Positions 1 through 64,000 of a stretch of 64,000 bases of DNA are shown in pieces. Origin of the DNA: Gammaproteobacteria bacterium (GTDB taxonomy: Bacteria; Pseudomonadota; Gammaproteobacteria; Pseudomonadales; Pseudohongiellaceae); the NCBI GenBank assembly GCA_002711845.1, contig PASF01000001.1, positions 541,537 to 605,536 of the forward strand, read 5' to 3'. A program made the position numbers and the translations under genes. Under the pieces are notes generated by a model that was not told the DNA's origin, did no database searches, and worked only from the letters and a program-made list of their open reading frames with translations. Each line of letters opens with the position of its first letter. Positions within the stretch are counted from its first letter, which is position 1.

Positions 1-65
1 GTTTGAAGCGCACCTCATGGTTATTTGACAGCACAGTGTCAAGTTTGTGTTTCGGGAAAACTTTT

Positions 66-470
66 ATGCATTTTTTTGATATCTCTCCGGCAGACGTCGA
101 GTTGACAGCCATCCGGGCGCAAGGTGCTGGCGGGCAAAATGTCAACAAGGTGTCTTCTGCCATTCATTTGCGTTTTGATGTGCAGGCCTCGTCATTACCC
201 GATGACGTCAAGGCGCTGGTGCTGGCGCGTCGGGACCGGCGCATGACCAGTGACGGCGTCATCGTTATCAAGGCTCAGCGCTTCCGTACTCAGGAGAAGA
301 ACCGTGAGGACGCGATGCGGCGTTTACAGGCGCTGATTGCCGATGCGGCCCATACCGATGCGCCACGGCGACCGACCCGGGTGCCGCGCTCCGCCAAACG
401 CAAGCGACTGGAGGGCAAGCGCAAGCTCAGTACCACCAAATCTTTACGCAGCAAACCAGCGCCAGAATGA
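66..470 (+). CDS. arfB: Alternative ribosome-rescue factor ArfB (YaeJ-type peptidyl-tRNA hydrolase)
   Basis: Encodes 134 residues with the release-factor GGQ motif near residues 22-24 ([10 protein letters not shown]) and a long basic C-terminal tail rich in Lys and Arg. That combination defines ArfB/YaeJ, which enters the empty mRNA channel of stalled ribosomes with its tail and hydrolyses peptidyl-tRNA. Length is close to the usual about 140 residues. The frame stays open upstream to a TTG at position 3, but the family N-terminus fits the ATG at 66. The ribosome-binding site is weak (gggaaaac). The next gene follows after 34 bp on the same strand. Confidence 0.9.
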
Positions 471-504
471 ATACAATAGGCCAAACCATCAAGAGGCTGA
501 GTGC

Positions 505-945
505 ATGCCAGCAACGTTAAAACCCTTTCACCTTGCCATCCAGGTTCGTGATCTGGAGGAGGCACGGACATTTTACGGACAAACCCTGGGGCTACCCCAA
601 GGGCGCAGCTCCGACCACTGGATTGATTTCAATCTGTTTGGGCACCAGTTGGTGGTGCATGTGAACCCCGCTATTGGCAGGCAGGGGCAGGTGACCCAAA
701 GCAGTAATCATGTCGATGGCCACGGTGTACCTGTGCCTCATTTTGGTGCGGTGCTGTCGATGGATGAATGGACTGCGCTGGCAGACAAGCTGCGGGCAAT
801 CGGCACCCGGTTCATTATTGAACCCTACATCCGCTTTAAAGGTGAACCGGGCGAGCAGGCCACGCTGTTTTTTCTTGACCCGTCCGGTAATGCGCTTGAG
901 TTTAAGGGCTTCCGGGACATTGAGGGACAGCTGTTTGCCGTCTGA
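505..945 (+). CDS. VOC-family (glyoxalase/dioxygenase superfamily) protein
   Basis: A 146-residue single-domain protein of the vicinal oxygen chelate fold. The opening [18 protein letters not shown] is the usual first beta-alpha unit, and [16 protein letters not shown] is the classic last strand carrying the metal-ligand Glu. Candidate metal His residues are near the start (FHLAI) and in HVDGHG. Members include glyoxalase I, dioxygenases and antibiotic-binding proteins, so the substrate cannot be named. The ATG at 505 is chosen because the domain starts there; the frame is open further upstream without homology. It may be co-transcribed with the flanking ArfB and P1-peptidase genes (gap 30 bp). 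Confidence 0.85.
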
Positions 946-975
946 TCCGATCCGACCAGTAGCAGGAACTATCTG

Positions 976-2109
976 ATGACACGTTGCATGCTGACCCTGA
1001 TGTGGATGTGCCTGGCCTGCGCTGCCCTGGCCAACGACAGCGACCCGCGTGCGCGCGAGGCCGGCCTGGCACCGGGCATTTATGATCCCGGCAGCTGGAA
1101 TGCCATCACCGATGTGGCCGGTGTGCTGGTCGGGCAGGTGACCATCATCGATAACGACGCAGTGCGCACCGGTGTCACAGCGGTCCTGCCGCACGGTGGC
1201 AATATTTACCAGGAAAAAGTACCCGCCGGATTTGCCCAGGGTAATGGCTACGGCAAGATGATGGGGACCACCCAGATTATCGAGCTGGGTGAAGTGGAAA
1301 CACCGATCTTGCTGACCAATACCCTGTCGGTGCCGGAGGCGGCGGCTGGGGTGATTGAGTGGACACTGGCGCAGACCGGCAATGAGGCAGTGCGTTCGGT
1401 CAATGCGGTTGTTGGCGAAACCAATGATGGCCGTATCAACAATATCCGCTTGCGTGCGGTTCGGCCCCACCATGCGTTGGAGGCGATCCGGGCTGCGCGC
1501 AGCGGCCCGGTGGCTGAGGGCAGTGTCGGCGCCGGTATGGGCACCGTCAGTTTTGGCTGGAAGGGCGGAATTGGAACCAGCTCCCGGGTACTGCCGGTTG
1601 CTGAGGGTGGTTACGCTGTCGGCGTGTTGGTGCAGACCAATTACGGAGGCGAGTTGACCATCATGGGTGTGCCTGTCCGGCCTGAAGATCTGCAGGTGCC
1701 CGGTAATCCGGTGGCGTCGGCAACCAGCCCGGATGGCTCGGTGATGATCGTCATCGCCACCGACGCGCCCTTGTCAGATCGCAACCTGGAGCGGCTGGCA
1801 GCCCGATCGTTTCTGGGTATCGCCCGCACGGGGTCAGCGATGTCGAATGGTTCCGGTGATTACGCACTGGCCTTTTCTACCGCTGCAGGCGTCCGCCGTA
1901 CAATATTGCGACGTGAGCGGTTGCACACACTGGAAGCCTTGCCAAACGAACATATGACGTCGCTATTCCAGGCCGTGGTCGAAGCGACAGAAGAGGCTGT
2001 TTACAATGCGCTGTTCAAAGCCAGCGACGTCAATGGAATCAATCAGGGGCAGTACCCGGCCATTCCGGTTGAACAGGTGATACAGCGACTGCAGCTGTCC
2101 GGGCGCTGA
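976..2109 (+). CDS. Exported P1-family (S58, DmpA/BapA-like) aminopeptidase
   Basis: A 377-residue member of peptidase family S58 (L-aminopeptidase D-esterase / beta-aminopeptidase). The precursor normally cleaves itself just before the nucleophilic Ser, which becomes the N-terminus of the small subunit. Here that residue is probably Ser255 in GSVMIVIATDAPL, and other family motifs are TGVTAVLPHGGN and GKMMGTTQI. Residues 1-19 form a signal peptide (hydrophobic MLTLMWMCLACAALA), so the enzyme is likely periplasmic. Substrates in the family are N-terminal L-, D- or beta-amino acids of small peptides; which apply here is unknown. A perfect inverted repeat lies just downstream. Confidence 0.88.
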   Translation: MTRCMLTLMWMCLACAALANDSDPRAREAGLAPGIYDPGSWNAITDVAGVLVGQVTIIDNDAVRTGVTAVLPHGGNIYQEKVPAGFAQGNGYGKMMGTTQIIELGEVETPILLTNTLSVPEAAAGVIEWTLAQTGNEAVRSVNAVVGETNDGRINNIRLRAVRPHHALEAIRAARSGPVAEGSVGAGMGTVSFGWKGGIGTSSRVLPVAEGGYAVGVLVQTNYGGELTIMGVPVRPEDLQVPGNPVASATSPDGSVMIVIATDAPLSDRNLERLAARSFLGIARTGSAMSNGSGDYALAFSTAAGVRRTILRRERLHTLEALPNEHMTSLFQAVVEATEEAVYNALFKASDVNGINQGQYPAIPVEQVIQRLQLSGR

Positions 2110-2128
2110 AAATTTCTTCCCGGTCGAA

Positions 2129-2168
2129 GACCGTTCCAGAGGCGATTGCAAGCGCCTCTGGAACGGTC
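2129..2168. terminator. Perfect 16-bp inverted repeat between convergent genes (bidirectional terminator candidate)
   Basis: Arms 2129-2144 (GACCGTTCCAGAGGCG) and 2153-2168 are exact reverse complements around an 8-nt loop. The repeat sits between the stop codons of the P1 peptidase (+) and the thiolase (-), so it could end transcription from both sides. Neither side has a clear T-tract, so a repeat-element origin is also possible. Confidence 0.6.
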
Positions 2169-2195
2169 CCTTGCGCGCTTGCAACCGTGACCGGA

Positions 2196-3377
2196 TCAGT
2201 ACACTTCAAACAGCCCTGCAGCGCCCATGCCGCCGCCAATACACATGGTGCAGACCACGTATTTAGCGCCTCGACGCTTACCTTCAATCAGTGCGTGACC
2301 GACCATACGGGCACCACTCATGCCATATGGGTGGCCGATCGAGATGGCGCCGCCATTGACGTTCAACAGGTCATTGGGAATACCCAGTTTGTCTCGGCAG
2401 TACAATACCTGCACGGCAAACGCTTCATTCAGTTCCCACAGCCCGATATCGTCCATTTTCAGGCCAAAGCGCTTGAGCAACTTGGGGATGGCAAAGACCG
2501 GGCCGATGCCCATCTCGTCCGGATCACAACCGGCGACCGCCATGCCGCGGTAGGCACCCAGTGGCGTGAGACCTTTCTGTTCAGCCAGCTTACTGTCCAT
2601 GATCACACTGGCGGAAGCGCCATCGGACAACTGGCTGGCATTGCCGGCAGTAATGCAGCCGCCCTCAATGACCGGCTTCAGTCCTGACAGACCTTCGATA
2701 TTGGTTTCCGGCCGATTGCCTTCGTCTTTAGTCAGTTTGACATCCTTGAAGCTGATCTTGCCGGTTTCCTTGTCCATCACACCCATGCTGGATGCCATCG
2801 GTGCCAGTTCCTGATCAAACTTGCCGGCCGCCTGGGCTGCCGCAGTGCGCTGCTGGCTTTGCAGGCTGTATTCATCCTGCGCCTCCCGACTGATGTTGTA
2901 ACGCTGTGCCACGACTTCAGCGGTTTGCAGCATGGGCATGTAGGCGTGTTGCGACATGGCCAGCACATTGTCGTCTACCGTACGGTATTTGTTGCGATGA
3001 TCGTTCTGTACCAGGCTGATGGATTCCATGCCAGCGCCGATCACGATGGGCATGTTGTCGCACATGACCTGCTTGGCTGCGGTGGCGATGGCCATCATGC
3101 CGGAGGCGCATTGCCGGTCCATGCTCATGCCCGATACCGTGTTGGGCAGGCCTGCTGCCACGGCAGCCAGGCGACCAATATTGTAGCCGGTAGTGCCTTG
3201 CTGGACGGCACAGCCCATGACCACGTCATCGATTTCGTCTGCTGCAATACCGGCGCGGCTGACCGCTTCACGGATTGCGTGCGCACCCAGTGTCGGGCCG
3301 TCGGTATTGTTGAAGGCGCCTCGATAGGCTTTGCCAATCGGGGTGCGGGCCGTTGCGACGATCACAGCTTCTTTCAT
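2196..3377 (-). CDS. Thiolase (acetyl-CoA C-acyltransferase)
   Basis: A full-length 393-residue thiolase with all catalytic residues: nucleophilic Cys90 in DRQCASGM, His349 in [12 protein letters not shown], and Cys379 in [10 protein letters not shown]. It makes or cleaves 3-ketoacyl-CoA with free CoA in beta-oxidation or acetoacetyl-CoA metabolism; chain-length preference cannot be read from the motifs. It stands alone, with no FadB-type partner beside it, and is convergent with the P1 peptidase. Its 5' side is a 375-bp intergenic region shared with a divergent secreted protein. Confidence 0.92.
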
Positions 3378-3752
3378 GTTGAATCCTTTGATTTGTAAGA
3401 TTAATGCCTGTCATTACAGCCATGCCGCCAGCCGGCATCGCGGTGGCTTGTGGGTGACTGAGCGTTTGTTCGGGTTTTGTGTCGCCGCCAAGTGTAACGC
3501 AAAACTGACAGAACAGAAAACAGCCACGGCGCATGTGCCATCCCGACGGTTCAGTGCATGCGCCAGGGCGCCTGTCGCAGCCGGTGTGCGCCTGCCGCAA
3601 AAGACGTTGTGCGTGACAGGGGGCTGTGCTAGCGTCAGCCAATAAATGGATGAACGGTCTGGCTGTCTTTCCCGTTTGGGCCGTGTCCGGCAGCGTCTTA
3701 GGCGCAACCGGCTGAACAAAAATGAAAAATAATATTTCCCCCGGAGGAAGCC
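3378..3752. other. 375-bp divergent intergenic region
   Basis: Holds the 5' regions of the thiolase (-) and the copper monooxygenase-like gene (+). The Shine-Dalgarno GGAGG of the latter is at its right end (about 3740-3745). I see no convincing operator palindrome, RNA gene or coding sequence; short open frames here lack recognisable protein features. Confidence 0.6.
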
Positions 3753-5492
3753 ATGAACAAGCGTTTGTTAGCCGTGTCGCTGTCGGCCCTGGCAGCACTG
3801 AGTTTCAGTTTCAGCAGTAGCCTGATGGCCAACGAGCGAGTGGGCGATTTTGCCCTGCTCGACCATAAAGGGCTGTTTCATCACATGGCCTGGTATGACA
3901 ACCGCAAGGCCATTGTGTTGATGGTACAGACCAGCAACAGTGACACCGCTAAGCAGGCGCTGCCCGAGTTTCTTGCGCTGCAGGATGCGCACGCAGATAA
4001 CTTCCAGTTTTTCATGCTCAATCCGCTGGGTGAATCCCGTGACACGGTTGCCGCTTCTGTGGCCGACCAGGGACATGATGTCCCGGTGCTGATTGACGAT
4101 ACCCAGCTTATTGCTGAAGCGCTTGACGTGCGGGCGGCCGGTGAAGTATTGGTGCTGGACCCTCGCAGTTTTCAGCTGAGCTACCGTGGTCCGGTGAGTG
4201 GCCTGGGCAACGCACTGCAGGAGCTGGATGCCGGCATGGCGGTCTCCATGCCTGAGCTGGCGGTGACCGGCGAAGCGATCCGCTATCCGGCGCGTGACGC
4301 CAATATGGCGCGCACGGTGTCCTACAGTGAAGAAGTGGCGCCGATCCTGGCAGAGAACTGTGCGACCTGTCACCGTGAAGGTGGTATTGCACCATTTGCC
4401 ATGGACAGCCATGCCATGGCACAAGGCTGGTCGCCGATGATTCGCGAAGTGCTGATGACCAAGCGCATGCCCCCGGGCCAGATTGATCCGCACGTGGGTG
4501 ATTTCACCAACGACTATGTGTTGAGTGTCGAAGATCAGCAAACCCTGTTGCACTGGATTGCGCAGGGCTCCCAGAAAGACGGTGACCAGGATCCGCTGGC
4601 CATGCTGGAATGGCCAGCAACCGAATGGGCCTTTGGTGAGCCGGATCTGATCGTAAAAGTGCCGCCGCAGAGCATTCCGGCCACCGGCGTACTGGATTAT
4701 CGCCAGGTGGTGGTGCCCTTTGAGGGGCTGACGGAAGACCGCTGGGTTCGCGCCAGTCAGTACATTGCTGGCGATCGCACCGTCCTGCACCATACCCTGA
4801 ATAGCATTCTGCCTCCCGGTTCCGATGGACGTCGCAGTTTCCTGGGTGGCAGCAACCCTGATGAACCAAGCATTACCGCTTACATTCCCGGTGCTGCGCC
4901 GTACCATGAGCCGGAAAACACCGGCGGTCTGTTGCGTGCCGGATCACAACTGGCACTGCAGCTGCATTACACCACCACCGGTCGTGAAACGGTTGATGCC
5001 AGTGAAATCGGTATCTGGTTCTACCCCGAGGGCTATGTACCCGAGAAACGCATGTCCGGACAGTGTGCCTGTATCTTCACGCCGACCTGGACCAATATTC
5101 CGCCCAACGACCCTGACTTTGAAATGGCGCAGACCATTACGGTGCCACGCGATGCGTATCTGCATTCCTTCCTGCCGCACATGCATTTCCGTGGCAAGCG
5201 CATGCGCTTCGAGGCCCAGTATCCTGATGGCAGCAGCGAGGAGCTGATCAACATTGCCAACTACAATTACAACTGGCAGCTCAGTTACAAGTTGAGGGAG
5301 CCCAAGCTGGTGCCCGCGGGTACCAAAATTGTCGCCACGGGTGCGTTCGACAACTCCAGCCAGAACAAAGCCAACCCGGATCCGGATCGTTCGGTACCCT
5401 GGGGATTGCAAAGCTGGGATGAAATGTTCTTCGGCGCGGTCAGCTGGCAGTATGTAGATCAGAGCCCGGCGACCGAGGTCGCTGCGCAATAA
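3753..5492 (+). CDS. Secreted thioredoxin-like / cytochrome c / Cu type II monooxygenase-like protein
   Basis: A 579-residue exported protein with three parts. After a signal peptide (residues 1-26) comes a thioredoxin/redoxin-like domain (about 27-165) without a CxxC pair. Next is a c-type haem site, C203-A-T-C206-H207, with Met239 a possible sixth ligand. The C-terminal half (about 300-570) resembles the copper type II ascorbate-dependent monooxygenase fold, with His346-His347, His405, His476/His478 and Met558 in DEMFFG as candidate copper ligands. The domain order suggests electrons pass from haem to copper, but the substrate is unknown. A strong GGAGG precedes the ATG and a strong terminator follows. 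Confidence 0.82.
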   Translation: MNKRLLAVSLSALAALSFSFSSSLMANERVGDFALLDHKGLFHHMAWYDNRKAIVLMVQTSNSDTAKQALPEFLALQDAHADNFQFFMLNPLGESRDTVAASVADQGHDVPVLIDDTQLIAEALDVRAAGEVLVLDPRSFQLSYRGPVSGLGNALQELDAGMAVSMPELAVTGEAIRYPARDANMARTVSYSEEVAPILAENCATCHREGGIAPFAMDSHAMAQGWSPMIREVLMTKRMPPGQIDPHVGDFTNDYVLSVEDQQTLLHWIAQGSQKDGDQDPLAMLEWPATEWAFGEPDLIVKVPPQSIPATGVLDYRQVVVPFEGLTEDRWVRASQYIAGDRTVLHHTLNSILPPGSDGRRSFLGGSNPDEPSITAYIPGAAPYHEPENTGGLLRAGSQLALQLHYTTTGRETVDASEIGIWFYPEGYVPEKRMSGQCACIFTPTWTNIPPNDPDFEMAQTITVPRDAYLHSFLPHMHFRGKRMRFEAQYPDGSSEELINIANYNYNWQLSYKLREPKLVPAGTKIVATGAFDNSSQNKANPDPDRSVPWGLQSWDEMFFGAVSWQYVDQSPATEVAAQ

Positions 5493-5507
5493 TCCGCAGT
5501 TTGTTAC

Positions 5508-5545
5508 ACAAAAAGGGCTGAGGGGATAACCTTCAGCCCTTTTTT
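5508..5545 (+). terminator. Rho-independent terminator
   Basis: Stem arms AAAAGGGCTGA (from 5511) and TCAGCCCTTTT (from 5533) flank a short loop and run into six Ts, about 20 bp after the stop of the copper monooxygenase-like gene. The A-rich left arm means it may also act on the opposite strand. Confidence 0.9.
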
Positions 5546-5729
5546 GTTAGTAGAGCGAATAATGGTGGCTTCGTTAAAAGTACGCCGGTCGTGACTGGGT
5601 GTCACCTTCAGGGGACGCCGTGGATCTGTCCGTCGAGGAACAATCAGGGCGCCAAAGGCGACCGTTCCGAGACCGACTCCCGTATCGGCGTCCGAGCCGT
5701 CAATACTGAAACCGCATGGCATGCATCAG

Positions 5730-7298
5730 TTACAGAAGCTCATAACCGGACACAGCGCCCGGCCCCAGCGGCAGTCCCAACCAGATCCACAGCATGGTCA
5801 GAATCAACCCGGTTACCATCATCCAGATACTGTAGGGAATCATCGTTGCCGCCAGGCTGCCCAGGCCAAAGTCTTTCTGCCAGCGGTGACAGAAGGCCAG
5901 GATCAGCGGGAAGTAGGGCATCAACGGCGTAATGATATTGGTGGCGCCGTCACCGACACGATAGGCGGCAGTCGCCATTTCCGGGCTGATGCCCAGCAGC
6001 ATGAGCATGGGCACCAGTACCGGCGCCAGCAGCGCCCACTTGGCACTGGCCGAGCCGATAAACAGGTTGATCATGCCGGTCAGCAGAATCATCAGGGCCA
6101 TCAGCACTGGCATCGGCAGCGCGGTGGCCTGGATCACAGCTGCGCCGTTGATGGCAAAGATGAGACCCAGGTTGGACCAGTTGAACATGGCGACAAAATG
6201 CGCTGCGGCAAACGCCAGCACCAGATAGTAGGACAGGTCCGCCATGGCTTCGGACATCATGCGCACGACGTCCCGATGGCTGCTGATGCTGCCCGTGACG
6301 CTGCCAAAGGCCCAGCCGCAAGCCAGGAACAGAATGAAGAAGGCTGCCACCAGGGATTGGTAAAAAGGCTGCATGCGGGCCGCACCGGCATCTTCATTGA
6401 TCAGCGGTGAACCGGGCGCGAAACACATCAATGCCCAGGCCAGGACAACCACCAGCGCCGCCAGTCCGGCGCGGCGCATACCCTTGCGCTCTTCGTCACT
6501 GAGAACATCCGATTCGCGCTGCGCCAATGCGGCAGAGCCTTTGTTCTCCGCTGATATTGGGGACAGGCGTGGCTCTATGATGCGATCGGTGACGTACCAG
6601 ATGACCGGCAGATAGATAAACGTCATGGCGGCAATGAAGTACCAGTTCCCGGCAATGTTCATCACCCAGCTGGTGTCCAGTGTCACCACCGCCGCCTCGG
6701 TGATACCAAACAACAGGGCGTCCAGCTGGCCGGGAATCAGGTTGGCCGAGAAACCCCCGGAAACGCCGGCAAATCCGGCCGCGATGCCGGCGATCGGATG
6801 TCGTCCGGCGGCTGCAAACACAACACCGGCCAGTGGAATCAGCACGACATAGGCGGCATCTGCCGCCAGATTGCCGATCATTGCCAGCAGCGCAACCACG
6901 GGGGTCAACAACGCGGCCGGTGCCGCTTTCACGGCGCTGCTCATGACGGCCGCGAACAGCCCGCTGCGCTCAGCAACGCCGGCGCCCAACATCACCACCA
7001 GGACGTAGCCCAGTGGGTGGAAATGGGTAAAGGTCGTTGGCATTTCAACCAGCAGGCGCTGAATATTGTCAGCTGACAGCAGGCTTGCCGCCTCAATGAT
7101 CAGCGGGCTGCCATCGGCCTGAAACTGCGTCGGGTGAACGGCATTGAGACCGGTCAACGCAGCAATCACACTGATGGCGACCACCACCAGAATCAACCAC
7201 AGAAAAATAAACACCGGATCGGGCAGGCGGTTACCGTTGTATTCAATCCAGCCCAGGATGCCGGGCTGGCGGGGAGTCACAGGGGGAGTCTGAGCCAT
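5730..7298 (-). CDS. AbgT-family transporter
   Basis: A 522-residue polytopic membrane protein matching the AbgT (p-aminobenzoyl-glutamate / sulfonamide exporter) family: an N-terminal segment PDPVFIFLWLILVVV, the HFHPLGYVLVVMLGAGVAERSG region, and the conserved RVGDGATNIITPLMPYFP near the C-terminus. Members import p-aminobenzoyl-glutamate or export sulfa drugs using the proton gradient. No AbgA/AbgB hydrolases are nearby, so transport direction is open. The ATG at 7298 has an upstream AAAGGAC; the frame extends 24 residues further without homology. It is divergent from the XRE regulator at 7621. Confidence 0.9.
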   Translation of the reverse strand: MAQTPPVTPRQPGILGWIEYNGNRLPDPVFIFLWLILVVVAISVIAALTGLNAVHPTQFQADGSPLIIEAASLLSADNIQRLLVEMPTTFTHFHPLGYVLVVMLGAGVAERSGLFAAVMSSAVKAAPAALLTPVVALLAMIGNLAADAAYVVLIPLAGVVFAAAGRHPIAGIAAGFAGVSGGFSANLIPGQLDALLFGITEAAVVTLDTSWVMNIAGNWYFIAAMTFIYLPVIWYVTDRIIEPRLSPISAENKGSAALAQRESDVLSDEERKGMRRAGLAALVVVLAWALMCFAPGSPLINEDAGAARMQPFYQSLVAAFFILFLACGWAFGSVTGSISSHRDVVRMMSEAMADLSYYLVLAFAAAHFVAMFNWSNLGLIFAINGAAVIQATALPMPVLMALMILLTGMINLFIGSASAKWALLAPVLVPMLMLLGISPEMATAAYRVGDGATNIITPLMPYFPLILAFCHRWQKDFGLGSLAATMIPYSIWMMVTGLILTMLWIWLGLPLGPGAVSGYELL

Positions 7299-7620
7299 GT
7301 TGCTGTCCTTTATCGGATCTTTTGATGGTAGGTGCGCGGAAGCAGGCACGCCAGATAACCCCGCAAGCATAATTCAGCTGGCGCGGCGGCGCAAACAGGG
7401 GGCAAGTGTTACCAGATGCGATCGCAGGCGGATGCGGTTGTCAGCGCGCAAAGAAGAGGGCAAATAAAGGGCAGGGGCTGCGGCATCGCCGGATACCGTA
7501 GCCCCTGACAGTCCTGCTTGCTTCCTGCTGGTACTTCTGTGTCCTGCCGACCTGATTGAGGTTGCAGGTGAATCTTCAGATGAACCGCATGTGGTTCGTT
7601 AATGGAAGTATAAACCATCT
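7299..7620. other. 322-bp divergent intergenic region with several dyads
   Basis: Separates abgT (-) from the XRE regulator (+). It contains a 12-bp stem-loop (7472-7507, arms CAGGGGCTGCGG and CCGTAGCCCCTG with one G-U pair) and two matched operator dyads next to the regulator start. No coding sequence is credible here. Confidence 0.65.
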
Positions 7621-7626
7621 ATGGTT
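7582..7626. promoter_or_regulatory. Twin AACC-N6-GGTT operators overlapping the XRE regulator start
   Basis: Two inverted repeats share the pattern AACC-N6-GGTT: GAACCGCATGTGGTTC at 7582-7597 and AACCATCTATGGTT at 7613-7626. Their centres are 30 bp apart, about three helical turns, so dimers would sit on one DNA face. The second dyad contains the ATG of the regulator gene (7621-7623), which suggests tight autoregulation. Confidence 0.65.
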
Positions 7627-7965
7627 CACTTGCGCACACGATTGGCTGCTTTTGTCAGGAACGCACGGGGCGATGTGCCGCAGCGGCTTTTTGCCCGTAA
7701 AATGGGGGTCGCGCAGTCAACCATCATGCGTATTGAAAATGAAGATCAGAATGTGACGCTGGATACGCTGGAGCAGCTGTGCAAGTCATTTCACGTCGAT
7801 ATTGGCGATTTGTTCCCGCCCCGGGGCAGCCCGACGGCGTATCCTTCATCGATTCGCGCTGGCCGGTCGGCGCCACCACCCATGGTGCACGATTCGGCAG
7901 CTGGCAAAGGCCGACGCAGCAAGTCTGGAGCGTCTGGAACGACTGAAAAGTCTGGAAAGTCGTAA
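7621..7965 (+). CDS. XRE-family helix-turn-helix regulator
   Basis: A 114-residue protein with a Cro/CI-type HTH at about residues 20-60 (FARKMGVAQSTIMRIENEDQNVTLDTLEQLCKSF) followed by a low-complexity Ser/Gly/Lys-rich tail with no recognised domain. The start is odd: the ATG at 7621 lies inside an AACC-N6-GGTT palindrome and has no Shine-Dalgarno at normal spacing (nearest GGAAG is about 13 bp away), so the mRNA may be leaderless or poorly translated. It is likely to bind the two upstream dyads and regulate itself, and perhaps the divergent abgT gene. The tail is probably disordered. Confidence 0.85.
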   Translation: MVHLRTRLAAFVRNARGDVPQRLFARKMGVAQSTIMRIENEDQNVTLDTLEQLCKSFHVDIGDLFPPRGSPTAYPSSIRAGRSAPPPMVHDSAAGKGRRSKSGASGTTEKSGKS

Positions 7966-7982
7966 CAGGGGGTTGGTGAAGG

Positions 7983-8306
7983 TCAGATAAAACTCAGCGT
8001 GGCCAGGGCATTGGTCAGGTTAAGCAGCAGGAACAGCATGGCGATGCGCCCCAAGGCCTTGCCTGGGTCTTCGCCCTGATAGGCGAATTTGATGCCGGTC
8101 AGTAACAGGAATGTCCAGGCCAGCGTCAATCCCAGCAAACCCACATACAGTGACCATGCCTCATCAGCGACAGCCAGGCTCCCCACGATGAAAAAAGCCA
8201 CGGCGCCTGTCAGGTAGAGCGTCCAATAGGTCAGGGCCAGGCCATATTTTCCGTCAATCAGACGCTTCAGCGTGCTGCGGGTGTTCAGGTCCGGGTGACT
8301 GCTCAT
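7983..8306 (-). CDS. Small membrane protein of unknown function (three TM segments)
   Basis: A 107-residue protein with a soluble polar N-terminus (about 20 residues) and three hydrophobic helices at about 25-47, 52-73 and 84-106 (TYWTLYLTGAVAFFIVG; LYVGLLGLTLAWTFLLLTG; IAMLFLLLNLTNALATL). I do not recognise the family. It is convergent with the XRE regulator and divergent from yfbR, so it is a single-gene unit. The hydrophobic pattern and good coding use make it a real gene. Confidence 0.7.
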   Translation of the reverse strand: MSSHPDLNTRSTLKRLIDGKYGLALTYWTLYLTGAVAFFIVGSLAVADEAWSLYVGLLGLTLAWTFLLLTGIKFAYQGEDPGKALGRIAMLFLLLNLTNALATLSFI

Positions 8307-8481
8307 TCAGGGGTTCGCTCACTGCGCTTGGGTGATGCTATCTTAGCAGCGCTGCCGCACCGATCCAAATACTTCAGTGGCTATCGGGTTATCAACCTGA
8401 TTCAGTTCGGACGGGCATCATCACGCTGCCGCGGTTATAATACCGCCTCAAGCCACGATAAGCGTTGTCAAAGAGCCCGGT

Positions 8482-9084
8482 ATGCCTGTATCCATGTCAT
8501 CGAAAAGCCATTTTTATGCCTATATCAGCAAGCTGCGCTGGTTGCAGCGCTGGGGCATGAAGCGCAATGTGATCAGCGAAAATGTCATGGAGCACAGTTG
8601 GGAGGTTGCGACCATTGCGCATGTACTGGCGCTGGCCAGGAACCGTTATTTCGGTGGAAGCGTCGATGTCAACGCCGTGGTCGTGGCAGCCCTTTACCAT
8701 GATTGCAGTGAAGTGATCACCGGCGATATGCCGTCGCCCATCAAATACCACTCGCCGGAGATCACCAAAGCCTACAAAGCCATTGAGCATCAGGCCGACC
8801 ACGAGCTGCTGAATCTGCTGCCGGATGACCTCAAGGCCGATTTCCGCCCGGTGCTGGTAGAGGCTGAGATTGCGCCGGAGTACCACTCACTGATCAAGTC
8901 GGCCGACACCATTTGTGCCTACCTTAAATGCAAGGCCGAGGTACAGGCCGGAAACCCCGAGTTTCGCAAAGCAGAAGAGGATGTTCGCAAGCGGCTGGAA
9001 CGCGATGACTGCCCGGAAGTTAAATATTTTCTGGAAACCTTTGCGCCGAGTTACGGCCTGACGCTGGATGAACTGCTGACATGA
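8482..9084 (+). CDS. yfbR: YfbR-type 5'-deoxynucleotidase (HD domain)
   Basis: A 200-residue HD-domain phosphohydrolase matching YfbR, which removes phosphate from deoxyribonucleoside 5'-monophosphates in nucleotide salvage. Visible signatures are KRNVISENVMEHSWEVA (first metal His), ALYHDCSEVITGDMPSPIKY (the HD pair and the family-typical GDMPSPIKY), and a later Asp in IKSADTICAYLKC. The ATG at 8482 is used; an ATG four codons on is also possible. It leads a run of three same-strand genes (yfbR, MFS transporter, ppc). Confidence 0.93.
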   Translation: MPVSMSSKSHFYAYISKLRWLQRWGMKRNVISENVMEHSWEVATIAHVLALARNRYFGGSVDVNAVVVAALYHDCSEVITGDMPSPIKYHSPEITKAYKAIEHQADHELLNLLPDDLKADFRPVLVEAEIAPEYHSLIKSADTICAYLKCKAEVQAGNPEFRKAEEDVRKRLERDDCPEVKYFLETFAPSYGLTLDELLT

Positions 9085-9109
9085 GGGTTGCGCTGGTCAG
9101 GAGTCAACG

Positions 9110-10351
9110 TTGACGGGTTATCTGGGGTTTGTGCGGCAGCACTGGGCTTTGCTGGGATTCGGGTTTACGGCAGTATTCTGGGGCAACTTCGGTCAGTCTT
9201 TTTTTGTCGCCTGGTTTGGTGCTGATATCCAGCGTACCCTGGGTCTCAGCGCCAGTGAGTACGGCAGTGCCTATTCACTGGCGACGCTGGTGTCGGCTGC
9301 CACGGTGGTCTGGGCTGGCGGGCTCATTGACCGGGTGTCGTTGCGGACCTACGCTGTTGCCGTGGCGCTGGGGCTGGCGGTGGCGCTCACGGTGTTGTCG
9401 CAGGCGAATGGATTGCTCACGCTGCTCCTGGGTTTCTACCTGCTGCGCCTGTTTGGTCAGTCGCTGCTGCCCCATGGCGGCATGACTTCCATGTCTCGCT
9501 ATTTCATTGCGGAGCGGGGCAAAGCCATCAGTATCGCCATGTCCGGGGTGCCGTTGGGTGAAATCATACTACCCATGATGGCTGTTGCCATGATAGCCGC
9601 CATCGGCTGGCAGGCGAGTTTTGGTTTGATCGCTGTTGCCGCGGTGCTGGTGCTGATCCCGTTCATGCTGTGGCTGTTAAGCCGCAGCCGGTTGCCGCTC
9701 ACGCCTGTCACATCGGTCGACCAGTCAACCGCCGTGTTAACCGGAGAAATGGCTGGCGCCGGGCGCCGCGAGATGCTGCGTGACTACCGGTTCTGGCTGG
9801 CATTGCCGGGCTTGATGGCGAATCCATTTCTGATCACGGGTGTCTTCATTCACCAGAATTTCCTGGTAGTGGACAAAGGCTGGAGTCTGAGTTGGCTGGC
9901 CACCGGTTTTGTGGTGTACGGTGCTGTGCACTGGATCAGCTCGCTGGCATCAGGCGTGCTGGTTGACCGCTTCAAGGGCCCGCGACTGGTGGGTATTTTC
10001 CTGCTGCCGATGCTGCTGAGCATGCTGGTAGCGGCGTTGATGTCCGGTGATATGGCCGCGTTACTGATGCTGGCATTGTTGGGCATGTCGGCCGGCAGCA
10101 GCCCGCCGATCACCGGGTCGCTATGGCCTGAGATCTATGGGACGCGTAAACTGGGTGCCATACGGTCCATGATGATGGCGGTGATGGTGCTGGCAACGGC
10201 GATTTCTCCCGTTCTGTTTGGCTATTTTATCGATAACGGTGTCGACGCGTTTGGTTTGTTTGGCGCCTGTGCTGTTTATGTATTCATTGCGTCGCTGATG
10301 ATGATGGCGTCGTATCCCCGAAACCCGACACCCGTACCAGGTGCTGAATGA
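9110..10351 (+). CDS. Major facilitator superfamily transporter
   Basis: A 413-residue protein with about 12 hydrophobic helices and the MFS loop motif after TM2 (GGLIDRVSLRTY), repeated weakly after TM8 (SGVLVDRFKGPRLVG). It resembles monocarboxylate/oxalate-formate-type MFS carriers, but the substrate cannot be assigned. It uses a TTG start at 9110, supported by AGGAG 7 bp upstream and the immediate start of the protein family. Its stop overlaps the ppc start by 4 bp (ATGA), so the two are translationally coupled; transport of an organic acid would make sense beside PEP carboxylase, but that is inference. Confidence 0.85.
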   Translation: MTGYLGFVRQHWALLGFGFTAVFWGNFGQSFFVAWFGADIQRTLGLSASEYGSAYSLATLVSAATVVWAGGLIDRVSLRTYAVAVALGLAVALTVLSQANGLLTLLLGFYLLRLFGQSLLPHGGMTSMSRYFIAERGKAISIAMSGVPLGEIILPMMAVAMIAAIGWQASFGLIAVAAVLVLIPFMLWLLSRSRLPLTPVTSVDQSTAVLTGEMAGAGRREMLRDYRFWLALPGLMANPFLITGVFIHQNFLVVDKGWSLSWLATGFVVYGAVHWISSLASGVLVDRFKGPRLVGIFLLPMLLSMLVAALMSGDMAALLMLALLGMSAGSSPPITGSLWPEIYGTRKLGAIRSMMMAVMVLATAISPVLFGYFIDNGVDAFGLFGACAVYVFIASLMMMASYPRNPTPVPGAE

Positions 10352-12924
10352 CTGACCAGACTGCAACACTTTTTGAAGAATTGGTAGACCTGAATTACCA
10401 GCTCTATAACAGCTTGTTTCTGACACTGCCTTTGGATGCTGTGGAACAAACAGGCACGCTATTGCCGCTGTTGGCGGAGGCGTGCGAAAGCGGCCTGGCT
10501 GACGGTAATGACCCGAGGCAGATTATCGGCGATTTTTTTGAACAGCATCGTCCGCATTTTTCCCAGGAAGAACAGGTGCAGTTTCTGTTCAAGATCATCC
10601 AGTACGTAGAGCGCCAGGTCGTCCTGATTGACGCACTGGAAGATGCGGCGTACAGCCGGATCCATCAGATAGAAAACAAAAGCTCGCTACTGCGGCTGAC
10701 AGAGCGCGCCGAGGACGACGGGCGCACCGAAAAGCTCGCGCAATTGCTGAAGAATTTTGGTGTGCGTGTGGTCCTGACCGCGCACCCGACACAGTTTTAT
10801 CCGGGTCAGGTGCTGGCGATCATTTCCGACCTCAGTGATGCCATCGGTGGGGCGCGTATCGGCGAGGTCCGTGATCTGTTGCAGCAGCTGGGTAACACGC
10901 CGTTCTTCAAAAAGCAGAAGCCTACCCCGTACGATGAAGCAGTGCTGCTGACCTGGTATCTGGGCAATATCCTGTATCCTGCCATCGGTGACATTGTGGA
11001 TCCGCTGGCTGCCCGATATCCGACGTCTGTGAACAGCAACAGTGAGCTGATCAGTATCGGCTTCTGGCCGGGCGGGGATCGTGATGGCAACCCCTTCGTC
11101 AACACCGAAACGACCCTGAGAGTAGCCGCCCGTCTGCGTCATGCGATTTTGCAGTGTTACCATCAGGACCTGCGTGCACTCAAGCGACGGCTCAGTTTCG
11201 AGGAAGTCTACGACCTGCTCGACCGCCTGGAGAAACGCATTCGCGATGAACTGGTGGAGAAAAGTGACCGCGAAGACATTACGCTGACCGATATGTTTGC
11301 TGCGCTTGATGACGCAGAAACGTTGATCATTGACCGTTATCAGTCCATGTACCTGGAGCCGCTGCGCTCCTTCCGCCGCAAACTGACACTGTTCGGTTTC
11401 CATTTTGCCAGCATCGATATCCGCCAGGACAGTCGCGTCATCACCGGTGCGTTCAATAGCATCGTCGACAAACGCCCGGATGTGCTGCCTGCCGGGTTCG
11501 GCTCACTGTCGGAGCAGGCGCAGGTGGATGCGCTGATACATTGCCGGGTGCAGACGCCGGTGGATGCCGGTCAGTTCGACGACCCGGTGGTGCGCGACAC
11601 CATCGAGTCATTTGAGGTCATCCGGCAGATCCAGGCTAGCAATGGCGAGCGCGGCGCTCACCGTTACATCATCAGCAACTGTCGTGGCCCGGTAGATGTC
11701 GCCCGGGTACTGGCATTGTTCCGGCTGTGTGGCTGGGGAGATGATGACATCAGCGTGGATATCGTGCCGCTGTTTGAAACCGTCAACGATCTGCGGCAGG
11801 GTGGCGAGTCGATGACCAGTCTGTACGACAACCAGCACTATCAGGCGCACCTGCGACAAAGACGCCGTCGCCAGACGGTGATGCTGGGTTTCTCGGACGG
11901 CACCAAAGACGGTGGCTATCTGATGGCCAACTGGGCGATCTATTCGGCCAAGGAAACCATTACCAAGGTGTCACGCGATGCCGGTGTGGAAGTGGTGTTC
12001 TTCGACGGGCGCGGCGGCCCGCCCGCGCGCGGCGGTGGTGATGCCTACCTGTTCTATGCCGCGCACGGCAAAAACATTGAAAGCAACCAGATACAGATGA
12101 CCGTCCAGGGACAGACCATCAGTTCGCACTATGGCATCAAGGTCGCTGCCAGTCACAACCTGGGGCAGTTGATGACTGCAGGCCTGGAGAACAACCTGAT
12201 TGATCGCGCTGACCGTGAGCTGGATGATCTGCAGCGCAATCTGATCCGGGATCTGGCCGAGCGCAGCTACGCCAAGTACGAGGCCTTCAAGCAGCATGAC
12301 CTGTTCATGCCTTACCTGGAAGAAATGAGTGTGCTCAAATACTACGCCATGGCCAATATTGGCAGCCGCCCGTCCAAGCGGGGCGGTGGCGGTGCGCTCA
12401 AGTTCGATGACCTGCGTGCCATACCGTTTGTCGGGGCCTGGAGTCAGTTGAAGCAGAACGTACCGGGTTTCTACGGCCTGGGCACGGCGCTGAAGGCTCA
12501 GGAAGATTTTGGCCGTCTGGATGCCTGTCTGGACCTGTATCAGCGTTCACGTTTCTTCCGTGCGCTGATAGCCAACAGCATGCAGAGCATGAGTAAAACC
12601 AATTTTGAGCTGACCCGCTACATGGAACATGACCCGCGTTTCGGCGAATTCTGGCAGGATATCTACCAGGAGTATCTGCTCAGCAGGGAGATGGTGCTGA
12701 AGGTGGCAGGGCAGGAAGAACTGCTGCAGGATAACGCCCGTAGCCGTCTCAGTATCCGCCTGCGCGAACAGGTGGTGCTGCCCCTGTTGACCATACAGCA
12801 GTATGCACTGATTCGTATCCGCGAATGTCGGCAAGGGGACGATCAGGCGCGGCTAGCGGTGTACGAAAAAATGGTGGTGCGGACGCTGTTTGGTAATATC
12901 AATGCCGCGCGTAATTCCGCGTGA
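10348..12924 (+). CDS. ppc: Phosphoenolpyruvate carboxylase
   Basis: An 858-residue enzyme that carboxylates PEP to oxaloacetate to refill the TCA cycle. Signatures: catalytic His146 in VLTAHPTQ, the GFWPGGDRDGNPF loop, the active-site loop FFDGRGGPPARGGG, and ANIGSRPSKRGGGG near the C-terminus. Length is close to the usual 870-900. The ATG at 10348 overlaps the MFS stop by 4 bp. No allosteric features can be judged by eye. It ends 16 bp before the convergent PKHD hydroxylase gene. Confidence 0.96.
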   Translation: MTDQTATLFEELVDLNYQLYNSLFLTLPLDAVEQTGTLLPLLAEACESGLADGNDPRQIIGDFFEQHRPHFSQEEQVQFLFKIIQYVERQVVLIDALEDAAYSRIHQIENKSSLLRLTERAEDDGRTEKLAQLLKNFGVRVVLTAHPTQFYPGQVLAIISDLSDAIGGARIGEVRDLLQQLGNTPFFKKQKPTPYDEAVLLTWYLGNILYPAIGDIVDPLAARYPTSVNSNSELISIGFWPGGDRDGNPFVNTETTLRVAARLRHAILQCYHQDLRALKRRLSFEEVYDLLDRLEKRIRDELVEKSDREDITLTDMFAALDDAETLIIDRYQSMYLEPLRSFRRKLTLFGFHFASIDIRQDSRVITGAFNSIVDKRPDVLPAGFGSLSEQAQVDALIHCRVQTPVDAGQFDDPVVRDTIESFEVIRQIQASNGERGAHRYIISNCRGPVDVARVLALFRLCGWGDDDISVDIVPLFETVNDLRQGGESMTSLYDNQHYQAHLRQRRRRQTVMLGFSDGTKDGGYLMANWAIYSAKETITKVSRDAGVEVVFFDGRGGPPARGGGDAYLFYAAHGKNIESNQIQMTVQGQTISSHYGIKVAASHNLGQLMTAGLENNLIDRADRELDDLQRNLIRDLAERSYAKYEAFKQHDLFMPYLEEMSVLKYYAMANIGSRPSKRGGGGALKFDDLRAIPFVGAWSQLKQNVPGFYGLGTALKAQEDFGRLDACLDLYQRSRFFRALIANSMQSMSKTNFELTRYMEHDPRFGEFWQDIYQEYLLSREMVLKVAGQEELLQDNARSRLSIRLREQVVLPLLTIQQYALIRIRECRQGDDQARLAVYEKMVVRTLFGNINAARNSA

Positions 12925-12940
12925 GCCTGGCCAGCTGCGG

Positions 12941-13603
12941 TTAGTCGTCCGCCCACATGCGCAGCAGATTGCTGCGTGTTTTCAGCAGCAATGCCAGCGC
13001 TTCGCCCTGATCGGCGGCGCTGCGCAACTGCGCAATGCTGCGTTCCAGATCAAAGAGCAATTCGCGTTGTGCCGGCTGCCTGATCAGGCTGCGAATCCAG
13101 CCGACCAGCACCAGGCGCTGGCCGCGGGTAACCGGCATGACCTGATGCAGGGTATTGGACGGGTATAACAGCAGCCCCCCGGCCGCCAGCTTGAATGGTC
13201 GCTCGGCGGCTGGCTCATCAATGACCAGTTCACCGCCGTCATAACTCTCCGGGTTGCTGAGAAAAACCGTGAACGAAAGGTCGGTACGCTGTCCGTCCAT
13301 CATGGCGTCATCCACGTGTTTTCCGTAATGCATGCCTTCATCGTAACGGCTCAGTGTCAGTCGTATGATGTTCTTGGGGCGTGCTGCTGCCTGAATCAGT
13401 TCGTGCCCGGTCAGGGCTGTCACGATTTGCTTCATCAGCGTTGTCACCGGCGCCGAACGGCGGGCCTGCAAATTGTGTTTGAGCGGCTTTGCATGCCAGC
13501 CAGCGGTGCTGCGACCGTCGACAAACAGCGCGTCGTCGCCGGCGAGTTGGCGGCAGGACATGATCAGGGCAGGGGACAGGATGCTGGCAACCGGTACTAT
13601 CAT
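12941..13603 (-). CDS. PKHD-type Fe(II)/2-oxoglutarate hydroxylase (PiuC/YbiX-like)
   Basis: A 220-residue Fe(II)- and 2-oxoglutarate-dependent oxygenase. The iron triad is His96 and Asp98 in YGKHVDDAMM plus His153 in SNTLHQVMPV, and Arg163 (TRGQRLV) should bind 2-oxoglutarate. PiuC/YbiX proteins are typically iron-regulated and sit near TonB siderophore receptors; here a Fur-box-like sequence begins 8 bp upstream of the start, but the neighbour is a lipoprotein rather than a receptor. No clear Shine-Dalgarno precedes the ATG. The physiological substrate of the family is not settled. Confidence 0.88.
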   Translation of the reverse strand: MIVPVASILSPALIMSCRQLAGDDALFVDGRSTAGWHAKPLKHNLQARRSAPVTTLMKQIVTALTGHELIQAAARPKNIIRLTLSRYDEGMHYGKHVDDAMMDGQRTDLSFTVFLSNPESYDGGELVIDEPAAERPFKLAAGGLLLYPSNTLHQVMPVTRGQRLVLVGWIRSLIRQPAQRELLFDLERSIAQLRSAADQGEALALLLKTRSNLLRMWADD

Positions 13604-13610
13604 GGCAAAT

Positions 13611-13634
13611 GAGATTGAGAATGATTATTGATTA
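13611..13634. promoter_or_regulatory. Fur-box-like sequence in divergent promoter region
   Basis: GAGAATGATTATTGATTA (13617-13634) with the preceding GAGATT resembles the GATAAT-repeat Fur box. It lies between the PKHD hydroxylase (-) and a lipoprotein gene (+), so iron-loaded Fur could repress both. The match is by eye and imperfect. Confidence 0.65.
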
Positions 13635-13741
13635 ATGTAAGCTGGCTTCAGTGTAGAGTGTCGGGCTGCCGATGGCAATCATCAGTTTGGCAGACGGCGC
13701 TGTGAAGGTTTAACTACTTGAATGAGAGAGGATTTTCTGTC

Positions 13742-14539
13742 ATGGAGTCAAAAAGCAAACTCTGGCTGGGTCTGGGTGTCGTCTGTGTAGCTGGCGCTAC
13801 CATGACCGGGTGCAGCAGCGACGAGAACTCGGATATGGCTGGCATGGACCACAGTGCCATGACCGCCAGTGAGGGCGGTGAAGGCGGGGAAGGTGCCAGC
13901 AGTGATGAGTCCGTGGCCAGTGATGCGGTGTACCTGGGACAACTGGCATTTATTCGCGGGCACCTTGATGTGGGTGTCAATCTGTACCGAGACGGAGACG
14001 AAGAAGCGTCTGCGACACACATGAAACATCCGGAAAGCGAAATCTACGCGGCGTTGCAGCCCGCGCTGGCAGCACGCGGTGCGCCCGGATTTGCTGACCA
14101 GCTGGCGGCGCTGGCGGTTGCGGTGGAAAGCGGCCAGCCACTGGCAGAGGTTGAAGCGGCCTACACGTCACTGCTGCAGGGTATCAGTGCTGCCGAGCGG
14201 GCGGTACCGGACCAGGACGCAAGACTGCTGGGCGAGGTGATTGTCGATCTGGTCAGCACGGCGGCGGCGGAATACGACATCGCGGTGGGTGACGATCTGG
14301 CGCTGGAGAATGCGCACGAATATCAGGATGCGCTGGGTTTTATCCGCGTTGCCTACGATAATCTCGAGACCCTGGCGGCAATGACGGAGGATACCTCGAC
14401 GGTGAATGCCATCCGTGAGCAGCTGGACCTGGTGCGCCCGGCCTGGACTGGCCTGCAGCCACCCCAGCGTCTGCATACACAACCATCAGTAATATACGGC
14501 GCGGCCAGTCGCATCGAGCTGGCCGTGTCCCGGCTCTGA
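13742..14539 (+). CDS. Lipoprotein of unknown function, possibly metal-related
   Basis: A 265-residue protein with a lipoprotein signal (MESKSK then a hydrophobic core ending ATMTGC), a Gly/Ser/Glu-rich linker containing MAGMDHSAM (a possible Met/His metal site), then a mostly helical domain with HMKHPESE. That last motif recalls the HxxE site of imelysin/EfeO-type (M75) proteins, but overall similarity is too weak to assign the family. The ATG at 13742 gives the best signal peptide; an in-frame ATG lies 24 bp upstream. Sharing a Fur-box intergenic region with the PKHD gene suggests an iron-related role. Confidence 0.72.
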   Translation: MESKSKLWLGLGVVCVAGATMTGCSSDENSDMAGMDHSAMTASEGGEGGEGASSDESVASDAVYLGQLAFIRGHLDVGVNLYRDGDEEASATHMKHPESEIYAALQPALAARGAPGFADQLAALAVAVESGQPLAEVEAAYTSLLQGISAAERAVPDQDARLLGEVIVDLVSTAAAEYDIAVGDDLALENAHEYQDALGFIRVAYDNLETLAAMTEDTSTVNAIREQLDLVRPAWTGLQPPQRLHTQPSVIYGAASRIELAVSRL

Positions 14540-14547
14540 GACGATAA

Positions 14548-14579
14548 CGGCCCGGGTGCAGAATTGCTCGGCCGGGCCG
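14548..14579 (+). terminator. GC-rich stem-loop after the lipoprotein gene
   Basis: CGGCCCGG (14548-14555) pairs exactly with CCGGGCCG (14572-14579) around a 16-nt loop, just downstream of the lipoprotein stop codon. There is no T-tract, so terminator activity is uncertain. Confidence 0.4.
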
Positions 14580-14684
14580 AATCAACAGGTTCCAGCAGGG
14601 CTCCGCTTACCGGGATTCGCAAATTACCTGCAGACGGGTGTATTCTGTACCCCGTTGACACGCGAATCGAGTAAGGAGAGTCGT

Positions 14685-15344
14685 ATGAGCATTCGAATTG
14701 GCAGTATCGCGCCGGACTTCACGGCCCAGACCACTGAAGGCCAGATCCGTTTCCACGACTGGATAGGCGACAGCTGGGCGATCCTGTTTTCCCACCCCAA
14801 GGACTACACCCCGGTGTGCACCACCGAGCTGGGCTACGCCGCCAGGCTGAAACCCGAATTCGATAAGCGCAACACCAAGGTAATTGGCTTGTCCGTGGAC
14901 CCGGTGGAGAACCACACGGGCTGGGCAAAGGATATCGAAGAAACTCAGGGGACGGCGCCCAATTTTCCAATGATCGGCGATACCGACCTGAACGTCGCCA
15001 AACTGTATGACATGCTGCCTGAAGCAGAGCCGGGCAGTGCCGAGGGACGCTCCGCCGCTGATAACGCCACCGTGCGCTCGGTTTTTATTATCGGTCCGGA
15101 CAAAAAGGTCAAAGCGTTCCTGGTTTATCCCATGACCAGTGGTCGTAACTTCGAGGAGATCATGCGCCTGCTGGACTCCATCCAGTTGACCGCCAAACAC
15201 ACGGTAGCGACACCGGTGAACTGGAAAAACGGTGAGGACATCATCATCCCGCCGTCAGTCAGTGATGAGGATGCCAAAAAGAAATTCCCCGAAGGCTGGA
15301 ACACGCTGAAGCCCTACCTGCGGGTGGCCAGACAACCGAAGTGA
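14685..15344 (+). CDS. 1-Cys peroxiredoxin (Prx6 family)
   Basis: A 219-residue peroxiredoxin with the peroxidatic Cys in HPKDYTPVCTTELG and the long C-terminal extension (TPVNWKNGEDIIIPPSVSDEDAKKKFPEG) typical of the Prx6/1-Cys group. It reduces hydrogen and organic peroxides in the cytoplasm. The ATG at 14685 is preceded by AAGGAG; the frame is open upstream for 43 more codons without homology. It is on the same strand as the secreted protein at 15382, with a 37-bp gap. Confidence 0.94.
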   Translation: MSIRIGSIAPDFTAQTTEGQIRFHDWIGDSWAILFSHPKDYTPVCTTELGYAARLKPEFDKRNTKVIGLSVDPVENHTGWAKDIEETQGTAPNFPMIGDTDLNVAKLYDMLPEAEPGSAEGRSAADNATVRSVFIIGPDKKVKAFLVYPMTSGRNFEEIMRLLDSIQLTAKHTVATPVNWKNGEDIIIPPSVSDEDAKKKFPEGWNTLKPYLRVARQPK

Positions 15345-15381
15345 CAACAATAATCAGAACCGACTGTTCAGGAGAGGCACT

Positions 15382-16029
15382 ATGAAAAAGGCAGTTTCCA
15401 TTGCAATCACCTCATTGGCGCTGGGCATATCCGCCGGCGCCCTGGCGCAGGATAATTCGCTGAGCTTTTTTATCACCAGCACTGGCACCGGCAATGGCGC
15501 CTATCTGGGTGGGCTGGCCGGTGCCGACATGCATTGCGCGGTGCTCGCGCAGGCAGCTGGCGTGACGGGTAAAACGTGGGCTGCGTACCTCAGCACGCAG
15601 GCGCGTGATGGTCAACCGGCAGTCAATGCCCGTGACCGGATTGGCGCTGGTCCCTGGTTCAATGCCAATGGCGTTCAGGTTGCGGCTGATGTAGACGACC
15701 TGCACAGTGACAACAACCGGTTAAGCAAGGAGAATTCATTGACCGAAACCGGGGTGATGGTAAATGGGCGCGGCGACAGCCCTAACCAGCACGATATTCT
15801 GACCGGGTCTGATTTGGACGGCTATGCGTTTACTGATGATGCTGACCACACCTGTAACAACTGGACCAGCAATGCCGAGGGCAGTGCCCAGGTCGGCCAT
15901 CACGACCGCCAGGGCGGTGGCGCTAACCCGACGTCGTGGAATAGCGCTCATGGTTCGCGTGGTTGCAGCCTTCAGGATCTGCAGGGTAGCGGTGGTAATG
16001 GCTATTTTTACTGCTTTGCCACCGATTGA
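15382..16029 (+). CDS. Secreted lectin-fold-like (DUF1554/endostatin-like) protein
   Basis: A 215-residue exported protein with a clear signal peptide (MKKAVSIAITSLALGISAGALAQ). The mature part carries GADMHCAVLA, GKTWAAYLST, GPWFNANG, DHTCNNWTS, RGCSLQDL and YFYCFATD. This spacing of Cys, Trp and Gly resembles DUF1554/endostatin-like domains with a C-type-lectin-like fold. Four cysteines suggest two disulfides. The Ser/Asn/Gly-rich C-terminal loop could bind ligand or carbohydrate, but no function is known. RBS AGGAG precedes the ATG. Family call is by motif memory and needs a profile search. Confidence 0.75.
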   Translation: MKKAVSIAITSLALGISAGALAQDNSLSFFITSTGTGNGAYLGGLAGADMHCAVLAQAAGVTGKTWAAYLSTQARDGQPAVNARDRIGAGPWFNANGVQVAADVDDLHSDNNRLSKENSLTETGVMVNGRGDSPNQHDILTGSDLDGYAFTDDADHTCNNWTSNAEGSAQVGHHDRQGGGANPTSWNSAHGSRGCSLQDLQGSGGNGYFYCFATD

Positions 16030-16065
16030 GGTTACGCACCGACCTCCGCTACAGCGTTAGGTGCG

Positions 16066-16095
16066 CAAGCCGGCCTATGCCGCTGGGCCGGTTTG
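16066..16095. terminator. Inverted repeat between convergent genes
   Basis: CAAGCCGGCC (16066-16075) and GGCCGGTTTG (16086-16095) form a 10-bp stem with one G-U pair, placed exactly between the secreted protein (+) and the small membrane gene ending at 16096 (-). No T-tract; probably a shared terminator. Confidence 0.5.
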
Positions 16096-16251
16096 TCAGC
16101 GTTGCTGATGATTTTTGTTGCTTGACTCTGAACGGTCTTTGTCCTGACGTTCCTCTTCCTCAAGTTGATTGAATTCAATGGCAGTCAGGACAACGCCGAT
16201 AATCATCAGCAGGAAAACAAATATCGCTGGATAAATCAGATCAAAAGTCAT
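16096..16251 (-). CDS. Micro-protein, single TM segment (third gene of small membrane operon)
   Basis: A 51-residue protein: MTFDLIYPAIFVFLLMIIGV and following residues form one helix, then a strongly charged tail (EEEERQDKDRSESSNKN). Its ATG overlaps the stop codon of the upstream 60-residue gene by 4 bp (ATGA), which is good evidence that this short frame is translated. Function unknown. It is the last of three consecutive tiny membrane proteins. Confidence 0.65.
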   Translation of the reverse strand: MTFDLIYPAIFVFLLMIIGVVLTAIEFNQLEEEERQDKDRSESSNKNHQQR

Positions 16252-16430
16252 TTTTTCCGCCCCATCATCGCGCACAGTTTGAAATAGATACCGAAAGTGA
16301 AGATGGATGGAATCCATATTGCGGTGAAAATAGCCTGCTCGCGGTCGTTAAGCACGAACCAGAGGTACGCCGAAATGACGAACGAGATCATCACCGCGAG
16401 AATGATAAAATAATCGGATTTTCTGAACAT
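16248..16430 (-). CDS. Micro-protein, two TM segments (second gene of small membrane operon)
   Basis: A 60-residue protein with helices at about 7-27 (FIILAVMISFVISAYLWFVL) and 34-52 (AIFTAIWIPSIFTFGIYFKL), and basic residues at both ends (MFRK, GRKK), suggesting both ends face the cytoplasm. A Shine-Dalgarno AGGTGA precedes the ATG. It overlaps the next gene by 4 bp and follows the previous one by 17 bp. No family is recognised. Confidence 0.68.
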   Translation of the reverse strand: MFRKSDYFIILAVMISFVISAYLWFVLNDREQAIFTAIWIPSIFTFGIYFKLCAMMGRKK

Positions 16431-16447
16431 TGGTCACCTACGCAAAG

Positions 16448-16669
16448 TTATGATGAAACATTATTGTATTCGAGGCCAAAGCAGCCGATTGCACCCAGCA
16501 GACAGCCTGTGATGGCGAGTGTCCCCACCACTCTTACGCCGGCCGTGATCCCAAACGCAAATGTGTCCAGGTTAATCAGACCGATGAACCCGAGGGCCAA
16601 TCCTAGACTGCCAGTCAAAGTCAGCAGAACGCCGGCAAGTTGTGTGAACCTGAAGATGCGTATCAGCAA
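16448..16669 (-). CDS. Small membrane protein, two TM segments (first gene of small membrane operon)
   Basis: A 73-residue protein, almost wholly hydrophobic, with helices at about 9-32 (LAGVLLTLTGSLGLALGFIGL) and 42-66 (AGVRVVGTLAITGCLLGAIGCFG). It uses a TTG start at 16669, preceded by GAGAGG at about 6 bp; no ATG exists in frame. Function unknown. It leads the three-gene operon and is separated from the upstream thiolase by 150 bp that include a stem-loop. Confidence 0.65.
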   Translation of the reverse strand: MLIRIFRFTQLAGVLLTLTGSLGLALGFIGLINLDTFAFGITAGVRVVGTLAITGCLLGAIGCFGLEYNNVSS

Positions 16670-16734
16670 GATGACCTCTCATTCGTCTACCGGGATTGAG
16701 CCATAACGTTTAGACTATTTTACGCTGCCCCGGT

Positions 16735-16759
16735 GCGTTTGGATGACTGAGCCAAACGC
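16735..16759 (-). terminator. Stem-loop downstream of thiolase
   Basis: GCGTTTGG (16735-16742) and CCAAACGC (16752-16759) form a perfect 8-bp stem about 60 bp after the thiolase stop codon. There is no T-tract. It may end the thiolase transcript before the small membrane operon. Confidence 0.45.
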
Positions 16760-16819
16760 CTCGCTATCGTTATCTGTTCGGAGCAAGGCCGGAATGTGGC
16801 CATCACCTGATATGGGCAC

Positions 16820-18013
16820 TCAAAGCATCTCGATGGCCACTGCCACCGCCTCGCCTCCACCAATACACAGGCTCGCTATGCCTTTCGTCTTCCCAAGCTT
16901 GCGCAGCGCGTACATCAACGTCACGATGATGCGTGTGCCCGAGGCGCCAACCGGGTGACCCAGGGCACAGGCGCCGCCGTGAATATTGACCTTGCGGTGA
17001 TCCAGACCCAGTTCGCGCATGGCCAGCATCGGCACCATGGCAAAGGCTTCATTGATTTCGAACAGGTCCACATCGTCGACTGACCAGCCGGTTTTGGCCA
17101 GTACCTTTTCGATGGCGCCAATCGGCGCTACCGTAAACTCGCTGGGGTGGCGGGCGTGACTGGCCTGGGCCAGCAGACGCGCCATGGGTTTCAGACCTTT
17201 CTCCTGCGCGACGCTCTCGCGCATCAGCACCACGGCAGCAGCACCATCAGAGATTGACGATGAGTTGGCCGCAGTGATGGTGCCGTCGGCAGAAAAGGCC
17301 GGACGCAATGTCGGTATTTTGTCCGGATTGGCCTTGCCCGGTTGTTCGTCATGTTTGACCGTGGTGTCGGTGCGGCCGACGTTGACATCCACGCTGACTG
17401 ACTCGGCATCAAACCAGCCTTCGCTGATCGCCGTCTGTGCGCGCTTTAGTGATTCAATGGCGTAATTGTCCATGTCTTCCCGGGTCAATCCATGTTTGTC
17501 TGCGGTTTCCTGGGCAAAGCTGCCCATCAGACGGCCTGTATAGGCATCTTCGAGTCCGTCCAGAAACATGTGATCTTTCAGTTCACCGTGACCCAGGCGC
17601 AAGCCGCTGCGCCCCTTGGGGATCAGGTAGGGGGCCTGTGTCATGTTCTCGATACCGCCGGCCAGTACCGTGTCGGCATGCCCGGCCAGAATCTGATCCA
17701 TGCCCATCATCACGGTTTTCATACCCGAACCGCACATCTTGTTGACCGTAGTACAGGGCGTGGTCACCGCCAGACCCGCGCCCAGCGCGACCTGGCGCGC
17801 CGGTGCCTGTGCCAGACCTGCCGGCAGCACACAGCCGATCAGGACATCGTCAATGGCCGTGTCATGAGTGGCCGGGTCCAGCCCGGCCCGCGTTAGTGCC
17901 GCATTCGCAGCCGCGACACCCAGTGCGGGCGCGGCCTTTGATGAAAACAGGCCCTGAAAACCGCCAATAGGGGTACGGGCACCGCCGAGGATGACAACTG
18001 AATCTTTGCTCAT
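16820..18013 (-). CDS. Acetyl-CoA acetyltransferase / thiolase
   Basis: A 397-residue thiolase with Cys94 (NKMCGSGMK), His353 (GGACALGHPVGASGTR) and Cys383 (SLCIGGGEAVAVAIE). The GGEAVA ending is typical of acetoacetyl-CoA thiolases (AtoB/PhaA type), which split acetoacetyl-CoA from leucine, ketone-body or fatty-acid breakdown, or make it for synthesis. It starts 24 bp after the LiuR-like MerR gene and shares its promoter region, which fits a branched-chain acyl-CoA degradation role. It is a different subfamily from the thiolase at 2196-3377. Confidence 0.93.
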   Translation of the reverse strand: MSKDSVVILGGARTPIGGFQGLFSSKAAPALGVAAANAALTRAGLDPATHDTAIDDVLIGCVLPAGLAQAPARQVALGAGLAVTTPCTTVNKMCGSGMKTVMMGMDQILAGHADTVLAGGIENMTQAPYLIPKGRSGLRLGHGELKDHMFLDGLEDAYTGRLMGSFAQETADKHGLTREDMDNYAIESLKRAQTAISEGWFDAESVSVDVNVGRTDTTVKHDEQPGKANPDKIPTLRPAFSADGTITAANSSSISDGAAAVVLMRESVAQEKGLKPMARLLAQASHARHPSEFTVAPIGAIEKVLAKTGWSVDDVDLFEINEAFAMVPMLAMRELGLDHRKVNIHGGACALGHPVGASGTRIIVTLMYALRKLGKTKGIASLCIGGGEAVAVAIEML

Positions 18014-18037
18014 GGGAGATCCTTGGAGTAGCAGGTG

Positions 18038-18493
18038 TTAGTGGTTGTTGCGCATCTGGGTGAGCCGATGACGGCACTGCGCTTCGAATTCTTTCAGTTC
18101 ATGCAGGCTCAGCTGAATGTCTTCCAGCTGTTGCTTGAGTATCTGTTTGCGCTCTCCAATCTTGTCCAGCACATGGCGCAACTGCGCCAGTTCGCCGGTT
18201 GATGAATCATACAGATCAAACATTTCGCCGATTTCATCCAGCGAAAACCCCAGGCGCTTGCCGCGCAGAATGAGTTTCAGGCGCGTATGATCACGCTGAC
18301 TGTACAGGCGGTTTCGGCCTTCGCGTTCCGGCATCAGCAAACCTTCACTCTCGTAAAAGCGGATGGCGCGGGTAGTGATGTCGAATTCTTTGGCCAGCTG
18401 CGAGATGGTGTAGGTTTTAAGGCCGTCATCAAGGGGGTCAAGGGCATTGCTGCGCAAAAAGCTGTCGCTGAGCGCTTGCGTGGTATCCGGCAT
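18038..18493 (-). CDS. MerR-family regulator, LiuR-like
   Basis: A 151-residue MerR protein: HTH and wing at about residues 27-70 (YTISQLAKEFDITTRAIRFYESEGLL), then the dimerisation coiled coil and an acidic/basic C-terminus without the Cys pairs of metal-sensing MerR proteins. LiuR-type regulators control branched-chain amino acid and fatty acid catabolism in proteobacteria and bind TTGACGTTAAC-type palindromes. An exact palindrome of that kind lies 20 bp upstream of this gene. Its neighbours (thiolase downstream, icmF divergent) fit. Specific inducer not determinable. Confidence 0.88.
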   Translation of the reverse strand: MPDTTQALSDSFLRSNALDPLDDGLKTYTISQLAKEFDITTRAIRFYESEGLLMPEREGRNRLYSQRDHTRLKLILRGKRLGFSLDEIGEMFDLYDSSTGELAQLRHVLDKIGERKQILKQQLEDIQLSLHELKEFEAQCRHRLTQMRNNH

Positions 18494-18512
18494 GTTGTTA
18501 TGAATTCCTTGG

Positions 18513-18534
18513 TTGACGTTAACGTTAACGTCAA
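18513..18534. promoter_or_regulatory. Perfect 22-bp LiuR-type operator
   Basis: TTGACGTTAAC at 18513-18523 is followed directly by its exact reverse complement (18524-18534). It lies between the MerR gene (-) and icmF (+), matching the operator pattern known for LiuR-type regulators, so one site could control both directions. Confidence 0.85.
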
Positions 18535-18652
18535 TATAATAAATGACCTTGATCTACAGGACAACTGCCGTCATGTTGGCGGCTAATGCTGCTGCAGACA
18601 GGCCGTTCATAATAACATGCAGGCCGTCTCCCGGCCTGACAGGAGCCGCACC

Positions 18653-21600
18653 GTGTCATCAGTCGTCAGTATCCGTCCGTCCAATTCTCCTGCGCTGGAA
18701 TTTCCCCGATTTATCACGGCGGCCAGTCTGTTCGACGGGCACGACGCAGCCATCAACATCATGCGCCGCATGCTGCAGGCCTCCGGCGCCGAAGTCATCC
18801 ATCTGGCTCACAACCGCTCGGTGCAGGAAGTGGTTGAATCGGCGTTGCAGGAGGATGTGCAGGGCATCGCCATCAGCTCCTATCAGGGCGGCCATATCGA
18901 ATACTTCAAATACATGGTGGACATGCTGCGGGAACGCGGCGCGGGTCATATTCAGGTGTTCGGCGGCGGTGGTGGGGTCATCATCCCCAGCGAGATCAAG
19001 GCGCTACATGCCTATGGCGTAAGCCGCATTTATTCCCCCGAAGATGGTCAGGCCATGGGGCTGCAGGGCATGATCGACGATATCATGCACAAGGTCACGG
19101 TGGCGCGCAAAGCGAGCCCGGCCCCGGATCTGCAGGCCATGCAGGCTGGTGACCGGCTGGCTCTGTCGCGGGTCATCAGCGCCCTGGAAGTCGACGCCCT
19201 GAATGCGTCGCAGAAAGCGCAGCTGCAGCAGGCCGCCGACAACGTGAACGCGGTGCCGGTGCTGGGTATTACCGGCACTGGTGGCGCCGGCAAATCGTCG
19301 CTGACCGACGAACTGATTCTGCGTCTGCGTCAGGACAGTGGTGATGGTTTGCGCATTGCGGTACTGGCAATCGACCCGACCCGGCGTCGCACTGGGGGCG
19401 CGCTGCTCGGTGACCGTGTTCGCATGAACGCGATCTACCATCCGTCGGTGTACATGCGCTCAATTGCCACCCGGCGCTCGGAGACCGAAGTGCCCACCTA
19501 TCTGCGCGACATCATCAACAGTGTCAAGCTAGCCGGGTTTGATCTGGTGATTGTGGAAACACCGGGCATAGGCCAGGGTGACGCCGGCATTGTGCCTTAT
19601 GTGAACAGCTCACTGTATGTGATGACGCCTGAATTTGGCGCCGCCAGTCAGCTGGAAAAAATTGACATGCTGGACTATGCCGATGTCATTGCCATTAACA
19701 AGTTTGATCGCAAAGGTGGCGAAGACGCCCTGCGTGATGTCAGTAAGCAGGTGCAGCGTAACCGGGTGGCATTCGACAAAACCGTGGAGCAGATGCCGGT
19801 GTATGGCACCATTGCTGCGCGCTTTAATGACGATGGCGTCACGGCACTGTATCAGGCGCTGGTGCCGGTGCTGGCCGAACACGGTATGCGGACCTTCGAG
19901 CATCGTCTGGCGCCCGTCAGCAATCGCACCTCAACTCAGCAATCGGTTATCGTGCCGCCGCAGCGTCAACGTTACCTGGCCGAGATTGCCGATACTGTGC
20001 GGGACTACCGGCGGCGGGTGGAGCAACAGGCGGTAGTCGCCCGTGAACTGCAACACCTGCAGGCAGCGCAGGCCATGGTCGCCGATGACACAGCGCAGGA
20101 CACTGTGTCTGTGTCGGAAAACCTTCAGGGCCTGATCAGACAGCGCCAGCAGTCATTGCACGGCGACAGTTCGGCGCTGCTGGAGAGCTGGCCGACACTG
20201 CAGAGCGAATACGCCGCTGATGAGCTGGTCACCGACATACGTGGCAAAGCCCATCGCAACTCGCTGGTATGGACAACCATGTCGGGCACGCGTATTCCCA
20301 AGGTTTCGCTGCCACGCTTTCATGACCACGGTGATATTCTGCGCTGGCTGGCACTGGAAAACGTGCCGGGTCGCTTTCCCTATACGGCAGGCGTGTTTGC
20401 GGTCAAGCGCGAGGGCGAGGATCCGACGCGTATGTTTGCCGGTGAGGGTGATGCCTTTCGTACCAACCGTCGGTTCAAGTCTCTGTCAGAGCACGCCGAT
20501 GCCAAACGTCTGTCCACCGCCTTTGATTCGGTGACGCTGTATGGCTTTGATCCTGACGAACGTCCGGACATCTATGGCAAGGTAGGCAACTCCGGCGTGT
20601 CCATTGCCACGCTTGATGACATGAAGGCGCTGTATGACGGGTTTGATCTGTGCCATCCGACCACATCAGTGTCCATGACCATCAACGGCCCGGCACCGAC
20701 CATTCTGGCGATGTTCCTGAACGCGGCGATTGCGCAGCAAATGGACAAGTTCCGCAATGACAAGGGTCGGGAGCCGGATGCTGACGAAGCGCTGCAGGTC
20801 AGGTCGCAGACCCTGGCCTCGGTGCGCGGCACGGTGCAGGCAGACATCCTGAAAGAAGACCAGGGTCAGAATACCTGCATATTCTCCACCGAGTTCAGCC
20901 TGAAACTGATGGGCGATATCCAGGAATATTTTATTGCCAATAAGGTGCGCAATTTCTACTCGGTCTCCATCTCTGGTTATCACATCGCCGAAGCCGGCGC
21001 CAATCCGATTTCGCAATTGGCGTTCACGCTGTCCAACGGTTTTACCTTTGTTGAAGCCTGGCTGGCGCGGGGCATGAAGATTGATGATTTTGCGCCCAAC
21101 CTGTCCTTCTTTTTCTCCAATGGTATGGATGCCGAGTATACAGTCCTGGGCCGTGTGGCGCGGCGCATCTGGGCCACCACCATGCGCGAGAAATATGGTG
21201 CCAATGAGCGCAGCCAGAAACTGAAATACCACATTCAGACCTCTGGCCGCTCGCTGCATGCGCAGGAAATGTCGTTTAATGATATTCGTACCACGCTTCA
21301 GGCGCTGATCGCCGTCTACGACAACTGCAACAGCCTGCACACCAATGCCTATGACGAGGCGGTGACCACGCCCACCGGCGAGTCCGTGCGTCGGGCTGTG
21401 GCCATTCAATTGATCATCAACAAGGAGTGGGGCCTGGCGCGCAACGAGAACCCAAACCAGGGGGCATTCATCATCGATGAACTGACTGATCTGGTAGAAG
21501 AAGCCGTGATGCAGGAGTTCGAGCGCATCGCTGAGCGCGGTGGCGTATTGGGTGCGATGGAAACCGGCTATCAGCGTGGGCGCATTCAGGACGAGTCCAT

Positions 21601-21931
21601 GCATTACGAACACAAGAAACACGATGGCTCGCTGCCGATTGTCGGCGTCAACACCTTCCTCAATCCCAACGGTGACGACGACGAAGGCGAGTTCTCACTG
21701 GAACTGGCGCGCTCAACGGACGAGGAGAAGCAGAGTCAGATTCGTCGGCTGCGGGAATTCCAGCAACGCCACGCCAGCGAGTCGGAGCGGGCGATAGCCC
21801 GCCTGAAACAGGCGGCCATCAATAACGACAATGTGTTTGCGGTACTCATGGACGCCGTGCAGTGTTGTTCGCTGGGACAGATTACCCAGGCGTTTTTCGA
21901 GGTGGGTGGGCAGTACCGGCGGTCAATGTAA
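18653..21931 (+). CDS. icmF: Fused isobutyryl-CoA mutase IcmF
   Basis: A 1092-residue B12-dependent acyl-CoA mutase with its G-protein chaperone built in. Order: cobalamin-binding domain with the lower-ligand His30 in [10 protein letters not shown] and [12 protein letters not shown]; MeaB-like GTPase with P-loop GTGGAGKSS at 208-216 and NKFD; linker; then the TIM-barrel mutase domain ([38 protein letters not shown]). It interconverts isobutyryl-CoA and n-butyryl-CoA; some members prefer pivalyl-CoA. The GTG at 18653 is chosen because AGGAG lies 7 bp upstream; an in-frame ATG 36 bp earlier lacks an RBS. Likely controlled by the adjacent LiuR-type regulator. Confidence 0.95.
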
Positions 21932-21962
21932 GGGGTGGCCGGGAGGTCGCCGGCGCGCCCTC

Positions 21963-23579
21963 TCACCGTATGACATGTTCGCCTGCAAAGGCGACCAGCG
22001 GCGGGCTTTGCTCCAGCTGGTAGTCATGCTCCCTGACCGTAGACACATAAATAAACTGTGTGGCGACCCGCTCTCGGGTAATGTCCAGCTCCATCCAGCC
22101 TCTGCCCAGGCCGCGCATGTAGCGCATTTCCGGACTGCTGCGCATGAAGGCCGCGACCAGTTCAGGCTCCGGCAGTGGCATGAAGTTCTCAAACCCCGGT
22201 GACGTGACACTGGGTGTACCAAACTCGACAGCCACAGCCTCGCCGTTGTCGTCGTGCAGATCAAAGGCCCATGAGCTATGGGTGTCGCCTGCCAGGACCA
22301 CTGCGTTGTTGGCATGCTGGCGGAACAGACTGAGGACGCGCTCGCGATCAGCCGGGTAACCGTCCCAGGCGTCCAGGTTCAGGGGCAGGCCCATCTGGCC
22401 GCGTTCACGCAGCATGCGGTAGCGCTCGGGTACATCCCCGGCAAACGCGTCATCACTTACCTGCGGTATCTCCTTGCGGCCCATGATGACCTGCTGACCA
22501 ACGATCTGCCAGGGAATACCGGCGGTGGCAGAGCGGCGCAATTCACTCTCCAGGAAACTGTGTTGCGCGCTACCCAGCACCGTGCGGGCCGGGTCTGCCA
22601 GGCCGCGACGCAGGGTATCAATGTTCATCTCGTGGGTCAGTTGCTCGTCCCGGGCCACCAGTCGGGTGTCCAGCATGATCAGCGTCGCCAGATCGCCGAT
22701 ATCAAAACTGCGGTAGATGATGCCGTCATCGATGCTGCTCTGTTCGCGGATCGGCAGCCATTCGTAAAACGCCTGAATGGCTGCCCGACGGCGCTCGGTA
22801 AAGGGTCCCTCGCCCTGATCGGGGTTGTGGTTCTGTGCACCGGTTTTGAACGTGTTGTTGGTAATTTCATGATCATCCCACACACAGATGAACGGGTGCG
22901 CCTGATGGACCGCCTGCAGATCGGCATCGGAGCGGTAAAGTCCGTAGCGCATGCGATAGTCTTCCAGTGACACGATTTCGTGCTCAGGCTGCACATGACG
23001 GCCCTTGTCCAGCATCTCGGCACTGGCGTAGCCGCCATCGGCATACTCGTAAATGTAGTCGCCAAGATGCAGCACGGCGTCACAGTCGCGTGCAGCCAAT
23101 TCACGGTAAACGTTGAAATAGCCTTGCGGATAGTTGGAGCAGGACACCACGGCCAGACGGGCCTGCGCGATACCCGCCGGGGGGAGCGTGCGCGTGCGTC
23201 CGGTCGGACTGCTGACGCCATCCACAATAAACCGGTAGAAGTAAGGTTGTCCGGCTTGGAGACCGGCTGCGTCTACCTTGACGGTAAAATCCCGGTCGGG
23301 GCCGGTCTGCGTTGTACCGGTTGCGACCACGGCGTCAAACTGCTGATCGCTGGCGACTTGCCACTGTACATTGACGGCTTCTGCCCGTCCGCTTCCGGGC
23401 AGCACCCGGGTCCACAGAATCACCCGGTCCTGCAGCGGGTCGCCACTGGCCACGCCGTGCGTGTAATGCGCAGCCGCAGCAGCGTGAATGGGCAACCCTC
23501 GCACCGACAGCGCGCCCAGCATGGCGGCAGAGACGGTGAGGAAGCGGCGGCGGCTAAATGGCAATTTTGGCGAGGACAT
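21963..23579 (-). CDS. phoD: Alkaline phosphatase D (PhoD), Tat-exported
   Basis: A 538-residue PhoD phosphatase/phosphodiesterase. The N-terminus has a twin-arginine signal (SRRRFLTVSAAMLGAL), so it folds in the cytoplasm before export, as expected for this metal enzyme. Metal-site motifs include SCSNYPQGYFNVYREL, HLGDYIYEY, VWDDHEITNN and LAGDTHSSW. It releases phosphate from extracellular phosphoesters. A Pho-box-like direct repeat about 56 bp upstream supports PhoB control. It is convergent with icmF, with a 31-bp gap. Confidence 0.95.
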   Translation of the reverse strand: MSSPKLPFSRRRFLTVSAAMLGALSVRGLPIHAAAAAHYTHGVASGDPLQDRVILWTRVLPGSGRAEAVNVQWQVASDQQFDAVVATGTTQTGPDRDFTVKVDAAGLQAGQPYFYRFIVDGVSSPTGRTRTLPPAGIAQARLAVVSCSNYPQGYFNVYRELAARDCDAVLHLGDYIYEYADGGYASAEMLDKGRHVQPEHEIVSLEDYRMRYGLYRSDADLQAVHQAHPFICVWDDHEITNNTFKTGAQNHNPDQGEGPFTERRRAAIQAFYEWLPIREQSSIDDGIIYRSFDIGDLATLIMLDTRLVARDEQLTHEMNIDTLRRGLADPARTVLGSAQHSFLESELRRSATAGIPWQIVGQQVIMGRKEIPQVSDDAFAGDVPERYRMLRERGQMGLPLNLDAWDGYPADRERVLSLFRQHANNAVVLAGDTHSSWAFDLHDDNGEAVAVEFGTPSVTSPGFENFMPLPEPELVAAFMRSSPEMRYMRGLGRGWMELDITRERVATQFIYVSTVREHDYQLEQSPPLVAFAGEHVIR

Positions 23580-23615
23580 GCTACGGCACTCCGGGCAGAA
23601 GACAGAATAAAGGAT

Positions 23616-23652
23616 ATTATGCTAACGGCTGCAGGCGACAGAATGGTGACAA
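23616..23652 (-). promoter_or_regulatory. Pho-box-like promoter of phoD
   Basis: On the minus strand TTGTCAC-CATT-CTGTCGC (23652 to 23635) reproduces the 7-4-7 layout of the PhoB box, with an 11-bp period between TGTC cores. A CATAAT -10-like element follows at 23621-23616. This places PhoB where the -35 would be. Confidence 0.7.
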
Positions 23653-23762
23653 AAAGGCACGTATGTTCGACATGAACTTAAAGGTATGCGATGTTTACGC
23701 GGCTGGAGACGGGCAGTCTAAAGTGGCCGCTGGAGAGTCAGAACCGCAAGAGAGGTAACCTC

Positions 23763-24566
23763 ATGATAATCTGGATAGTGAGCTATCTGCTGCTGGGCGT
23801 TGTCACCGGTTTTCTCGCCGGGCTGTTCGGTATTGGTGGTGGTGCGGTCATGGTACCGGTACTGACCGTGATGTTTGTGGCCCAGGGGTTTGCACCGGAG
23901 TATGTTGTGCATCTGGCACTGGGTACCTCCATGGCGGCCATTGTGCCTACGTCAATCGCCAGCATGCGGGCACATCACGGTCACGGCGCGGTGTTGTGGC
24001 CGGCAGTCCGGGGACTGGCGCCCGGTATTGTGGTGGGCACGTTCGCGGCAACCTTTCTGGCCGCCTGGTTGTCGCCGCAGCCGCTGGCGATCTTCTTCTG
24101 CCTGTTCATGACCTACGTTGCCGCACAGATGATCCTGAATCGTAAGCCGGACCCCGCCCGAGAGCTGCCCGGACTGGCGGGGCTGTCGATGGTAGGCGGC
24201 GGTATTGGCGGCGTATCGGCCCTGGTGGCGATCGGCGGCGGCACCATGACCGTGCCGTTTCTGGTGTGGTGCAATGTGCGCTTGCAGACCGCCATTGGCA
24301 CGTCTGCTGCCGTAGGGCTGCCCATTGCACTGGCCGGGTCGATGGGCTACCTGCTTAATGGCTGGGGCGTAGACAGTCTGCCGGCGTTCACGCTGGGCTT
24401 TATCTATTGGCCGGCAGTGCTGGCCATGGCCGCAGCAAGTTTTCTGTCGGCACCCCTGGGTGCCCGACTGGCGCACACTCTGCCGGTGGCCACGTTGAAA
24501 AAACTGTTTGCGGCACTGGTGATTGTGCTGGCGCTGCAGATGCTGCGTACGGTTCTTGACTACTGA
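23763..24566 (+). CDS. TauE/SafE-family membrane permease
   Basis: A 267-residue membrane protein with two similar halves, each beginning with a Gly-rich motif: GLFGIGGGAVMVPVL and ALVAIGGGTMTVPFLV. That is the hallmark of the TauE/SafE family, linked to export or uptake of sulfite, sulfoacetate and other organosulfur anions. About eight TM segments. The ATG at 23763 has GAGAGG upstream; the open frame extends 24 residues earlier without homology. No sulfonate genes are adjacent, so the substrate is unknown. The EVE gene follows after 21 bp. Confidence 0.88.
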   Translation: MIIWIVSYLLLGVVTGFLAGLFGIGGGAVMVPVLTVMFVAQGFAPEYVVHLALGTSMAAIVPTSIASMRAHHGHGAVLWPAVRGLAPGIVVGTFAATFLAAWLSPQPLAIFFCLFMTYVAAQMILNRKPDPARELPGLAGLSMVGGGIGGVSALVAIGGGTMTVPFLVWCNVRLQTAIGTSAAVGLPIALAGSMGYLLNGWGVDSLPAFTLGFIYWPAVLAMAAASFLSAPLGARLAHTLPVATLKKLFAALVIVLALQMLRTVLDY

Positions 24567-24587
24567 TTCGCATGAGGTTGCATATTA

Positions 24588-25043
24588 ATGGCCAATTGGC
24601 TGGTTAAAACCGAACCGGATGAATGCAGTATCGATGACTTTGCTGCCAACCCCGATAAGCCTGTCGTCTGGGAAGGCGTGCGTAACTATCAGGCGCGCAA
24701 TTTTCTGAGTGACATGGCAGTGGGCGATGAGGTGTTTATCTATCATTCCAGTTGCCAGCATATTGGTATCGCCGGCATTGTCAAAGTGGTGCGCGCAGCC
24801 TACCCCGATCCTGCCCAGTTCGATCCGGTGTCACCGTACTTTGATGGTAAAAGTACGGCCGACAAGCCGCGCTGGCAGGCCGTTGATATGGTCTTGGTCG
24901 ACAAGCTGCCGCGCCTGCTGCCGCTGGCGGAAATAAAATCCCTGCCCGGTCTGCACGATCTGGCCCTGCTCAAAAAGGGCAGTCGCCTGTCGGTCATGCC
25001 CGTCAGTCAGGCAGAGTGGGATGTCATCCTCAAGGCGGTGTGA
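24588..25043 (+). CDS. EVE-domain protein
   Basis: A 151-residue single EVE domain (PUA/ASCH-like fold). It opens with WLVKTEPDECSIDDF and contains WEGVRNYQARNFL and FIYHSSCQHIGIAGIVKV, which match the thymocyte nuclear protein 1-like bacterial family. EVE domains bind modified DNA or RNA bases such as 5-methylcytosine. In isolation its role is unknown; it sits in a housekeeping context here, not beside a restriction system. Length is standard. Confidence 0.9.
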   Translation: MANWLVKTEPDECSIDDFAANPDKPVVWEGVRNYQARNFLSDMAVGDEVFIYHSSCQHIGIAGIVKVVRAAYPDPAQFDPVSPYFDGKSTADKPRWQAVDMVLVDKLPRLLPLAEIKSLPGLHDLALLKKGSRLSVMPVSQAEWDVILKAV

Positions 25044-25052
25044 GGCGCGCAG

Positions 25053-25217
25053 TCATTCCAGCGGTTGCTCCGCGAACATCTTCAGCCGGGCAAGCCCACT
25101 GTTCCATTGCACTGATGCCGTCTCCAGATAGGTTCTGGCGCGCTCGAGGCCCTTGGGGTTGAACAGATAACGGCTTTCCCAGCCCACCCGTTGTTGTCTG
25201 ACCGGGCCTGCGCTGGG
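25053..25217 (-). pseudogene. Remnant of an ArsR-family regulator (C-terminal part only)
   Basis: Directly after the SRPBCC stop codon, and in the same frame, the minus strand encodes about 54 residues containing GWESRYLFNPKGLERARTYL and QWNSGLARLKMFAEQ before a TGA (25055-25053). This is the usual C-terminal end (after the DNA-binding wing) of the ArsR-type regulators that commonly pair with SRPBCC genes. The helix-turn-helix half is missing and no start codon with an RBS is present. It is best read as a deletion remnant; read-through of the TGA is the alternative. Confidence 0.6.
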
Positions 25218-25673
25218 TCAGTGGGCAAGGACATAGTCGGTAATGTGTCTGGCCTGAATATCCCAGCCCTGGGTATTGAGGCGGATGGCTTCAATGCGCT
25301 TGGTTTCCGGTAGTGCAGCGAAACCCGATTCGGTAATGGTCAGGCGCGTGCCGTCGGGGGTTTGTTTGAGTTTGAATTCAACACGGGTGGTGGGCTGTTG
25401 TGACAGCGGCAGGTTCTGTTCTGCGTCCTCGTGATTCCAGTGGAAGGCGAACAGGGTTTCCGGTTCCATGGTTTCGATTTCTGCCAGCCACGCATGACCC
25501 TCGTAACCCGGGTAGGTGGTCAGGCCGGTGGAGCGTGAACCCGGCGCAAACGGTTCATTCAGGTCTACGCAGAACCATTGACCAAACTGCCGGTAATCGG
25601 TCAGTGCCTGCCAGACCCGTGATACCGGGGCCTTGATGTCCACCACTTTGATAATGCTGTCCTGTACCGTCAT
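25218..25673 (-). CDS. SRPBCC (AHSA1-like) domain protein
   Basis: A 151-residue START/Bet v1-like protein of the AHSA1 group: VDIKAPVSRVWQALTDYRQFGQWFCVDL is the typical first helix-strand region, and TRLTITESGFAALP with the following residues forms the end of the fold. Such proteins bind hydrophobic ligands in a deep pocket and are often encoded beside an ArsR regulator; only a fragment of one remains downstream here. The ATG at 25673 follows AGGAGG; a TTG two codons earlier is not needed. Function unknown. Confidence 0.88.
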   Translation of the reverse strand: MTVQDSIIKVVDIKAPVSRVWQALTDYRQFGQWFCVDLNEPFAPGSRSTGLTTYPGYEGHAWLAEIETMEPETLFAFHWNHEDAEQNLPLSQQPTTRVEFKLKQTPDGTRLTITESGFAALPETKRIEAIRLNTQGWDIQARHITDYVLAH

Positions 25674-25746
25674 AAGCAACCTCCTGGCTGCGCTTATGCT
25701 AGGCCAGGAGGCTTGTTATCTGCAACTGGAACATTGCATAAAAATA

Positions 25747-27102
25747 TCAGGGATAGGCAGGCTTGCCCTTACCGTGTCCTGTCAGCGCCCGGTTGCCGTG
25801 CCCAGGCCGCGTCTGACGCCCGTAGCGACTGATGTCCAGCCCCTGGGTATCGATCACCGGGCGGCGCTGGCCGATGATGTCCGACAATACTTGCGCCGAG
25901 CCGCAGGCCATGGTCCAGCCCAAGGTGCCGTGGCCGGTGTTCAGGAACAGATTGTCCAGGGCGGTCGCGCCGACCACCGGCGTACCGTCGGGTGTCATCG
26001 GCCGCAGGCCAGCCCAATAACGGGTATCGCTGTTGTCGCCACCGCCCGGGAACAGGTCGTTGACCACCATGCGCAGTGTCGACAGTGGTTTTCGCCGCAG
26101 GCGCAGATCGAAGCCAGCCAGTTCGGCGGTGCCGCCCACCCGGATACGGTCGTCAAACCGGGTGATCGCCACCTTGTAGGTTTCATCCATGATGGTGGAT
26201 GTCGGCGCCCGGCTGTCATCGCTGATCGGCACAGTCAGTGAATAACCCTTGACCGGGTACACAGGCAGATCAATGCCCAGAGGCCGGAGCAGCTCGGGTG
26301 AGTAACTGCCCAGCGCGAGCACAACATTGTCGGCCTGCAGAGTTTCCCGATTGCATTCACGGGTGGCAATCTCAGCGCCGGTAATGCGCCGGCCGTCGCT
26401 GTTGAGCGCGAGAATGTCGCAGCCATAACGGAAACGGACGCCCAGCGCCCGGCAACGGGCCTCCAGCTCAGTTGTAAACAACTGGCAATCGCCGGTTTCA
26501 TCCAGCGGCAGACGCAGACCGCCGACAAATTTGTTCTGACTTTGGGCCAGCCCGGGCTCGGCGCGCAGGCAACCGGCTCTGTCCAGCAGATCAAAGGGCA
26601 CGCCCAGTTTTTGCAACACATCAATGTCCTGTGCGGCCGCATCCAGCTGTTTCTGGGTGCGGAATAATTGCAGGGTGCCGCGCTGGCGTTGCTCGTAGTC
26701 GATACCGGCTTCCGAGCGCAGGTCCATCAGGCACTGGCGGCTGTGGTCGGCCAGGCGCATCATGCGCTGCTTGTTGAGCGCATATCGGTCAGCCGTGCAG
26801 TTACGCAGCATCTGCCACATCCAGCGATACTGCTGCAGATCCGCCGTGGGACGGATAGCCAGCGGCGCATGTCTGGAAAGCATCCATTTAATGGCTTTCA
26901 GCGGTACGCCGGGTGCCGCCCAGGGTGCAGAATAGCCGGGTGAGACCATGCCGGCATTGGCAAAACTGGTCTCCTGCGCCGGCCCGGACTGACGATCAAT
27001 CACAGTCACCTGATGTCCTGCCCTGGCCAGATACCAGGCGCTGGTGATGCCAATGACGCCGGCGCCAAGAATAATGCTGTGTCCTGGATGTGCGTTCTGC
27101 AT
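25747..27102 (-). CDS. dadA: D-amino acid dehydrogenase
   Basis: A 451-residue FAD-dependent dehydrogenase (DadA). The N-terminal Rossmann motif [20 protein letters not shown] binds [23 protein letters not shown] and [17 protein letters not shown] are family signatures. It oxidises D-alanine and other D-amino acids to keto acids and passes electrons to the respiratory chain. The C-terminus has an unusual Gly/His/Lys-rich tail (about 20 residues). It is divergent from an Lrp-type gene, the usual dadA/dadR arrangement; no alanine racemase (dadX) follows. Confidence 0.94.
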
Positions 27103-27175
27103 AATAACTCCTGTCGTTTCCCCGTCAGTTGGTGGGTGGACGATAGGCGCTATTGTAAGATGAGTCGACTGCGTG

Positions 27176-27209
27176 TATTTTCTGTTTCAGGGTAACACTG
27201 TAGAAAATA
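27176..27209. promoter_or_regulatory. AT-rich dyad between dadA and the Lrp-type gene
   Basis: TATTTTCT (27176-27183) and AGAAAATA (27202-27209) are exact inverted repeats separated by 18 bp, ending 34 bp before the regulator GTG start. The layout would suit an Lrp/DadR-type operator, but this is inferred from symmetry alone. Confidence 0.45.
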
Positions 27210-27243
27210 ACACTGCTTTATCTTGTTGATGCGGGAATAAATC

Positions 27244-27750
27244 GTGAAAACGCGCAGAGCCTCCAGCCGCGAGCTGGACAAGATCGACCGCCAGATACTG
27301 CGTATCATGCAGCGTGAAGGCCGTATCTCCTATGTCGAGCTGGGAGAACGCGTCGGGCTGTCCACCACACCTTGCATGGAACGGGTAAAGCGTCTGGAGC
27401 GGGAAAAGTTCATTCTCAGTTATGGGGCCCGCCTGAATCCGCAAAAGCTGCAGGCGAATCTGCTGGTGTTTGTCGAAATCAGCCTGACCTCCAAGTCGGC
27501 CAGCATTTTTGAGGATTTCCGCAAGGCCGCTATCAAATTGCCGCATGTTCTGGAATGTCATCTGGTATCGGGTGATTTTGACTACCTGGTCAAGGCCAGA
27601 ATCTCGGAAATGGCATCGTACCGGAAGTTACTGGGAGACATCCTGCTGAAGCTGCCCGGCGTGCGCGAATCCAAAAGCTACATTGTCATGGAGGAAATCA
27701 AGGAAACCCTGGAGCTCCCGGTGCCCGATGATACGCCCGTGATTGTGTGA
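27244..27750 (+). CDS. Lrp/AsnC-family regulator (probable dadA regulator)
   Basis: A 168-residue Lrp-type protein: N-terminal HTH at about 10-60 (LDKIDRQILRIMQREGRISYVELGERVGLSTTPC) and a C-terminal RAM ligand-binding domain (VFVEISL, HLVSGDFDYLVKARI). The SxTPCxERVKRLE pattern is close to global Lrp. It uses a GTG start at 27244. Being divergent from dadA, it probably senses an amino acid and controls dadA, like DadR; a role as the genome's general Lrp is the alternative. Confidence 0.9.
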   Translation: MKTRRASSRELDKIDRQILRIMQREGRISYVELGERVGLSTTPCMERVKRLEREKFILSYGARLNPQKLQANLLVFVEISLTSKSASIFEDFRKAAIKLPHVLECHLVSGDFDYLVKARISEMASYRKLLGDILLKLPGVRESKSYIVMEEIKETLELPVPDDTPVIV

Positions 27751-27909
27751 GGGTCTCAGTGTCGTGTCCGGCGAACGCGCAGGCTGCTGAGGGGCCGCCT
27801 TCAGTCACCTGCATGCCTCTGCCCGGGAAACAGGGCAAAAAGGACTGGAATCCGGCGGCACAACAGGCAACAATCACCATCCATGTCATGAACGATCCGG
27901 AGAACCCCC

Positions 27910-28677
27910 ATGAGTGCCAATGCCCAAGACGTCTTCAACTCACGCCCAGCGCATATCAGCGACGCAGAGTGGCAGGTCAGGGTCGAGCTTGCCGCTGCCT
28001 ATCGGCTGGTGGCGCATTTTGGCTGGGATGATCTGATTTTCACCCATCTGTCGGCGCGGGTGCCCGGTGGCGATCACCATTTTCTGATCAATCCTTACGG
28101 CATGATGTTCCATGAAATCACCGCGTCGTCGCTGGTCAAGGTTGACCAGCAGGGCGAAATCATTTCCGACAACGGCTACAAGGTCAACCCGGCCGGTTTT
28201 ACCATTCACAGCGCTATTCATATGGCGCGTGATGACGCCGGCAGTGTCATGCACCTGCACAACCATGCCGGCACCGCGGTGTCCGCGCAGAAGGACGGCC
28301 TGCTGCCGATAACCCAGACCGCGATGCTGGTGCATCCGCGTATTGCCTATCATGATTATGAGGGCGTAGCGTTGAACCTGGATGAGCGAGAGCGCATTGT
28401 GCAAGACCTGGGCGACAAGGACATCATGATTCTGCGCAATCACGGCACCCTGACTGTCGGCAAGACCATCCCTGAAGCATTTACACTGATGTATTTTCTG
28501 GAAAATGCCTGCGAGAAGCAGATTCGTGCCCAGGCGGGTGGCGAACTGAATTTTCCGTCTCAGGCGGCTATCGACACCACCCGCAAACAGTCAGAGACCC
28601 TGCCCAAGGTTGCGCCTCTGCTGTGGCCGGGTCTGATGCGTACGCTGGATGCCAAAGACCCTGGCTACCGGACCTGA
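27910..28677 (+). CDS. Class II aldolase/adducin-family protein
   Basis: A 255-residue protein of the AraD/FucA-like class II aldolase and adducin head family. Zinc-binding His residues are in VMHLHNHAGTAVSA and the later ILRNHGTLTVGKTIPEAF; FGWDDLIFTHLSARVP is the typical first strand-loop. True aldolases keep a catalytic Glu/Asp in the segment that here reads INPYGMMFHEITASSL, so activity is plausible but the substrate is unknown. It starts 159 bp after the Lrp-type gene on the same strand. Confidence 0.87.
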   Translation: MSANAQDVFNSRPAHISDAEWQVRVELAAAYRLVAHFGWDDLIFTHLSARVPGGDHHFLINPYGMMFHEITASSLVKVDQQGEIISDNGYKVNPAGFTIHSAIHMARDDAGSVMHLHNHAGTAVSAQKDGLLPITQTAMLVHPRIAYHDYEGVALNLDERERIVQDLGDKDIMILRNHGTLTVGKTIPEAFTLMYFLENACEKQIRAQAGGELNFPSQAAIDTTRKQSETLPKVAPLLWPGLMRTLDAKDPGYRT

Positions 28678-28683
28678 GCCGTG

Positions 28684-28914
28684 TCAGGGTTGGCCGATTT
28701 GCGATACTGAGATCAGTTTGTTGTTGTCATCCAGTTCCAGTTTGAAGCTGCCATGGATGCCGCTATGGCTGACAAAGCGTTGCAGAATGGCTGTGGGAAA
28801 CTGCACGCGACGGCCATCACGCGCCCGGCAGGAGACATGACGGGCGGCGCCCTGGTAGTGACGCAGGAATTCGTCAGCACTGATGTGCAGATCAACAATG
28901 AGGATATTGGACAT
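28684..28914 (-). CDS. DUF2835 family protein
   Basis: A 76-residue protein matching DUF2835: LHISADEFLRHYQGAARHVSCRARDGRRVQFP, then ILQRFVSHSGIHGSF and a short acidic end. This small conserved protein occurs widely in gammaproteobacteria and has no known function. It is convergent with the aldolase-like gene, and the racemase gene lies upstream on the same strand. Confidence 0.85.
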   Translation of the reverse strand: MSNILIVDLHISADEFLRHYQGAARHVSCRARDGRRVQFPTAILQRFVSHSGIHGSFKLELDDNNKLISVSQIGQP

Positions 28915-28940
28915 AGGTGATACACATTCTTATGTTGACG

Positions 28941-29669
28941 TCAGTCGCTACCCGTCATGAGGCGGCCAGGCAGCGGGATTTTGTCAAGCGCCGCGGCGAC
29001 GGCCTGACTGGCGTGGATTGCTGTGGTGTCGTACAGGGGGACATCGGTATCCTGTTGCTGAATCAGCAAGGCAATCTCGGTACACCCCAGTATGATTGCC
29101 TGGGCACCGTTAGCCGAGAGCTGTGAGACGATGTCCAGGTATTTCGCCTTTGAGGATTTGTCCACTATCCCCAGACACAGCTCCGAGTAAATCACGTCGT
29201 GAATGATCGCACGCTCATGTTCCCTCGGAATCAGCACATCCATACCTTGTGCCTGCAGTCGTGATTTGTAGAAGTCCTGCTCCATGGTGAAGCGGGTGCC
29301 GAGCAGGCCCACACGCTTGATGCCATCGGCTACCAGCACATTGGCCGTGGCCTCGGCAATGTGCAGGACGGGTATGTCAATTCTGGCCTGGATCTGTGGG
29401 GCAACCTTGTGCATGGTGTTGGTGCAGATCAGCAGGAAGTCGGCGCCAGCGTTTTGTACCGCCAGTGCCGCGTCACCCAGAATAGCTGCCGTTTGCTCCC
29501 ATTCGCCGCGATGCTGAAGCGCCTCGATGTCGGCGAAGTCGACACTGTACAGGGCGATTTTCGCCGAATGCAATCCGCCCAGCACGGCCTTGATTCCTTC
29601 GTTCAACGCCCGGTAATAACTTTGTGTTGACTCCCAGCTCATGCCGCCGATCAGGCCAATGGTTTTCAC
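28941..29669 (-). CDS. Aspartate/glutamate racemase family protein
   Basis: A 242-residue two-domain racemase of the Asp/Glu/hydantoin superfamily. GLIGGMSWESTQSYYRALNEG is the family N-terminus, and the two catalytic cysteines lie in CTNTMHKVAP and LGCTEIALLI. It probably interconverts L- and D-aspartate or a similar acid (YgeA/RacD type), though substrate is not fixed by these motifs. A D-amino acid dehydrogenase (dadA) a few genes away makes a shared role in D-amino acid metabolism possible. Confidence 0.9.
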   Translation of the reverse strand: MKTIGLIGGMSWESTQSYYRALNEGIKAVLGGLHSAKIALYSVDFADIEALQHRGEWEQTAAILGDAALAVQNAGADFLLICTNTMHKVAPQIQARIDIPVLHIAEATANVLVADGIKRVGLLGTRFTMEQDFYKSRLQAQGMDVLIPREHERAIIHDVIYSELCLGIVDKSSKAKYLDIVSQLSANGAQAIILGCTEIALLIQQQDTDVPLYDTTAIHASQAVAAALDKIPLPGRLMTGSD

Positions 29670-29714
29670 CGGTGTTCCTCCCTGCTAACAGACAGATCGA
29701 CGCATCACGACGCG

Positions 29715-29948
29715 TTAACAGGGACAGCGACTGACCTTGCCGTTGCCGCCACCATACCGTGCCTCGACGCGATTACGATACCACGCTGCGTAGTCTAGCA
29801 CAGGGGCATCGGCATGGTGCGAGTGCATGTGTGCCACATACGCTTCGTAGTCGCCGACACCAATCATCAAGCGCAGGGTACGGGCTGTCATGGACAGCCC
29901 AACCTGTAACGACTGCTTCAGGGATGCATGCTCAGTATCAGGGTTCAT
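29715..29948 (-). CDS. ybdD: YbdD/YjiX family small protein (CstA partner)
   Basis: A 77-residue YbdD/YjiX (DUF466) protein: MIGVGDYEAYVAHMHSHHADAPVLDY, a run ending YGGGNGKVSRCPC. It is encoded directly after cstA, with stop and start overlapping by one base (TGATG), as in many proteobacteria. Its role in peptide/pyruvate uptake is undefined, but the conserved pairing suggests it acts with CstA. Confidence 0.9.
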   Translation of the reverse strand: MNPDTEHASLKQSLQVGLSMTARTLRLMIGVGDYEAYVAHMHSHHADAPVLDYAAWYRNRVEARYGGGNGKVSRCPC

Positions 29949-31987
29949 CAGGCATAACCTTGAGCCAGGTCGGCTTCTACAGCAGGCGGTGTGTTGCGCG
30001 CCTGGCGAACGGACCGGATGGCAAAAACCACCATCGTCACCACCACAACCATGAAGAATACCGTCATAAACGCGTTGATACGGTCATTGAACACCACTGC
30101 CTGCATTTGCGCCATGGTTGTTGCCGGCGCCAGTATCTCGCCACGGGCGATGGCGCTGACAAATACGTCGGCGTGTGCCAGAAACCCGATGGCAGGGACG
30201 TCGCTGAACAGCTTCTGCCAGCCGGCGAACATGGTGATCATCAGTACCCAGCAGGCAGGCACGGCGGGCACCAGTGCCAGGCGACCCCGGCCCATCCGCA
30301 CCAGTGCCACTGTCGCCAGGATCAGCGCAATACCCGCCAGCATCTGGTTGGAGATACCAAACAGAGCCCACAGCGTATTGATACCACCAAACGGGTCAGA
30401 CACGCCCTGGTACAGGAAATAGCCCCAACCTGCTACGACCAGCGCTGTGGCCAGCAGGTTGGCACCGATATTGTTGGTGTCCTTGAGTGCCGGCACCATG
30501 GTGCCCAACAGGTCCTGCATCAGAAAGCGGCAAACGCGCGTGCCCGCATCCAGCGTGGTCAGGATGAACAGGGCTTCAAACAGAATGGCGAAGTGGTACC
30601 AGAACGCCATCATGGTGTTGCCGCCCATCGCCTCCGACAGTATGAAGGCCATACCGACAGCGAAAGTGGGGGCACCACCGGTGCGCGACAGGATACTGCC
30701 TTCGCCCATGTCGGCGGCCAACTGATTCAGCATGTCGGGCGTGACCACGAATCCCCATTGGCTGATGGCCGCCGAGGCGCTTTCAACGGTCGTGCCGATG
30801 ACGCCCGGGCCACTGTTCAGGGCAAAGTAGACGCCCGGGTCCAGCACGCAGGCCGCGATCAGGGCCATGATGGCCACGAAGGATTCCACCAGCATGGCGC
30901 CGTAGCCGATCGGGCGGACATGGCCTTCATTGTCAATCATCTTCGGCGTGGTGCCCGACGAGACCAGGGCATGAAATCCGGACACCGCACCACAAGCGAT
31001 GGTGATGAACAGGAACGGAAACAGGGCGCCGGAGAACACCGGGCCGGTGCCGTCAATGAACGGTGTGACTGCCGGCATTTTCAGCGCCGGGTTAACCACC
31101 AGAATGCCGATGGCCAGGCCCGCGATGGTGCCTATCTTCAGAAAGGTGGACAGGTAGTCTCTGGGTGCCAACAGCAACCAGACCGGCAGCACGGAGGCGA
31201 TGAAACCATAGCCCATCAGCCAAAGCGTCAGCGAGCGCCCATCCAGGTTGAAGACCTCACCCCAGTAAGGGTGTGCTGCGACTGTCTGCCCGTAGATCAA
31301 GGCGATTATCAGCATGACAAAGCCGATGACGGAAATTTCGCCGACCTGACCGGGGCGTATGTAGCGCAGGTAGATGCCCATGAACAAGGCGATCGGTATC
31401 GTGGCCGCCAGCGTGAACACGCCCCAGGGACTGCCTACCAGGGCTTTGACGACGATCATGCCCAGCACGGCGAGCAGGATGATGAGAATGGCCATGATGC
31501 CGACCAGACCCACGATGCCAGCGACCGAGCCCATCTCACGACGGATCATGTCTCCCAGGGAGGCGCCATTGCGGCGGGTGGACAGGAACAGGATGATCAT
31601 GTCCTGCACAGCACCGGCAAACACCACACCCGCCAGAATCCATAACGTGCCTGGCAGATAACCCATCTGCGCGGCCAGTACCGGGCCGACCAGCGGACCG
31701 GCACCCGCAATGGCTGCAAAGTGGTGACCAAACAGCACCCACTTGTGAGTCGGTACGTAGTCCAGCCCATCGCTCATGGTGTGCGCGGGTGTGGGACGGG
31801 CAGGGTTTAGTTGCAAAACACGATCAGCAATAAAGCGACTGTAAAAACGGTAGGCAATCAGGTACACCGACAGTGCCGACACCACCAGCCACAGTGCACT
31901 GATGGTCTCGCCACGGTGAAGCGCCAGAACCGCCAGACACACGGCTCCGACCAGGGCGACGACGCCCCACGTAAACTTTTCTTTCAT
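29948..31987 (-). CDS. cstA: Carbon-starvation transporter CstA/BtsT family
   Basis: A 679-residue membrane protein with about 16-18 TM segments. Signatures of CstA: DGLDYVPTHKWVLFGHHFAAIAGAGPLVGPVLAAQMGY-type N-terminal region (GHHFAAIAGAGP is visible), FSGALFPFLFITIACGAVSGFHALVSSGTTPK, and DAGTRVCRFLMQDLLG. Family members import pyruvate or peptides during carbon limitation. The ATG at 31987 is chosen because residues upstream in the open frame lack homology. The ybdD gene follows with a 1-bp overlap. Confidence 0.94.
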   Translation of the reverse strand: MKEKFTWGVVALVGAVCLAVLALHRGETISALWLVVSALSVYLIAYRFYSRFIADRVLQLNPARPTPAHTMSDGLDYVPTHKWVLFGHHFAAIAGAGPLVGPVLAAQMGYLPGTLWILAGVVFAGAVQDMIILFLSTRRNGASLGDMIRREMGSVAGIVGLVGIMAILIILLAVLGMIVVKALVGSPWGVFTLAATIPIALFMGIYLRYIRPGQVGEISVIGFVMLIIALIYGQTVAAHPYWGEVFNLDGRSLTLWLMGYGFIASVLPVWLLLAPRDYLSTFLKIGTIAGLAIGILVVNPALKMPAVTPFIDGTGPVFSGALFPFLFITIACGAVSGFHALVSSGTTPKMIDNEGHVRPIGYGAMLVESFVAIMALIAACVLDPGVYFALNSGPGVIGTTVESASAAISQWGFVVTPDMLNQLAADMGEGSILSRTGGAPTFAVGMAFILSEAMGGNTMMAFWYHFAILFEALFILTTLDAGTRVCRFLMQDLLGTMVPALKDTNNIGANLLATALVVAGWGYFLYQGVSDPFGGINTLWALFGISNQMLAGIALILATVALVRMGRGRLALVPAVPACWVLMITMFAGWQKLFSDVPAIGFLAHADVFVSAIARGEILAPATTMAQMQAVVFNDRINAFMTVFFMVVVVTMVVFAIRSVRQARNTPPAVEADLAQGYA

Positions 31988-32153
31988 GATGATAAATTCC
32001 GGCACTGAGAGTACAGCGCGATAACAGCATACGCCTGCTTGGCAAGCGGTGGGAGGGAGGTTGGATGAAATTTTTTGTGTCGTAACTTTTGGAACAGTAT
32101 TTGCAATAAGACCGTAAGTCGAACGCCAGACGTTCATGGCAGTTAACGACAGC

Positions 32154-32178
32154 AACCAGGGCTGATCAAGCCCCGGTT
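32154..32178. terminator. Stem-loop downstream of the Ca2+/Na+ exchanger gene
   Basis: AACCAGGGCT (32154-32163) and AGCCCCGGTT (32169-32178) form a 10-bp stem with one mismatch and a 5-nt loop, 33 bp past the exchanger stop codon. The 223-bp interval up to cstA otherwise shows no gene. No T-tract. Confidence 0.45.
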
Positions 32179-32210
32179 GTCAGTCATCAAATTGACCTGT
32201 CGCGAATGAC

Positions 32211-33293
32211 CTATCGCGCTGCCGAATTTTTCCGCCGCAGTTCGCGAATTGTCAGTATCAGCAAAGTGACAAACGTCAGGGGAATCGCACCGTACACCAT
32301 CAAGGGACCGAACCAGCTTAAAGCCTGGTTGTTGGTCGCGACCAGGATCAGATAAACCGTGTAAGCCACATAGTAAGCCAATAACATGATGCCTTCCTGC
32401 CGGCTGATGGTGCCACCCGTGAAGAAAATGGGAACACAGGCTAGGGCGACGAGGATCATCACCGGGATGTCGAAACGCACGAACTCGGGCGAAATCGCAA
32501 TGCCGCTGGGGGCGATGATACTGGCAATACCCAGCACACCCATGATGTTGAAAATATTGCTGCCCACCACGTTGCCGACGGCGATGTCACGTTCGCCGCG
32601 GATGGCCGCGATAATCGAGGTGACGACCTCGGGCATGGACGTGCCGGCCGCCACAATGGTCAGGCCCACTATCAGCTCACTGACACCCAGGTACTGGGCG
32701 AACGCCACCGCACTGTCAACGAACCAGCGGGACCCTGTGACCAGTAACGCCAGTCCGACCACGATTAATGCAGTATCCTTCAGCCAGCTGGTTTTGGCGT
32801 CTGGCGACATGCCGTATTCCTGCGCAAACGCCTGTTTGATCGCAGCGTTTTCCTTGCGACTGAGAAAAATAAGCGCCGTGATGTAAACGAGCAGCCCGGC
32901 AAACAGGATAATGCCGTCGACGCGGCTAAAGGCGCCGTCCAGGGCTATGAGCAACACGAATACCGACAGCGCCAGCATCAATGGTACATCGATTCTGATG
33001 AGTTGGCTGGATACCACCAGCGGTATGATCAGGGCGGACATGCCAAGAATGAATAGCACGTTGAAAATATTGCTGCCAACGACATTGCCCACGGCAATGC
33101 TGGCCTGGTCGGACAACGCGGACTTGACGCTGACAGCAAGTTCCGGCGCGCTGGTGCCAAACGCGACGACCGTCAGGCCGACCACCAAGGGTGAAATTCC
33201 AACGGCCGCGGCAAGCCGGGAGGCACCACGCACCAAGGCTTCAGCGCCCACTACCAGAAAAATCAGGCCCACTACAAAAAATGCAATTGCCAT
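32211..33293 (-). CDS. Calcium/sodium exchanger (CaCA family, YrbG-like)
   Basis: A 360-residue CaCA-family antiporter with the two inverted alpha repeats: GTSAPELAVSVKSAL with GNVVGSNIFNVLFILG in the first half, and GTSMPEVVTSIIAAI with GNVVGSNIFNIMGVLG in the second. It has about ten TM segments, like E. coli YrbG (ChaA-distinct). It exchanges Ca2+ for Na+ or H+. Length is standard. It lies 3' of the diguanylate cyclase gene, separated by a short hairpin. Confidence 0.92.
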   Translation of the reverse strand: MAIAFFVVGLIFLVVGAEALVRGASRLAAAVGISPLVVGLTVVAFGTSAPELAVSVKSALSDQASIAVGNVVGSNIFNVLFILGMSALIIPLVVSSQLIRIDVPLMLALSVFVLLIALDGAFSRVDGIILFAGLLVYITALIFLSRKENAAIKQAFAQEYGMSPDAKTSWLKDTALIVVGLALLVTGSRWFVDSAVAFAQYLGVSELIVGLTIVAAGTSMPEVVTSIIAAIRGERDIAVGNVVGSNIFNIMGVLGIASIIAPSGIAISPEFVRFDIPVMILVALACVPIFFTGGTISRQEGIMLLAYYVAYTVYLILVATNNQALSWFGPLMVYGAIPLTFVTLLILTIRELRRKNSAAR

Positions 33294-33321
33294 ATCGGAA
33301 CTCCTGTTGTCACCATAAACA

Positions 33322-33341
33322 CACCTGGATTTTTCCAGGTG
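33322..33341. terminator. Short hairpin between exchanger and GGDEF genes
   Basis: CACCTGGA (33322-33329) and TCCAGGTG (33334-33341) form a perfect 8-bp stem with a TTTT loop, between the GGDEF stop codon and the exchanger start on the minus strand. Possible intrinsic terminator or attenuator. Confidence 0.45.
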
Positions 33342-33394
33342 ATTTTCCGGCGCAGGATAGCGATAGCGGTACGCGGCGTCTACGGGCGGCAGAT

Positions 33395-34546
33395 TTATTT
33401 TTTCTGGCTGATCTGCGCCTTGTTCTGATACATTTCTGCGTCGGCGGCGCCGAGCAACTGGTCGGCAGTCTCGCCCCCCGCGTCGCTAAGAATTGCGCCG
33501 ATACTGACCCTGACATTGAAGCTGCCGCCGGGGATCGTAAGCGGGCCTTCCATGCGGGTGCGCAATCGACTGACAACCTGATCAAGCGCCGCCTGCGAGG
33601 TGACGGGGCGGGCGATCACCAGAAACTCGTCACCGCCCAGGCGACCGGCAAAGTCAGCGTCACGCACTGCGTCGCGCAGCCGCCCGGCAATTCCGTGCAG
33701 CAGGGTGTCGCCAGCACTGTGACCAAAGCGATCGTTGACCAGTTTGAAGTCGTTGATGTCGGCCATGATGACGGCAAACGCTTCGCCGCTGCGTTTACTT
33801 TCCGCCAGTGTCTGTGCCAGCCGCTCATCGATACAGCGACGGTTGGGCAGACCGGTCAGCGAGTCTTCGCGCGCCATTTGCATGACCTGTTGCCGCGAGC
33901 GGTAATAACACGCAACACTGATGCCAAACATCCACATCACATAGAAATTGGTGCCCGTGAACAGATACCATTGAGTCACCATCGACGCAGTGCCGGCGAA
34001 AACCTGATCACTGTTGATCAGTGCCATCAGCAGTCGCAAACCGACCGAGACCGCCATCAGCGCTGCGCCGAAGGCCGCAAGAATATTGGCAAAAAACTCT
34101 TCGTAATCCTTTGTGCGCCAGACGAAGGCGATGGCGGCGACCAGCATGAAGGACATGGTAAACGAGTCATGGAAGGTATAGCGGGCTGCCGCGTCAAAGC
34201 GGTTGAGCCAGGATGCCAGTAAAAACACGGGGATCAATGCCAGCAGAAGCAACCAGCGACGCTGACTGCGAAAGCCGCGGAAGCGCAACGTGCCTTCCAT
34301 CAGTAACATGTTCCCCGGCAGGCTCAGCGCATTGCTGACAAAGGGGGCGACGCCTTCGGGGAAATTCAGTTGCACACCCAGAAACAGTGTCAGGGTGGAC
34401 GTTAACAGCAGTAAACCGCCCAGCAACCAGAGTTTGACACCCGGCATGTCACGATTAATACGCCAGATAAGGAACAACACAATGGCGGTCGTCAGCGCCA
34501 TGCTGACAAACGTCAGCGTCAGTGTTGCGATATCCAACTGCAGCAT
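33395..34546 (-). CDS. Membrane-bound diguanylate cyclase (GGDEF)
   Basis: A 383-residue protein with an N-terminal region of about six TM helices (no named sensor domain recognised) and a C-terminal GGDEF domain. The active-site signature is GRLGGDEFLVI, and an RxxD inhibitory I-site (RDAD) lies five residues before it, so product feedback by cyclic di-GMP is expected. It should make c-di-GMP from two GTP. The ATG at 34546 has a GGGA upstream; a TTG 12 codons earlier has no RBS. Confidence 0.9.
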   Translation of the reverse strand: MLQLDIATLTLTFVSMALTTAIVLFLIWRINRDMPGVKLWLLGGLLLLTSTLTLFLGVQLNFPEGVAPFVSNALSLPGNMLLMEGTLRFRGFRSQRRWLLLLALIPVFLLASWLNRFDAAARYTFHDSFTMSFMLVAAIAFVWRTKDYEEFFANILAAFGAALMAVSVGLRLLMALINSDQVFAGTASMVTQWYLFTGTNFYVMWMFGISVACYYRSRQQVMQMAREDSLTGLPNRRCIDERLAQTLAESKRSGEAFAVIMADINDFKLVNDRFGHSAGDTLLHGIAGRLRDAVRDADFAGRLGGDEFLVIARPVTSQAALDQVVSRLRTRMEGPLTIPGGSFNVRVSIGAILSDAGGETADQLLGAADAEMYQNKAQISQKK

Positions 34547-34667
34547 GCCCGATCCCGGTATTGATTCTGTTATCCTTATCAACGCCGAGAATAGCTGTTA
34601 ATGCCAATGCCGTCCAGCCGACATGCCGGACCGGACGGTATATGTTTCCCACGTCAATGGCTTGGCA

Positions 34668-35603
34668 TCAATGTTCCAGCGCCAGTGTCCGGATCTGTCT
34701 GGCAATCCAGTCGGCCACCGCGGGATGGGGCACCAGGCCGGTCTCATCGGCCACATAGTCCAGGCCGTCCAGCGCTTCGGCGTATGGGCCAAAGCCGTAG
34801 ACCCGATAAGGCACCACCAGCGCTGTTCGGCCGGCTGCATTGGCGGCAGCCACATAGTCACGCACAGTCTGCTGTGCGGCCTCGCGTTTTTCCGGCCAGT
34901 CTTCGCGCAGGGTGGCAACCTTGATGCTGTTGAAGCTGTATTCTCCGCTCAGCGCCTTGGTGCGTTCAGTGATGTAGCGTATCCAGCGTTCGTTCTCGGC
35001 GTCGTCGCCGGGTCCGTGCGCCAGTATTAACACATCCTCATTCTGCGGGTTCTTGCTCAATGCGGTGGTCCGCTCGATCAGCACGGCATCCATCTCCGGC
35101 GCTTGCGACAGGCCCTCCTGACTCAGGCGAAACCGCGCATCGCTGTCTACTCGCCAGAACTCCATGCGATGACCAGTGTGCTGGGTCGTGTGCCCGGCGT
35201 GGCCGCTGTGCTCGCCGTGCATGGCCGGTTCGGGTGCCGGTCGCTCGGGGGCGCCTTCCTGCAGCCCCAGAATCTGTTCGGTGCGCTCCAGCCAGCTTTC
35301 ACCGCTGATAAACAGACGCACCACGCCGATGTCGGTGACACCCCGCGACTCCAGCTTGCTGACCGCTTCCTGCAGTGAGTAGGCATCGGCCATACCAAAA
35401 GCGATCTCCAGTTCGTATTGTTCGCCCAGAGGTTGAAGCATTCGCGAGACGCCCTCGTCCCATGCTTGCGGCCCACCGTGGGCCATGACTACAACACCAA
35501 ATTTGCCTTCCCCTGTGTTGCTCAGGGTCTCTGCGTGAATCGCCGTCGCCTGCATCAAAAAGCACCAGGTGGCGAGTGAAATACCGCGGATAATTGTCAT
35601 CAC
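34668..35603 (-). CDS. Exported class II chelatase-fold (CbiX/SirB-like) protein with His-rich insert
   Basis: A 311-residue protein with a signal peptide (residues 1-24, SLATWCFLMQATAIHA) and two similar halves marked by VVVMAHGGP (40-45) and LILAHGPG (194-199). These resemble the His-Gly metal-site motifs of CbiX/CbiK/ferrochelatase-type chelatases. Between the halves is a His-rich stretch, residues 128-145 (HGEHSGHAGH and HTGH), a likely metal-binding loop. It sits 45 bp after a TonB haem receptor in a Fur-boxed operon, so it may insert or remove metal from a tetrapyrrole in the periplasm; that is inference. A GTG start with AGGAG at 6 bp is favoured; an ATG follows directly. Confidence 0.75.
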   Translation of the reverse strand: MMTIIRGISLATWCFLMQATAIHAETLSNTGEGKFGVVVMAHGGPQAWDEGVSRMLQPLGEQYELEIAFGMADAYSLQEAVSKLESRGVTDIGVVRLFISGESWLERTEQILGLQEGAPERPAPEPAMHGEHSGHAGHTTQHTGHRMEFWRVDSDARFRLSQEGLSQAPEMDAVLIERTTALSKNPQNEDVLILAHGPGDDAENERWIRYITERTKALSGEYSFNSIKVATLREDWPEKREAAQQTVRDYVAAANAAGRTALVVPYRVYGFGPYAEALDGLDYVADETGLVPHPAVADWIARQIRTLALEH

Positions 35604-35648
35604 ATAATTCTCCTGTCTGCCCGGCTCGGGCAGTAAATGGTTGCTACG

Positions 35649-37916
35649 TCAGAATGAAAAATTGACCGCCAGCCGGGCATTGGTGCCGGGCGCCTGGCGG
35701 TCGGCAAGCGCCTGGCTGTCGTCTGCACTCAAGCCGCGAATGCGACTCCAGTGCGCATACTGGGTATCAAAGATGTTGAACACACCAAACCGGATACTGG
35801 CATTGGGCGTCAGGTTGTAATGGCCGATCAGGTCCAGCACCTGATACGCCTCGCCAGTGACCTGATCGTCGGCGGCCACTCTGGTCTTGGCGCCCACCAC
35901 GGTGGCAATGCCTTCGATGGCCCAGCGTTCACTGGCCTGGTAGCGCAGACCGCTGACCAGGGTCACCGGATCAACCGAGTTGAGTTCGCTGTTGCTGGCT
36001 TCGTCACGGCCGCGCGCCCAGGCCAGCGAATTTCGCCAGGACAGTTGATTGCTCAGCTGCCAGTCGTAGGTGGCTTCTGCGCCATAAATGCGCGCCTTGC
36101 CAATATTGCTGTCCTGAAACAGCATGATGCCGTCCTGCATGCCCACCAGCGCACTTTCGATAAAGTCGTCGTAGCGGTTGTTGAAGAGGGCAACACTAAA
36201 GCGAGCAGTGTCAGTTGTCCCACGTAAACCGATTTCCAGTCCACGGCTGGTCTCGGCTTTCAGGTCGGGGTTGGGGACCGTGGCATAGCCATGGCCCAGA
36301 TTGACAAAGGCCTGGTTGGCTTCGTCAAAGTTGGGTGGCCGGAAACCTTCTGCGTATTGCGCGAAACCACTCAGGCTGGCAGCGAACCTGTAGATCGCGC
36401 CCAGATTGTAGGAGACATTGCTTTCATCAAATTTGCTGATCGCGAATCCGCCCCACTGCGAGATGTCGCCGGTGCCCGTAAACAGGTCCTCGGTACGCGG
36501 ATCCATTTGATAGCGGTCATAGCGCAGCCCGGGAATGACAATAAGGTTCTCGTCCATGAGAGAGATTTCATCCTGAATAAAAACGCCGCTGCGCACCGTG
36601 CGGGTATCCGGGAAGGTCTTGTTGGGGAAGACTTCCGGTGGAGCCATCGGATAGCTGGGGATGGCATGGCTGACGTTGCCGGTGCTGATCTCGGTATCGA
36701 ATCGGTCACGGGGGCGTTCAGTGTCCGTGTGTTCGTAGCTTAATCCGTACACCAGGTCATGGCTGCTATTGTTCAACGCCAGACTTTTGTTGGCGATAAC
36801 CATGCCGCTGAAGGTATCCTGATTGAATTCGAGGCTGGTAAAGCGTTCAGCCAGGCTGCCCCGAAAGCTGGCAGGACTGCGTGGGTTGACGAAGGCATAA
36901 CTGATGCGGGTCTGTTCGGTCTGCTGATCGGCCTCGGTCCGCTGCTGGTGCAGGCGTGTGCTGACATTGTCGGCCAGCCTACCCTGCAGTGCCCAGTCAT
37001 GCATCAGGCTGAGGCGGCGCCGGTTGGTGGTGTCCCTGCCCACCGAGCGGGATACACTGGTGCTCAGTTCACTGTCGAGTCGGGTGTCAATGTCGCGGTC
37101 ACTGGCCTCCACGGCCAGTTGCAGCGTCTGCCGGGCCGTGGCATCCCAGTGCGTTTTCCAGAACAGGTTGCGACTCTCGCCGTCCTGCGGGTTGAGTTCG
37201 CCCTCACCCTTGACGGCCTGCTCCTCAAAGTCGCGTCGGGTCAGTTGCAGCACACTGCCGATTGTGCCGGATTGACCCGCGATGGTCGCACCGAGTTTGC
37301 GCTGATTGTTGTCGCTGCTGCCCGCGGCGCGAAGATCAGTATGAACAGGCTGACCCGCCGACAGGTAGTCATCGGCATCACGGGTGCGCAGCAATACCAC
37401 GCCGCCCAGGGCATCGGCGCCATACAGAACCGAGGCGGGGCCGCGGATCACTTCCACCGCCTTGAGGTCGTCCACTTCAAAACCATCCTTGCCGTAGGAA
37501 GAGGGGCCCGCCGCATACATGTCAGTGCTGCGCACGCCATCAATGACGGTCAGCACGCGATTTCCGCCAATGCCGCGGATGCTGAAGCCTTCATCGCCAC
37601 CCCGGGCAGCCGTGTCCATGCCGAGTCCCGGTTGATAACGAACCACGTCGGCGAGGCTGTCTGCCAGGGTCTGGCGGATTTCGTCGTCGGTCACCACAGA
37701 TACCGTACCAGCGATATCCTGCGCGCGACGCTGCAGATAGGTTGCGGTGACAATGACTTCATCGACCGAGGGCGGGGCAGTGTCCGGCGCTTGCGCGGAC
37801 AGGGGTGATGTGGCCAACAGGGTCAGCGCCGGCACCAGAATACTGAGTGCCCGGCGTTTGCCTGGAAATTGTGCGCCTGCTGGATACGTGAATGCAGATG
37901 TTGTGGGCATGGGCAT
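35649..37916 (-). CDS. TonB-dependent haem/haemoglobin receptor
   Basis: A 755-residue outer-membrane receptor. Order: signal peptide ending SPLSAQA; TonB box-like DEVIVTA; plug domain (QDIAGTVSVVTDDEI, RGIGGNRVLTVIDGVR, VEVIRGPASVLYGADALGGVV); then a beta-barrel including the FRPPNFDEANQAF and NPDLKAETSRGLE motifs shared by haem receptors, ending in a Phe (NFSF). Haem or haemoglobin specificity is supported by the upstream hemP gene. The ATG at 37916 has a perfect AGGAG; earlier in-frame ATGs do not. Confidence 0.9.
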   Translation of the reverse strand: MPMPTTSAFTYPAGAQFPGKRRALSILVPALTLLATSPLSAQAPDTAPPSVDEVIVTATYLQRRAQDIAGTVSVVTDDEIRQTLADSLADVVRYQPGLGMDTAARGGDEGFSIRGIGGNRVLTVIDGVRSTDMYAAGPSSYGKDGFEVDDLKAVEVIRGPASVLYGADALGGVVLLRTRDADDYLSAGQPVHTDLRAAGSSDNNQRKLGATIAGQSGTIGSVLQLTRRDFEEQAVKGEGELNPQDGESRNLFWKTHWDATARQTLQLAVEASDRDIDTRLDSELSTSVSRSVGRDTTNRRRLSLMHDWALQGRLADNVSTRLHQQRTEADQQTEQTRISYAFVNPRSPASFRGSLAERFTSLEFNQDTFSGMVIANKSLALNNSSHDLVYGLSYEHTDTERPRDRFDTEISTGNVSHAIPSYPMAPPEVFPNKTFPDTRTVRSGVFIQDEISLMDENLIVIPGLRYDRYQMDPRTEDLFTGTGDISQWGGFAISKFDESNVSYNLGAIYRFAASLSGFAQYAEGFRPPNFDEANQAFVNLGHGYATVPNPDLKAETSRGLEIGLRGTTDTARFSVALFNNRYDDFIESALVGMQDGIMLFQDSNIGKARIYGAEATYDWQLSNQLSWRNSLAWARGRDEASNSELNSVDPVTLVSGLRYQASERWAIEGIATVVGAKTRVAADDQVTGEAYQVLDLIGHYNLTPNASIRFGVFNIFDTQYAHWSRIRGLSADDSQALADRQAPGTNARLAVNFSF

Positions 37917-38060
37917 AGCTCTCCTGTAAAAAGAGAGTCGGGCTGGCTGCCATGCACATTGCATCGGGGTGGCTGGCTGGACTCGAAACCGCTGCAATGA
38001 GGGGATCGCAGCGCTACGTGACGCTTACTACGTCGGTTCAAAACCTCGGTTAAAGCCTGG

Positions 38061-38228
38061 TTACTTGGTCAGTATCAACTTGCCGGTCGCGGTGATACGC
38101 AAGGCATAACGCTCACCATTGTGTTCGATGGCAATCATCCTGCGGCCCTGAAACAGGGTTTTGCTGCTGATCACGGGCGTCGGGTTGTTGCTGCCGGTTG
38201 TGGCCGGCTTGGGACAGCTGTCGGCCAT
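38061..38228 (-). CDS. hemP: Haemin uptake protein HemP
   Basis: A 55-residue HemP-family protein: PVISSKTLFQGRRMIAIEHNGERYALRITATGKLILTK is the conserved block (only its parts are needed: TLFQG, I.HNGE.Y.LR.T..GKLILTK). HemP is a small protein always found in haem-uptake loci, thought to help regulate or express the receptor. The ATG at 38228 follows AGAGGAG; another ATG 27 bp upstream has no RBS. A Fur box lies about 80 bp upstream, and the receptor gene follows after 144 bp. Confidence 0.9.
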   Translation of the reverse strand: MADSCPKPATTGSNNPTPVISSKTLFQGRRMIAIEHNGERYALRITATGKLILTK

Positions 38229-38304
38229 GGCTTGCACTCCTCTGGATCGGGTCATGGTTAACAAGGAAGTGCCATGATAAAAGCTTCTAAATAAAAATAC
38301 AAAC

Positions 38305-38320
38305 AATAATCATTATCATT
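38305..38320. promoter_or_regulatory. Fur box upstream of hemP
   Basis: AATAATCATTATCATT, read on the minus strand as AATGATAATGATTATT, is a close match to repeated NATAAT Fur units. It lies upstream of hemP and would place hemP, the receptor and the exported chelatase-like gene under iron repression. Confidence 0.85.
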
Positions 38321-38342
38321 ACGATATTTTTCGGGGAGTGCT

Positions 38343-38879
38343 TCAGAAGGAGGAGCCGGGCTGTTGCAGAAACGTCAGCTCGTCGGCGGTTGATGGACGT
38401 CCGAGAATGGCGTTGCGATGGGGATACCGCCCAAACCGGTCGATGATGTCCTGGTGACGGCGTTCGAATCTCAGGTTTTCCTCAATACCGTTGCGCGTAT
38501 AAAGGTCTACGGCCTGTTCGTGGATCAGGCGGGACTCGCTGTGCATGTAGGGCATGTACAGAAAACTGCGTTGCACCGGCGTCAGCGGCACGTCGGCACC
38601 CGCCGAGACGGCTTCCTGGGCCAGTGCCAGGGCGAGCGGGTCGGCGCTGAAAGCCTGGGCGGTGTCGCGAAACATGTTGCGCGAAAACTGGTCCAGCACA
38701 ATGATTTCCGCCAGCCGTCCGCGGGCGCTCTGGCGCCAGGAATACAGTTCGCAGCAAACTGCCTGAGTGTGCAGAGCGCCGAAGCGTTGCGCAATCATGG
38801 CGTCGAGCGCCGGGTCTTTTTTCCACCACTGTGCAGGTTCAAGCTCTTCGAACCAGAAGTTCAGGATGTCTTCAGGCAT
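38343..38879 (-). CDS. DUF924 family protein
   Basis: A 178-residue DUF924 protein: ILNFWFEELEPAQWWKKDPALD at the N-terminus, LAEIIVLDQFSRNMFR, FLYMPYMHSESRL, FERRHQDIIDRFGRYPHRNAILGR. The fold is helical, TPR-like. Function is unknown despite wide distribution. It sits just upstream of the Fur box on the same strand as the haem operon, but as a separate unit. Confidence 0.92.
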   Translation of the reverse strand: MPEDILNFWFEELEPAQWWKKDPALDAMIAQRFGALHTQAVCCELYSWRQSARGRLAEIIVLDQFSRNMFRDTAQAFSADPLALALAQEAVSAGADVPLTPVQRSFLYMPYMHSESRLIHEQAVDLYTRNGIEENLRFERRHQDIIDRFGRYPHRNAILGRPSTADELTFLQQPGSSF

Positions 38880-38988
38880 GGGGCGTCCTCATTCGTGTTA
38901 TTGTAAGGATGAATGGCGCGCATTATGACAATTCAGGCGCCATTAAGGTACCGCCAAGCGACTCGGGATTTATAACAAAGGAGCATTG

Positions 38989-40470
38989 ATGGGACAGGCA
39001 ACAGAACAGACGGGCTTCACCGAAGACGATTTTGTCAGGTTCCGCGACCGGCTTGGCAGCAACCTGAAAAGCCTTGAGATGCTGCTGCAGTCCCCCGACT
39101 TTGGTGTCGGCCCCACGTCTTTCGGCGCCGAGCTAGAACTGTACATCGTCGACGCGAATGGCCGGCCGCTGGCCATCAATAAAGAAATACAACAGACGCT
39201 TGGTGACAAGCAGCTGACCCTCGAGCTGAATCGCTTCAATCTCGAGTACAATTTCACGCCGGTGCTGGTGCGCGACCACTGCTTCGCTAAAACCGAAGAA
39301 CAGGCGCTGTCCGCGCTGGCACGGATCAATGCGTGCGCTGAAAAATGGCAGGGCAGCGTGTTTCCGATCGGGATTCTGCCGACGTTGCGGGCCGGTGACC
39401 TGGGCCTGTCGGTGATGACCGATGAGCCGCGTTATCATGCCCTGACCGATGAGCTGAGACGGATCCGCGGTGGCCCATTCCGCATTGATATCCACGGTGA
39501 GGACAGGATTGACCTGGAAATGGAAGATGTCACGCTGGAAGGCGCCAATACCTCGTTTCAGGTGCATCTCAAAGTCAGGCCGGATGAGTTTGCCGACCTG
39601 TACAATGCCATTCAACTGGTGACGCCGCTGGTCATGGCCATTTCTGCCAATTCTCCATTGCTGTTTGGCCAACGCCTGTGGCATGAAACCCGGGTGCCTT
39701 TATTTAAACAGTCCATTGATTGTCGCAGACCTGATCCGCTGCAGCCCAGGCCGGCGCGCGTCAATTATGGCAATGCCTGGGTTCGCCGCGGTGCGCACGA
39801 ACTGTTTGCTGAAGCAGTGCGTCTGTACAGGCCGATTCTGCCAGTTTGTGATGAGGAAGATCCGTTTTTGGCAATGACTGCCGGCCGAGCGCCACAATTA
39901 AGCGAGTTGCGTTTGCAGATGGGCACGGTCTGGTTATGGAACCGGCCGGTCTACGATCCGGCCGATGGCGGGCATCTGCGCATCGAAATGCGGACCTTGC
40001 CGGCAGGCCCGAGTATCAAAGACATGATGGCCAATGCGGCGCTGATGATCGGGCTGGCGCGGTTGCTGCAATCGTCCATGCAGGACCTGATGCCATCCAT
40101 TCCTTTTGATTATTGCGTGCGCAATTTCTATCGTGCCGCCGAGAAAGGGCTGGCGGCCAGACTGATCTGGCCTTCCACCAGCCAAAGCGAACCGGAATAC
40201 CACTCGGCCTCAAGTATCTTGGCCCGGCTGTTGCCGATGCTGCCAAGGCAGTTGGCGGAGATGGGTTTCATCGAATCCGATTTCATGCCCTTGCTGGACG
40301 TGATCAGGGAGCGTCTGGACAGTCGCCAGACTGGCGCGCAATGGCAGCTGGACCAGTTCGCCATGTTGCGCAAGTCACTGGCGCCTGAGGAGGCATTGCT
40401 GGCCATGCAGCGGGCCTACCAATGTCACAGTCTGAAAAATGTGCCAGTGGCACAATGGCCGCTATCATGA
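38989..40470 (+). CDS. GCS2-family carboxylate-amine ligase
   Basis: A 493-residue member of the glutamate-cysteine ligase family 2 (GCS2) superfamily, with GAELELYIVD (ATP/Mg site) and GGPFRIDIHGEDRIDLEMEDVTLEGANTSFQVHL, HLRIEMRTLPAGPS as core motifs. These enzymes form an amide or peptide bond to a gamma- or alpha-carboxylate with ATP. The substrate here is not known. AAAGGAG precedes the ATG at 38989; a TTG one codon earlier is less likely. It is translationally coupled (ATGA) to a desuccinylase-like gene, suggesting a shared pathway. Confidence 0.85.
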   Translation: MGQATEQTGFTEDDFVRFRDRLGSNLKSLEMLLQSPDFGVGPTSFGAELELYIVDANGRPLAINKEIQQTLGDKQLTLELNRFNLEYNFTPVLVRDHCFAKTEEQALSALARINACAEKWQGSVFPIGILPTLRAGDLGLSVMTDEPRYHALTDELRRIRGGPFRIDIHGEDRIDLEMEDVTLEGANTSFQVHLKVRPDEFADLYNAIQLVTPLVMAISANSPLLFGQRLWHETRVPLFKQSIDCRRPDPLQPRPARVNYGNAWVRRGAHELFAEAVRLYRPILPVCDEEDPFLAMTAGRAPQLSELRLQMGTVWLWNRPVYDPADGGHLRIEMRTLPAGPSIKDMMANAALMIGLARLLQSSMQDLMPSIPFDYCVRNFYRAAEKGLAARLIWPSTSQSEPEYHSASSILARLLPMLPRQLAEMGFIESDFMPLLDVIRERLDSRQTGAQWQLDQFAMLRKSLAPEEALLAMQRAYQCHSLKNVPVAQWPLS

Positions 40471-41492
40471 CCATGCCAGCTTTGCACGTCTGGCGCGACC
40501 CGCAACCGCAAGAGGTCGCGCCGCGATTGCGGGACTTCCTCGACGCCTTGCCCGGTCCGACCCACATTCAGCTGTCTGGGCGTGACGGCAGTCGCTGCCG
40601 CGTAGCGGTCACCTTGCTGCATGGTAATGAACCGTCCGGGTTGAGTGCGGTTCATGCACTGTTGCGGCAGGGCATCGAACCGGCGGTGGATATCCACCTG
40701 TTTATCGTTAATGTGCAGGCGGCACGCGCGCGACCGCTGTTCTCCCATCGCATGTTGCCTGGGGAGCGGGACCTGAACCGGTGCTTCCGGGCGCCATTTA
40801 CAGATGATTCGCAGGGGCGCCTGGCGCATACGCTGCTAAGCTGTTGGCAGGCGCTGGCACCGGAAGCGCTGATTGATATTCACAACACCTCTGGCGCAGG
40901 GCCCTCGTTTGGTGTCGTGACGGCCATTGAGTCGGCGCACGAGTCGCTGGTCAGCCTGTTTACCCATCGTGTGGTGATGACGGACCTGGTATTGGGTTCG
41001 GTCATGGACCTGAACGGCCGGTTTTGCCCGGTAGTCACCATTGAATGCGGTGGGGCCCGCAGTGATGAATCCGATCACACTGCGCTGATTGGGCTGACCC
41101 AGTATGTTAGCCTGGAGCGGGTGCTGGACCTGGCGCCGGAAAACGACGTCATCATGGACTACTTTCATCATCCTCTGCGTCTTGAGCTGGTGACCGGTGC
41201 TGCGGTGGATTATGGTCATGAGGTGTTGCTGGTGCGCGGTGTCACATTATCCCCTGATCTGGAACAGTTGAACTTTAATGCAGTGGCTGCGGGAACAAGA
41301 CTGGGGGTCGTTACTGGCGAGCTGGCAGAGGTTTTGCAGGCCACCACCAGCGAGGGTGATAACCGGCTGCTGCATTTTTTCTGTCTGGAAGATGATTACC
41401 TGGTAACACGCGTGCGCATGAAATTCTTTATGGTCACCAATAATCCCGAGATTGCCCGCACTGACTGCCTTCTGTATTTTGTACCGGCGTAA
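40467..41492 (+). CDS. Succinylglutamate desuccinylase/aspartoacylase family protein
   Basis: A 341-residue zinc carboxypeptidase-like deacylase (M14 group, AstE/ASPA). Zinc site: His52 and Glu55 in LLHGNEPSG and His139 in IDIHNTSG; RDLNR (101-105) is the substrate-binding signature; a likely catalytic Glu lies in VVTIECGG. It should hydrolyse an N-acyl or gamma-amido amino acid. The ATG at 40467 overlaps the ligase stop (ATGA); further in-frame ATGs lie 12 and 45 bp upstream. No arginine succinyltransferase genes are near, so a classical AST pathway role is unlikely. Confidence 0.85.
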   Translation: MTMPALHVWRDPQPQEVAPRLRDFLDALPGPTHIQLSGRDGSRCRVAVTLLHGNEPSGLSAVHALLRQGIEPAVDIHLFIVNVQAARARPLFSHRMLPGERDLNRCFRAPFTDDSQGRLAHTLLSCWQALAPEALIDIHNTSGAGPSFGVVTAIESAHESLVSLFTHRVVMTDLVLGSVMDLNGRFCPVVTIECGGARSDESDHTALIGLTQYVSLERVLDLAPENDVIMDYFHHPLRLELVTGAAVDYGHEVLLVRGVTLSPDLEQLNFNAVAAGTRLGVVTGELAEVLQATTSEGDNRLLHFFCLEDDYLVTRVRMKFFMVTNNPEIARTDCLLYFVPA

Positions 41493-41584
41493 TGCAAGGC
41501 TGATGGTTGCGGGTACCGATTTGGCATCACCTTTATTGATCTCTATACTGTGGTCTATCAATCATAAACTGGAGTTTAGTGTCT

Positions 41585-42151
41585 ATGATGACCATGAAGA
41601 AAATCGTTTATCCGTTTGCACTCGCCTCTGCGGTTGCTGCCTGCGGCCAGGACACAGAGGTCGTGGAAACCCAGGCTGCCGTTGAATCGCAGGCTGAAGC
41701 CTTCTCTGAGCTCGTGGCCGTGCTGCACCCGGCATCCGGCAGTGATGTAGAGGGTGTGGTATTGTTTTCCAATACCGATGAAGGCGTCAGGGTGGGCGCG
41801 CAGGTCAACGGGCTGGCGCCGATGAGTTCTCACGGTTTCCATATACATGAGTTCGGTGACTGCCGGGATGCCGATGCCGGCTCAGCCGGCGGACATTTTA
41901 ATCCCCATGGACAACCACATGGCGCGCCGGATGCCGAGCGGCGCCACATCGGTGATCTGGGTAACCTGGTGACCAATGGTGCCGGTGTTGCGCAGACCAA
42001 TGTGGTGGATCCTGAGCTGTCATTCGCGGGTGCAGATTCGATTCTGGGGCGTGCTGTCGTGATTCATGCTGGCGCGGATGATCTGCAGAGCCAGCCGTCC
42101 GGTGATGCCGGCGCACGCATTGCGTGCGGCGTCATCGGTGTCGGTAGCTGA
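41585..42151 (+). CDS. sodC: Cu-Zn superoxide dismutase, lipoprotein type
   Basis: A 188-residue SodC. Copper/zinc ligands appear in GFHIHEFGDC, GGHFNPHGQPHG and HIGDLGN (metal His and Asp), with GRAVVIHAGADDL and GARIACGVIG completing the fold and the disulfide. The N-terminus (ASAVAAC) is a lipobox ending at Cys20, so it is probably anchored in the envelope. It removes superoxide in the periplasm. GGAG precedes the start by 10 bp; a GTG two codons earlier is possible. It ends four bases before the convergent PQQ dehydrogenase gene. Confidence 0.95.
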   Translation: MMTMKKIVYPFALASAVAACGQDTEVVETQAAVESQAEAFSELVAVLHPASGSDVEGVVLFSNTDEGVRVGAQVNGLAPMSSHGFHIHEFGDCRDADAGSAGGHFNPHGQPHGAPDAERRHIGDLGNLVTNGAGVAQTNVVDPELSFAGADSILGRAVVIHAGADDLQSQPSGDAGARIACGVIGVGS

Positions 42152-42154
42152 GTC

Positions 42155-43906
42155 TCAGTCGAGCGCGTAGACGACCAGTGCTGCGCCGCTGTTCTGCAGT
42201 TTGCCCATGGGGCCGTCAGCGCCGCCGGTCATGGCGGTAACAGCGCCCAGAAAGGTGCCAGCATGGATGGTTGGCTGGCCGATCACCAAGGCCACATGCT
42301 GCCTGCCATTGGCCATGTAGGTGATGGGGAATGACGCAGGAATGTCACCGGTGCTGGTTTGCCAGAGCACCTTGCCGGTGCTCTCATCCAGCGCTTTGAA
42401 CCGGTGATCCAGGGTGCCGCCAAAAATGACACCCCCGGCAGTGGCGACAATAGCGGTGGTGGGCGGGGCCATTTCCCGGAAGTCCCACAGCAGCTCGCGG
42501 GTTTGCAGGTCCACGGCCTGCAAACGGCCGAATTCACCCTCGCTGCCCGGCACGGGCGTTGGATCCAGTGACGCGCCGGTCGACAGAATACCGCCCTGGC
42601 CGGTGGGTCCGCCGTTCATGCACATCTGGGTGATGGGCAGGAACAGTATCTTGCTGTCTGGATTGATGGAGCTGACCTGCCAGTTGCGGCCGCCGGCCGC
42701 AAACGGACAGACCAGTTGTGATATCTCGGCGCTGGGCGTGGCGTTCGGGTTCATGGTCTTGGCACCGGTCACCGGGTCAATTGACTTGACGACGTTCTGC
42801 AGGCCCAGGTCCATGGAGTACAGATACTCGCCCGTGGCGGCATCCAGTACGTCGTACAGTGCCATTTTGCCAGCGGTAATCACAACCTTGCGCAGGGTGC
42901 CGTTGACCGGCAGATAGACCGGCTGGCGCTCATAGGTCCAGTCCAGATCCCATTGGTCATTGGCAACGTGCTGATAATGCCAGGCCAGCTCGCCGGTTTT
43001 CGGTCGCAGAGCCAGGGTCGAGTTGGTATATAGCGCATCACTGGTAACACCTTGCGCGGCAATCGGATTTAGCAGGGGGGCGGTGTCATAGGTGGGAGCC
43101 GTGCCGAAATACACCAGGTCGAGCTCCGCATCATAACTCGGTGGCATCCATACCGAGCCCCCGCTGCGCTGGGCCAGCTCGAGGCCGTTCCAGGTCATGT
43201 CGCCGGGCTCGCCGGGTCTCGGAATGGTATAAAAGCGCCAGGCTTCCTCGCCGGTTTCCACGTCCAGGCCAATAATGAAACCACCCTCGGGCACCATGGT
43301 GGCATTGACCCCCTGGATCACCATGCCATTGGCAATGATGGGTGTCGCTCGCAGCGTGTGGCCACGACGACCGGTACGCACGTTAGCGACCGCATGATTC
43401 CAGATGATGTCGCCGGTTTTTGCATCGAGTGCCAGCATGCGCATATCGTTGGTGGGCATGATGACCTTGTTGCCATGCAGAGCGATACCAAACTTGGAGC
43501 TGGGGCCGGCACCATCAGGCAATGGGTGCTGATAGGACCAGAGCAGCGTCCCATTGCTGGCATCCATGGCCATCAGGGTGTCATTGGCATCAAGCAAAAA
43601 CATGACGCCATCATGCACCAGCGGTGTCGGCGTGCTGGAGCCAGGGCCCAATGGCACCCGCCAGGCTTCCTTGAGTTCACCGACATTGTCCTTGTTGATC
43701 TGATCCAGAGGACTGTAGCCGTAGGCATCCCAGGTACGGCGCCACATCAGCCAGTCCTGCGCCGGGGGTTCGCGCAGCATGGCGTCGGTGACGGGGGTCA
43801 GCGCCTGCAATAACGCGTCTCCCGGTTGCTGGGCAACCGCAGGGGTTATCGCCAGTGTCAGTCCTGCGAGTATGCCGATGCCGGCAGCCCGTTGTAAACG
43901 CATCAT
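42155..43906 (-). CDS. PQQ-dependent quinoprotein alcohol dehydrogenase family protein
   Basis: A 583-residue periplasmic quinoprotein of the eight-bladed beta-propeller class. A signal peptide (GILAGLTLAITPAVAQ) is followed by W-motif repeats such as AWRVPLGPGSSTPTPLVHDGVMFLLDAND, GTLLWSYQH and GKVLWQTSTG. Oxidation of an alcohol or sugar to an aldehyde or acid with electron transfer to the respiratory chain is expected. The adjacent-disulfide and Ca/lanthanide ligands of methanol dehydrogenases could not be confirmed by eye. The ATG at 43906 is chosen for the signal peptide; one codon earlier is also possible. Confidence 0.85.
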   Translation of the reverse strand: MMRLQRAAGIGILAGLTLAITPAVAQQPGDALLQALTPVTDAMLREPPAQDWLMWRRTWDAYGYSPLDQINKDNVGELKEAWRVPLGPGSSTPTPLVHDGVMFLLDANDTLMAMDASNGTLLWSYQHPLPDGAGPSSKFGIALHGNKVIMPTNDMRMLALDAKTGDIIWNHAVANVRTGRRGHTLRATPIIANGMVIQGVNATMVPEGGFIIGLDVETGEEAWRFYTIPRPGEPGDMTWNGLELAQRSGGSVWMPPSYDAELDLVYFGTAPTYDTAPLLNPIAAQGVTSDALYTNSTLALRPKTGELAWHYQHVANDQWDLDWTYERQPVYLPVNGTLRKVVITAGKMALYDVLDAATGEYLYSMDLGLQNVVKSIDPVTGAKTMNPNATPSAEISQLVCPFAAGGRNWQVSSINPDSKILFLPITQMCMNGGPTGQGGILSTGASLDPTPVPGSEGEFGRLQAVDLQTRELLWDFREMAPPTTAIVATAGGVIFGGTLDHRFKALDESTGKVLWQTSTGDIPASFPITYMANGRQHVALVIGQPTIHAGTFLGAVTAMTGGADGPMGKLQNSGAALVVYALD

Positions 43907-44055
43907 ATGTTCAGCCCTGTGCGGCACGGATGGTCGCGCCTGTTTTTATTGTACTGTTTATTACACTGTCGCTGGCTGTTGTGCCTGCCGCTCCGGTTAT
44001 AACGGAAATCCGCTGGCTGTTGTAGTGTCGACAGGCATTTTTGCGATGACCGGCG

Positions 44056-45090
44056 TCACCTGACCGCCCGGCTGTTTTCATAGTCCCAGGTACCCTCTTC
44101 CACGCGTGCGCCCTGCAACACATTGACCAGGCCGTAGTTGCCTTCGTGGCAGGCGTATTCAAAGAGGTCTCCGTCAGCGCGAAACATGGGGATCAGGGCG
44201 GTCAGGGGTTCGGCAAAGGCCTGATCATCCTGCACGGTGAACTGATAGTCGACCCGGTCCTGACCGACCCGGGTAAAGCGTTCCACCAGCAGTTTGTTGG
44301 CACTGATGCCGACGCCGGCAAAGCTTTGGGTCTTGTCATTGAAGTTACGGGTTTCCACCACCAGTGTATCGCCGTCCCAGCGCCCGCGTGAGTCTCCGGT
44401 CCACTGAGTGATCTGTTCGGGCACGTAGGGACGACCGTCCAGCGGCACAATCCGGGACTCGTGGATCATTTCATTAAAAATCACCACATGGTCTTCGGTC
44501 TGGAACAGCTGCACATTGTTGTTGTACAGACTGGGTTCAAAGGGGGGGACGGAGTTGAAACCGAGCAGGCAACGCTCAGACAGGCCGCGGTCTTCCGGGC
44601 CGTCCTTGCCCACGCCGCCGACGGTAAAGCGGACCGGGCGCTCACCTGGCGAATCTGGCCCCAGCCCGCCGGTGGCCACCGGCGCCCCGTCGACCACCGG
44701 CGGCAGACGTCCGTTGGCCGGCTCGACAATCAGTGAGGTACGCAGGTTATAATCCAGCGGGTTGGTTTCTATCCAGAAATCATTGTAACCACCGATGGTG
44801 CCGCCAATGATATCCGTGAGCTCCAGACCCGATGCTTCGCGCGCCATCCGTGCCTGCTCCTGTGCCATGACTTCTTCCAGGGTATAAAACTCACGGTCGC
44901 CCAGCGCCGTCGGGCGCTGCATGGGAATGGATGAACTGAAGTTCCAGACGCCTCGTAGCTCAGGATGTCCCCACTCGGTCCGCGGCGCCTCATAGGGCGT
45001 GGAATCGTCCTGCGCCTGCAGTAGCGTCGGTAGCACGCATGCAATAAAGGTGGCAGCCAGGGGGCTTACAGTAAAGGATCGGATCGTCAT
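44056..45090 (-). CDS. Secreted protein of unknown function (WDGDTLVVET family)
   Basis: A 344-residue protein with a signal peptide (LAATFIACVLPTLLQAQ). Conserved-looking blocks are ELRGVWNFSS, CLLGFNSVPP, VVIFNEMIHESRIVPLDGRP and RWDGDTLVVETRNFNDKTQSF. This family is common in acidobacteria and marine gammaproteobacteria and has no known function. AAGGAG precedes the ATG at 45090. It lies upstream of the PQQ dehydrogenase on the same strand, with a 150-bp gap, so joint function is possible. Confidence 0.7.
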   Translation of the reverse strand: MTIRSFTVSPLAATFIACVLPTLLQAQDDSTPYEAPRTEWGHPELRGVWNFSSSIPMQRPTALGDREFYTLEEVMAQEQARMAREASGLELTDIIGGTIGGYNDFWIETNPLDYNLRTSLIVEPANGRLPPVVDGAPVATGGLGPDSPGERPVRFTVGGVGKDGPEDRGLSERCLLGFNSVPPFEPSLYNNNVQLFQTEDHVVIFNEMIHESRIVPLDGRPYVPEQITQWTGDSRGRWDGDTLVVETRNFNDKTQSFAGVGISANKLLVERFTRVGQDRVDYQFTVQDDQAFAEPLTALIPMFRADGDLFEYACHEGNYGLVNVLQGARVEEGTWDYENSRAVR

Positions 45091-45189
45091 CGTCGGGCTC
45101 CTTCTGTTGTTGCTGTGCTGATTGTTGTTTTTGTTCGCCCGATCAATTTCAGCACAGCTCAGGCTGCCTGGCAAGCAGTAGCCACCACC

Positions 45190-47136
45190 CTAGCGCACAA
45201 CCTCGGTGGTACAGTAAGTACTTTCATCCAGCCGCCGGGTATAGTTGTTCAATATCCGTGTGCCCTCGGCGGCCTTGATGACGCCTGCATTGATCTGTTT
45301 GCGAATCAGCTCGCTCATGCGCCGGTCAAGGTCGTTGGGGAAGTACTGGACCTGGCTGAGCATATCCTTGATGCAGATGCCTTTGAGGGTCTCTTCGATC
45401 CAGAAATTTCCGGTCTCATCTTCCTTGGCATAAACGTGTACCTCGTCAACCCGCCCCAGCAGATTGTGGGCATCGCCCAGGATCTCCTGATAGGCGCCAA
45501 CCAGGAAAATACCGATATGGTAGGCTTCGCCGTGTTTGTGCGAGTGCAGCGGCAGCCAGCTGGTGTTGGCGTGCCCATGAACGTATTGGTCGATCTTGCC
45601 GTCAGAATCACAGGTCAGATCAACCACCTGTGCCCGCCGGTCGGGCCGTTCCTGCAGGCGGTGCAGGGGCATGACCGGGAATACCTGTTGAATTGCCCAG
45701 TGGTCGATGATGGAATGGAATACCGAAAAGTCGCACAGGTACAAATCCGTCAGCTGTTCTTCCAGCTCCAGTTGTTCGGTGGGTGGCGGCGTCAGCTGTG
45801 CAGCTGCCAGTTTCTGTAACACCTCCCGGCAGGTGCTCCAGTACAGGCTGTCGGTGTGTGCCAACTGATCCAGTGTCATATAACCCAGCCGCATGAGCTG
45901 GTCGGCTTCTTCGCGGGCTTCACGGGCATCGTGATAACATTCCAGCAGAATGCCAGTGACGTCCGAGCAGCGTGCTTCCTGGAAAGCCGTTTCCATGCGC
46001 GTGACCACAGAAGGGGAGTCTGCCGGTGTTTCATCATGCATGGGCGGGCTGTCAGGACGGTGGACACCAAGTACCGGTACGACCAGCATGGAATGATGTG
46101 CGGTCAGCGCCCGGCCGCTCTCCGACAGCAGTGTCGGCACCGGCACCCCGCGCTCATCGCAGATTTCCTTGACGGCGTAGACCACCACATTGGCATATTC
46201 GCGCAGGCCATAATTGATCGATGAGTCCGGATTGTCATAGTCACCGCCGTAATTGACTCCCAGACCGCCACCGACATCCAGGAACCTGACATTGACGCCG
46301 CGCAACACCAGGTCGGCATAAATCTGTGTGATTTCCTTGACCGCACTGCGCAATACCTGGATGTCGGAGATCTGACTGCCCAGATGGAAGTGCAGCAGTT
46401 CCAGGCAGTCGCCCTGACCGCGTTTTTCCAGTATCTTGACCAGGCGCACCAATTCCGGCACCGTGAGACCAAACTTGGATCGCGCTCCACCGGATTCATA
46501 CCAGCGTCCGGCGCCCCGGGTATTGAGTTTGACGCGCACGCCCAGACGTGGCTTGAGCTCGCGCTGATCCGCGAGAATCATCAGCTGTTCAAATTCAGTG
46601 TACTTCTCGATGATCGGAATAACCTGCTGGCCCAGTTGTTGCGCGTTGAGCATCATGGTCAGCATGACGTGGTCTTTGACGCCGTTGCACAACATCAGTG
46701 TATCGGCGCCGATCATCGGCAGGGCTGCCATCAGTTCGGCCTTGGAGCCGCATTCCACACCGATGTCAAATTCACGCCCGGCCTCAATCACTTCGGCGAC
46801 AACTTCCTGCAGCTGATTGACCTTGATCGGGAAAATGCTGCGATACACACCGTCGTATTCAGCCGCTTCGATGGCTTCGCGGAACTTGCGGTTCAGGCGC
46901 TTGACGCGCGAACTGATGATGTCCTGAAAGCGCAGTATGAGAGGCAGTGTAGAACCTTCTGCCAGAGCCTCGGCAATCACATCGTTGATATCGACGCTAA
47001 GATCCTGGCCTTCGATGGGTTTGACGCAGACGTTGCCCTGCTCGTTGATGCTGAAAAAGCCGTCGCCCCAGACATCCATGGCATACATTGTGTGAGCGTC
47101 TTCCAGGCTCCACGCGGGCGATTGTTGTGCTGTCAT
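45190..47136 (-). CDS. speA: Biosynthetic arginine decarboxylase
   Basis: A 648-residue PLP-dependent arginine decarboxylase, first step of the agmatine route to putrescine. The PLP-lysine motif is IFPIKVNQLQEVV, followed by GVECGSKAEL, HFHLGSQISDI, DVGGGLGVNYGGDY and SESGRALTAHHS. Length matches SpeA. It follows speB on the minus strand with a 57-bp gap, so both probably form one operon that makes putrescine. Confidence 0.96.
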   Translation of the reverse strand: MTAQQSPAWSLEDAHTMYAMDVWGDGFFSINEQGNVCVKPIEGQDLSVDINDVIAEALAEGSTLPLILRFQDIISSRVKRLNRKFREAIEAAEYDGVYRSIFPIKVNQLQEVVAEVIEAGREFDIGVECGSKAELMAALPMIGADTLMLCNGVKDHVMLTMMLNAQQLGQQVIPIIEKYTEFEQLMILADQRELKPRLGVRVKLNTRGAGRWYESGGARSKFGLTVPELVRLVKILEKRGQGDCLELLHFHLGSQISDIQVLRSAVKEITQIYADLVLRGVNVRFLDVGGGLGVNYGGDYDNPDSSINYGLREYANVVVYAVKEICDERGVPVPTLLSESGRALTAHHSMLVVPVLGVHRPDSPPMHDETPADSPSVVTRMETAFQEARCSDVTGILLECYHDAREAREEADQLMRLGYMTLDQLAHTDSLYWSTCREVLQKLAAAQLTPPPTEQLELEEQLTDLYLCDFSVFHSIIDHWAIQQVFPVMPLHRLQERPDRRAQVVDLTCDSDGKIDQYVHGHANTSWLPLHSHKHGEAYHIGIFLVGAYQEILGDAHNLLGRVDEVHVYAKEDETGNFWIEETLKGICIKDMLSQVQYFPNDLDRRMSELIRKQINAGVIKAAEGTRILNNYTRRLDESTYCTTEVVR

Positions 47137-47193
47137 TCAAGATACCTCAGTGTTGTTATTTGCCGTTGCCAGAGAGACAACCGTGTAAAAATA

Positions 47194-48141
47194 TCAGGCG
47201 CGCACAGCCTTGCATTCGGCATACAGTGCCAACAGTTCAATGCCGATCTGGGCGCCGGCCAGTGCTGTCAGTTCTGCGTGATCGTAGGCGGGAGCGACCT
47301 CCACCACATCCATGCCAATCAGGTTGATGCCGCTCAGGCCACGGATGATGTTCAGTGCCTGAAACGACGACAGACCGCCGGGAACCGGTGTGCCGGTGCC
47401 GGGCGCGAAGGCCGGGTCCAGGCAGTCAATGTCGAAGGTAATATAGGTGGGGCGGTCTCCGACACGTTCACGGATACGCTTGATGATGCTGGCTGCGCTT
47501 TGTTCGTGGACCTGGGTCGCCGACACGATGTCGTAGCCCAGGGTGTCGTCATTGGTGGTGCGGATGCCTATCTGTATGGAATGTTCAGGCAGGACAATGC
47601 CTTCCTTGGCGGCTTTGTAAAACATGGTGCCGTGATTGATCCCTTCGCCGGATGAGGGCCAGGTATCAGTATGGGCATCAAAGTGAATCAGCGCGATCGG
47701 GCCATGCTTTTTATAGTGCGCGCACAGACTCGGGTAGGAGATGAAGTGATCACCGCCGAGCAGCAGGGTAGCGGTATCGGTTGCCAGAATCTGGCTCACC
47801 CACGACTCGATGTGCCTGACGCTGAGCAGACCACCGCCTTCATTGTTCTCACAGTCGCCGTAGTCAACCACCTTCAGAGCTTCCAGCGGGTCAATCTTCC
47901 AGGGCCAGGGACGTTCCCACGCCAGCGACATGGACGCGTTGCGGATGGCGCGCGGGCCGAGGCGGGCACCGGAACGGTTGGTGACCGCAATATCCAGCGG
48001 CACGCCCATGACCGCGACATCAATGTCCTGCAGGTCGCGCCCGAACGGGGTGCGGAAAAAGCTGACCGCACCGCCGAAACTGTGTGAATTGACCGCACCG
48101 GTGCCGGGTTTGCCGGTGAATGCATTGTCCCAACTGCTCAT
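47194..48141 (-). CDS. speB: Agmatinase
   Basis: A 315-residue ureohydrolase with the three manganese signatures LLLGGDHFISYPSL, ALIHFDAHTDTW and ITFDIDCLDPAFAPGTGTPVPGG, plus NHGTMFYKA. It hydrolyses agmatine to putrescine and urea, the step after SpeA. The ATG at 48141 has AGGA at 8 bp; a TTG nine codons upstream lacks an RBS. It leads the speB-speA pair and is divergent from the RND adaptor. Confidence 0.93.
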   Translation of the reverse strand: MSSWDNAFTGKPGTGAVNSHSFGGAVSFFRTPFGRDLQDIDVAVMGVPLDIAVTNRSGARLGPRAIRNASMSLAWERPWPWKIDPLEALKVVDYGDCENNEGGGLLSVRHIESWVSQILATDTATLLLGGDHFISYPSLCAHYKKHGPIALIHFDAHTDTWPSSGEGINHGTMFYKAAKEGIVLPEHSIQIGIRTTNDDTLGYDIVSATQVHEQSAASIIKRIRERVGDRPTYITFDIDCLDPAFAPGTGTPVPGGLSSFQALNIIRGLSGINLIGMDVVEVAPAYDHAELTALAGAQIGIELLALYAECKAVRA

Positions 48142-48532
48142 AAAGGTTTCCTGAACTGCGTTTGCCAAGGTGAATGTGTGCGAAAGCCACGCTTTTGCTG
48201 ATAAAGCCGGCTATAGACCGACGGAAAGCCAGCTTTCTGTCGTAGAAGTTAACTTAAACCAACAGCGCACCAATGCCAAGTGCGCCGGTCAGTCGCCACA
48301 CCGGTTGAATTGGGGCAGAAATCCGGCAATTCAGCGGTGCTGACAACACTTGTAACACAATACTGTGAAAGGCGGGTGAAACAAGACACGAGACCGATGG
48401 TAACCTTGGTCAGGCGTATCGCGCTGACGATGCTGCGAACTGTAAATGATTGATTTTACGACGGCTTGAACCAATTGTTGGTGGCGTTCGTAATCAATTG
48501 ACAAACCACTTCCTTAATTTGGGCTTTCACTC
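48142..48532. other. 391-bp divergent intergenic region
   Basis: Separates speB (-) and the RND adaptor (+). A stem-loop with arms CGACGGAAAG (48219-48228) and CTTTCTGTCG (48233-48242), one G-U pair, lies in the probable speB leader. An isolated TTGACA at 48498 is not followed by a good -10. I see no coding sequence or RNA gene; a TetR-type operator for the pump was looked for but not found. Confidence 0.6.
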
Positions 48533-49873
48533 ATGATGTTATTCACGCTCGCGTCCCGGCCAGTCCGACTGACACTCCTGCTATTGTCAGTTACGGCATT
48601 GATGGTGTCCTGCAGCGAGGAGTCCGGATCCGGCGCTCAGGCGGGCAACGGTGGTGGCCCCGGCGGCGGTCAGCGGCAAATGACGATTCCTGCGGTGGAA
48701 GCGGTGCAGGCCCAGCTTGGCGCCTTGCCACTGGAAGAGCGCCTGACCGGACGGGTCACCGCTCGCAACCAGACCGAGATTTACCCGGAGGTCTCCGGGC
48801 CGGTCACGGAAATCTATGTCGACAATGGCGACTACGTCAACGCCGGTGACCCTCTGGTCCAACTGCGTGACGCTGAGTATGTCGAACGTTACGAGCAGGC
48901 AGTCGCCGGACTTGATATCGCCCGTGCGCAGACCCGCCAGGCAGAAGCCAATCTGCAGCAACTGGAAAATCAGGCGCGCCGCGTCCGTGAATTGACTGAC
49001 CGGCAACTGGAGACCACTGCTAACCTGGAAACCATTGAAGTACAGGTAGCCGTTGCCAGCGCCAACCTGGATCTGCGTGAAGCCCAGGAAAACCAGGCGC
49101 GCTCCATGCTCGAAGAGCGCCGCCTGGAGCTGGTCAATACCACGGTCAGGGCCCCGATCAATGGCCTGGTGGGTCTGCGGAACGCCGAGCGGGGCCAGAT
49201 GGCGAGCACGGGCACGCCGTTATTTCTGATTGGTGATGTCGATGAGGTACGTGTGGAGGTGCTGTTGACCGAGCGCATGCTGAACTATATCCGCGAAGGC
49301 ATGTCGGTGAACCTGTATTCGGAAAACTGGCCCGGCACGATACTTGAAGCCGATATCTCGCGAATCTCCCCATTTCTGGACCCGGAAACCCTGCGCACCC
49401 AAGCGTACATCGACATGCCAAATCTGGACAGTCTGATGCGTCCGGGCATGTTCGTGAATGTCGATGTGCTGTACGGAGAGACCCAGCAGGCGGTGTTGAT
49501 TCCCAACAGTGCCATCTACCGGCATCCGCGCACAGGGGTCGAGGGCGTGTATGTGATGAATGCGCCGGGTGAAGAACTACGCCCGGTCGCCGAAGTCGAT
49601 GGTGCGCCAGCGGTGTCACCACCGATGCCGGTCAGTTTTGTGCCCATCGACATCATCGCCTCGGGTCGCATGGCCAGCGGTGTCCGCGGTGTCAATGAAG
49701 GTCAGTGGGTCATCACTGTCGGGCAGAACATGCTGGTTGGCGCTGTCAATGAAGCGCGCGCCAGGCTGATGCCCTGGGATCGCATCATGGAGATGCAGCG
49801 CATGCAGAGTCGCGACATCTTCGACATCATCGAGCAATCGCGTGACGATCGTCAGACTCTCACTGGCAGCTAA
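48533..49873 (+). CDS. RND efflux periplasmic adaptor (membrane fusion protein)
   Basis: A 446-residue HlyD/MFP-type adaptor. A lipoprotein signal ends at Cys27 (LMVSC), followed by a Gly-rich linker, a lipoyl-like part (GRVTARNQTEIYPEVSGPVTEIYVDNGDYV), a coiled-coil hairpin (about 110-190, Gln/Glu/Arg-rich) and beta-barrel domains (NTTVRAPINGLVG, PGMFVNVDV). It bridges the inner-membrane pump encoded next to an outer-membrane channel encoded elsewhere. ATGs occur at 48533 and 48536. The pump gene follows after 39 bp. Confidence 0.92.
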   Translation: MMLFTLASRPVRLTLLLLSVTALMVSCSEESGSGAQAGNGGGPGGGQRQMTIPAVEAVQAQLGALPLEERLTGRVTARNQTEIYPEVSGPVTEIYVDNGDYVNAGDPLVQLRDAEYVERYEQAVAGLDIARAQTRQAEANLQQLENQARRVRELTDRQLETTANLETIEVQVAVASANLDLREAQENQARSMLEERRLELVNTTVRAPINGLVGLRNAERGQMASTGTPLFLIGDVDEVRVEVLLTERMLNYIREGMSVNLYSENWPGTILEADISRISPFLDPETLRTQAYIDMPNLDSLMRPGMFVNVDVLYGETQQAVLIPNSAIYRHPRTGVEGVYVMNAPGEELRPVAEVDGAPAVSPPMPVSFVPIDIIASGRMASGVRGVNEGQWVITVGQNMLVGAVNEARARLMPWDRIMEMQRMQSRDIFDIIEQSRDDRQTLTGS

Positions 49874-49912
49874 CCCACTGACTCATTTGGATTTCCAGGC
49901 GGACACAGCATC

Positions 49913-52900
49913 ATGGCGCTTACCACCAATTCGATAAAACGGCCCATTGCCACGTCAATGATCTTTTTGATCATTATTACGTTGGGGACATTGGGGTTTC
50001 GATTCCTGCCGGTAGATCTGTTGCCACCCATAGAAATGCCTGAACTGTCTGTGCAGATCAGTTATCCCAATGTCGGGCCCGAAGAAATGGAGCTGCTGGT
50101 CACCGAGCCGCTTGAGAATGCCCTGTCCACCGTGCAGAACGTCGAGCGCATGAGTTCCAATTCGCGTGAGGGCAATAGCTGGGTGTCCATCCGTTTCGCG
50201 CAAGGCACCAACCTGGATTCGGTGACCAATGATGTCCGGGAAGCGCTGGACCGGTTGCGCCGGCAATTGCCGGAAGATGCCGACACGCCGCGCATCAATC
50301 GCTTCAATCCGGATGACTCACCCATCGTCGTGGTCGGTGCACAATCCAATATGGATTTGATGGATCTGACCACAGTACTGGATCGCGATCTGCGCCGACG
50401 CTTCGAGCAGATCCCCGGTGTCGGTGCCATTGATGTCTGGGGCGGTATTGATCGCGAAGTGCGCATTGAGGTTGATCGAGACCGACTGCTGGCGGGCGGT
50501 CTGACCATGAACGACATCGTCCAGGCCATCGGTCGGGAAAGCAGTAATTCGCCGGGCGGTAATGTCCAGCGTGGACTCAGTGATCTGTACGTACGCTCGC
50601 TGGGCGAATACAGCAACATCGACGAGATTCGCAACACGGTCATCCGCAACGTTAACGGCGTCGCCTTGCGTGTTTCCGATGTGGCTGATGTGGAATACGA
50701 CCGGGCCGATATGGGCCGGTACGTGGAGATCAACGACGTGCCAATGTTGCGGCTTGGTATTCGCAAGCAGTCCGGCGCCAACACCGTCGAAGTGGCTGCG
50801 CAGATTCGTCGTGAGGCCGAGCGCATCAATCAGGAACGCGCTGATATCAACATGATCATCGTCACTGACCAGAGTGACTTCATTCAGGACTCCATCGACA
50901 GCGTGCGGAACTCTGCGGTCTGGGGCGGCATTCTGGCGGTCATCGTGCTGATGGCGTTTTTCCGCAACGGCTCCATTACCAGCATCATTGCCGTCTCCAT
51001 TCCGATCGCCATCATCGCCACGTTTGCCCTGCTGTTTTTCGGCGGCCTGACACTGAACCAGATGAGTTTCGGTGGGCTGGCGCTGGGGGTGGGCCTGATT
51101 GTCGACAACGCGATTGTGGTGATCGAAAACATTGTCCGCCTGCGGCAAAACGGCGCGTCGAAAAAGCGCGCAGCACGGCAGGGGACCCGGCAGGTGACCG
51201 GAGCCATCGTCGCCTCCACGATCACCACCTGTGTCATCTTCCTGCCGGTGGTCTTCATGCAGACGCTGACCGGTACCATGTTCCAGGAACTGGCACTGGT
51301 GGTGGTGTTCTCGCTGGTGTGCTCCCTGTTTGTGGCGCTGACGCTGGTGCCGATGCTGGCCAGCCGCTTCCTGACGGTTGTTCCTGACGCCGAGCGCAGC
51401 GGGCCATTGAAGGGCAATGAGCGTCTGTTGCAGGCTGTGGAGTCACGTTACGAGTCGATTCTGACCTGGTCGCTCAAGCACCGTCTGACCATCGTGGGTC
51501 TGACCGTGGTGGTGCTGGGCGCATCGGTGTTTGGTATCCGGTTCCTGTCCTACGAACTGGCGCCGCAGACGGAAGCTGATGAGATCAGCATCCGCATGAA
51601 CATGGACGAAGGCACCAATATCGCGATTTTGCATTCCTACATGATGGAAATGGATAACATCGTGCAATCCATCGTGCCCTGGGAGGATGTGCTTTATTAC
51701 ACCCGCGATGTGCGTAACAGCAACGCCGAAATCGAATTCGCGCTGGTTGATCAGAGCCAGCGCAGCATGAACGCTGATGAGTTGACCGATTTTATCCGCG
51801 CGCGTGTTGAGTCGGCCATTCCGGGCATGCGTGTGCAGGTGCGAGCGCAGACCGGCATGTGGATCATGCGCCGCATTTTTGGTTCCGGCGGTGAAGATGC
51901 GGTGCAGATTGAGTTGCGCGGTTATGATCTGGATAGCGCAGAAACGCTGGCCCAGGCCATTCGTGACCGGGTAGAGGTGGTGCCCGGTATCGCGGATGTC
52001 AACCTCAGCCGTCTGGAAGGCCGCCCGGAACAGAATATCCGCTTTGACCGCGAACGCATGGCCAGTCTGGGCATCGGTGTGGCCGATGTCAGCCGTGCGA
52101 TACAGAGCAGTATCGGGGGTGCCCGGGCTGGCGTCTTCCGGGAGCAGGGCGACGAGGTTGATATCATTGTCCGACTGCGCCCCGAGGATCGATTGAATGT
52201 GCAGGATATCGACAATATCTCGGTGCGGGCTGCCGATGGACAGGTTGTGCCAGTGTCGTCACTGGTCACCACGACTTACGATCGTGGCCCTACTGACATC
52301 CGGCGTATCAACGGCCAGCGTGTGACCTACATCAATGCCAACCTGGAAAGCGGTGTCGCGCTGGGTGACGCAGTGCAGGCCATTCAGGATGAGCTGTCGA
52401 CAATGACCCTGCCGGATGGCTTTTCCATTGTCTACGGCGGTGAGTACGAAGAACAGATCGCCGCCCAGCGTGACTTCGTGATGGCGATCGTGATGGCGCT
52501 GATACTGATCTACATGGTGATGGCGGCGCAGTTCGAGCGCTTCCTGGATCCGTTCATTGTCATGTTTTCGGTGCCGCTGGCCTTTATCGGCGTGGTGCCG
52601 ACGTTGTTGCTGACGGGAACCACCCTGAACATGCAGAGCTTCATGGGTATGGTGATGTTGATCGGCATCGTGGTGAACAATGCCATCGTGTTGGTGGACT
52701 ACATTAACCTGATGCGTCGCGAAGAGCAGCTGCCAGTGGTTGAGGCCGTGATCAAGGCCGGGCGACTGCGATTGCGACCGATCCTGATGACCACACTCAC
52801 CACCGTGCTGGGCTTGTTCCCGTTGGCAATCGGTGTGGGCGCCGGGGCCGAGATGCAGGCATCACTGGCGCGCGTGGTGATTGGTGGCCTGACAGCCTCC

Positions 52901-53041
52901 ACCTTGATCACGCTGGTGTTTATCCCCATCGTGTATGTGTCTGCCAATGATCTGCGTGACCGCATTGCGGCGCGCCTGCCGGGTCGCAATATCCGCACCA
53001 GTGCCGGCAAAGATGGCGAGGAAGCCGCCTCGTCAGTCTAA
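49913..53041 (+). CDS. RND multidrug efflux permease (AcrB/HAE1 family)
   Basis: A 1042-residue inner-membrane pump with twelve TM segments and two large periplasmic loops. The family N-terminus SIKRPIATSMIFLII and the TM4 region GGLALGVGLIVDNAIVVIENI are clear. In E. coli AcrB TM4 has Asp407-Asp408 and TM10 has Lys940; here the positions read Asp398-Asn399 and Asn922-Asn923 (GIVVNNAIVLVDYIN), so proton coupling must use a different residue set, as in other HAE1 subgroups. Drug range unknown. Its stop overlaps the convergent carbonic anhydrase gene. Confidence 0.94.
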   Translation: MALTTNSIKRPIATSMIFLIIITLGTLGFRFLPVDLLPPIEMPELSVQISYPNVGPEEMELLVTEPLENALSTVQNVERMSSNSREGNSWVSIRFAQGTNLDSVTNDVREALDRLRRQLPEDADTPRINRFNPDDSPIVVVGAQSNMDLMDLTTVLDRDLRRRFEQIPGVGAIDVWGGIDREVRIEVDRDRLLAGGLTMNDIVQAIGRESSNSPGGNVQRGLSDLYVRSLGEYSNIDEIRNTVIRNVNGVALRVSDVADVEYDRADMGRYVEINDVPMLRLGIRKQSGANTVEVAAQIRREAERINQERADINMIIVTDQSDFIQDSIDSVRNSAVWGGILAVIVLMAFFRNGSITSIIAVSIPIAIIATFALLFFGGLTLNQMSFGGLALGVGLIVDNAIVVIENIVRLRQNGASKKRAARQGTRQVTGAIVASTITTCVIFLPVVFMQTLTGTMFQELALVVVFSLVCSLFVALTLVPMLASRFLTVVPDAERSGPLKGNERLLQAVESRYESILTWSLKHRLTIVGLTVVVLGASVFGIRFLSYELAPQTEADEISIRMNMDEGTNIAILHSYMMEMDNIVQSIVPWEDVLYYTRDVRNSNAEIEFALVDQSQRSMNADELTDFIRARVESAIPGMRVQVRAQTGMWIMRRIFGSGGEDAVQIELRGYDLDSAETLAQAIRDRVEVVPGIADVNLSRLEGRPEQNIRFDRERMASLGIGVADVSRAIQSSIGGARAGVFREQGDEVDIIVRLRPEDRLNVQDIDNISVRAADGQVVPVSSLVTTTYDRGPTDIRRINGQRVTYINANLESGVALGDAVQAIQDELSTMTLPDGFSIVYGGEYEEQIAAQRDFVMAIVMALILIYMVMAAQFERFLDPFIVMFSVPLAFIGVVPTLLLTGTTLNMQSFMGMVMLIGIVVNNAIVLVDYINLMRREEQLPVVEAVIKAGRLRLRPILMTTLTTVLGLFPLAIGVGAGAEMQASLARVVIGGLTASTLITLVFIPIVYVSANDLRDRIAARLPGRNIRTSAGKDGEEAASSV

Positions 53042-53682
53042 AAGGAGGAGGCGTCTTCCGACGCTTCCACCATCGTGGAAATGGTGTCCTGATCGTGGAT
53101 CTTTTTCAGGGCACCACTGTAGATGTTGTAGTGCAAGCCGTTGAGCTTCAGTGTGCCCGCCTCAACCCGGCTGGCAATCCACGGATACGTCATCAGGTTG
53201 CACAGAGAATAGCCAACGGCTGCCTGCTCACAATGGGTAAAGGTCTTGGGGTCGGTGAGCTTTTCCGGGTCCGCGAGCCCGGCAACCGGGGCCACAATCG
53301 ACATCCAGCGGGAAATGAATGAATCTTTCGCCATCTTGTCCTGATCCATCACCAGCGAACGGATGCCGCCGCAGCGGGAGTGGCCCAGAACAATAATCTC
53401 GGGCACCTCCAGCACGGTGATGGCGAACTGCAATGCCGCACTGGTGCCGTGATACGAGCCTTCGACTTCGTACGGCGGCACCAGGTTGGCAACATTGCGA
53501 ATAACAAACAGATCGCCCGGCTCGGTGTCAAAAATCAACGACGGTTCGAGTCGGGCGTCGCAACAGGTAATCAGCACGTAGGATGGTCGCTGGTCCTGCG
53601 CCAGCTCCCGTATTTTTTCCTTGTTCCGCGCGTAATACCCGTCTTTGAAGCGCTTGTAACCTTCCAGTAGCTTGTCACTCAT
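53038..53682 (-). CDS. Beta-class carbonic anhydrase
   Basis: A 214-residue beta-carbonic anhydrase. Zinc ligands are in LITCCDARLEPS and VLGHSRCGGI (Cys, His, Cys), with the Asp-Arg pair of CDAR helping catalysis. It interconverts CO2 and bicarbonate, for example to supply PEP carboxylase. Its TAG stop (53040-53038) overlaps the TAA of the RND pump (53039-53041). The sugar dehydrogenase gene lies 27 bp upstream on the same strand. Confidence 0.95.
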   Translation of the reverse strand: MSDKLLEGYKRFKDGYYARNKEKIRELAQDQRPSYVLITCCDARLEPSLIFDTEPGDLFVIRNVANLVPPYEVEGSYHGTSAALQFAITVLEVPEIIVLGHSRCGGIRSLVMDQDKMAKDSFISRWMSIVAPVAGLADPEKLTDPKTFTHCEQAAVGYSLCNLMTYPWIASRVEAGTLKLNGLHYNIYSGALKKIHDQDTISTMVEASEDASSF

Positions 53683-53709
53683 CCCTTTTTTTCTTCCTGC
53701 TGCTTCTGC

Positions 53710-54834
53710 TTAGTTGCCGGGCACCAGACGTTTGATGCCTTCGCCTTCAATGCCCAGATACACATAGCCGTCAGGACCCTGGCGCACAGCTCGCACACGT
53801 CCGATGTCAGTGAGCAGGTCGGTACGACGCAGCACACGGTCGTCATGGATTTCCAGCAACTCCAGCTTCGTGGCGCGCAGGGCGCCTACCAGCAGGTGGT
53901 TTTGCAGTGCCGGATACCGGTCACTGGTGACAAACGCGATGCCCGCCACAGCAATTGAGGGATCCCAGTACCAGATGGGCTGTTCCACGCCTTCGCCCTG
54001 GGTGGCTTCGGCCAGCGGTTCACCGTTGTAGTTGATGCCGTAACCGACGTAGGGCCAGCCGTAATTGTTGCCAGCTTCGGCGATATTGATCTCATCACCG
54101 CCACGAGGACCATGCTCACTGGCCCACACCTGACCGGTGACCGGGTTGATGTCGATACCCTGCGGGTTACGGTGACCGTATGACCAGATGGCGGCCTTGG
54201 CATTGTCCTGATCAACAAAGGGGTTGTCAGCGGGCACGCTGCCATCGTCATTGAGGCGATAGATCTTGCCGCCATCGCGGCTGAGATCCTGCACATTGGT
54301 GAAGTGATCGCCACGGTCGCCAATGGAGAAGAAAAGGTAACCGTCGTTGTCAAAAATCATGCGGCCGCCATAATGCTGACCGCGCATGGAGTTTTCAGCG
54401 CCCTTGTAGAGGACCTCCTGATCGACCAGACGGTTGCCGTCCAGACGCGCACGCATGATGGCGGTGTTGCTGCCCTCACCGACGCCGTCCTCGCTGGAAT
54501 AGCTGATGTAGAGCCAGCCGTTGTCAGCGTAATTCGGGTGCAGCACGATATCCAGCAGGCCACCCTGGCCGTTGGTATGCACCTCCGGTACGCCGCCCAG
54601 CGGATCGCCGACCTGGCCATTGCGGACACGGAAAATGTCTCCGTTGCGGTCAGTCACCAGCATGTCACCCTCAGGCAACCAGGCCATGCCCCAGGGCATC
54701 TGGATGTCACTGGTGATGGTCTCCAGGTTGAACTCTGGCAGACCTTGCGCATAAGCAGAGTTGACGGCAGAGAAGGACAAAGCGCACGAGCCCAGCGTGA
54801 CAGCGACTGCACCTAACCAGCTTTTCTTTTTCAT
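53710..54834 (-). CDS. PQQ-dependent sugar dehydrogenase (soluble Gdh/Asd-like)
   Basis: A 374-residue exported protein of the six-bladed soluble glucose/aldose dehydrogenase family. A signal peptide (SCALSFSAVNSAYAQ) precedes LETITSDIQMPWGMAWLPEG, a GGLLDIVLHPNYADNGW motif, FFSIGDRGDHFTN and YGHRNPQGIDINPVTGQVWASEHGPRGGDEINIAEAGNNYGWP, the PQQ/calcium region. It would oxidise aldose sugars in the periplasm. It is divergent from copC. Confidence 0.9.
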   Translation of the reverse strand: MKKKSWLGAVAVTLGSCALSFSAVNSAYAQGLPEFNLETITSDIQMPWGMAWLPEGDMLVTDRNGDIFRVRNGQVGDPLGGVPEVHTNGQGGLLDIVLHPNYADNGWLYISYSSEDGVGEGSNTAIMRARLDGNRLVDQEVLYKGAENSMRGQHYGGRMIFDNDGYLFFSIGDRGDHFTNVQDLSRDGGKIYRLNDDGSVPADNPFVDQDNAKAAIWSYGHRNPQGIDINPVTGQVWASEHGPRGGDEINIAEAGNNYGWPYVGYGINYNGEPLAEATQGEGVEQPIWYWDPSIAVAGIAFVTSDRYPALQNHLLVGALRATKLELLEIHDDRVLRRTDLLTDIGRVRAVRQGPDGYVYLGIEGEGIKRLVPGN

Positions 54835-54994
54835 GACAATTCCCCGTGTGGATTAACGTTGTTTAGCAACCGGACTTTATTGTAGCGGAGTACGGTCACC
54901 GTTTCAGCATGGATTGCTTGCATGACCATACGAATACCGGTGTGCATGCGACGAATTGTCACAGGCGATGTTCAGCGAGTATTCAGCACATCGG

Positions 54995-55015
54995 TGTACA
55001 ATACGGTATTATACA
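54995..55015. promoter_or_regulatory. 21-bp dyad in front of copCD
   Basis: TGTACAATAC (54995-55004), one central G, and GTATTATACA (55006-55015) form a near-perfect inverted repeat (one mismatch) ending 44 bp before the copC start, with a TATTAT -10-like sequence inside. It resembles an operator for a copper- or metal-type repressor; the protein that binds it is unknown. Confidence 0.6.
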
Positions 55016-55058
55016 ACGGTTTAACCGAACACTTGACGACTGGTCTGAAGGAGCTGAT

Positions 55059-55472
55059 ATGAAATTACTGTCCGTGTTGAAAGCATTGCTGTTGGCCGCT
55101 GTAGTCATGGTGCCCGCAGGCACGGCGCTGGCCCATAATCAGCTGACCTCGTCGGCACCCGGCCATGAGGCGGTGGTGACATCGCCGAATCAACTGGTGT
55201 TGAACTTTAACGGCGATGTGCGGTTGCTGCGTCTCGCGCTGGTGCACGGAACCAGCCACAATATCGATTTTGGGTTCAGTCCCTCGACCGCGGCGCAAAG
55301 CACGTTCAGTTACGAGCTGCCCGCGCTGATGACCGGTACTCATACGGTGGACTGGACCATTATTGGCACTGACGGACATACAATCAGCGGCTCTTTCAAT
55401 TTTGTCGTCAGCGAAGGCGGGGAACAGGCTGAGGTGCAAACGCACACTCAAGACGAACACCATCACCATTGA
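55059..55472 (+). CDS. copC: Periplasmic copper-binding protein CopC
   Basis: A 137-residue CopC: a signal peptide ending ALAHNQL places His at the mature N-terminus, the usual Cu(II) ligand, and later GTDGHTISGSFNFVV carries another conserved His. The C-terminus ends in a natural His cluster (DEHHHH). It binds copper in the periplasm and delivers it to CopD. AAGGAG precedes the ATG. The copD gene follows 18 bp downstream. Confidence 0.93.
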   Translation: MKLLSVLKALLLAAVVMVPAGTALAHNQLTSSAPGHEAVVTSPNQLVLNFNGDVRLLRLALVHGTSHNIDFGFSPSTAAQSTFSYELPALMTGTHTVDWTIIGTDGHTISGSFNFVVSEGGEQAEVQTHTQDEHHHH

Positions 55473-55490
55473 TCCGGCGCGGTTGACACC

Positions 55491-56414
55491 ATGATCTGGG
55501 ACAGCGCCCTGCTGCTGACTAAATGGCTGTCCTATGTGGCCATGATTGCCACACCGGGTGCCTTGCTGGTGTCGTGGTTGTGTGCCCGTGTGTCGACAGG
55601 CAGTCTGCAGCTGGAAAGACGCCTGCTCTCCCACTATGTGCTGCCGGTGACGGTGATGGGCATCGTCGCCAGCAGCCTGTTTTTCCTGCTACAGGTCGGT
55701 GTCATCAACCAGCGTGGCCCTGCGGGAATGTTCGATCCGGTAATGGCGGGCATACTGGCCGATACCACCGTAGGTGACGGTTTGCGCTGGCGCCTGTCTG
55801 GTTTTTTTGTCGCGCTGATCAGTGCGGCTCTACTGTATCTGTCGCATGTATGGCCAATGACCCGGTCACGTCCCGCGATACTGTCCCCAATGCCAGCGAT
55901 GCTGCTGGGCACTGCTGCCATTCTGGCGCTGTCAATATCTTTCACTGTCCTGGGACACAGCAACCAGCTGGGTCTGTTCAGCCGCCTGATGGTGGTCATG
56001 CATGTGGCCTCTGTGTGCGTGTGGATTGGTGCCCTGGTACCTTTATACACTCTCTGCCGGGAACGGCATGCTGATGAGATCGGGGCCGTGGCGATGGTCA
56101 TGACGCTGTTTGGGCAGGCCGCGTGGATCGTCCTGGTCGCTATCGTGTTCAGTGGTGTGTGGATGTTGTGGCAACTCAGCGATGGCTTTAGCCAACTGCT
56201 GTCCAGTGCCCATGGCCGTCTGTTGCTGGTGAAGCTGTTGCTGGTGGCCGGTCTGCTGGCTCTGGGGGCTTGGCACAAGTATCGTCTGGTCCCCAGCCTG
56301 ACAGCTCTCACCTTGCCACGGTTACGCCGTTCGATTGCTGTGGAAACCATTTTGGCAGCGCTGGTCCTGGCGCTGACGGCCATGCTGACCACCGTTGTTG
56401 GTCCTGCGACCTGA
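55491..56414 (+). CDS. copD: Copper resistance/import membrane protein CopD
   Basis: A 307-residue membrane protein with about eight TM segments, matching CopD: VGDGLRWRLSGFFVALISAALLYL, MHVASVCVWIGALVPLY and HGRLLLVKLLLVAGLLALGAWHKYRL. Conserved His residues in TM parts (VLGHSNQL, VMHVAS, AHGR) may carry copper. Together with CopC it is thought to bring copper into the cytoplasm. The downstream Pho-box array begins just past its stop codon. Confidence 0.88.
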   Translation: MIWDSALLLTKWLSYVAMIATPGALLVSWLCARVSTGSLQLERRLLSHYVLPVTVMGIVASSLFFLLQVGVINQRGPAGMFDPVMAGILADTTVGDGLRWRLSGFFVALISAALLYLSHVWPMTRSRPAILSPMPAMLLGTAAILALSISFTVLGHSNQLGLFSRLMVVMHVASVCVWIGALVPLYTLCRERHADEIGAVAMVMTLFGQAAWIVLVAIVFSGVWMLWQLSDGFSQLLSSAHGRLLLVKLLLVAGLLALGAWHKYRLVPSLTALTLPRLRRSIAVETILAALVLALTAMLTTVVGPAT

Positions 56415-56415
56415 T

Positions 56416-56479
56416 CTGTCACAACTATTTTTGTCATCAAACTGTAAACAAATTGTAATATTGCGGCGGGTTTTATAGA
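56416..56479 (+). promoter_or_regulatory. Pho-box array upstream of the Na+/Pi symporter
   Basis: Heptamers TTGTCAT (56431), CTGTAAA (56442) and TTGTAAT (56453) repeat every 11 bp with CAAA between them; a further CTGTCAC lies at 56416. This is the direct-repeat layout of PhoB sites. A TATAGA -10-like element follows at 56474. The promoter is directly downstream of copD and just before the symporter start at 56490. Confidence 0.85.
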
Positions 56480-56489
56480 CTTCGCGCCC

Positions 56490-58154
56490 ATGGACTATTT
56501 TGAAATTTCGTATACCGCCATCGGTGGTCTGGGCATCTTTTTTCTGGGGCTCAAATACCTGTCGGAGTCGCTGCAGTCCAGCGGCAAAGAGGCTATTCGC
56601 GGTATTCTGGCATCGTTGACCCGCAACCGGGTGCTGGCGGTGCTGGCCGGTATCGGCATCACGGTATTTGTACAGTCCAGCAGTATTTCCACTGTGATGA
56701 CCGTCAGCCTGGTCAACGCGGGACTGATGGAACTCAAACAGGCCATTGGTGTGATTTTGGGTGCCAATATCGGCACCACAGTGACCGGCTGGATCATTTC
56801 TTTCAAAGTGGGTAAATACGGGCTGCTGTTCATCGGCCTGGGCATCTACCCGATGGTGGCGGCGCAACGCACCTGGCTGAGCACGCTGGGCAAGGCGTCC
56901 GTCGCGCTGGGCCTGATCTTCACCGGCCTGGAGTTCATGAGTGGCGCCTTTGTGCCGCTGCGCACCGACGAAAACTTCATTTCCTACCTCTACCTGTTTG
57001 ACGCTCAATCGCTGGGCAGTCTGCTGGCCTGTATCGCACTGGCCTGCCTGCTGACCGTCATTGTGCAGAGCAGTTCGGCCATGCTCGGTATCACCATTAC
57101 CCTGGCCGCCACCGGTGTGATCAACTTCGACACGGCTGTCGCCCTGATCATTGGGGAAAACATCGGTACCACGATCACCGCACAACTGGCTGCCATCGGC
57201 GCCAACACATCAGCGGTCCGTGCCGCGCGCGCACATGCCATTTTCAACATTCTGGGCGCGGCCCTGTTTGTTGCCATTTTCCCCTGGTATGTTGAGTTCA
57301 TTGATTTCCTCGTGGCCGGCGATGCCAATCTGCAGGATGCTGATGGCTCGCGGCCCAACATTGGCTGGCATATCGCGGTCGCGCACACCATGTTCAATGT
57401 GCTTAACGTACTGTTCTGGATTCCGCTGATCGGCTTCCTGACCAGGACCGTGGTCTGGCTGGTGCCGCAAAAGGAAGAAAAGGAGATTCACAAGCTCAAG
57501 TACCTGGGTAACCGGACCACCATGGCGCCGGAAGTTGCCTTGCAGCAGGCCGGGCTGGAGATGGACAACATGGTGGACATTACCCGGGAGATGTTTACGG
57601 TCACCCGGGAGTACGTCACCGCGCCCAAGCACAAAAAGAAGTTGTTTGACCGCATCAATCATCTCGAAGATATCACTGACAATATCGAAGAGGAAATGAT
57701 CAATTTCATCACCATCGTGCTCACCGGCTCCGTCTCGCGCGGGCAGTCCGCGCGGTCCTATGGTCTGATGCGCATGGCCGATGAAATTGAAAGCATCGCC
57801 GATGCGCTGCAGTCATTCAGTATTTATCGCAGCCGGTTGTTCAAGCGCAACGAAGACATCAGCCCCGAGGCCTGGGCTGACATGCTGAGCTTCTTTGACG
57901 ATGTCGCGATCTATTTCGACCGCCTGACCAAAGCACGGGAGCGCGACGCTGACACTGACGAGTACAAGGCCCTGATTGCTGACTCGAAACAACTCAGAAA
58001 AATGGGCAAGGACATGCGCGAACGCCATCTGGACCGCCTGCGGGCGGGTGAGTGTCAGGCGGTGACGGCGCAGACCTACAGCGACATGTTCATGTCACTG
58101 CAGCATATCAAGAATCACACCGTCAACTATGTGGAAGCCCACGCCGGGCTTTGA
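56490..58154 (+). CDS. Sodium-phosphate symporter with C-terminal PhoU-like domain (NptA)
   Basis: A 554-residue Na+/Pi cotransporter. Two inverted repeats carry the NptA signatures QSSSISTVMTVSLVNAG with GANIGTTVT, and QSSSAMLGITITLAATG with GENIGTTIT. The TM part ends near residue 330; a helical PhoU-like domain (about 350-554, AGLEMDNMVDITREMF, FDRINHLEDITDNIEEEMI) follows. It imports phosphate with Na+. The strong upstream Pho box indicates induction by phosphate starvation. Confidence 0.94.
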   Translation: MDYFEISYTAIGGLGIFFLGLKYLSESLQSSGKEAIRGILASLTRNRVLAVLAGIGITVFVQSSSISTVMTVSLVNAGLMELKQAIGVILGANIGTTVTGWIISFKVGKYGLLFIGLGIYPMVAAQRTWLSTLGKASVALGLIFTGLEFMSGAFVPLRTDENFISYLYLFDAQSLGSLLACIALACLLTVIVQSSSAMLGITITLAATGVINFDTAVALIIGENIGTTITAQLAAIGANTSAVRAARAHAIFNILGAALFVAIFPWYVEFIDFLVAGDANLQDADGSRPNIGWHIAVAHTMFNVLNVLFWIPLIGFLTRTVVWLVPQKEEKEIHKLKYLGNRTTMAPEVALQQAGLEMDNMVDITREMFTVTREYVTAPKHKKKLFDRINHLEDITDNIEEEMINFITIVLTGSVSRGQSARSYGLMRMADEIESIADALQSFSIYRSRLFKRNEDISPEAWADMLSFFDDVAIYFDRLTKARERDADTDEYKALIADSKQLRKMGKDMRERHLDRLRAGECQAVTAQTYSDMFMSLQHIKNHTVNYVEAHAGL

Positions 58155-58200
58155 TTGTGAGAGGGCTACCTGAGAGGACTACCTGGGAGCGTTGCCCGGG

Positions 58201-59382
58201 TCAGCTCTGTACCCGGGTAAAGCTCCACAGCGAAATCAGCGCTGCCGTCAGCATTAGCAGCAGCATTGGGTAAACCGTGCCATTGAAAATCAGCGCGACC
58301 AGCTGTGCTGCAATCGCTGACAGCCCCATCTGCAGAAAGCCAGTGAGGCCTGAAGCACTGCCAGCCATGGCCGGGAATTCGTTGATCGCGCCAGCCTGGG
58401 CATTGGGCAGGGAAATGCCATTGCCAAAAATGCTCAAAGCGATCGGTGTGAACAGGGCTATCGGATGGTGCAATCCGCCCAGCTGCAATGCGATGGCAAT
58501 ACCGATGCCGACGATGCTGAGCCGGGACCCCAAACGAATCATTCGGTGAATGCCCCATTTCTTTGACAGACCACGCGCCAGGTAGTTGCCGACCATGAAG
58601 GCCAGCGGAATCATGATGAAATAATACCCGTATTCATTGGGCGGACGATTAAACACCGAGACCATGATTTCCGGGGCAGCGGAAATGAAGCTGAAAAACA
58701 CCACGGAAACAAAGGCTACGTTGAAGGCATAGGCTGAAAAGTTTCGTGATCCGAGCAGTATGGCAAAGCCTTTCAGCATGCTGCCAACGCCGGTGAAGTT
58801 GACCTTCTGGTGCAGGGTCTCCGGCAGGTACCGGAACATGGCAATCAGCATTATCAGGCTGATGACGGCGACCAGGTAGAAGATCGAATGCCAGTCAAAG
58901 CGCACCAGCATTTCACCACCCACCATGGGTGACAGCATGGGCATGACCACCATGACCATGACCAGGGTGGCGATGATCCCGGCCGCTTCATCCGCCTGGT
59001 AGACATCGCGTACGATGGCACGTGCCAGTACCAGGCCCACAGCGCCGCCTGCAGCCTGCACAATTCGGCCCAGAATCAACCATTCAATACTGCCGGCAAG
59101 CATGCACAGCAAAGAGCCGAATACGGTAATACAGATACCGATGAGCATAACCGGCCGCCGCCCGAAGCGATCCGACAGGGGGCCATAGATGAGCGTGGCA
59201 ATGGCAATGGATAACATCGACAGGCTGAGCGTGAGCTGAGCAGTCCCGGTGCTGACCATGAAGCGTTCGCGAACGATCGGAATGGCCGGTAACATGATCT
59301 GCATGGCTACCGGGCCCAGGGCTGAGGCGGCGGCAAGCAACAGGATCAGGCCACGAGACAGGGATCTCGGGATGTCGTGCAT
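58201..59382 (-). CDS. Bcr/CflA-type MFS drug exporter
   Basis: A 393-residue, 12-TM MFS transporter. The motif A segment IYGPLSDRFGRRPVMLIG follows TM2, and motif C-like AIVRDVYQADEAAG lies near TM5; both are typical of DHA1 drug/H+ antiporters (Bcr/CflA). Specific drugs cannot be named. It is convergent with the symporter gene and lies downstream of the TPR-protein gene (21-bp gap) on the minus strand. Confidence 0.9.
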   Translation of the reverse strand: MHDIPRSLSRGLILLLAAASALGPVAMQIMLPAIPIVRERFMVSTGTAQLTLSLSMLSIAIATLIYGPLSDRFGRRPVMLIGICITVFGSLLCMLAGSIEWLILGRIVQAAGGAVGLVLARAIVRDVYQADEAAGIIATLVMVMVVMPMLSPMVGGEMLVRFDWHSIFYLVAVISLIMLIAMFRYLPETLHQKVNFTGVGSMLKGFAILLGSRNFSAYAFNVAFVSVVFFSFISAAPEIMVSVFNRPPNEYGYYFIMIPLAFMVGNYLARGLSKKWGIHRMIRLGSRLSIVGIGIAIALQLGGLHHPIALFTPIALSIFGNGISLPNAQAGAINEFPAMAGSASGLTGFLQMGLSAIAAQLVALIFNGTVYPMLLLMLTAALISLWSFTRVQS

Positions 59383-59402
59383 AAAAAAACCTGATGGTGG
59401 TG

Positions 59403-61469
59403 TCAGCGCTGCAACACAGTGTCTTGTCGTTGTTGCTGGCTGGCGTTCTGATTGCTGAAGATAACGCTGTTGCCCAGCAGGGCGACACGCTGGGACCGGG
59501 CAATAGTATACGCGAGACTGAAGGTGCTGTCGTGGAACTGACGGGCCAGGCGCTGCGCATCGCTGTCGTCGGCCTCGCTGTTACCTTGGGCGGGTTCAAC
59601 CGGCGCCTGCAGCTCCACGCAGGACAAGGCATCCCCGGCACTGTCCCGCAAACACAGGCCTGGCGTCTCGGCCGCGAGGATTTCCAGTGGCAAGCCCTGG
59701 TCAACCACTGTAAAACGGGGCGAGCGTCGTAAATAGGACACCAATTCCGCGCCCAGTTCATTGTTGGCGCCACCGGGCGTGATCGGCAGCGGCAGATTCA
59801 GGCGGCGCATCACCGTCGGGTCCTGACGCAAGGCAGCGGCGTAGTGATCCAGTGCTTTTTGCCGCTGACCTTGCCGCCATGCAGCGCTGGCAAGGCGCGC
59901 AGCGACCCGCGCTCGCAACATGGCTTCCTGGGCAGGCAGCTGCGCCAGTGCCAGCTCGGCCATGGCCAGGACGTCCCCATGCTGGCCCTGTTGCGCCGCG
60001 ATTTCAGTCTGATAGGCAAATACGTAGCCCTGGTTAAGGGCAAAGGCACCTTCGCCAGCAGTATCGTTCAACAGTCTCGCCATGACGCCGGGCCCTATCA
60101 GGGCAATCAATTCCGGTTCCAGCCACTCGGGGATATGCACATCCAGGGGCGCATAGGGTCGCAGGCGGTTGGTCAGCGTCTCGGCATCGGCAAACAGGGA
60201 TGCGGCGTGACGAGCCGAGCGCCAGGCGCGGAAGCGCGCAGCCAGCGCGTCAATGCGTAAACGCCAGGCACCCAGTCGGGGGCGGGTCGCCAGCTCTTCG
60301 CGGATACGCTCGTAACGCAGGCGATGCGCAACGCTGTTGACCAGTGCCGCATAGGAGTCCTTTTGCGCTTCGTCTGCGGTATAGGAGCCGGTGCGGTCTG
60401 GCTGATTAAGTGCGGTCTGGGTCAGTCGGGCAGCATCATCCGGATAACCGGCCAGCATCAGGAACACCGCGCTGACCATGAAATGATCGGCGCGGTTCAT
60501 CACCCCAACCAGGGGTGACTGGCTGTCGCGCCACACCAGCATATTGTTCAGCGCCTCGCGGGCCGCATCAAACCGGCCCTGGTTCATGTACAGATACAGT
60601 TTATAGATCCACGGATTGCCGACGCTGTCCGGATCAATCTGGCGGGATGCGCGATCGAGATAATCCTCTGCTTCCTGAAAGCGGAGCAGATTGAGTGATA
60701 CTTCCGAGGCATTGAGCAGGTGAACGGTGTCCAGCTCCTCCGCGCGCGAGGCGGCGATGTTCTGATCTTCCGTCATGGCGTTTTCGCAGGCCTGCAGCGA
60801 CTCGGCCGGACGCAGGTCGGCGAGTTCAACCGCGCACAGGGTATTCCACGCCCGACTGCGGTCACGGGGGTTATCGCTGGCCGCCAGCACTTTTTCGGCA
60901 CTGGCGCGAGCCTCGTCGTAGCGCTTCATCTTGATCAGTGGCCAGCCGCGAAAAGATTCGGTGTCTTGTCCGTAGATGGTGCTGATCTGGTCGAGGTACG
61001 CCAGCGATTTTTCCTGATCGCCTATCAGCTGGTGCGCATAGGACAACTGGCTCAATGTCAGGTAATGCCATTCGAGATTGCCCGAGGCCATGGCGCGGCC
61101 CATTGAGCTGTAGTTGGTCAGCGATTCGGCAATATTCAAATGAAACAGGGCGCGTGGCAGATTGCCCTCAACCCGGAACAATACTTCGGCCAGAGCGAAC
61201 TGGGCGCCGGGCTGGTCGGGCTCATCGGATACCCACTGCTGAGCCAGCTCTCGCGCCCGCACATTCTCTCCCAGTGCCAGTGCGTCGCAAATTGCCAGTG
61301 CTCGCTCCTGGGTGATGCCGCTCATGCCAAAGCACAGGCGCTGCGCATTGAACTGAATGGCGTCAAAGCCGTCTTCAGTGTCCTGCGCCCACAGTGCCAT
61401 TGGTGGCAACAGCATCACTGCCAGAAGCAGAGCCGGAAAAATTATTGTTGGTGACCACCTGGAAGACAT
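59403..61469 (-). CDS. Exported TPR-repeat protein of unknown function
   Basis: A 688-residue protein with a signal peptide (SPTIIFPALLLAVMLLPPMALWAQ) and a series of helix-turn-helix repeats that read as TPRs, for example QLSYAHQLIGDQEKSLAYLDQIS, RSRAWNTLCAVELADLRPAESLQACENAM and AAWRQGQRQKALDHYAAALRQDP. TPRs suggest a periplasmic scaffold. The last 150 residues have no recognised domain. The ATG at 61469 lies 10 bp after the moxR stop, so it is probably part of that operon. Confidence 0.78.
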   Translation of the reverse strand: MSSRWSPTIIFPALLLAVMLLPPMALWAQDTEDGFDAIQFNAQRLCFGMSGITQERALAICDALALGENVRARELAQQWVSDEPDQPGAQFALAEVLFRVEGNLPRALFHLNIAESLTNYSSMGRAMASGNLEWHYLTLSQLSYAHQLIGDQEKSLAYLDQISTIYGQDTESFRGWPLIKMKRYDEARASAEKVLAASDNPRDRSRAWNTLCAVELADLRPAESLQACENAMTEDQNIAASRAEELDTVHLLNASEVSLNLLRFQEAEDYLDRASRQIDPDSVGNPWIYKLYLYMNQGRFDAAREALNNMLVWRDSQSPLVGVMNRADHFMVSAVFLMLAGYPDDAARLTQTALNQPDRTGSYTADEAQKDSYAALVNSVAHRLRYERIREELATRPRLGAWRLRIDALAARFRAWRSARHAASLFADAETLTNRLRPYAPLDVHIPEWLEPELIALIGPGVMARLLNDTAGEGAFALNQGYVFAYQTEIAAQQGQHGDVLAMAELALAQLPAQEAMLRARVAARLASAAWRQGQRQKALDHYAAALRQDPTVMRRLNLPLPITPGGANNELGAELVSYLRRSPRFTVVDQGLPLEILAAETPGLCLRDSAGDALSCVELQAPVEPAQGNSEADDSDAQRLARQFHDSTFSLAYTIARSQRVALLGNSVIFSNQNASQQQRQDTVLQR

Positions 61470-61479
61470 AAGTACCGGG

Positions 61480-62526
61480 TTAACTATCGGATGGGTGATT
61501 TGCTTTGAGAGTGCCGCGCGCCAGTTGCTCAAGGGGCTCGCGCATACAGTCACGCAGAACCCTGGAGAAATCCGCGACACCTGGCGCTAATTCGACACGA
61601 TGGGCCAGCACATGGGGCAGCAGCATGTCCAGGTCATCGGCGTTGACATAATTGCGCCCGCGCAAGGCGGCCAGCACCTGCAGCGCCGGCAGAATCAGTA
61701 CCAGGCTGCGCGTCGAGTTGCCCTGCAAGACGCGTTCGTCTGCACGCAGTGCACGCGAGATGTCGACCAGTGTGGCTTTGATGGCGTCGGCGATATAGAC
61801 ATGCTGGTCAATACTGCGGCGGGCCTGAATGATTTCATTGCGGCCCACGCGAGTCCGTTCGGCCCCCGGGTTACGCCGCTGTTGCCAGGTATTCAGTACT
61901 GCCAGCTCGGCATCACGGTCAATGTGGGACATGGTGATCTTGAACAGGAAACGGTCGAGCTGTGGTGTTGGCAGTGGATAAGTGCCGACCAGGTCCAGCG
62001 GGTTCTGGGTGGCGATGACAAAAAACAGCGGGTCCAGCGCATAGGTGATGTTATCTACGGTAACCTGCTTCTCGCCCATGGCCTCCAGCATCGCGGACTG
62101 CACCTTGGGCGATGTGCGGTTAATTTCGTCAGCCAGTACGACATGGGCAAATATCGGGCCGTGACGGAAATGAAAGTTGTTGCTGTTAGTGTCAAATACC
62201 GGGCTGCCGGTCACATCCGACGGCAGCAGGTCTGGCGTAAACTGTATGCGTCGAAACGCGGCAATGGGCACAGCATGATCCGACGCAGTTTGCGACTGAT
62301 CATCAACAATGGCTTCCCCCAGGGCCTTGGCCAGGGTGGTTTTTCCCGAGCCCGGAAAATCCTCCAGCAGGACGTGACCATCCGCCATCAGCGCGATAAC
62401 GGTCAGGTCAATGACATCATCGCGGCCGATGACCTGGGCTTTCACGGCGCCGGCCAGGCGGTGCAGAACGTTGCTGGCTTCAGTCAGTGCCGGGGTTGTT
62501 GTGGCTTCCGCTTCCATCACATGCAT
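61480..62526 (-). CDS. MoxR-family AAA+ ATPase
   Basis: A 348-residue MoxR ATPase. Walker A is LEDFPGSGKTTLAKALG, Walker B VVLADEINRTSPKVQSAMLEAMGE, sensor 1 VIATQNPLDLVGTYPLP, and the family-typical PTPQLDRFLFKI. MoxR ATPases act with VWA and DUF58 partners to remodel or mature protein complexes. No DUF58 or VWA gene is seen in the window; the partner here is a transglutaminase-like gene upstream. The ATG at 62526 follows AGGAG. Confidence 0.93.
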   Translation of the reverse strand: MHVMEAEATTTPALTEASNVLHRLAGAVKAQVIGRDDVIDLTVIALMADGHVLLEDFPGSGKTTLAKALGEAIVDDQSQTASDHAVPIAAFRRIQFTPDLLPSDVTGSPVFDTNSNNFHFRHGPIFAHVVLADEINRTSPKVQSAMLEAMGEKQVTVDNITYALDPLFFVIATQNPLDLVGTYPLPTPQLDRFLFKITMSHIDRDAELAVLNTWQQRRNPGAERTRVGRNEIIQARRSIDQHVYIADAIKATLVDISRALRADERVLQGNSTRSLVLILPALQVLAALRGRNYVNADDLDMLLPHVLAHRVELAPGVADFSRVLRDCMREPLEQLARGTLKANHPSDS

Positions 62527-62574
62527 TATTAACTCCTGCCTCAATGCGTCTGGGTAATCTCAGTGAAAAAAATC

Positions 62575-64000
62575 CTAGCGGCTTGCCAGCCAGGGGGCTG
62601 GATGAACCATCGCCACGACACGTCGCCAGCGTGGCTGGGACATGACCAGTTCATGCTGCAGCTGTCGACGTAGTTGCTGCCAGGCCTGTCGATCTGCAGC
62701 GTCGGGGCTGCCCCCCGCCTGCCAGACGCCAGCGGGGGCCAGGCCATAGTCGGGTGCTGCCTGCAGGTGCTGCTCGGTGAGCCGGGAGAATGCCGGCAAT
62801 GTGGTCATAGACCTTCGGGCAAAGGCCTCACGGCTTTCGCCATGACGGCGCACGATGCCAAAACTGGCCAGCGCATCCAGGGCTGCACGATAATGCAGGC
62901 GATACTGCTGTTGTGTGCTGGCCCAGGCCGGCACCTGTGCCCGATATGCCCTGATGATATAGGCCGCCAGCAGCAGCGCGATGACCATGAACATGAGGGT
63001 TCGCGCGATATTCTCCAGCGACCAGCGGCTGTCGCCACCCTGGTCCTGCAGAAACGCTTCAAACGCCGCATCGTCGCGCAGCATGTCTGCCAGCATCTGT
63101 TGCAGCGAGTCCTGCGGGTCGGTGGACATGTCCACCAGCGTTTGCGAAGGGGTCGGGTCGACGATCACCCAGCCCAGACCTTCAAGATAGATCTCTGGCC
63201 ACGCGTGGCCATGCACAGCCTGAATCAGCAGGGCTGAGCCGCCGGCCCGGTTGGCAGAGGGTACCGAGTAACCCACGCCGACCCGTGCCGGGAGGCCCAG
63301 GCTGCGGTACAGATAGGTGGCCGCATAGGCGAAGTGAATGCAGTAACCGGTCATGTCGCCAAACAGGAACGATGCCGCCGGGTCAGTCGCATACGCATGT
63401 TCATTGGCCAGGCTGTAGATACCGTTGGTGTCCAGCCAGTCTTTGACGGCCAGCGCTTTTGCATAAGGGTCATCGGCAAACTCGGGGCGCAGGTTGGCGA
63501 TTAACTCACGGCCAAATTCGCCGTAGCGTGGATCATCGGGCATCTCCAGGTACTCGGTCCACTGTGCGACCGTCCAGTCGGGTGAGCCCGCCTGTCGACC
63601 AATCAGGTCGGAGAAATCGAACTCGGGCACCAGTGACTCGACAGTGTAGGTCTGCCGAAAGCGCAGACTGTTCGGGTTGGGGGCCCGCTCAAAACGAATC
63701 GGAGCATCGAGGCCGAAGGGGCTGCGGTGAGGCGTCAGCAGCCCGATGGTGGTGGTGACACTGCGACGTTTGTCCTGGGCCGGAATCTGGTCGGTTACCT
63801 CAATGGGCGTCGAAGGAAACTCACTGACCAGGTCCTGGTCCAGGCTGTCATCCTCGGCTGTCCACAACAGGGTCCCGTTGAACTGGGAGTAGGCGGATTC
63901 CCGAAAATAGTAGGCGCCACTGTCAGGTTCATAGTCGTCCCGGAACAGCACAATGGCCACCGGCGCTTCGCGATCGCTAGCGTCGTTTTCGCCATCGCGG
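62575..64000 (-). CDS. Transglutaminase-like (TgpA-type) membrane protein, partial at right edge
   Basis: The C-terminal 474 residues of a larger protein; the frame is open at the window edge with no start. The transglutaminase core is clear: nucleophile Cys in MTGYCIHFAYAATYL, His in VHGHAWPEIYL and Asp in GWVIVDPTPSQ. A single TM segment (ARTLMFMVIALLLAAYIIRAY) and a cytoplasmic helical tail follow. TgpA-type proteins carry several N-terminal TM helices, expected beyond the edge. It leads the moxR-TPR operon. Function of the TGase reaction in this family is poorly known. Confidence 0.88.
   Translation of the reverse strand, partial: RDGENDASDREAPVAIVLFRDDYEPDSGAYYFRESAYSQFNGTLLWTAEDDSLDQDLVSEFPSTPIEVTDQIPAQDKRRSVTTTIGLLTPHRSPFGLDAPIRFERAPNPNSLRFRQTYTVESLVPEFDFSDLIGRQAGSPDWTVAQWTEYLEMPDDPRYGEFGRELIANLRPEFADDPYAKALAVKDWLDTNGIYSLANEHAYATDPAASFLFGDMTGYCIHFAYAATYLYRSLGLPARVGVGYSVPSANRAGGSALLIQAVHGHAWPEIYLEGLGWVIVDPTPSQTLVDMSTDPQDSLQQMLADMLRDDAAFEAFLQDQGGDSRWSLENIARTLMFMVIALLLAAYIIRAYRAQVPAWASTQQQYRLHYRAALDALASFGIVRRHGESREAFARRSMTTLPAFSRLTEQHLQAAPDYGLAPAGVWQAGGSPDAADRQAWQQLRRQLQHELVMSQPRWRRVVAMVHPAPWLASR

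Follow-up and report, generated by a model that had tools for sequence, protein, structure and literature searches.

On the minus strand of the 64,000-nucleotide stretch of DNA analysed here (the window), which comes from a marine-type bacterium, a Fur-like box is followed in turn by hemP, the gene of a TonB receptor of haem type and a gene for a protein of 311 amino acids that is predicted to be secreted. The Fur-box-like palindrome (~38305..38323) lies upstream of hemP and matches GATAATGATAATCATTATC at 15 of 19 positions. The 7-1-7 Fur form TGATAATNATTATCA is found with two mismatches at 38304-38318, the sole two-mismatch site of a window that contains six Fur-like sites with three or fewer mismatches, as against 0.81 +/- 0.98 in shuffled sequence. 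hemP (38061..38255) encodes a haemin uptake protein of 64 residues that scores 63.3 bits against Pfam PF10636 (cut-off 25), and the adjoining gene (35649..37916) encodes a TonB-dependent outer-membrane receptor of haem/haemoglobin type, with Plug and barrel domains, that scores 401 bits against TIGR01786 (cut-off 324) and 366 bits against TIGR01785 (cut-off 317). HemP and a TonB haem receptor following a Fur box had been claimed from a first inspection of the locus, and all are present; the further claim of an iron-regulated haem operon is borne out as an apparent one by the Fur-like box, hemP and the receptor, Fur control being a prediction from sequence. A promoter scan yielded no promoter-like sites, and of two terminator-like sites (vs 3.6 in shuffles) neither lies between the chelatase-like gene and the next gene.

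The exported class II chelatase-fold protein is encoded at 34668..35603 (minus strand; mature part ~34668-35531) by a gene that starts with GTG and then ATG, with AGGAG upstream. Its N-terminus has a hydrophobic stretch ending in AHA that resembles a signal peptide, and its export is predicted from hydropathy and a reading of the residues. A signal-like hydrophobic N-terminus is also found in 54 of 55 relative open reading frames vs 156 of 339 other genes in a similar test; for the relatives up to ~80 residues before the domain were considered with the start codon not fixed and three truncated frames excluded, and for the control genes, as called, the initial 60 residues. A lipobox-like motif occurs in 20 of the 55. 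The motifs VVVMAHGGP and LILAHGPG are present in the protein, and residues 114-145 (35169..35264, minus strand) form an insert with six His in 32 residues, so that the secreted protein with two chelatase-like halves and a His-rich insert of the original prediction is there in each of its parts. The insert occupies the position of the His-rich stretch in M. jannaschii-type CfbA (6m25), and confidence is lower in this zone of the structural model, where pLDDT falls to 66 and 53 over mature residues 101-120. At least three His are found in the insert of 30 of 55 sequences, and several relatives that still lie beside hemP and a receptor have an insert with no His.

The fold was approached by comparing a predicted structure with CbiK, CbiX and HemH, as had been proposed for this protein. 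The AF2 model of the protein (pLDDT 93.4, pTM 0.90) best matches SirB, with Z 19.3 and an rmsd of 3.0 over 232 residues, followed by CbiKP (Z 16.9), FetB (16.4) and CpfC/HemH (about 15-16.6); Z is at least 15 throughout for the CbiK, CbiX, FetB and HemH/CpfC entries, as expected of a class II chelatase fold. The chelatase signal in the sequence is weak when taken alone. Pfam CbiX gives 18.7 bits, below its cut-off of 22, and Pfam CbiK gives no match at E up to 1. Two long-form relatives scanned against CbiX score 19.0 (locus L062, below the cut-off) and 49.7 (locus L061, above it), the best stretch of the latter being its extra N-terminal pair. The best sequence matches are to CfbA, with E 4e-10 where the His-rich stretch is aligned and 0.005 for a construct whose alignment leaves that stretch out, while FetB is reached only at E 0.25-0.45 and the protein does not fall within the CbiK/FetB sequence family. 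Profile comparison relates the N half to CbiX with 96.7% probability, and together with the modelled structure strongly supports the predicted fold.

Of the residues that define the metal site of the sirohydrochlorin chelatases, most are not conserved in this family. His42 (35478..35480, minus strand as are the codons that follow), the first-strand His of the N half, aligns with CfbA His9 (SirB His10) and is His in all 56 rows of the alignment that cover it. Met71 (35391..35393) takes the position that a metal-ligand Glu has in CfbA (Glu42) and SirB (Glu43) and is Met in 56/56, and the second His of the triad has no conserved counterpart, His occurring in three rows at most at any of positions 101-103. 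A set of canonical CbiX proteins retains each triad position (SirB His10/Glu43/His76) in 27 of 28 sequences, including Glu where the present family has Met71; this set comprised 28 of 30 loci, one empty (L087) and one truncated (L099) being excluded. In the C half the first-strand His, His196 (35016..35018), is kept in 57/57 rows covering it and the other two triad residues are not kept at aligned positions. D235 is likewise invariant (57/57). At position 269 in the C half, which is close to the lost second His but out of alignment with it, 13 of 57 rows have His, and part of the family may thus have a shifted metal site. The alignment held 57 of 58 relative open reading frames, a fragment (L059) being excluded and one start (L049) set by hand. 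The His-Glu-His set of CbiX, SirB and CfbA is therefore absent, and since the triad is conserved in neither half a classical metal-inserting enzyme is unlikely. On the strength of a match by eye to the HemH motif, E276 in the C half was considered as a HemH-type active-site Glu and rejected, Glu being found there in only 13 of 57 rows.

The association with haem uptake is by no means confined to the genome of the window. Of 56 relative-bearing loci, 31 have a TonB receptor on the same strand at a distance of up to 1.5 kb, 18 have HemP no more than 4 kb away and 6 have an HmuY-like gene, which Pfam confirms for L060 only. At L017, from the cultivated Pseudohongiella nitratireducens, hemP adjoins the gene. 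Haem-family receptor cut-offs are passed in the window and at L053, L061, L026 and L033, and not at L060. These neighbours were sought with phmmer and single queries and may be under-counted. The contig scan that supplied relatives was seeded with the window protein, which biases the 56 loci towards close relatives and leaves them non-independent. Counted by genome with the window's own excluded, an adjacent receptor is found in 22 of the 28 genomes for which receptors were counted, vs 0.23 expected (930 genes per Mb assumed, with a factor of 1.2 for two same-strand neighbours), a figure flattered by the omission of five genomes that have no adjacent receptor (those of L043, L044, L046, L050 and G368), and 22 of 33 with these included is the fairer one. 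Receptors were counted in 29 of 34 genomes, the counts for L027 and L030 being of first-look candidates (scoring ended at 40). A Fur-like box matching at least 14 of 19 positions accompanies the window gene and 20 of 40 loci examined among the 56; against 60 mononucleotide shuffles each, 18 of these 20 were equalled by 0-1 shuffles, L033 by four and L036 by two. The context that was to be surveyed in relatives is thus not random, yet at 21 of 56 loci the same-strand neighbourhood contains no receptor, HemP, HmuY or DUF6607; a contig end is reached at several of these, and not at others, including L025, L040, L044, L050 and L054. Near the five distant paralogues of genome G368 no receptor was detected.

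The original prediction held that no function was established for an exported protein of this kind. This requires correction, because exported class II chelatases with described roles that are tied to haem are already known in IhtB/FetB, which we take to be one protein, and in CbiKP; the family described here is therefore a new and widespread variant and not a new category. IhtB/FetB of Porphyromonas gingivalis (PDB 9b86) shares the exported class II fold (Z 16.4), with 14% identity to the window protein over the structural match. IhtB is encoded together with IhtA, a TonB receptor, as part of a system for uptake of haem and iron; unlike the present locus, Iht includes an ABC transporter of its own, and PgFur reportedly does not regulate IhtB (PMC10913741). 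CbiKP of Desulfovibrio vulgaris (PDB 2xvx, 2xvz; Z 16.9) is named a periplasmic cobaltochelatase and is called a haem-binding protein in the title of a paper; titles also present it as a functional cobaltochelatase, unlike the present family with its missing triad. SirB, CbiX and CfbA provide the closest structural match, the best sequence matches and the N-half profile, and differ in that the window protein has a signal-like N-terminus, falls under the Pfam CbiX cut-off and belongs to a family that conserves neither the metal-site Glu nor the second His. The CobN-like HmuS of the Bacteroidota hmu operon is a chelatase homologue that accompanies HmuY and a TonB haem receptor, a context resembled by the six loci with HmuY-like genes, but its scaffold is different: HmuS is reported to resemble CobN and ChlH and to be dissimilar from both CbiK and HemH (PMC13227078). 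Within titles and the openings of abstracts of the open-licence PubMed Central literature, no description of the present family was recognised.

Having lost the usual metal-inserting residues, the protein is more likely to accept or process haem after its import than to insert metal, and the best reading, to which we give about an even chance, is a periplasmic haem acceptor built on a chelatase scaffold. Under iron starvation the protein would be made together with HemP and the haem receptor and exported to the periplasm, where it would take over haem brought in by the receptor. The haem would be lodged between the two chelatase halves, in the cleft that holds tetrapyrroles in class II chelatases, gripped by the invariant His42 and His196, one from each half, and possibly by Met71, and it or its iron would be passed to a next step that is not encoded at the locus. 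We infer all three of the elements on which this turns: haem as ligand, its binding by H42, M71 and H196, and the direction of transfer. A carrier role alone leaves the destination of the haem unspecified, and against this reading no recognisable next step turned up in the window's genome: HemS, haem oxygenase, DUF2470, FeoB and FTR1 all go unmatched, and the one FecCD permease over cut-off, of uncertain substrate, scores best as BtuC, under every NCBIfam cut-off, its ATPase reaching 194 bits against a haem-transporter model with a cut-off of 261.

The main rival is a reverse chelatase that would take iron from haem in the periplasm at a non-canonical His/Met/His site, the iron being imported as ions and the porphyrin discarded or reused; we consider this possible though on balance unlikely. 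Removal of iron from haem was among the roles first suggested for the protein, and what stands of it is the possibility, while the unconserved triad, with the metal-accepting Glu and second His kept in neither half, favours haem binding over ordinary chelatase chemistry. PepSY_TM proteins are often linked to iron reduction, and one adjoins the gene at L063 (same strand, by Pfam) and at L047 (other strand, by phmmer only); an FTR1-type iron permease lies directly upstream of the receptor at L061. Precedent comes from IhtB/FetB, for which removal of iron from haem has been proposed (PMC10913741), and from Bacteroidota HmuS, which has been suggested to share in periplasmic iron removal. The genome of the window matches neither HemS nor haem oxygenase, and haem oxygenase is found in one of 34 relative-bearing genomes searched (the window's, six others, and those of 27 of the 48 contig-scan loci, a chosen set). 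The lack of HemS was dropped as support for periplasmic iron release, HemS being rare anyway, with 4 of the 34 genomes carrying it as against 19 of 274 across the whole class. Import of the ions is also poorly provided for: FeoB, matched in 13 of the 34 genomes, has no match in 21, among them the window's, and was set aside as the iron route, and FTR1, matched in 10 with no match in 24, adjoins the gene in L061 only and was rejected as a general route. 

Exchange or insertion of metal such as Mn or Co into imported porphyrin is improbable: the FetB fold is the same, a review reports FetB-dependent Mn insertion into protoporphyrin (PMC13402209), and the His-rich insert could collect metal, but the canonical ligands are not conserved and the insert lacks His in several relatives of the same gene neighbourhood. 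Storage or chaperoning of periplasmic metal by the insert, in a protein whose chelatase fold is just a scaffold, is very improbable. This role, also first suggested for the protein, draws on the six His of the window insert and the 30 of 55 sequences with at least three. Against it, the invariant residues lie in chelatase-like strands outside the insert; the insert is variable or His-free in many relatives, and was accordingly rejected as the functional core.

How iron is obtained from imported haem without haem oxygenase is under study in gut and oral Bacteroidota. A broader proposal, which we advance tentatively and consider doubtful, is that these proteins are widespread periplasmic haem-iron extractors of marine, nitrifying and other free-living bacteria, parallel to Bacteroidota HmuS, in which a class II scaffold has been turned round and two His, one from each half, with an invariant Met grip haem and help iron release outside the cytoplasm with no haem oxygenase involved. 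The family adds a further scaffold associated with haem receptors, found among free-living Proteobacteria, Nitrospirota-type genomes and others. Its genes could easily pass for cobalamin or sirohaem chelatases, so that their annotation may need correcting, and the signature of H42, M71 and H196 is precise, testable and distinct from the canonical CbiX/SirB/CfbA site.

The 311-residue protein encoded by the chelatase-fold gene (35603-34668, minus strand) very probably works in haem uptake as an exported protein of the class II chelatase fold. The gene starts 45 bases past that of a TonB receptor (37916-35649, minus strand) exceeding the cut-offs of both haem-receptor models; ahead of the receptor are hemP (38255-38061, minus strand) and a Fur-box-like palindrome at ~38305-38323 (minus strand, 15/19 matches; core 38304-38318 with 2 mismatches). 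A DUF924 gene lies upstream of this run, and the next same-strand gene encodes a GGDEF protein, which is left out of the system because, in the clustering, only the closest relatives (loci L013 and L014) share a GGDEF gene at that place. The two nearest loci by the chelatase-fold gene (84-89% identity) are labelled Pseudohongiella and uncultured Gammaproteobacteria. The N-terminus of the protein, MTIIRGISLATWCFLMQATAIHA-ETL, looks like a signal peptide, and 54/55 relative ORFs tested have a markedly hydrophobic segment ahead of the domain, compared with 156/339 other genes by a similar crude hydrophobicity test, in line with the predicted secretion. Lipobox-like motifs occur in 20/55 relative ORFs; the window protein, having none, should on its sequence be soluble in the periplasm.

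Chelatase kinship is only dimly visible to single-sequence searches of the window protein: Pfam CbiX scores 18.7 bits, under the cut-off, and PDB phmmer yields a chelatase match at E 0.17 only. An AlphaFold2 model built from a 58-row alignment of relatives (pLDDT 93.4, pTM 0.90) matches SirB (Z 19.3, rmsd 3.0 over 232), the periplasmic CbiK of Desulfovibrio and CbiX (Z 16.9 each), CpfC/HemH (Z ~15-16.6) and P. gingivalis FetB (Z 16.4), and Foldseek likewise matches it to class II chelatases, so that the fold named in the original prediction is upheld. A profile search against CfbA gives E 4.2e-10, much of the score coming from a His-rich stretch common to both; with a shorter CfbA construct, where that stretch is not aligned, E is 0.0051, and the N half alone gives E 0.0007-0.002 against CbiX and CfbA. 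Compared profile to profile with 28 canonical CbiX sequences taken from genomes, the N half matches at 96.7% probability and the C half at 94.0%.

PMC11301274 places the metal site at His10/Glu43/His76 in SirB and His9/Glu42/His75 in CfbA, and each position is conserved in 27/28 canonical CbiX sequences. In the family the first His is retained in both halves (H42 in 56/56 aligned rows, H196 in 57/57), the N-half Glu position is Met71 in 56/56, and the C-half Glu position is Thr231 or Arg233, according to the alignment. For the second His, the N half offers no counterpart: there is a gap beside S103/W104, and none of positions 101-103 is His in more than 3 rows. In the C half it aligns to P273/Y274; His at 269 in 13/57 rows, four places away, counts against a clean loss. 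D235 is invariant (57/57), and this strict signature of the family's own (H42, M71, H196, D235) argues against randomly decayed chelatase copies. One His from each half, H42 and H196, with Met71 could plausibly ligate haem iron, and that the window protein is a haem acceptor has about an even chance.

The original prediction's view that such exported proteins have no established function does not hold: roles are described or proposed for IhtB, FetB and CbiKP, so this kind of protein is already known. We take IhtB and FetB to be one protein; CbiKP is reportedly a periplasmic cobaltochelatase, and a paper title calls it a haem-binding protein. IhtB of P. gingivalis, according to PMC10913741, is a CbiK-homologous lipoprotein occurring with a TonB receptor and proposed to remove iron from haem; iron extraction by the window protein is the main rival to the haem-acceptor reading, though less likely. 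FetB is said in a review (PMC13402209) to insert Mn into protoporphyrin; metal exchange by the window protein is quite improbable, and a metal store is highly improbable. HmuS, the Bacteroidota haem dechelatase candidate, differs in fold from the window protein (PMC13227078, PMC10100974). Searches of open-licence papers turned up neither the family nor its spread or altered metal site. No next step for haem is visible in the window's genome (3.6 Mb, 99.98% complete), where HemS, haem oxygenase, DUF2470, FeoB and FTR1 gave no match; HemS is rare in the class (19/274 genomes), so its absence proves nothing. The genome's one FecCD permease over the cut-off has BtuC as top NCBIfam match, below cut-off, and the adjoining ATPase reaches 194 bits against a haem-transporter model whose cut-off is 261, which leaves room for a haem ABC importer.

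A genome-contig scan gave 48 loci. Most carry a Gamma- or Alphaproteobacteria label, while Planctomycetota, Gemmatimonadetes, Armatimonadetes, Nitrospira, Scalindua, Elusimicrobia and others are each the label of one or two MAG records. Of 369 sampled genomes of the window's class, 7 matched, the window's own counted. Among 56 loci of relatives (L013-L068), a same-strand TonB receptor lies within 1.5 kb in 31, HemP within 4 kb in 18 and an HmuY-like protein nearby in six; 35 loci have one or more of the four partners (receptor, HemP, HmuY, DUF6607) within 3.5 kb, and the 21 with none include some contig ends. Receptors were counted in 29 of 34 searched genomes (2 to at least 40 each), and the gene adjoins one in 22 of the 28 besides the window's (~0.23 expected); as the gene adjoins no receptor in any of the five genomes without a count, 22/33 is the fairer ratio, with expectation still well under 1, and the haem-receptor context first noticed in the window is thus non-random. 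Some of the cleanest cases (L049, L051, L055, L060, L061) are in genomes with merely 2-6 receptors. Fur-like boxes (at least 14/19) lie upstream in the window and 20/40 loci examined, among them L022 and L047, both without adjacent receptor.

HmuY is known best from Bacteroidota; here HmuY-like proteins are encoded near the chelatase-fold gene, found by Pfam at L060:10774-12015 (68.5 bits) and by phmmer at L055:13261-14811, L051:4393-5973, L045, L052 and L062. The labels of these genomes are Nitrospiria/Nitrospira, Manganitrophaceae, Gemmatimonadetes and Gammaproteobacteria. DUF6607 genes beside the chelatase-fold gene (L019:75-1199, L026:8563-9552, L027, L030), three of the four with a receptor, are a possible additional haem-uptake component. 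Other neighbours are PepSY_TM (L063), DUF2325 (L056), an FTR1 iron permease bearing a cytochrome c domain (L061) and ~68-residue cysteine-containing ORFs downstream (L033:11190-11393, L036:11233-11436). An unannotated ORF of ~89 residues (L039:10828-11094, L033:10908-11171, L036:10951-11214, also L035 and L038), with no convincing Pfam match, forms a 7-locus cluster in Gammaproteobacteria MAGs, usually directly downstream.

Three forms occur. Form A (~300 residues, two halves) comprises the window protein and most loci, including those with ~68-residue ORFs. Form B (~570-690 residues as open frames; 12 full-length cases aligned) has a second chelatase-like pair ahead of the conserved one; in this extra pair an invariant DRG motif replaces the first HG motif. 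The form B model (pLDDT 84.4) resembles class II chelatases across residues 19-275 (CpfC Z 17.3) and SirB over the aligned range 22-555 (Z 18.8). At form B loci, DUF6686-type small proteins are encoded between the chelatase-fold gene and the receptor (L051:2386-2604, over the Pfam cut-off; L055:10953-11180; L060:8439-8651). Form C is five distant paralogues of a single genome, G368, two, two and one over three places (L066, L067, L068) with no receptor or HemP found near them, and may differ in function. Relatives at 30-35% identity, annotated hypothetical proteins, occur on Candidatus Manganitrophus records CP114554, CP114559 and CP114562, plasmids predicted non-mobilizable. Further Fur-like sites in the window lie at 13616-13630 and 15342-15356 (3 mismatches each), and a plus-strand ORF at 41579-42151 has a lipobox-like start and a motif suggestive of Cu/Zn superoxide dismutase.
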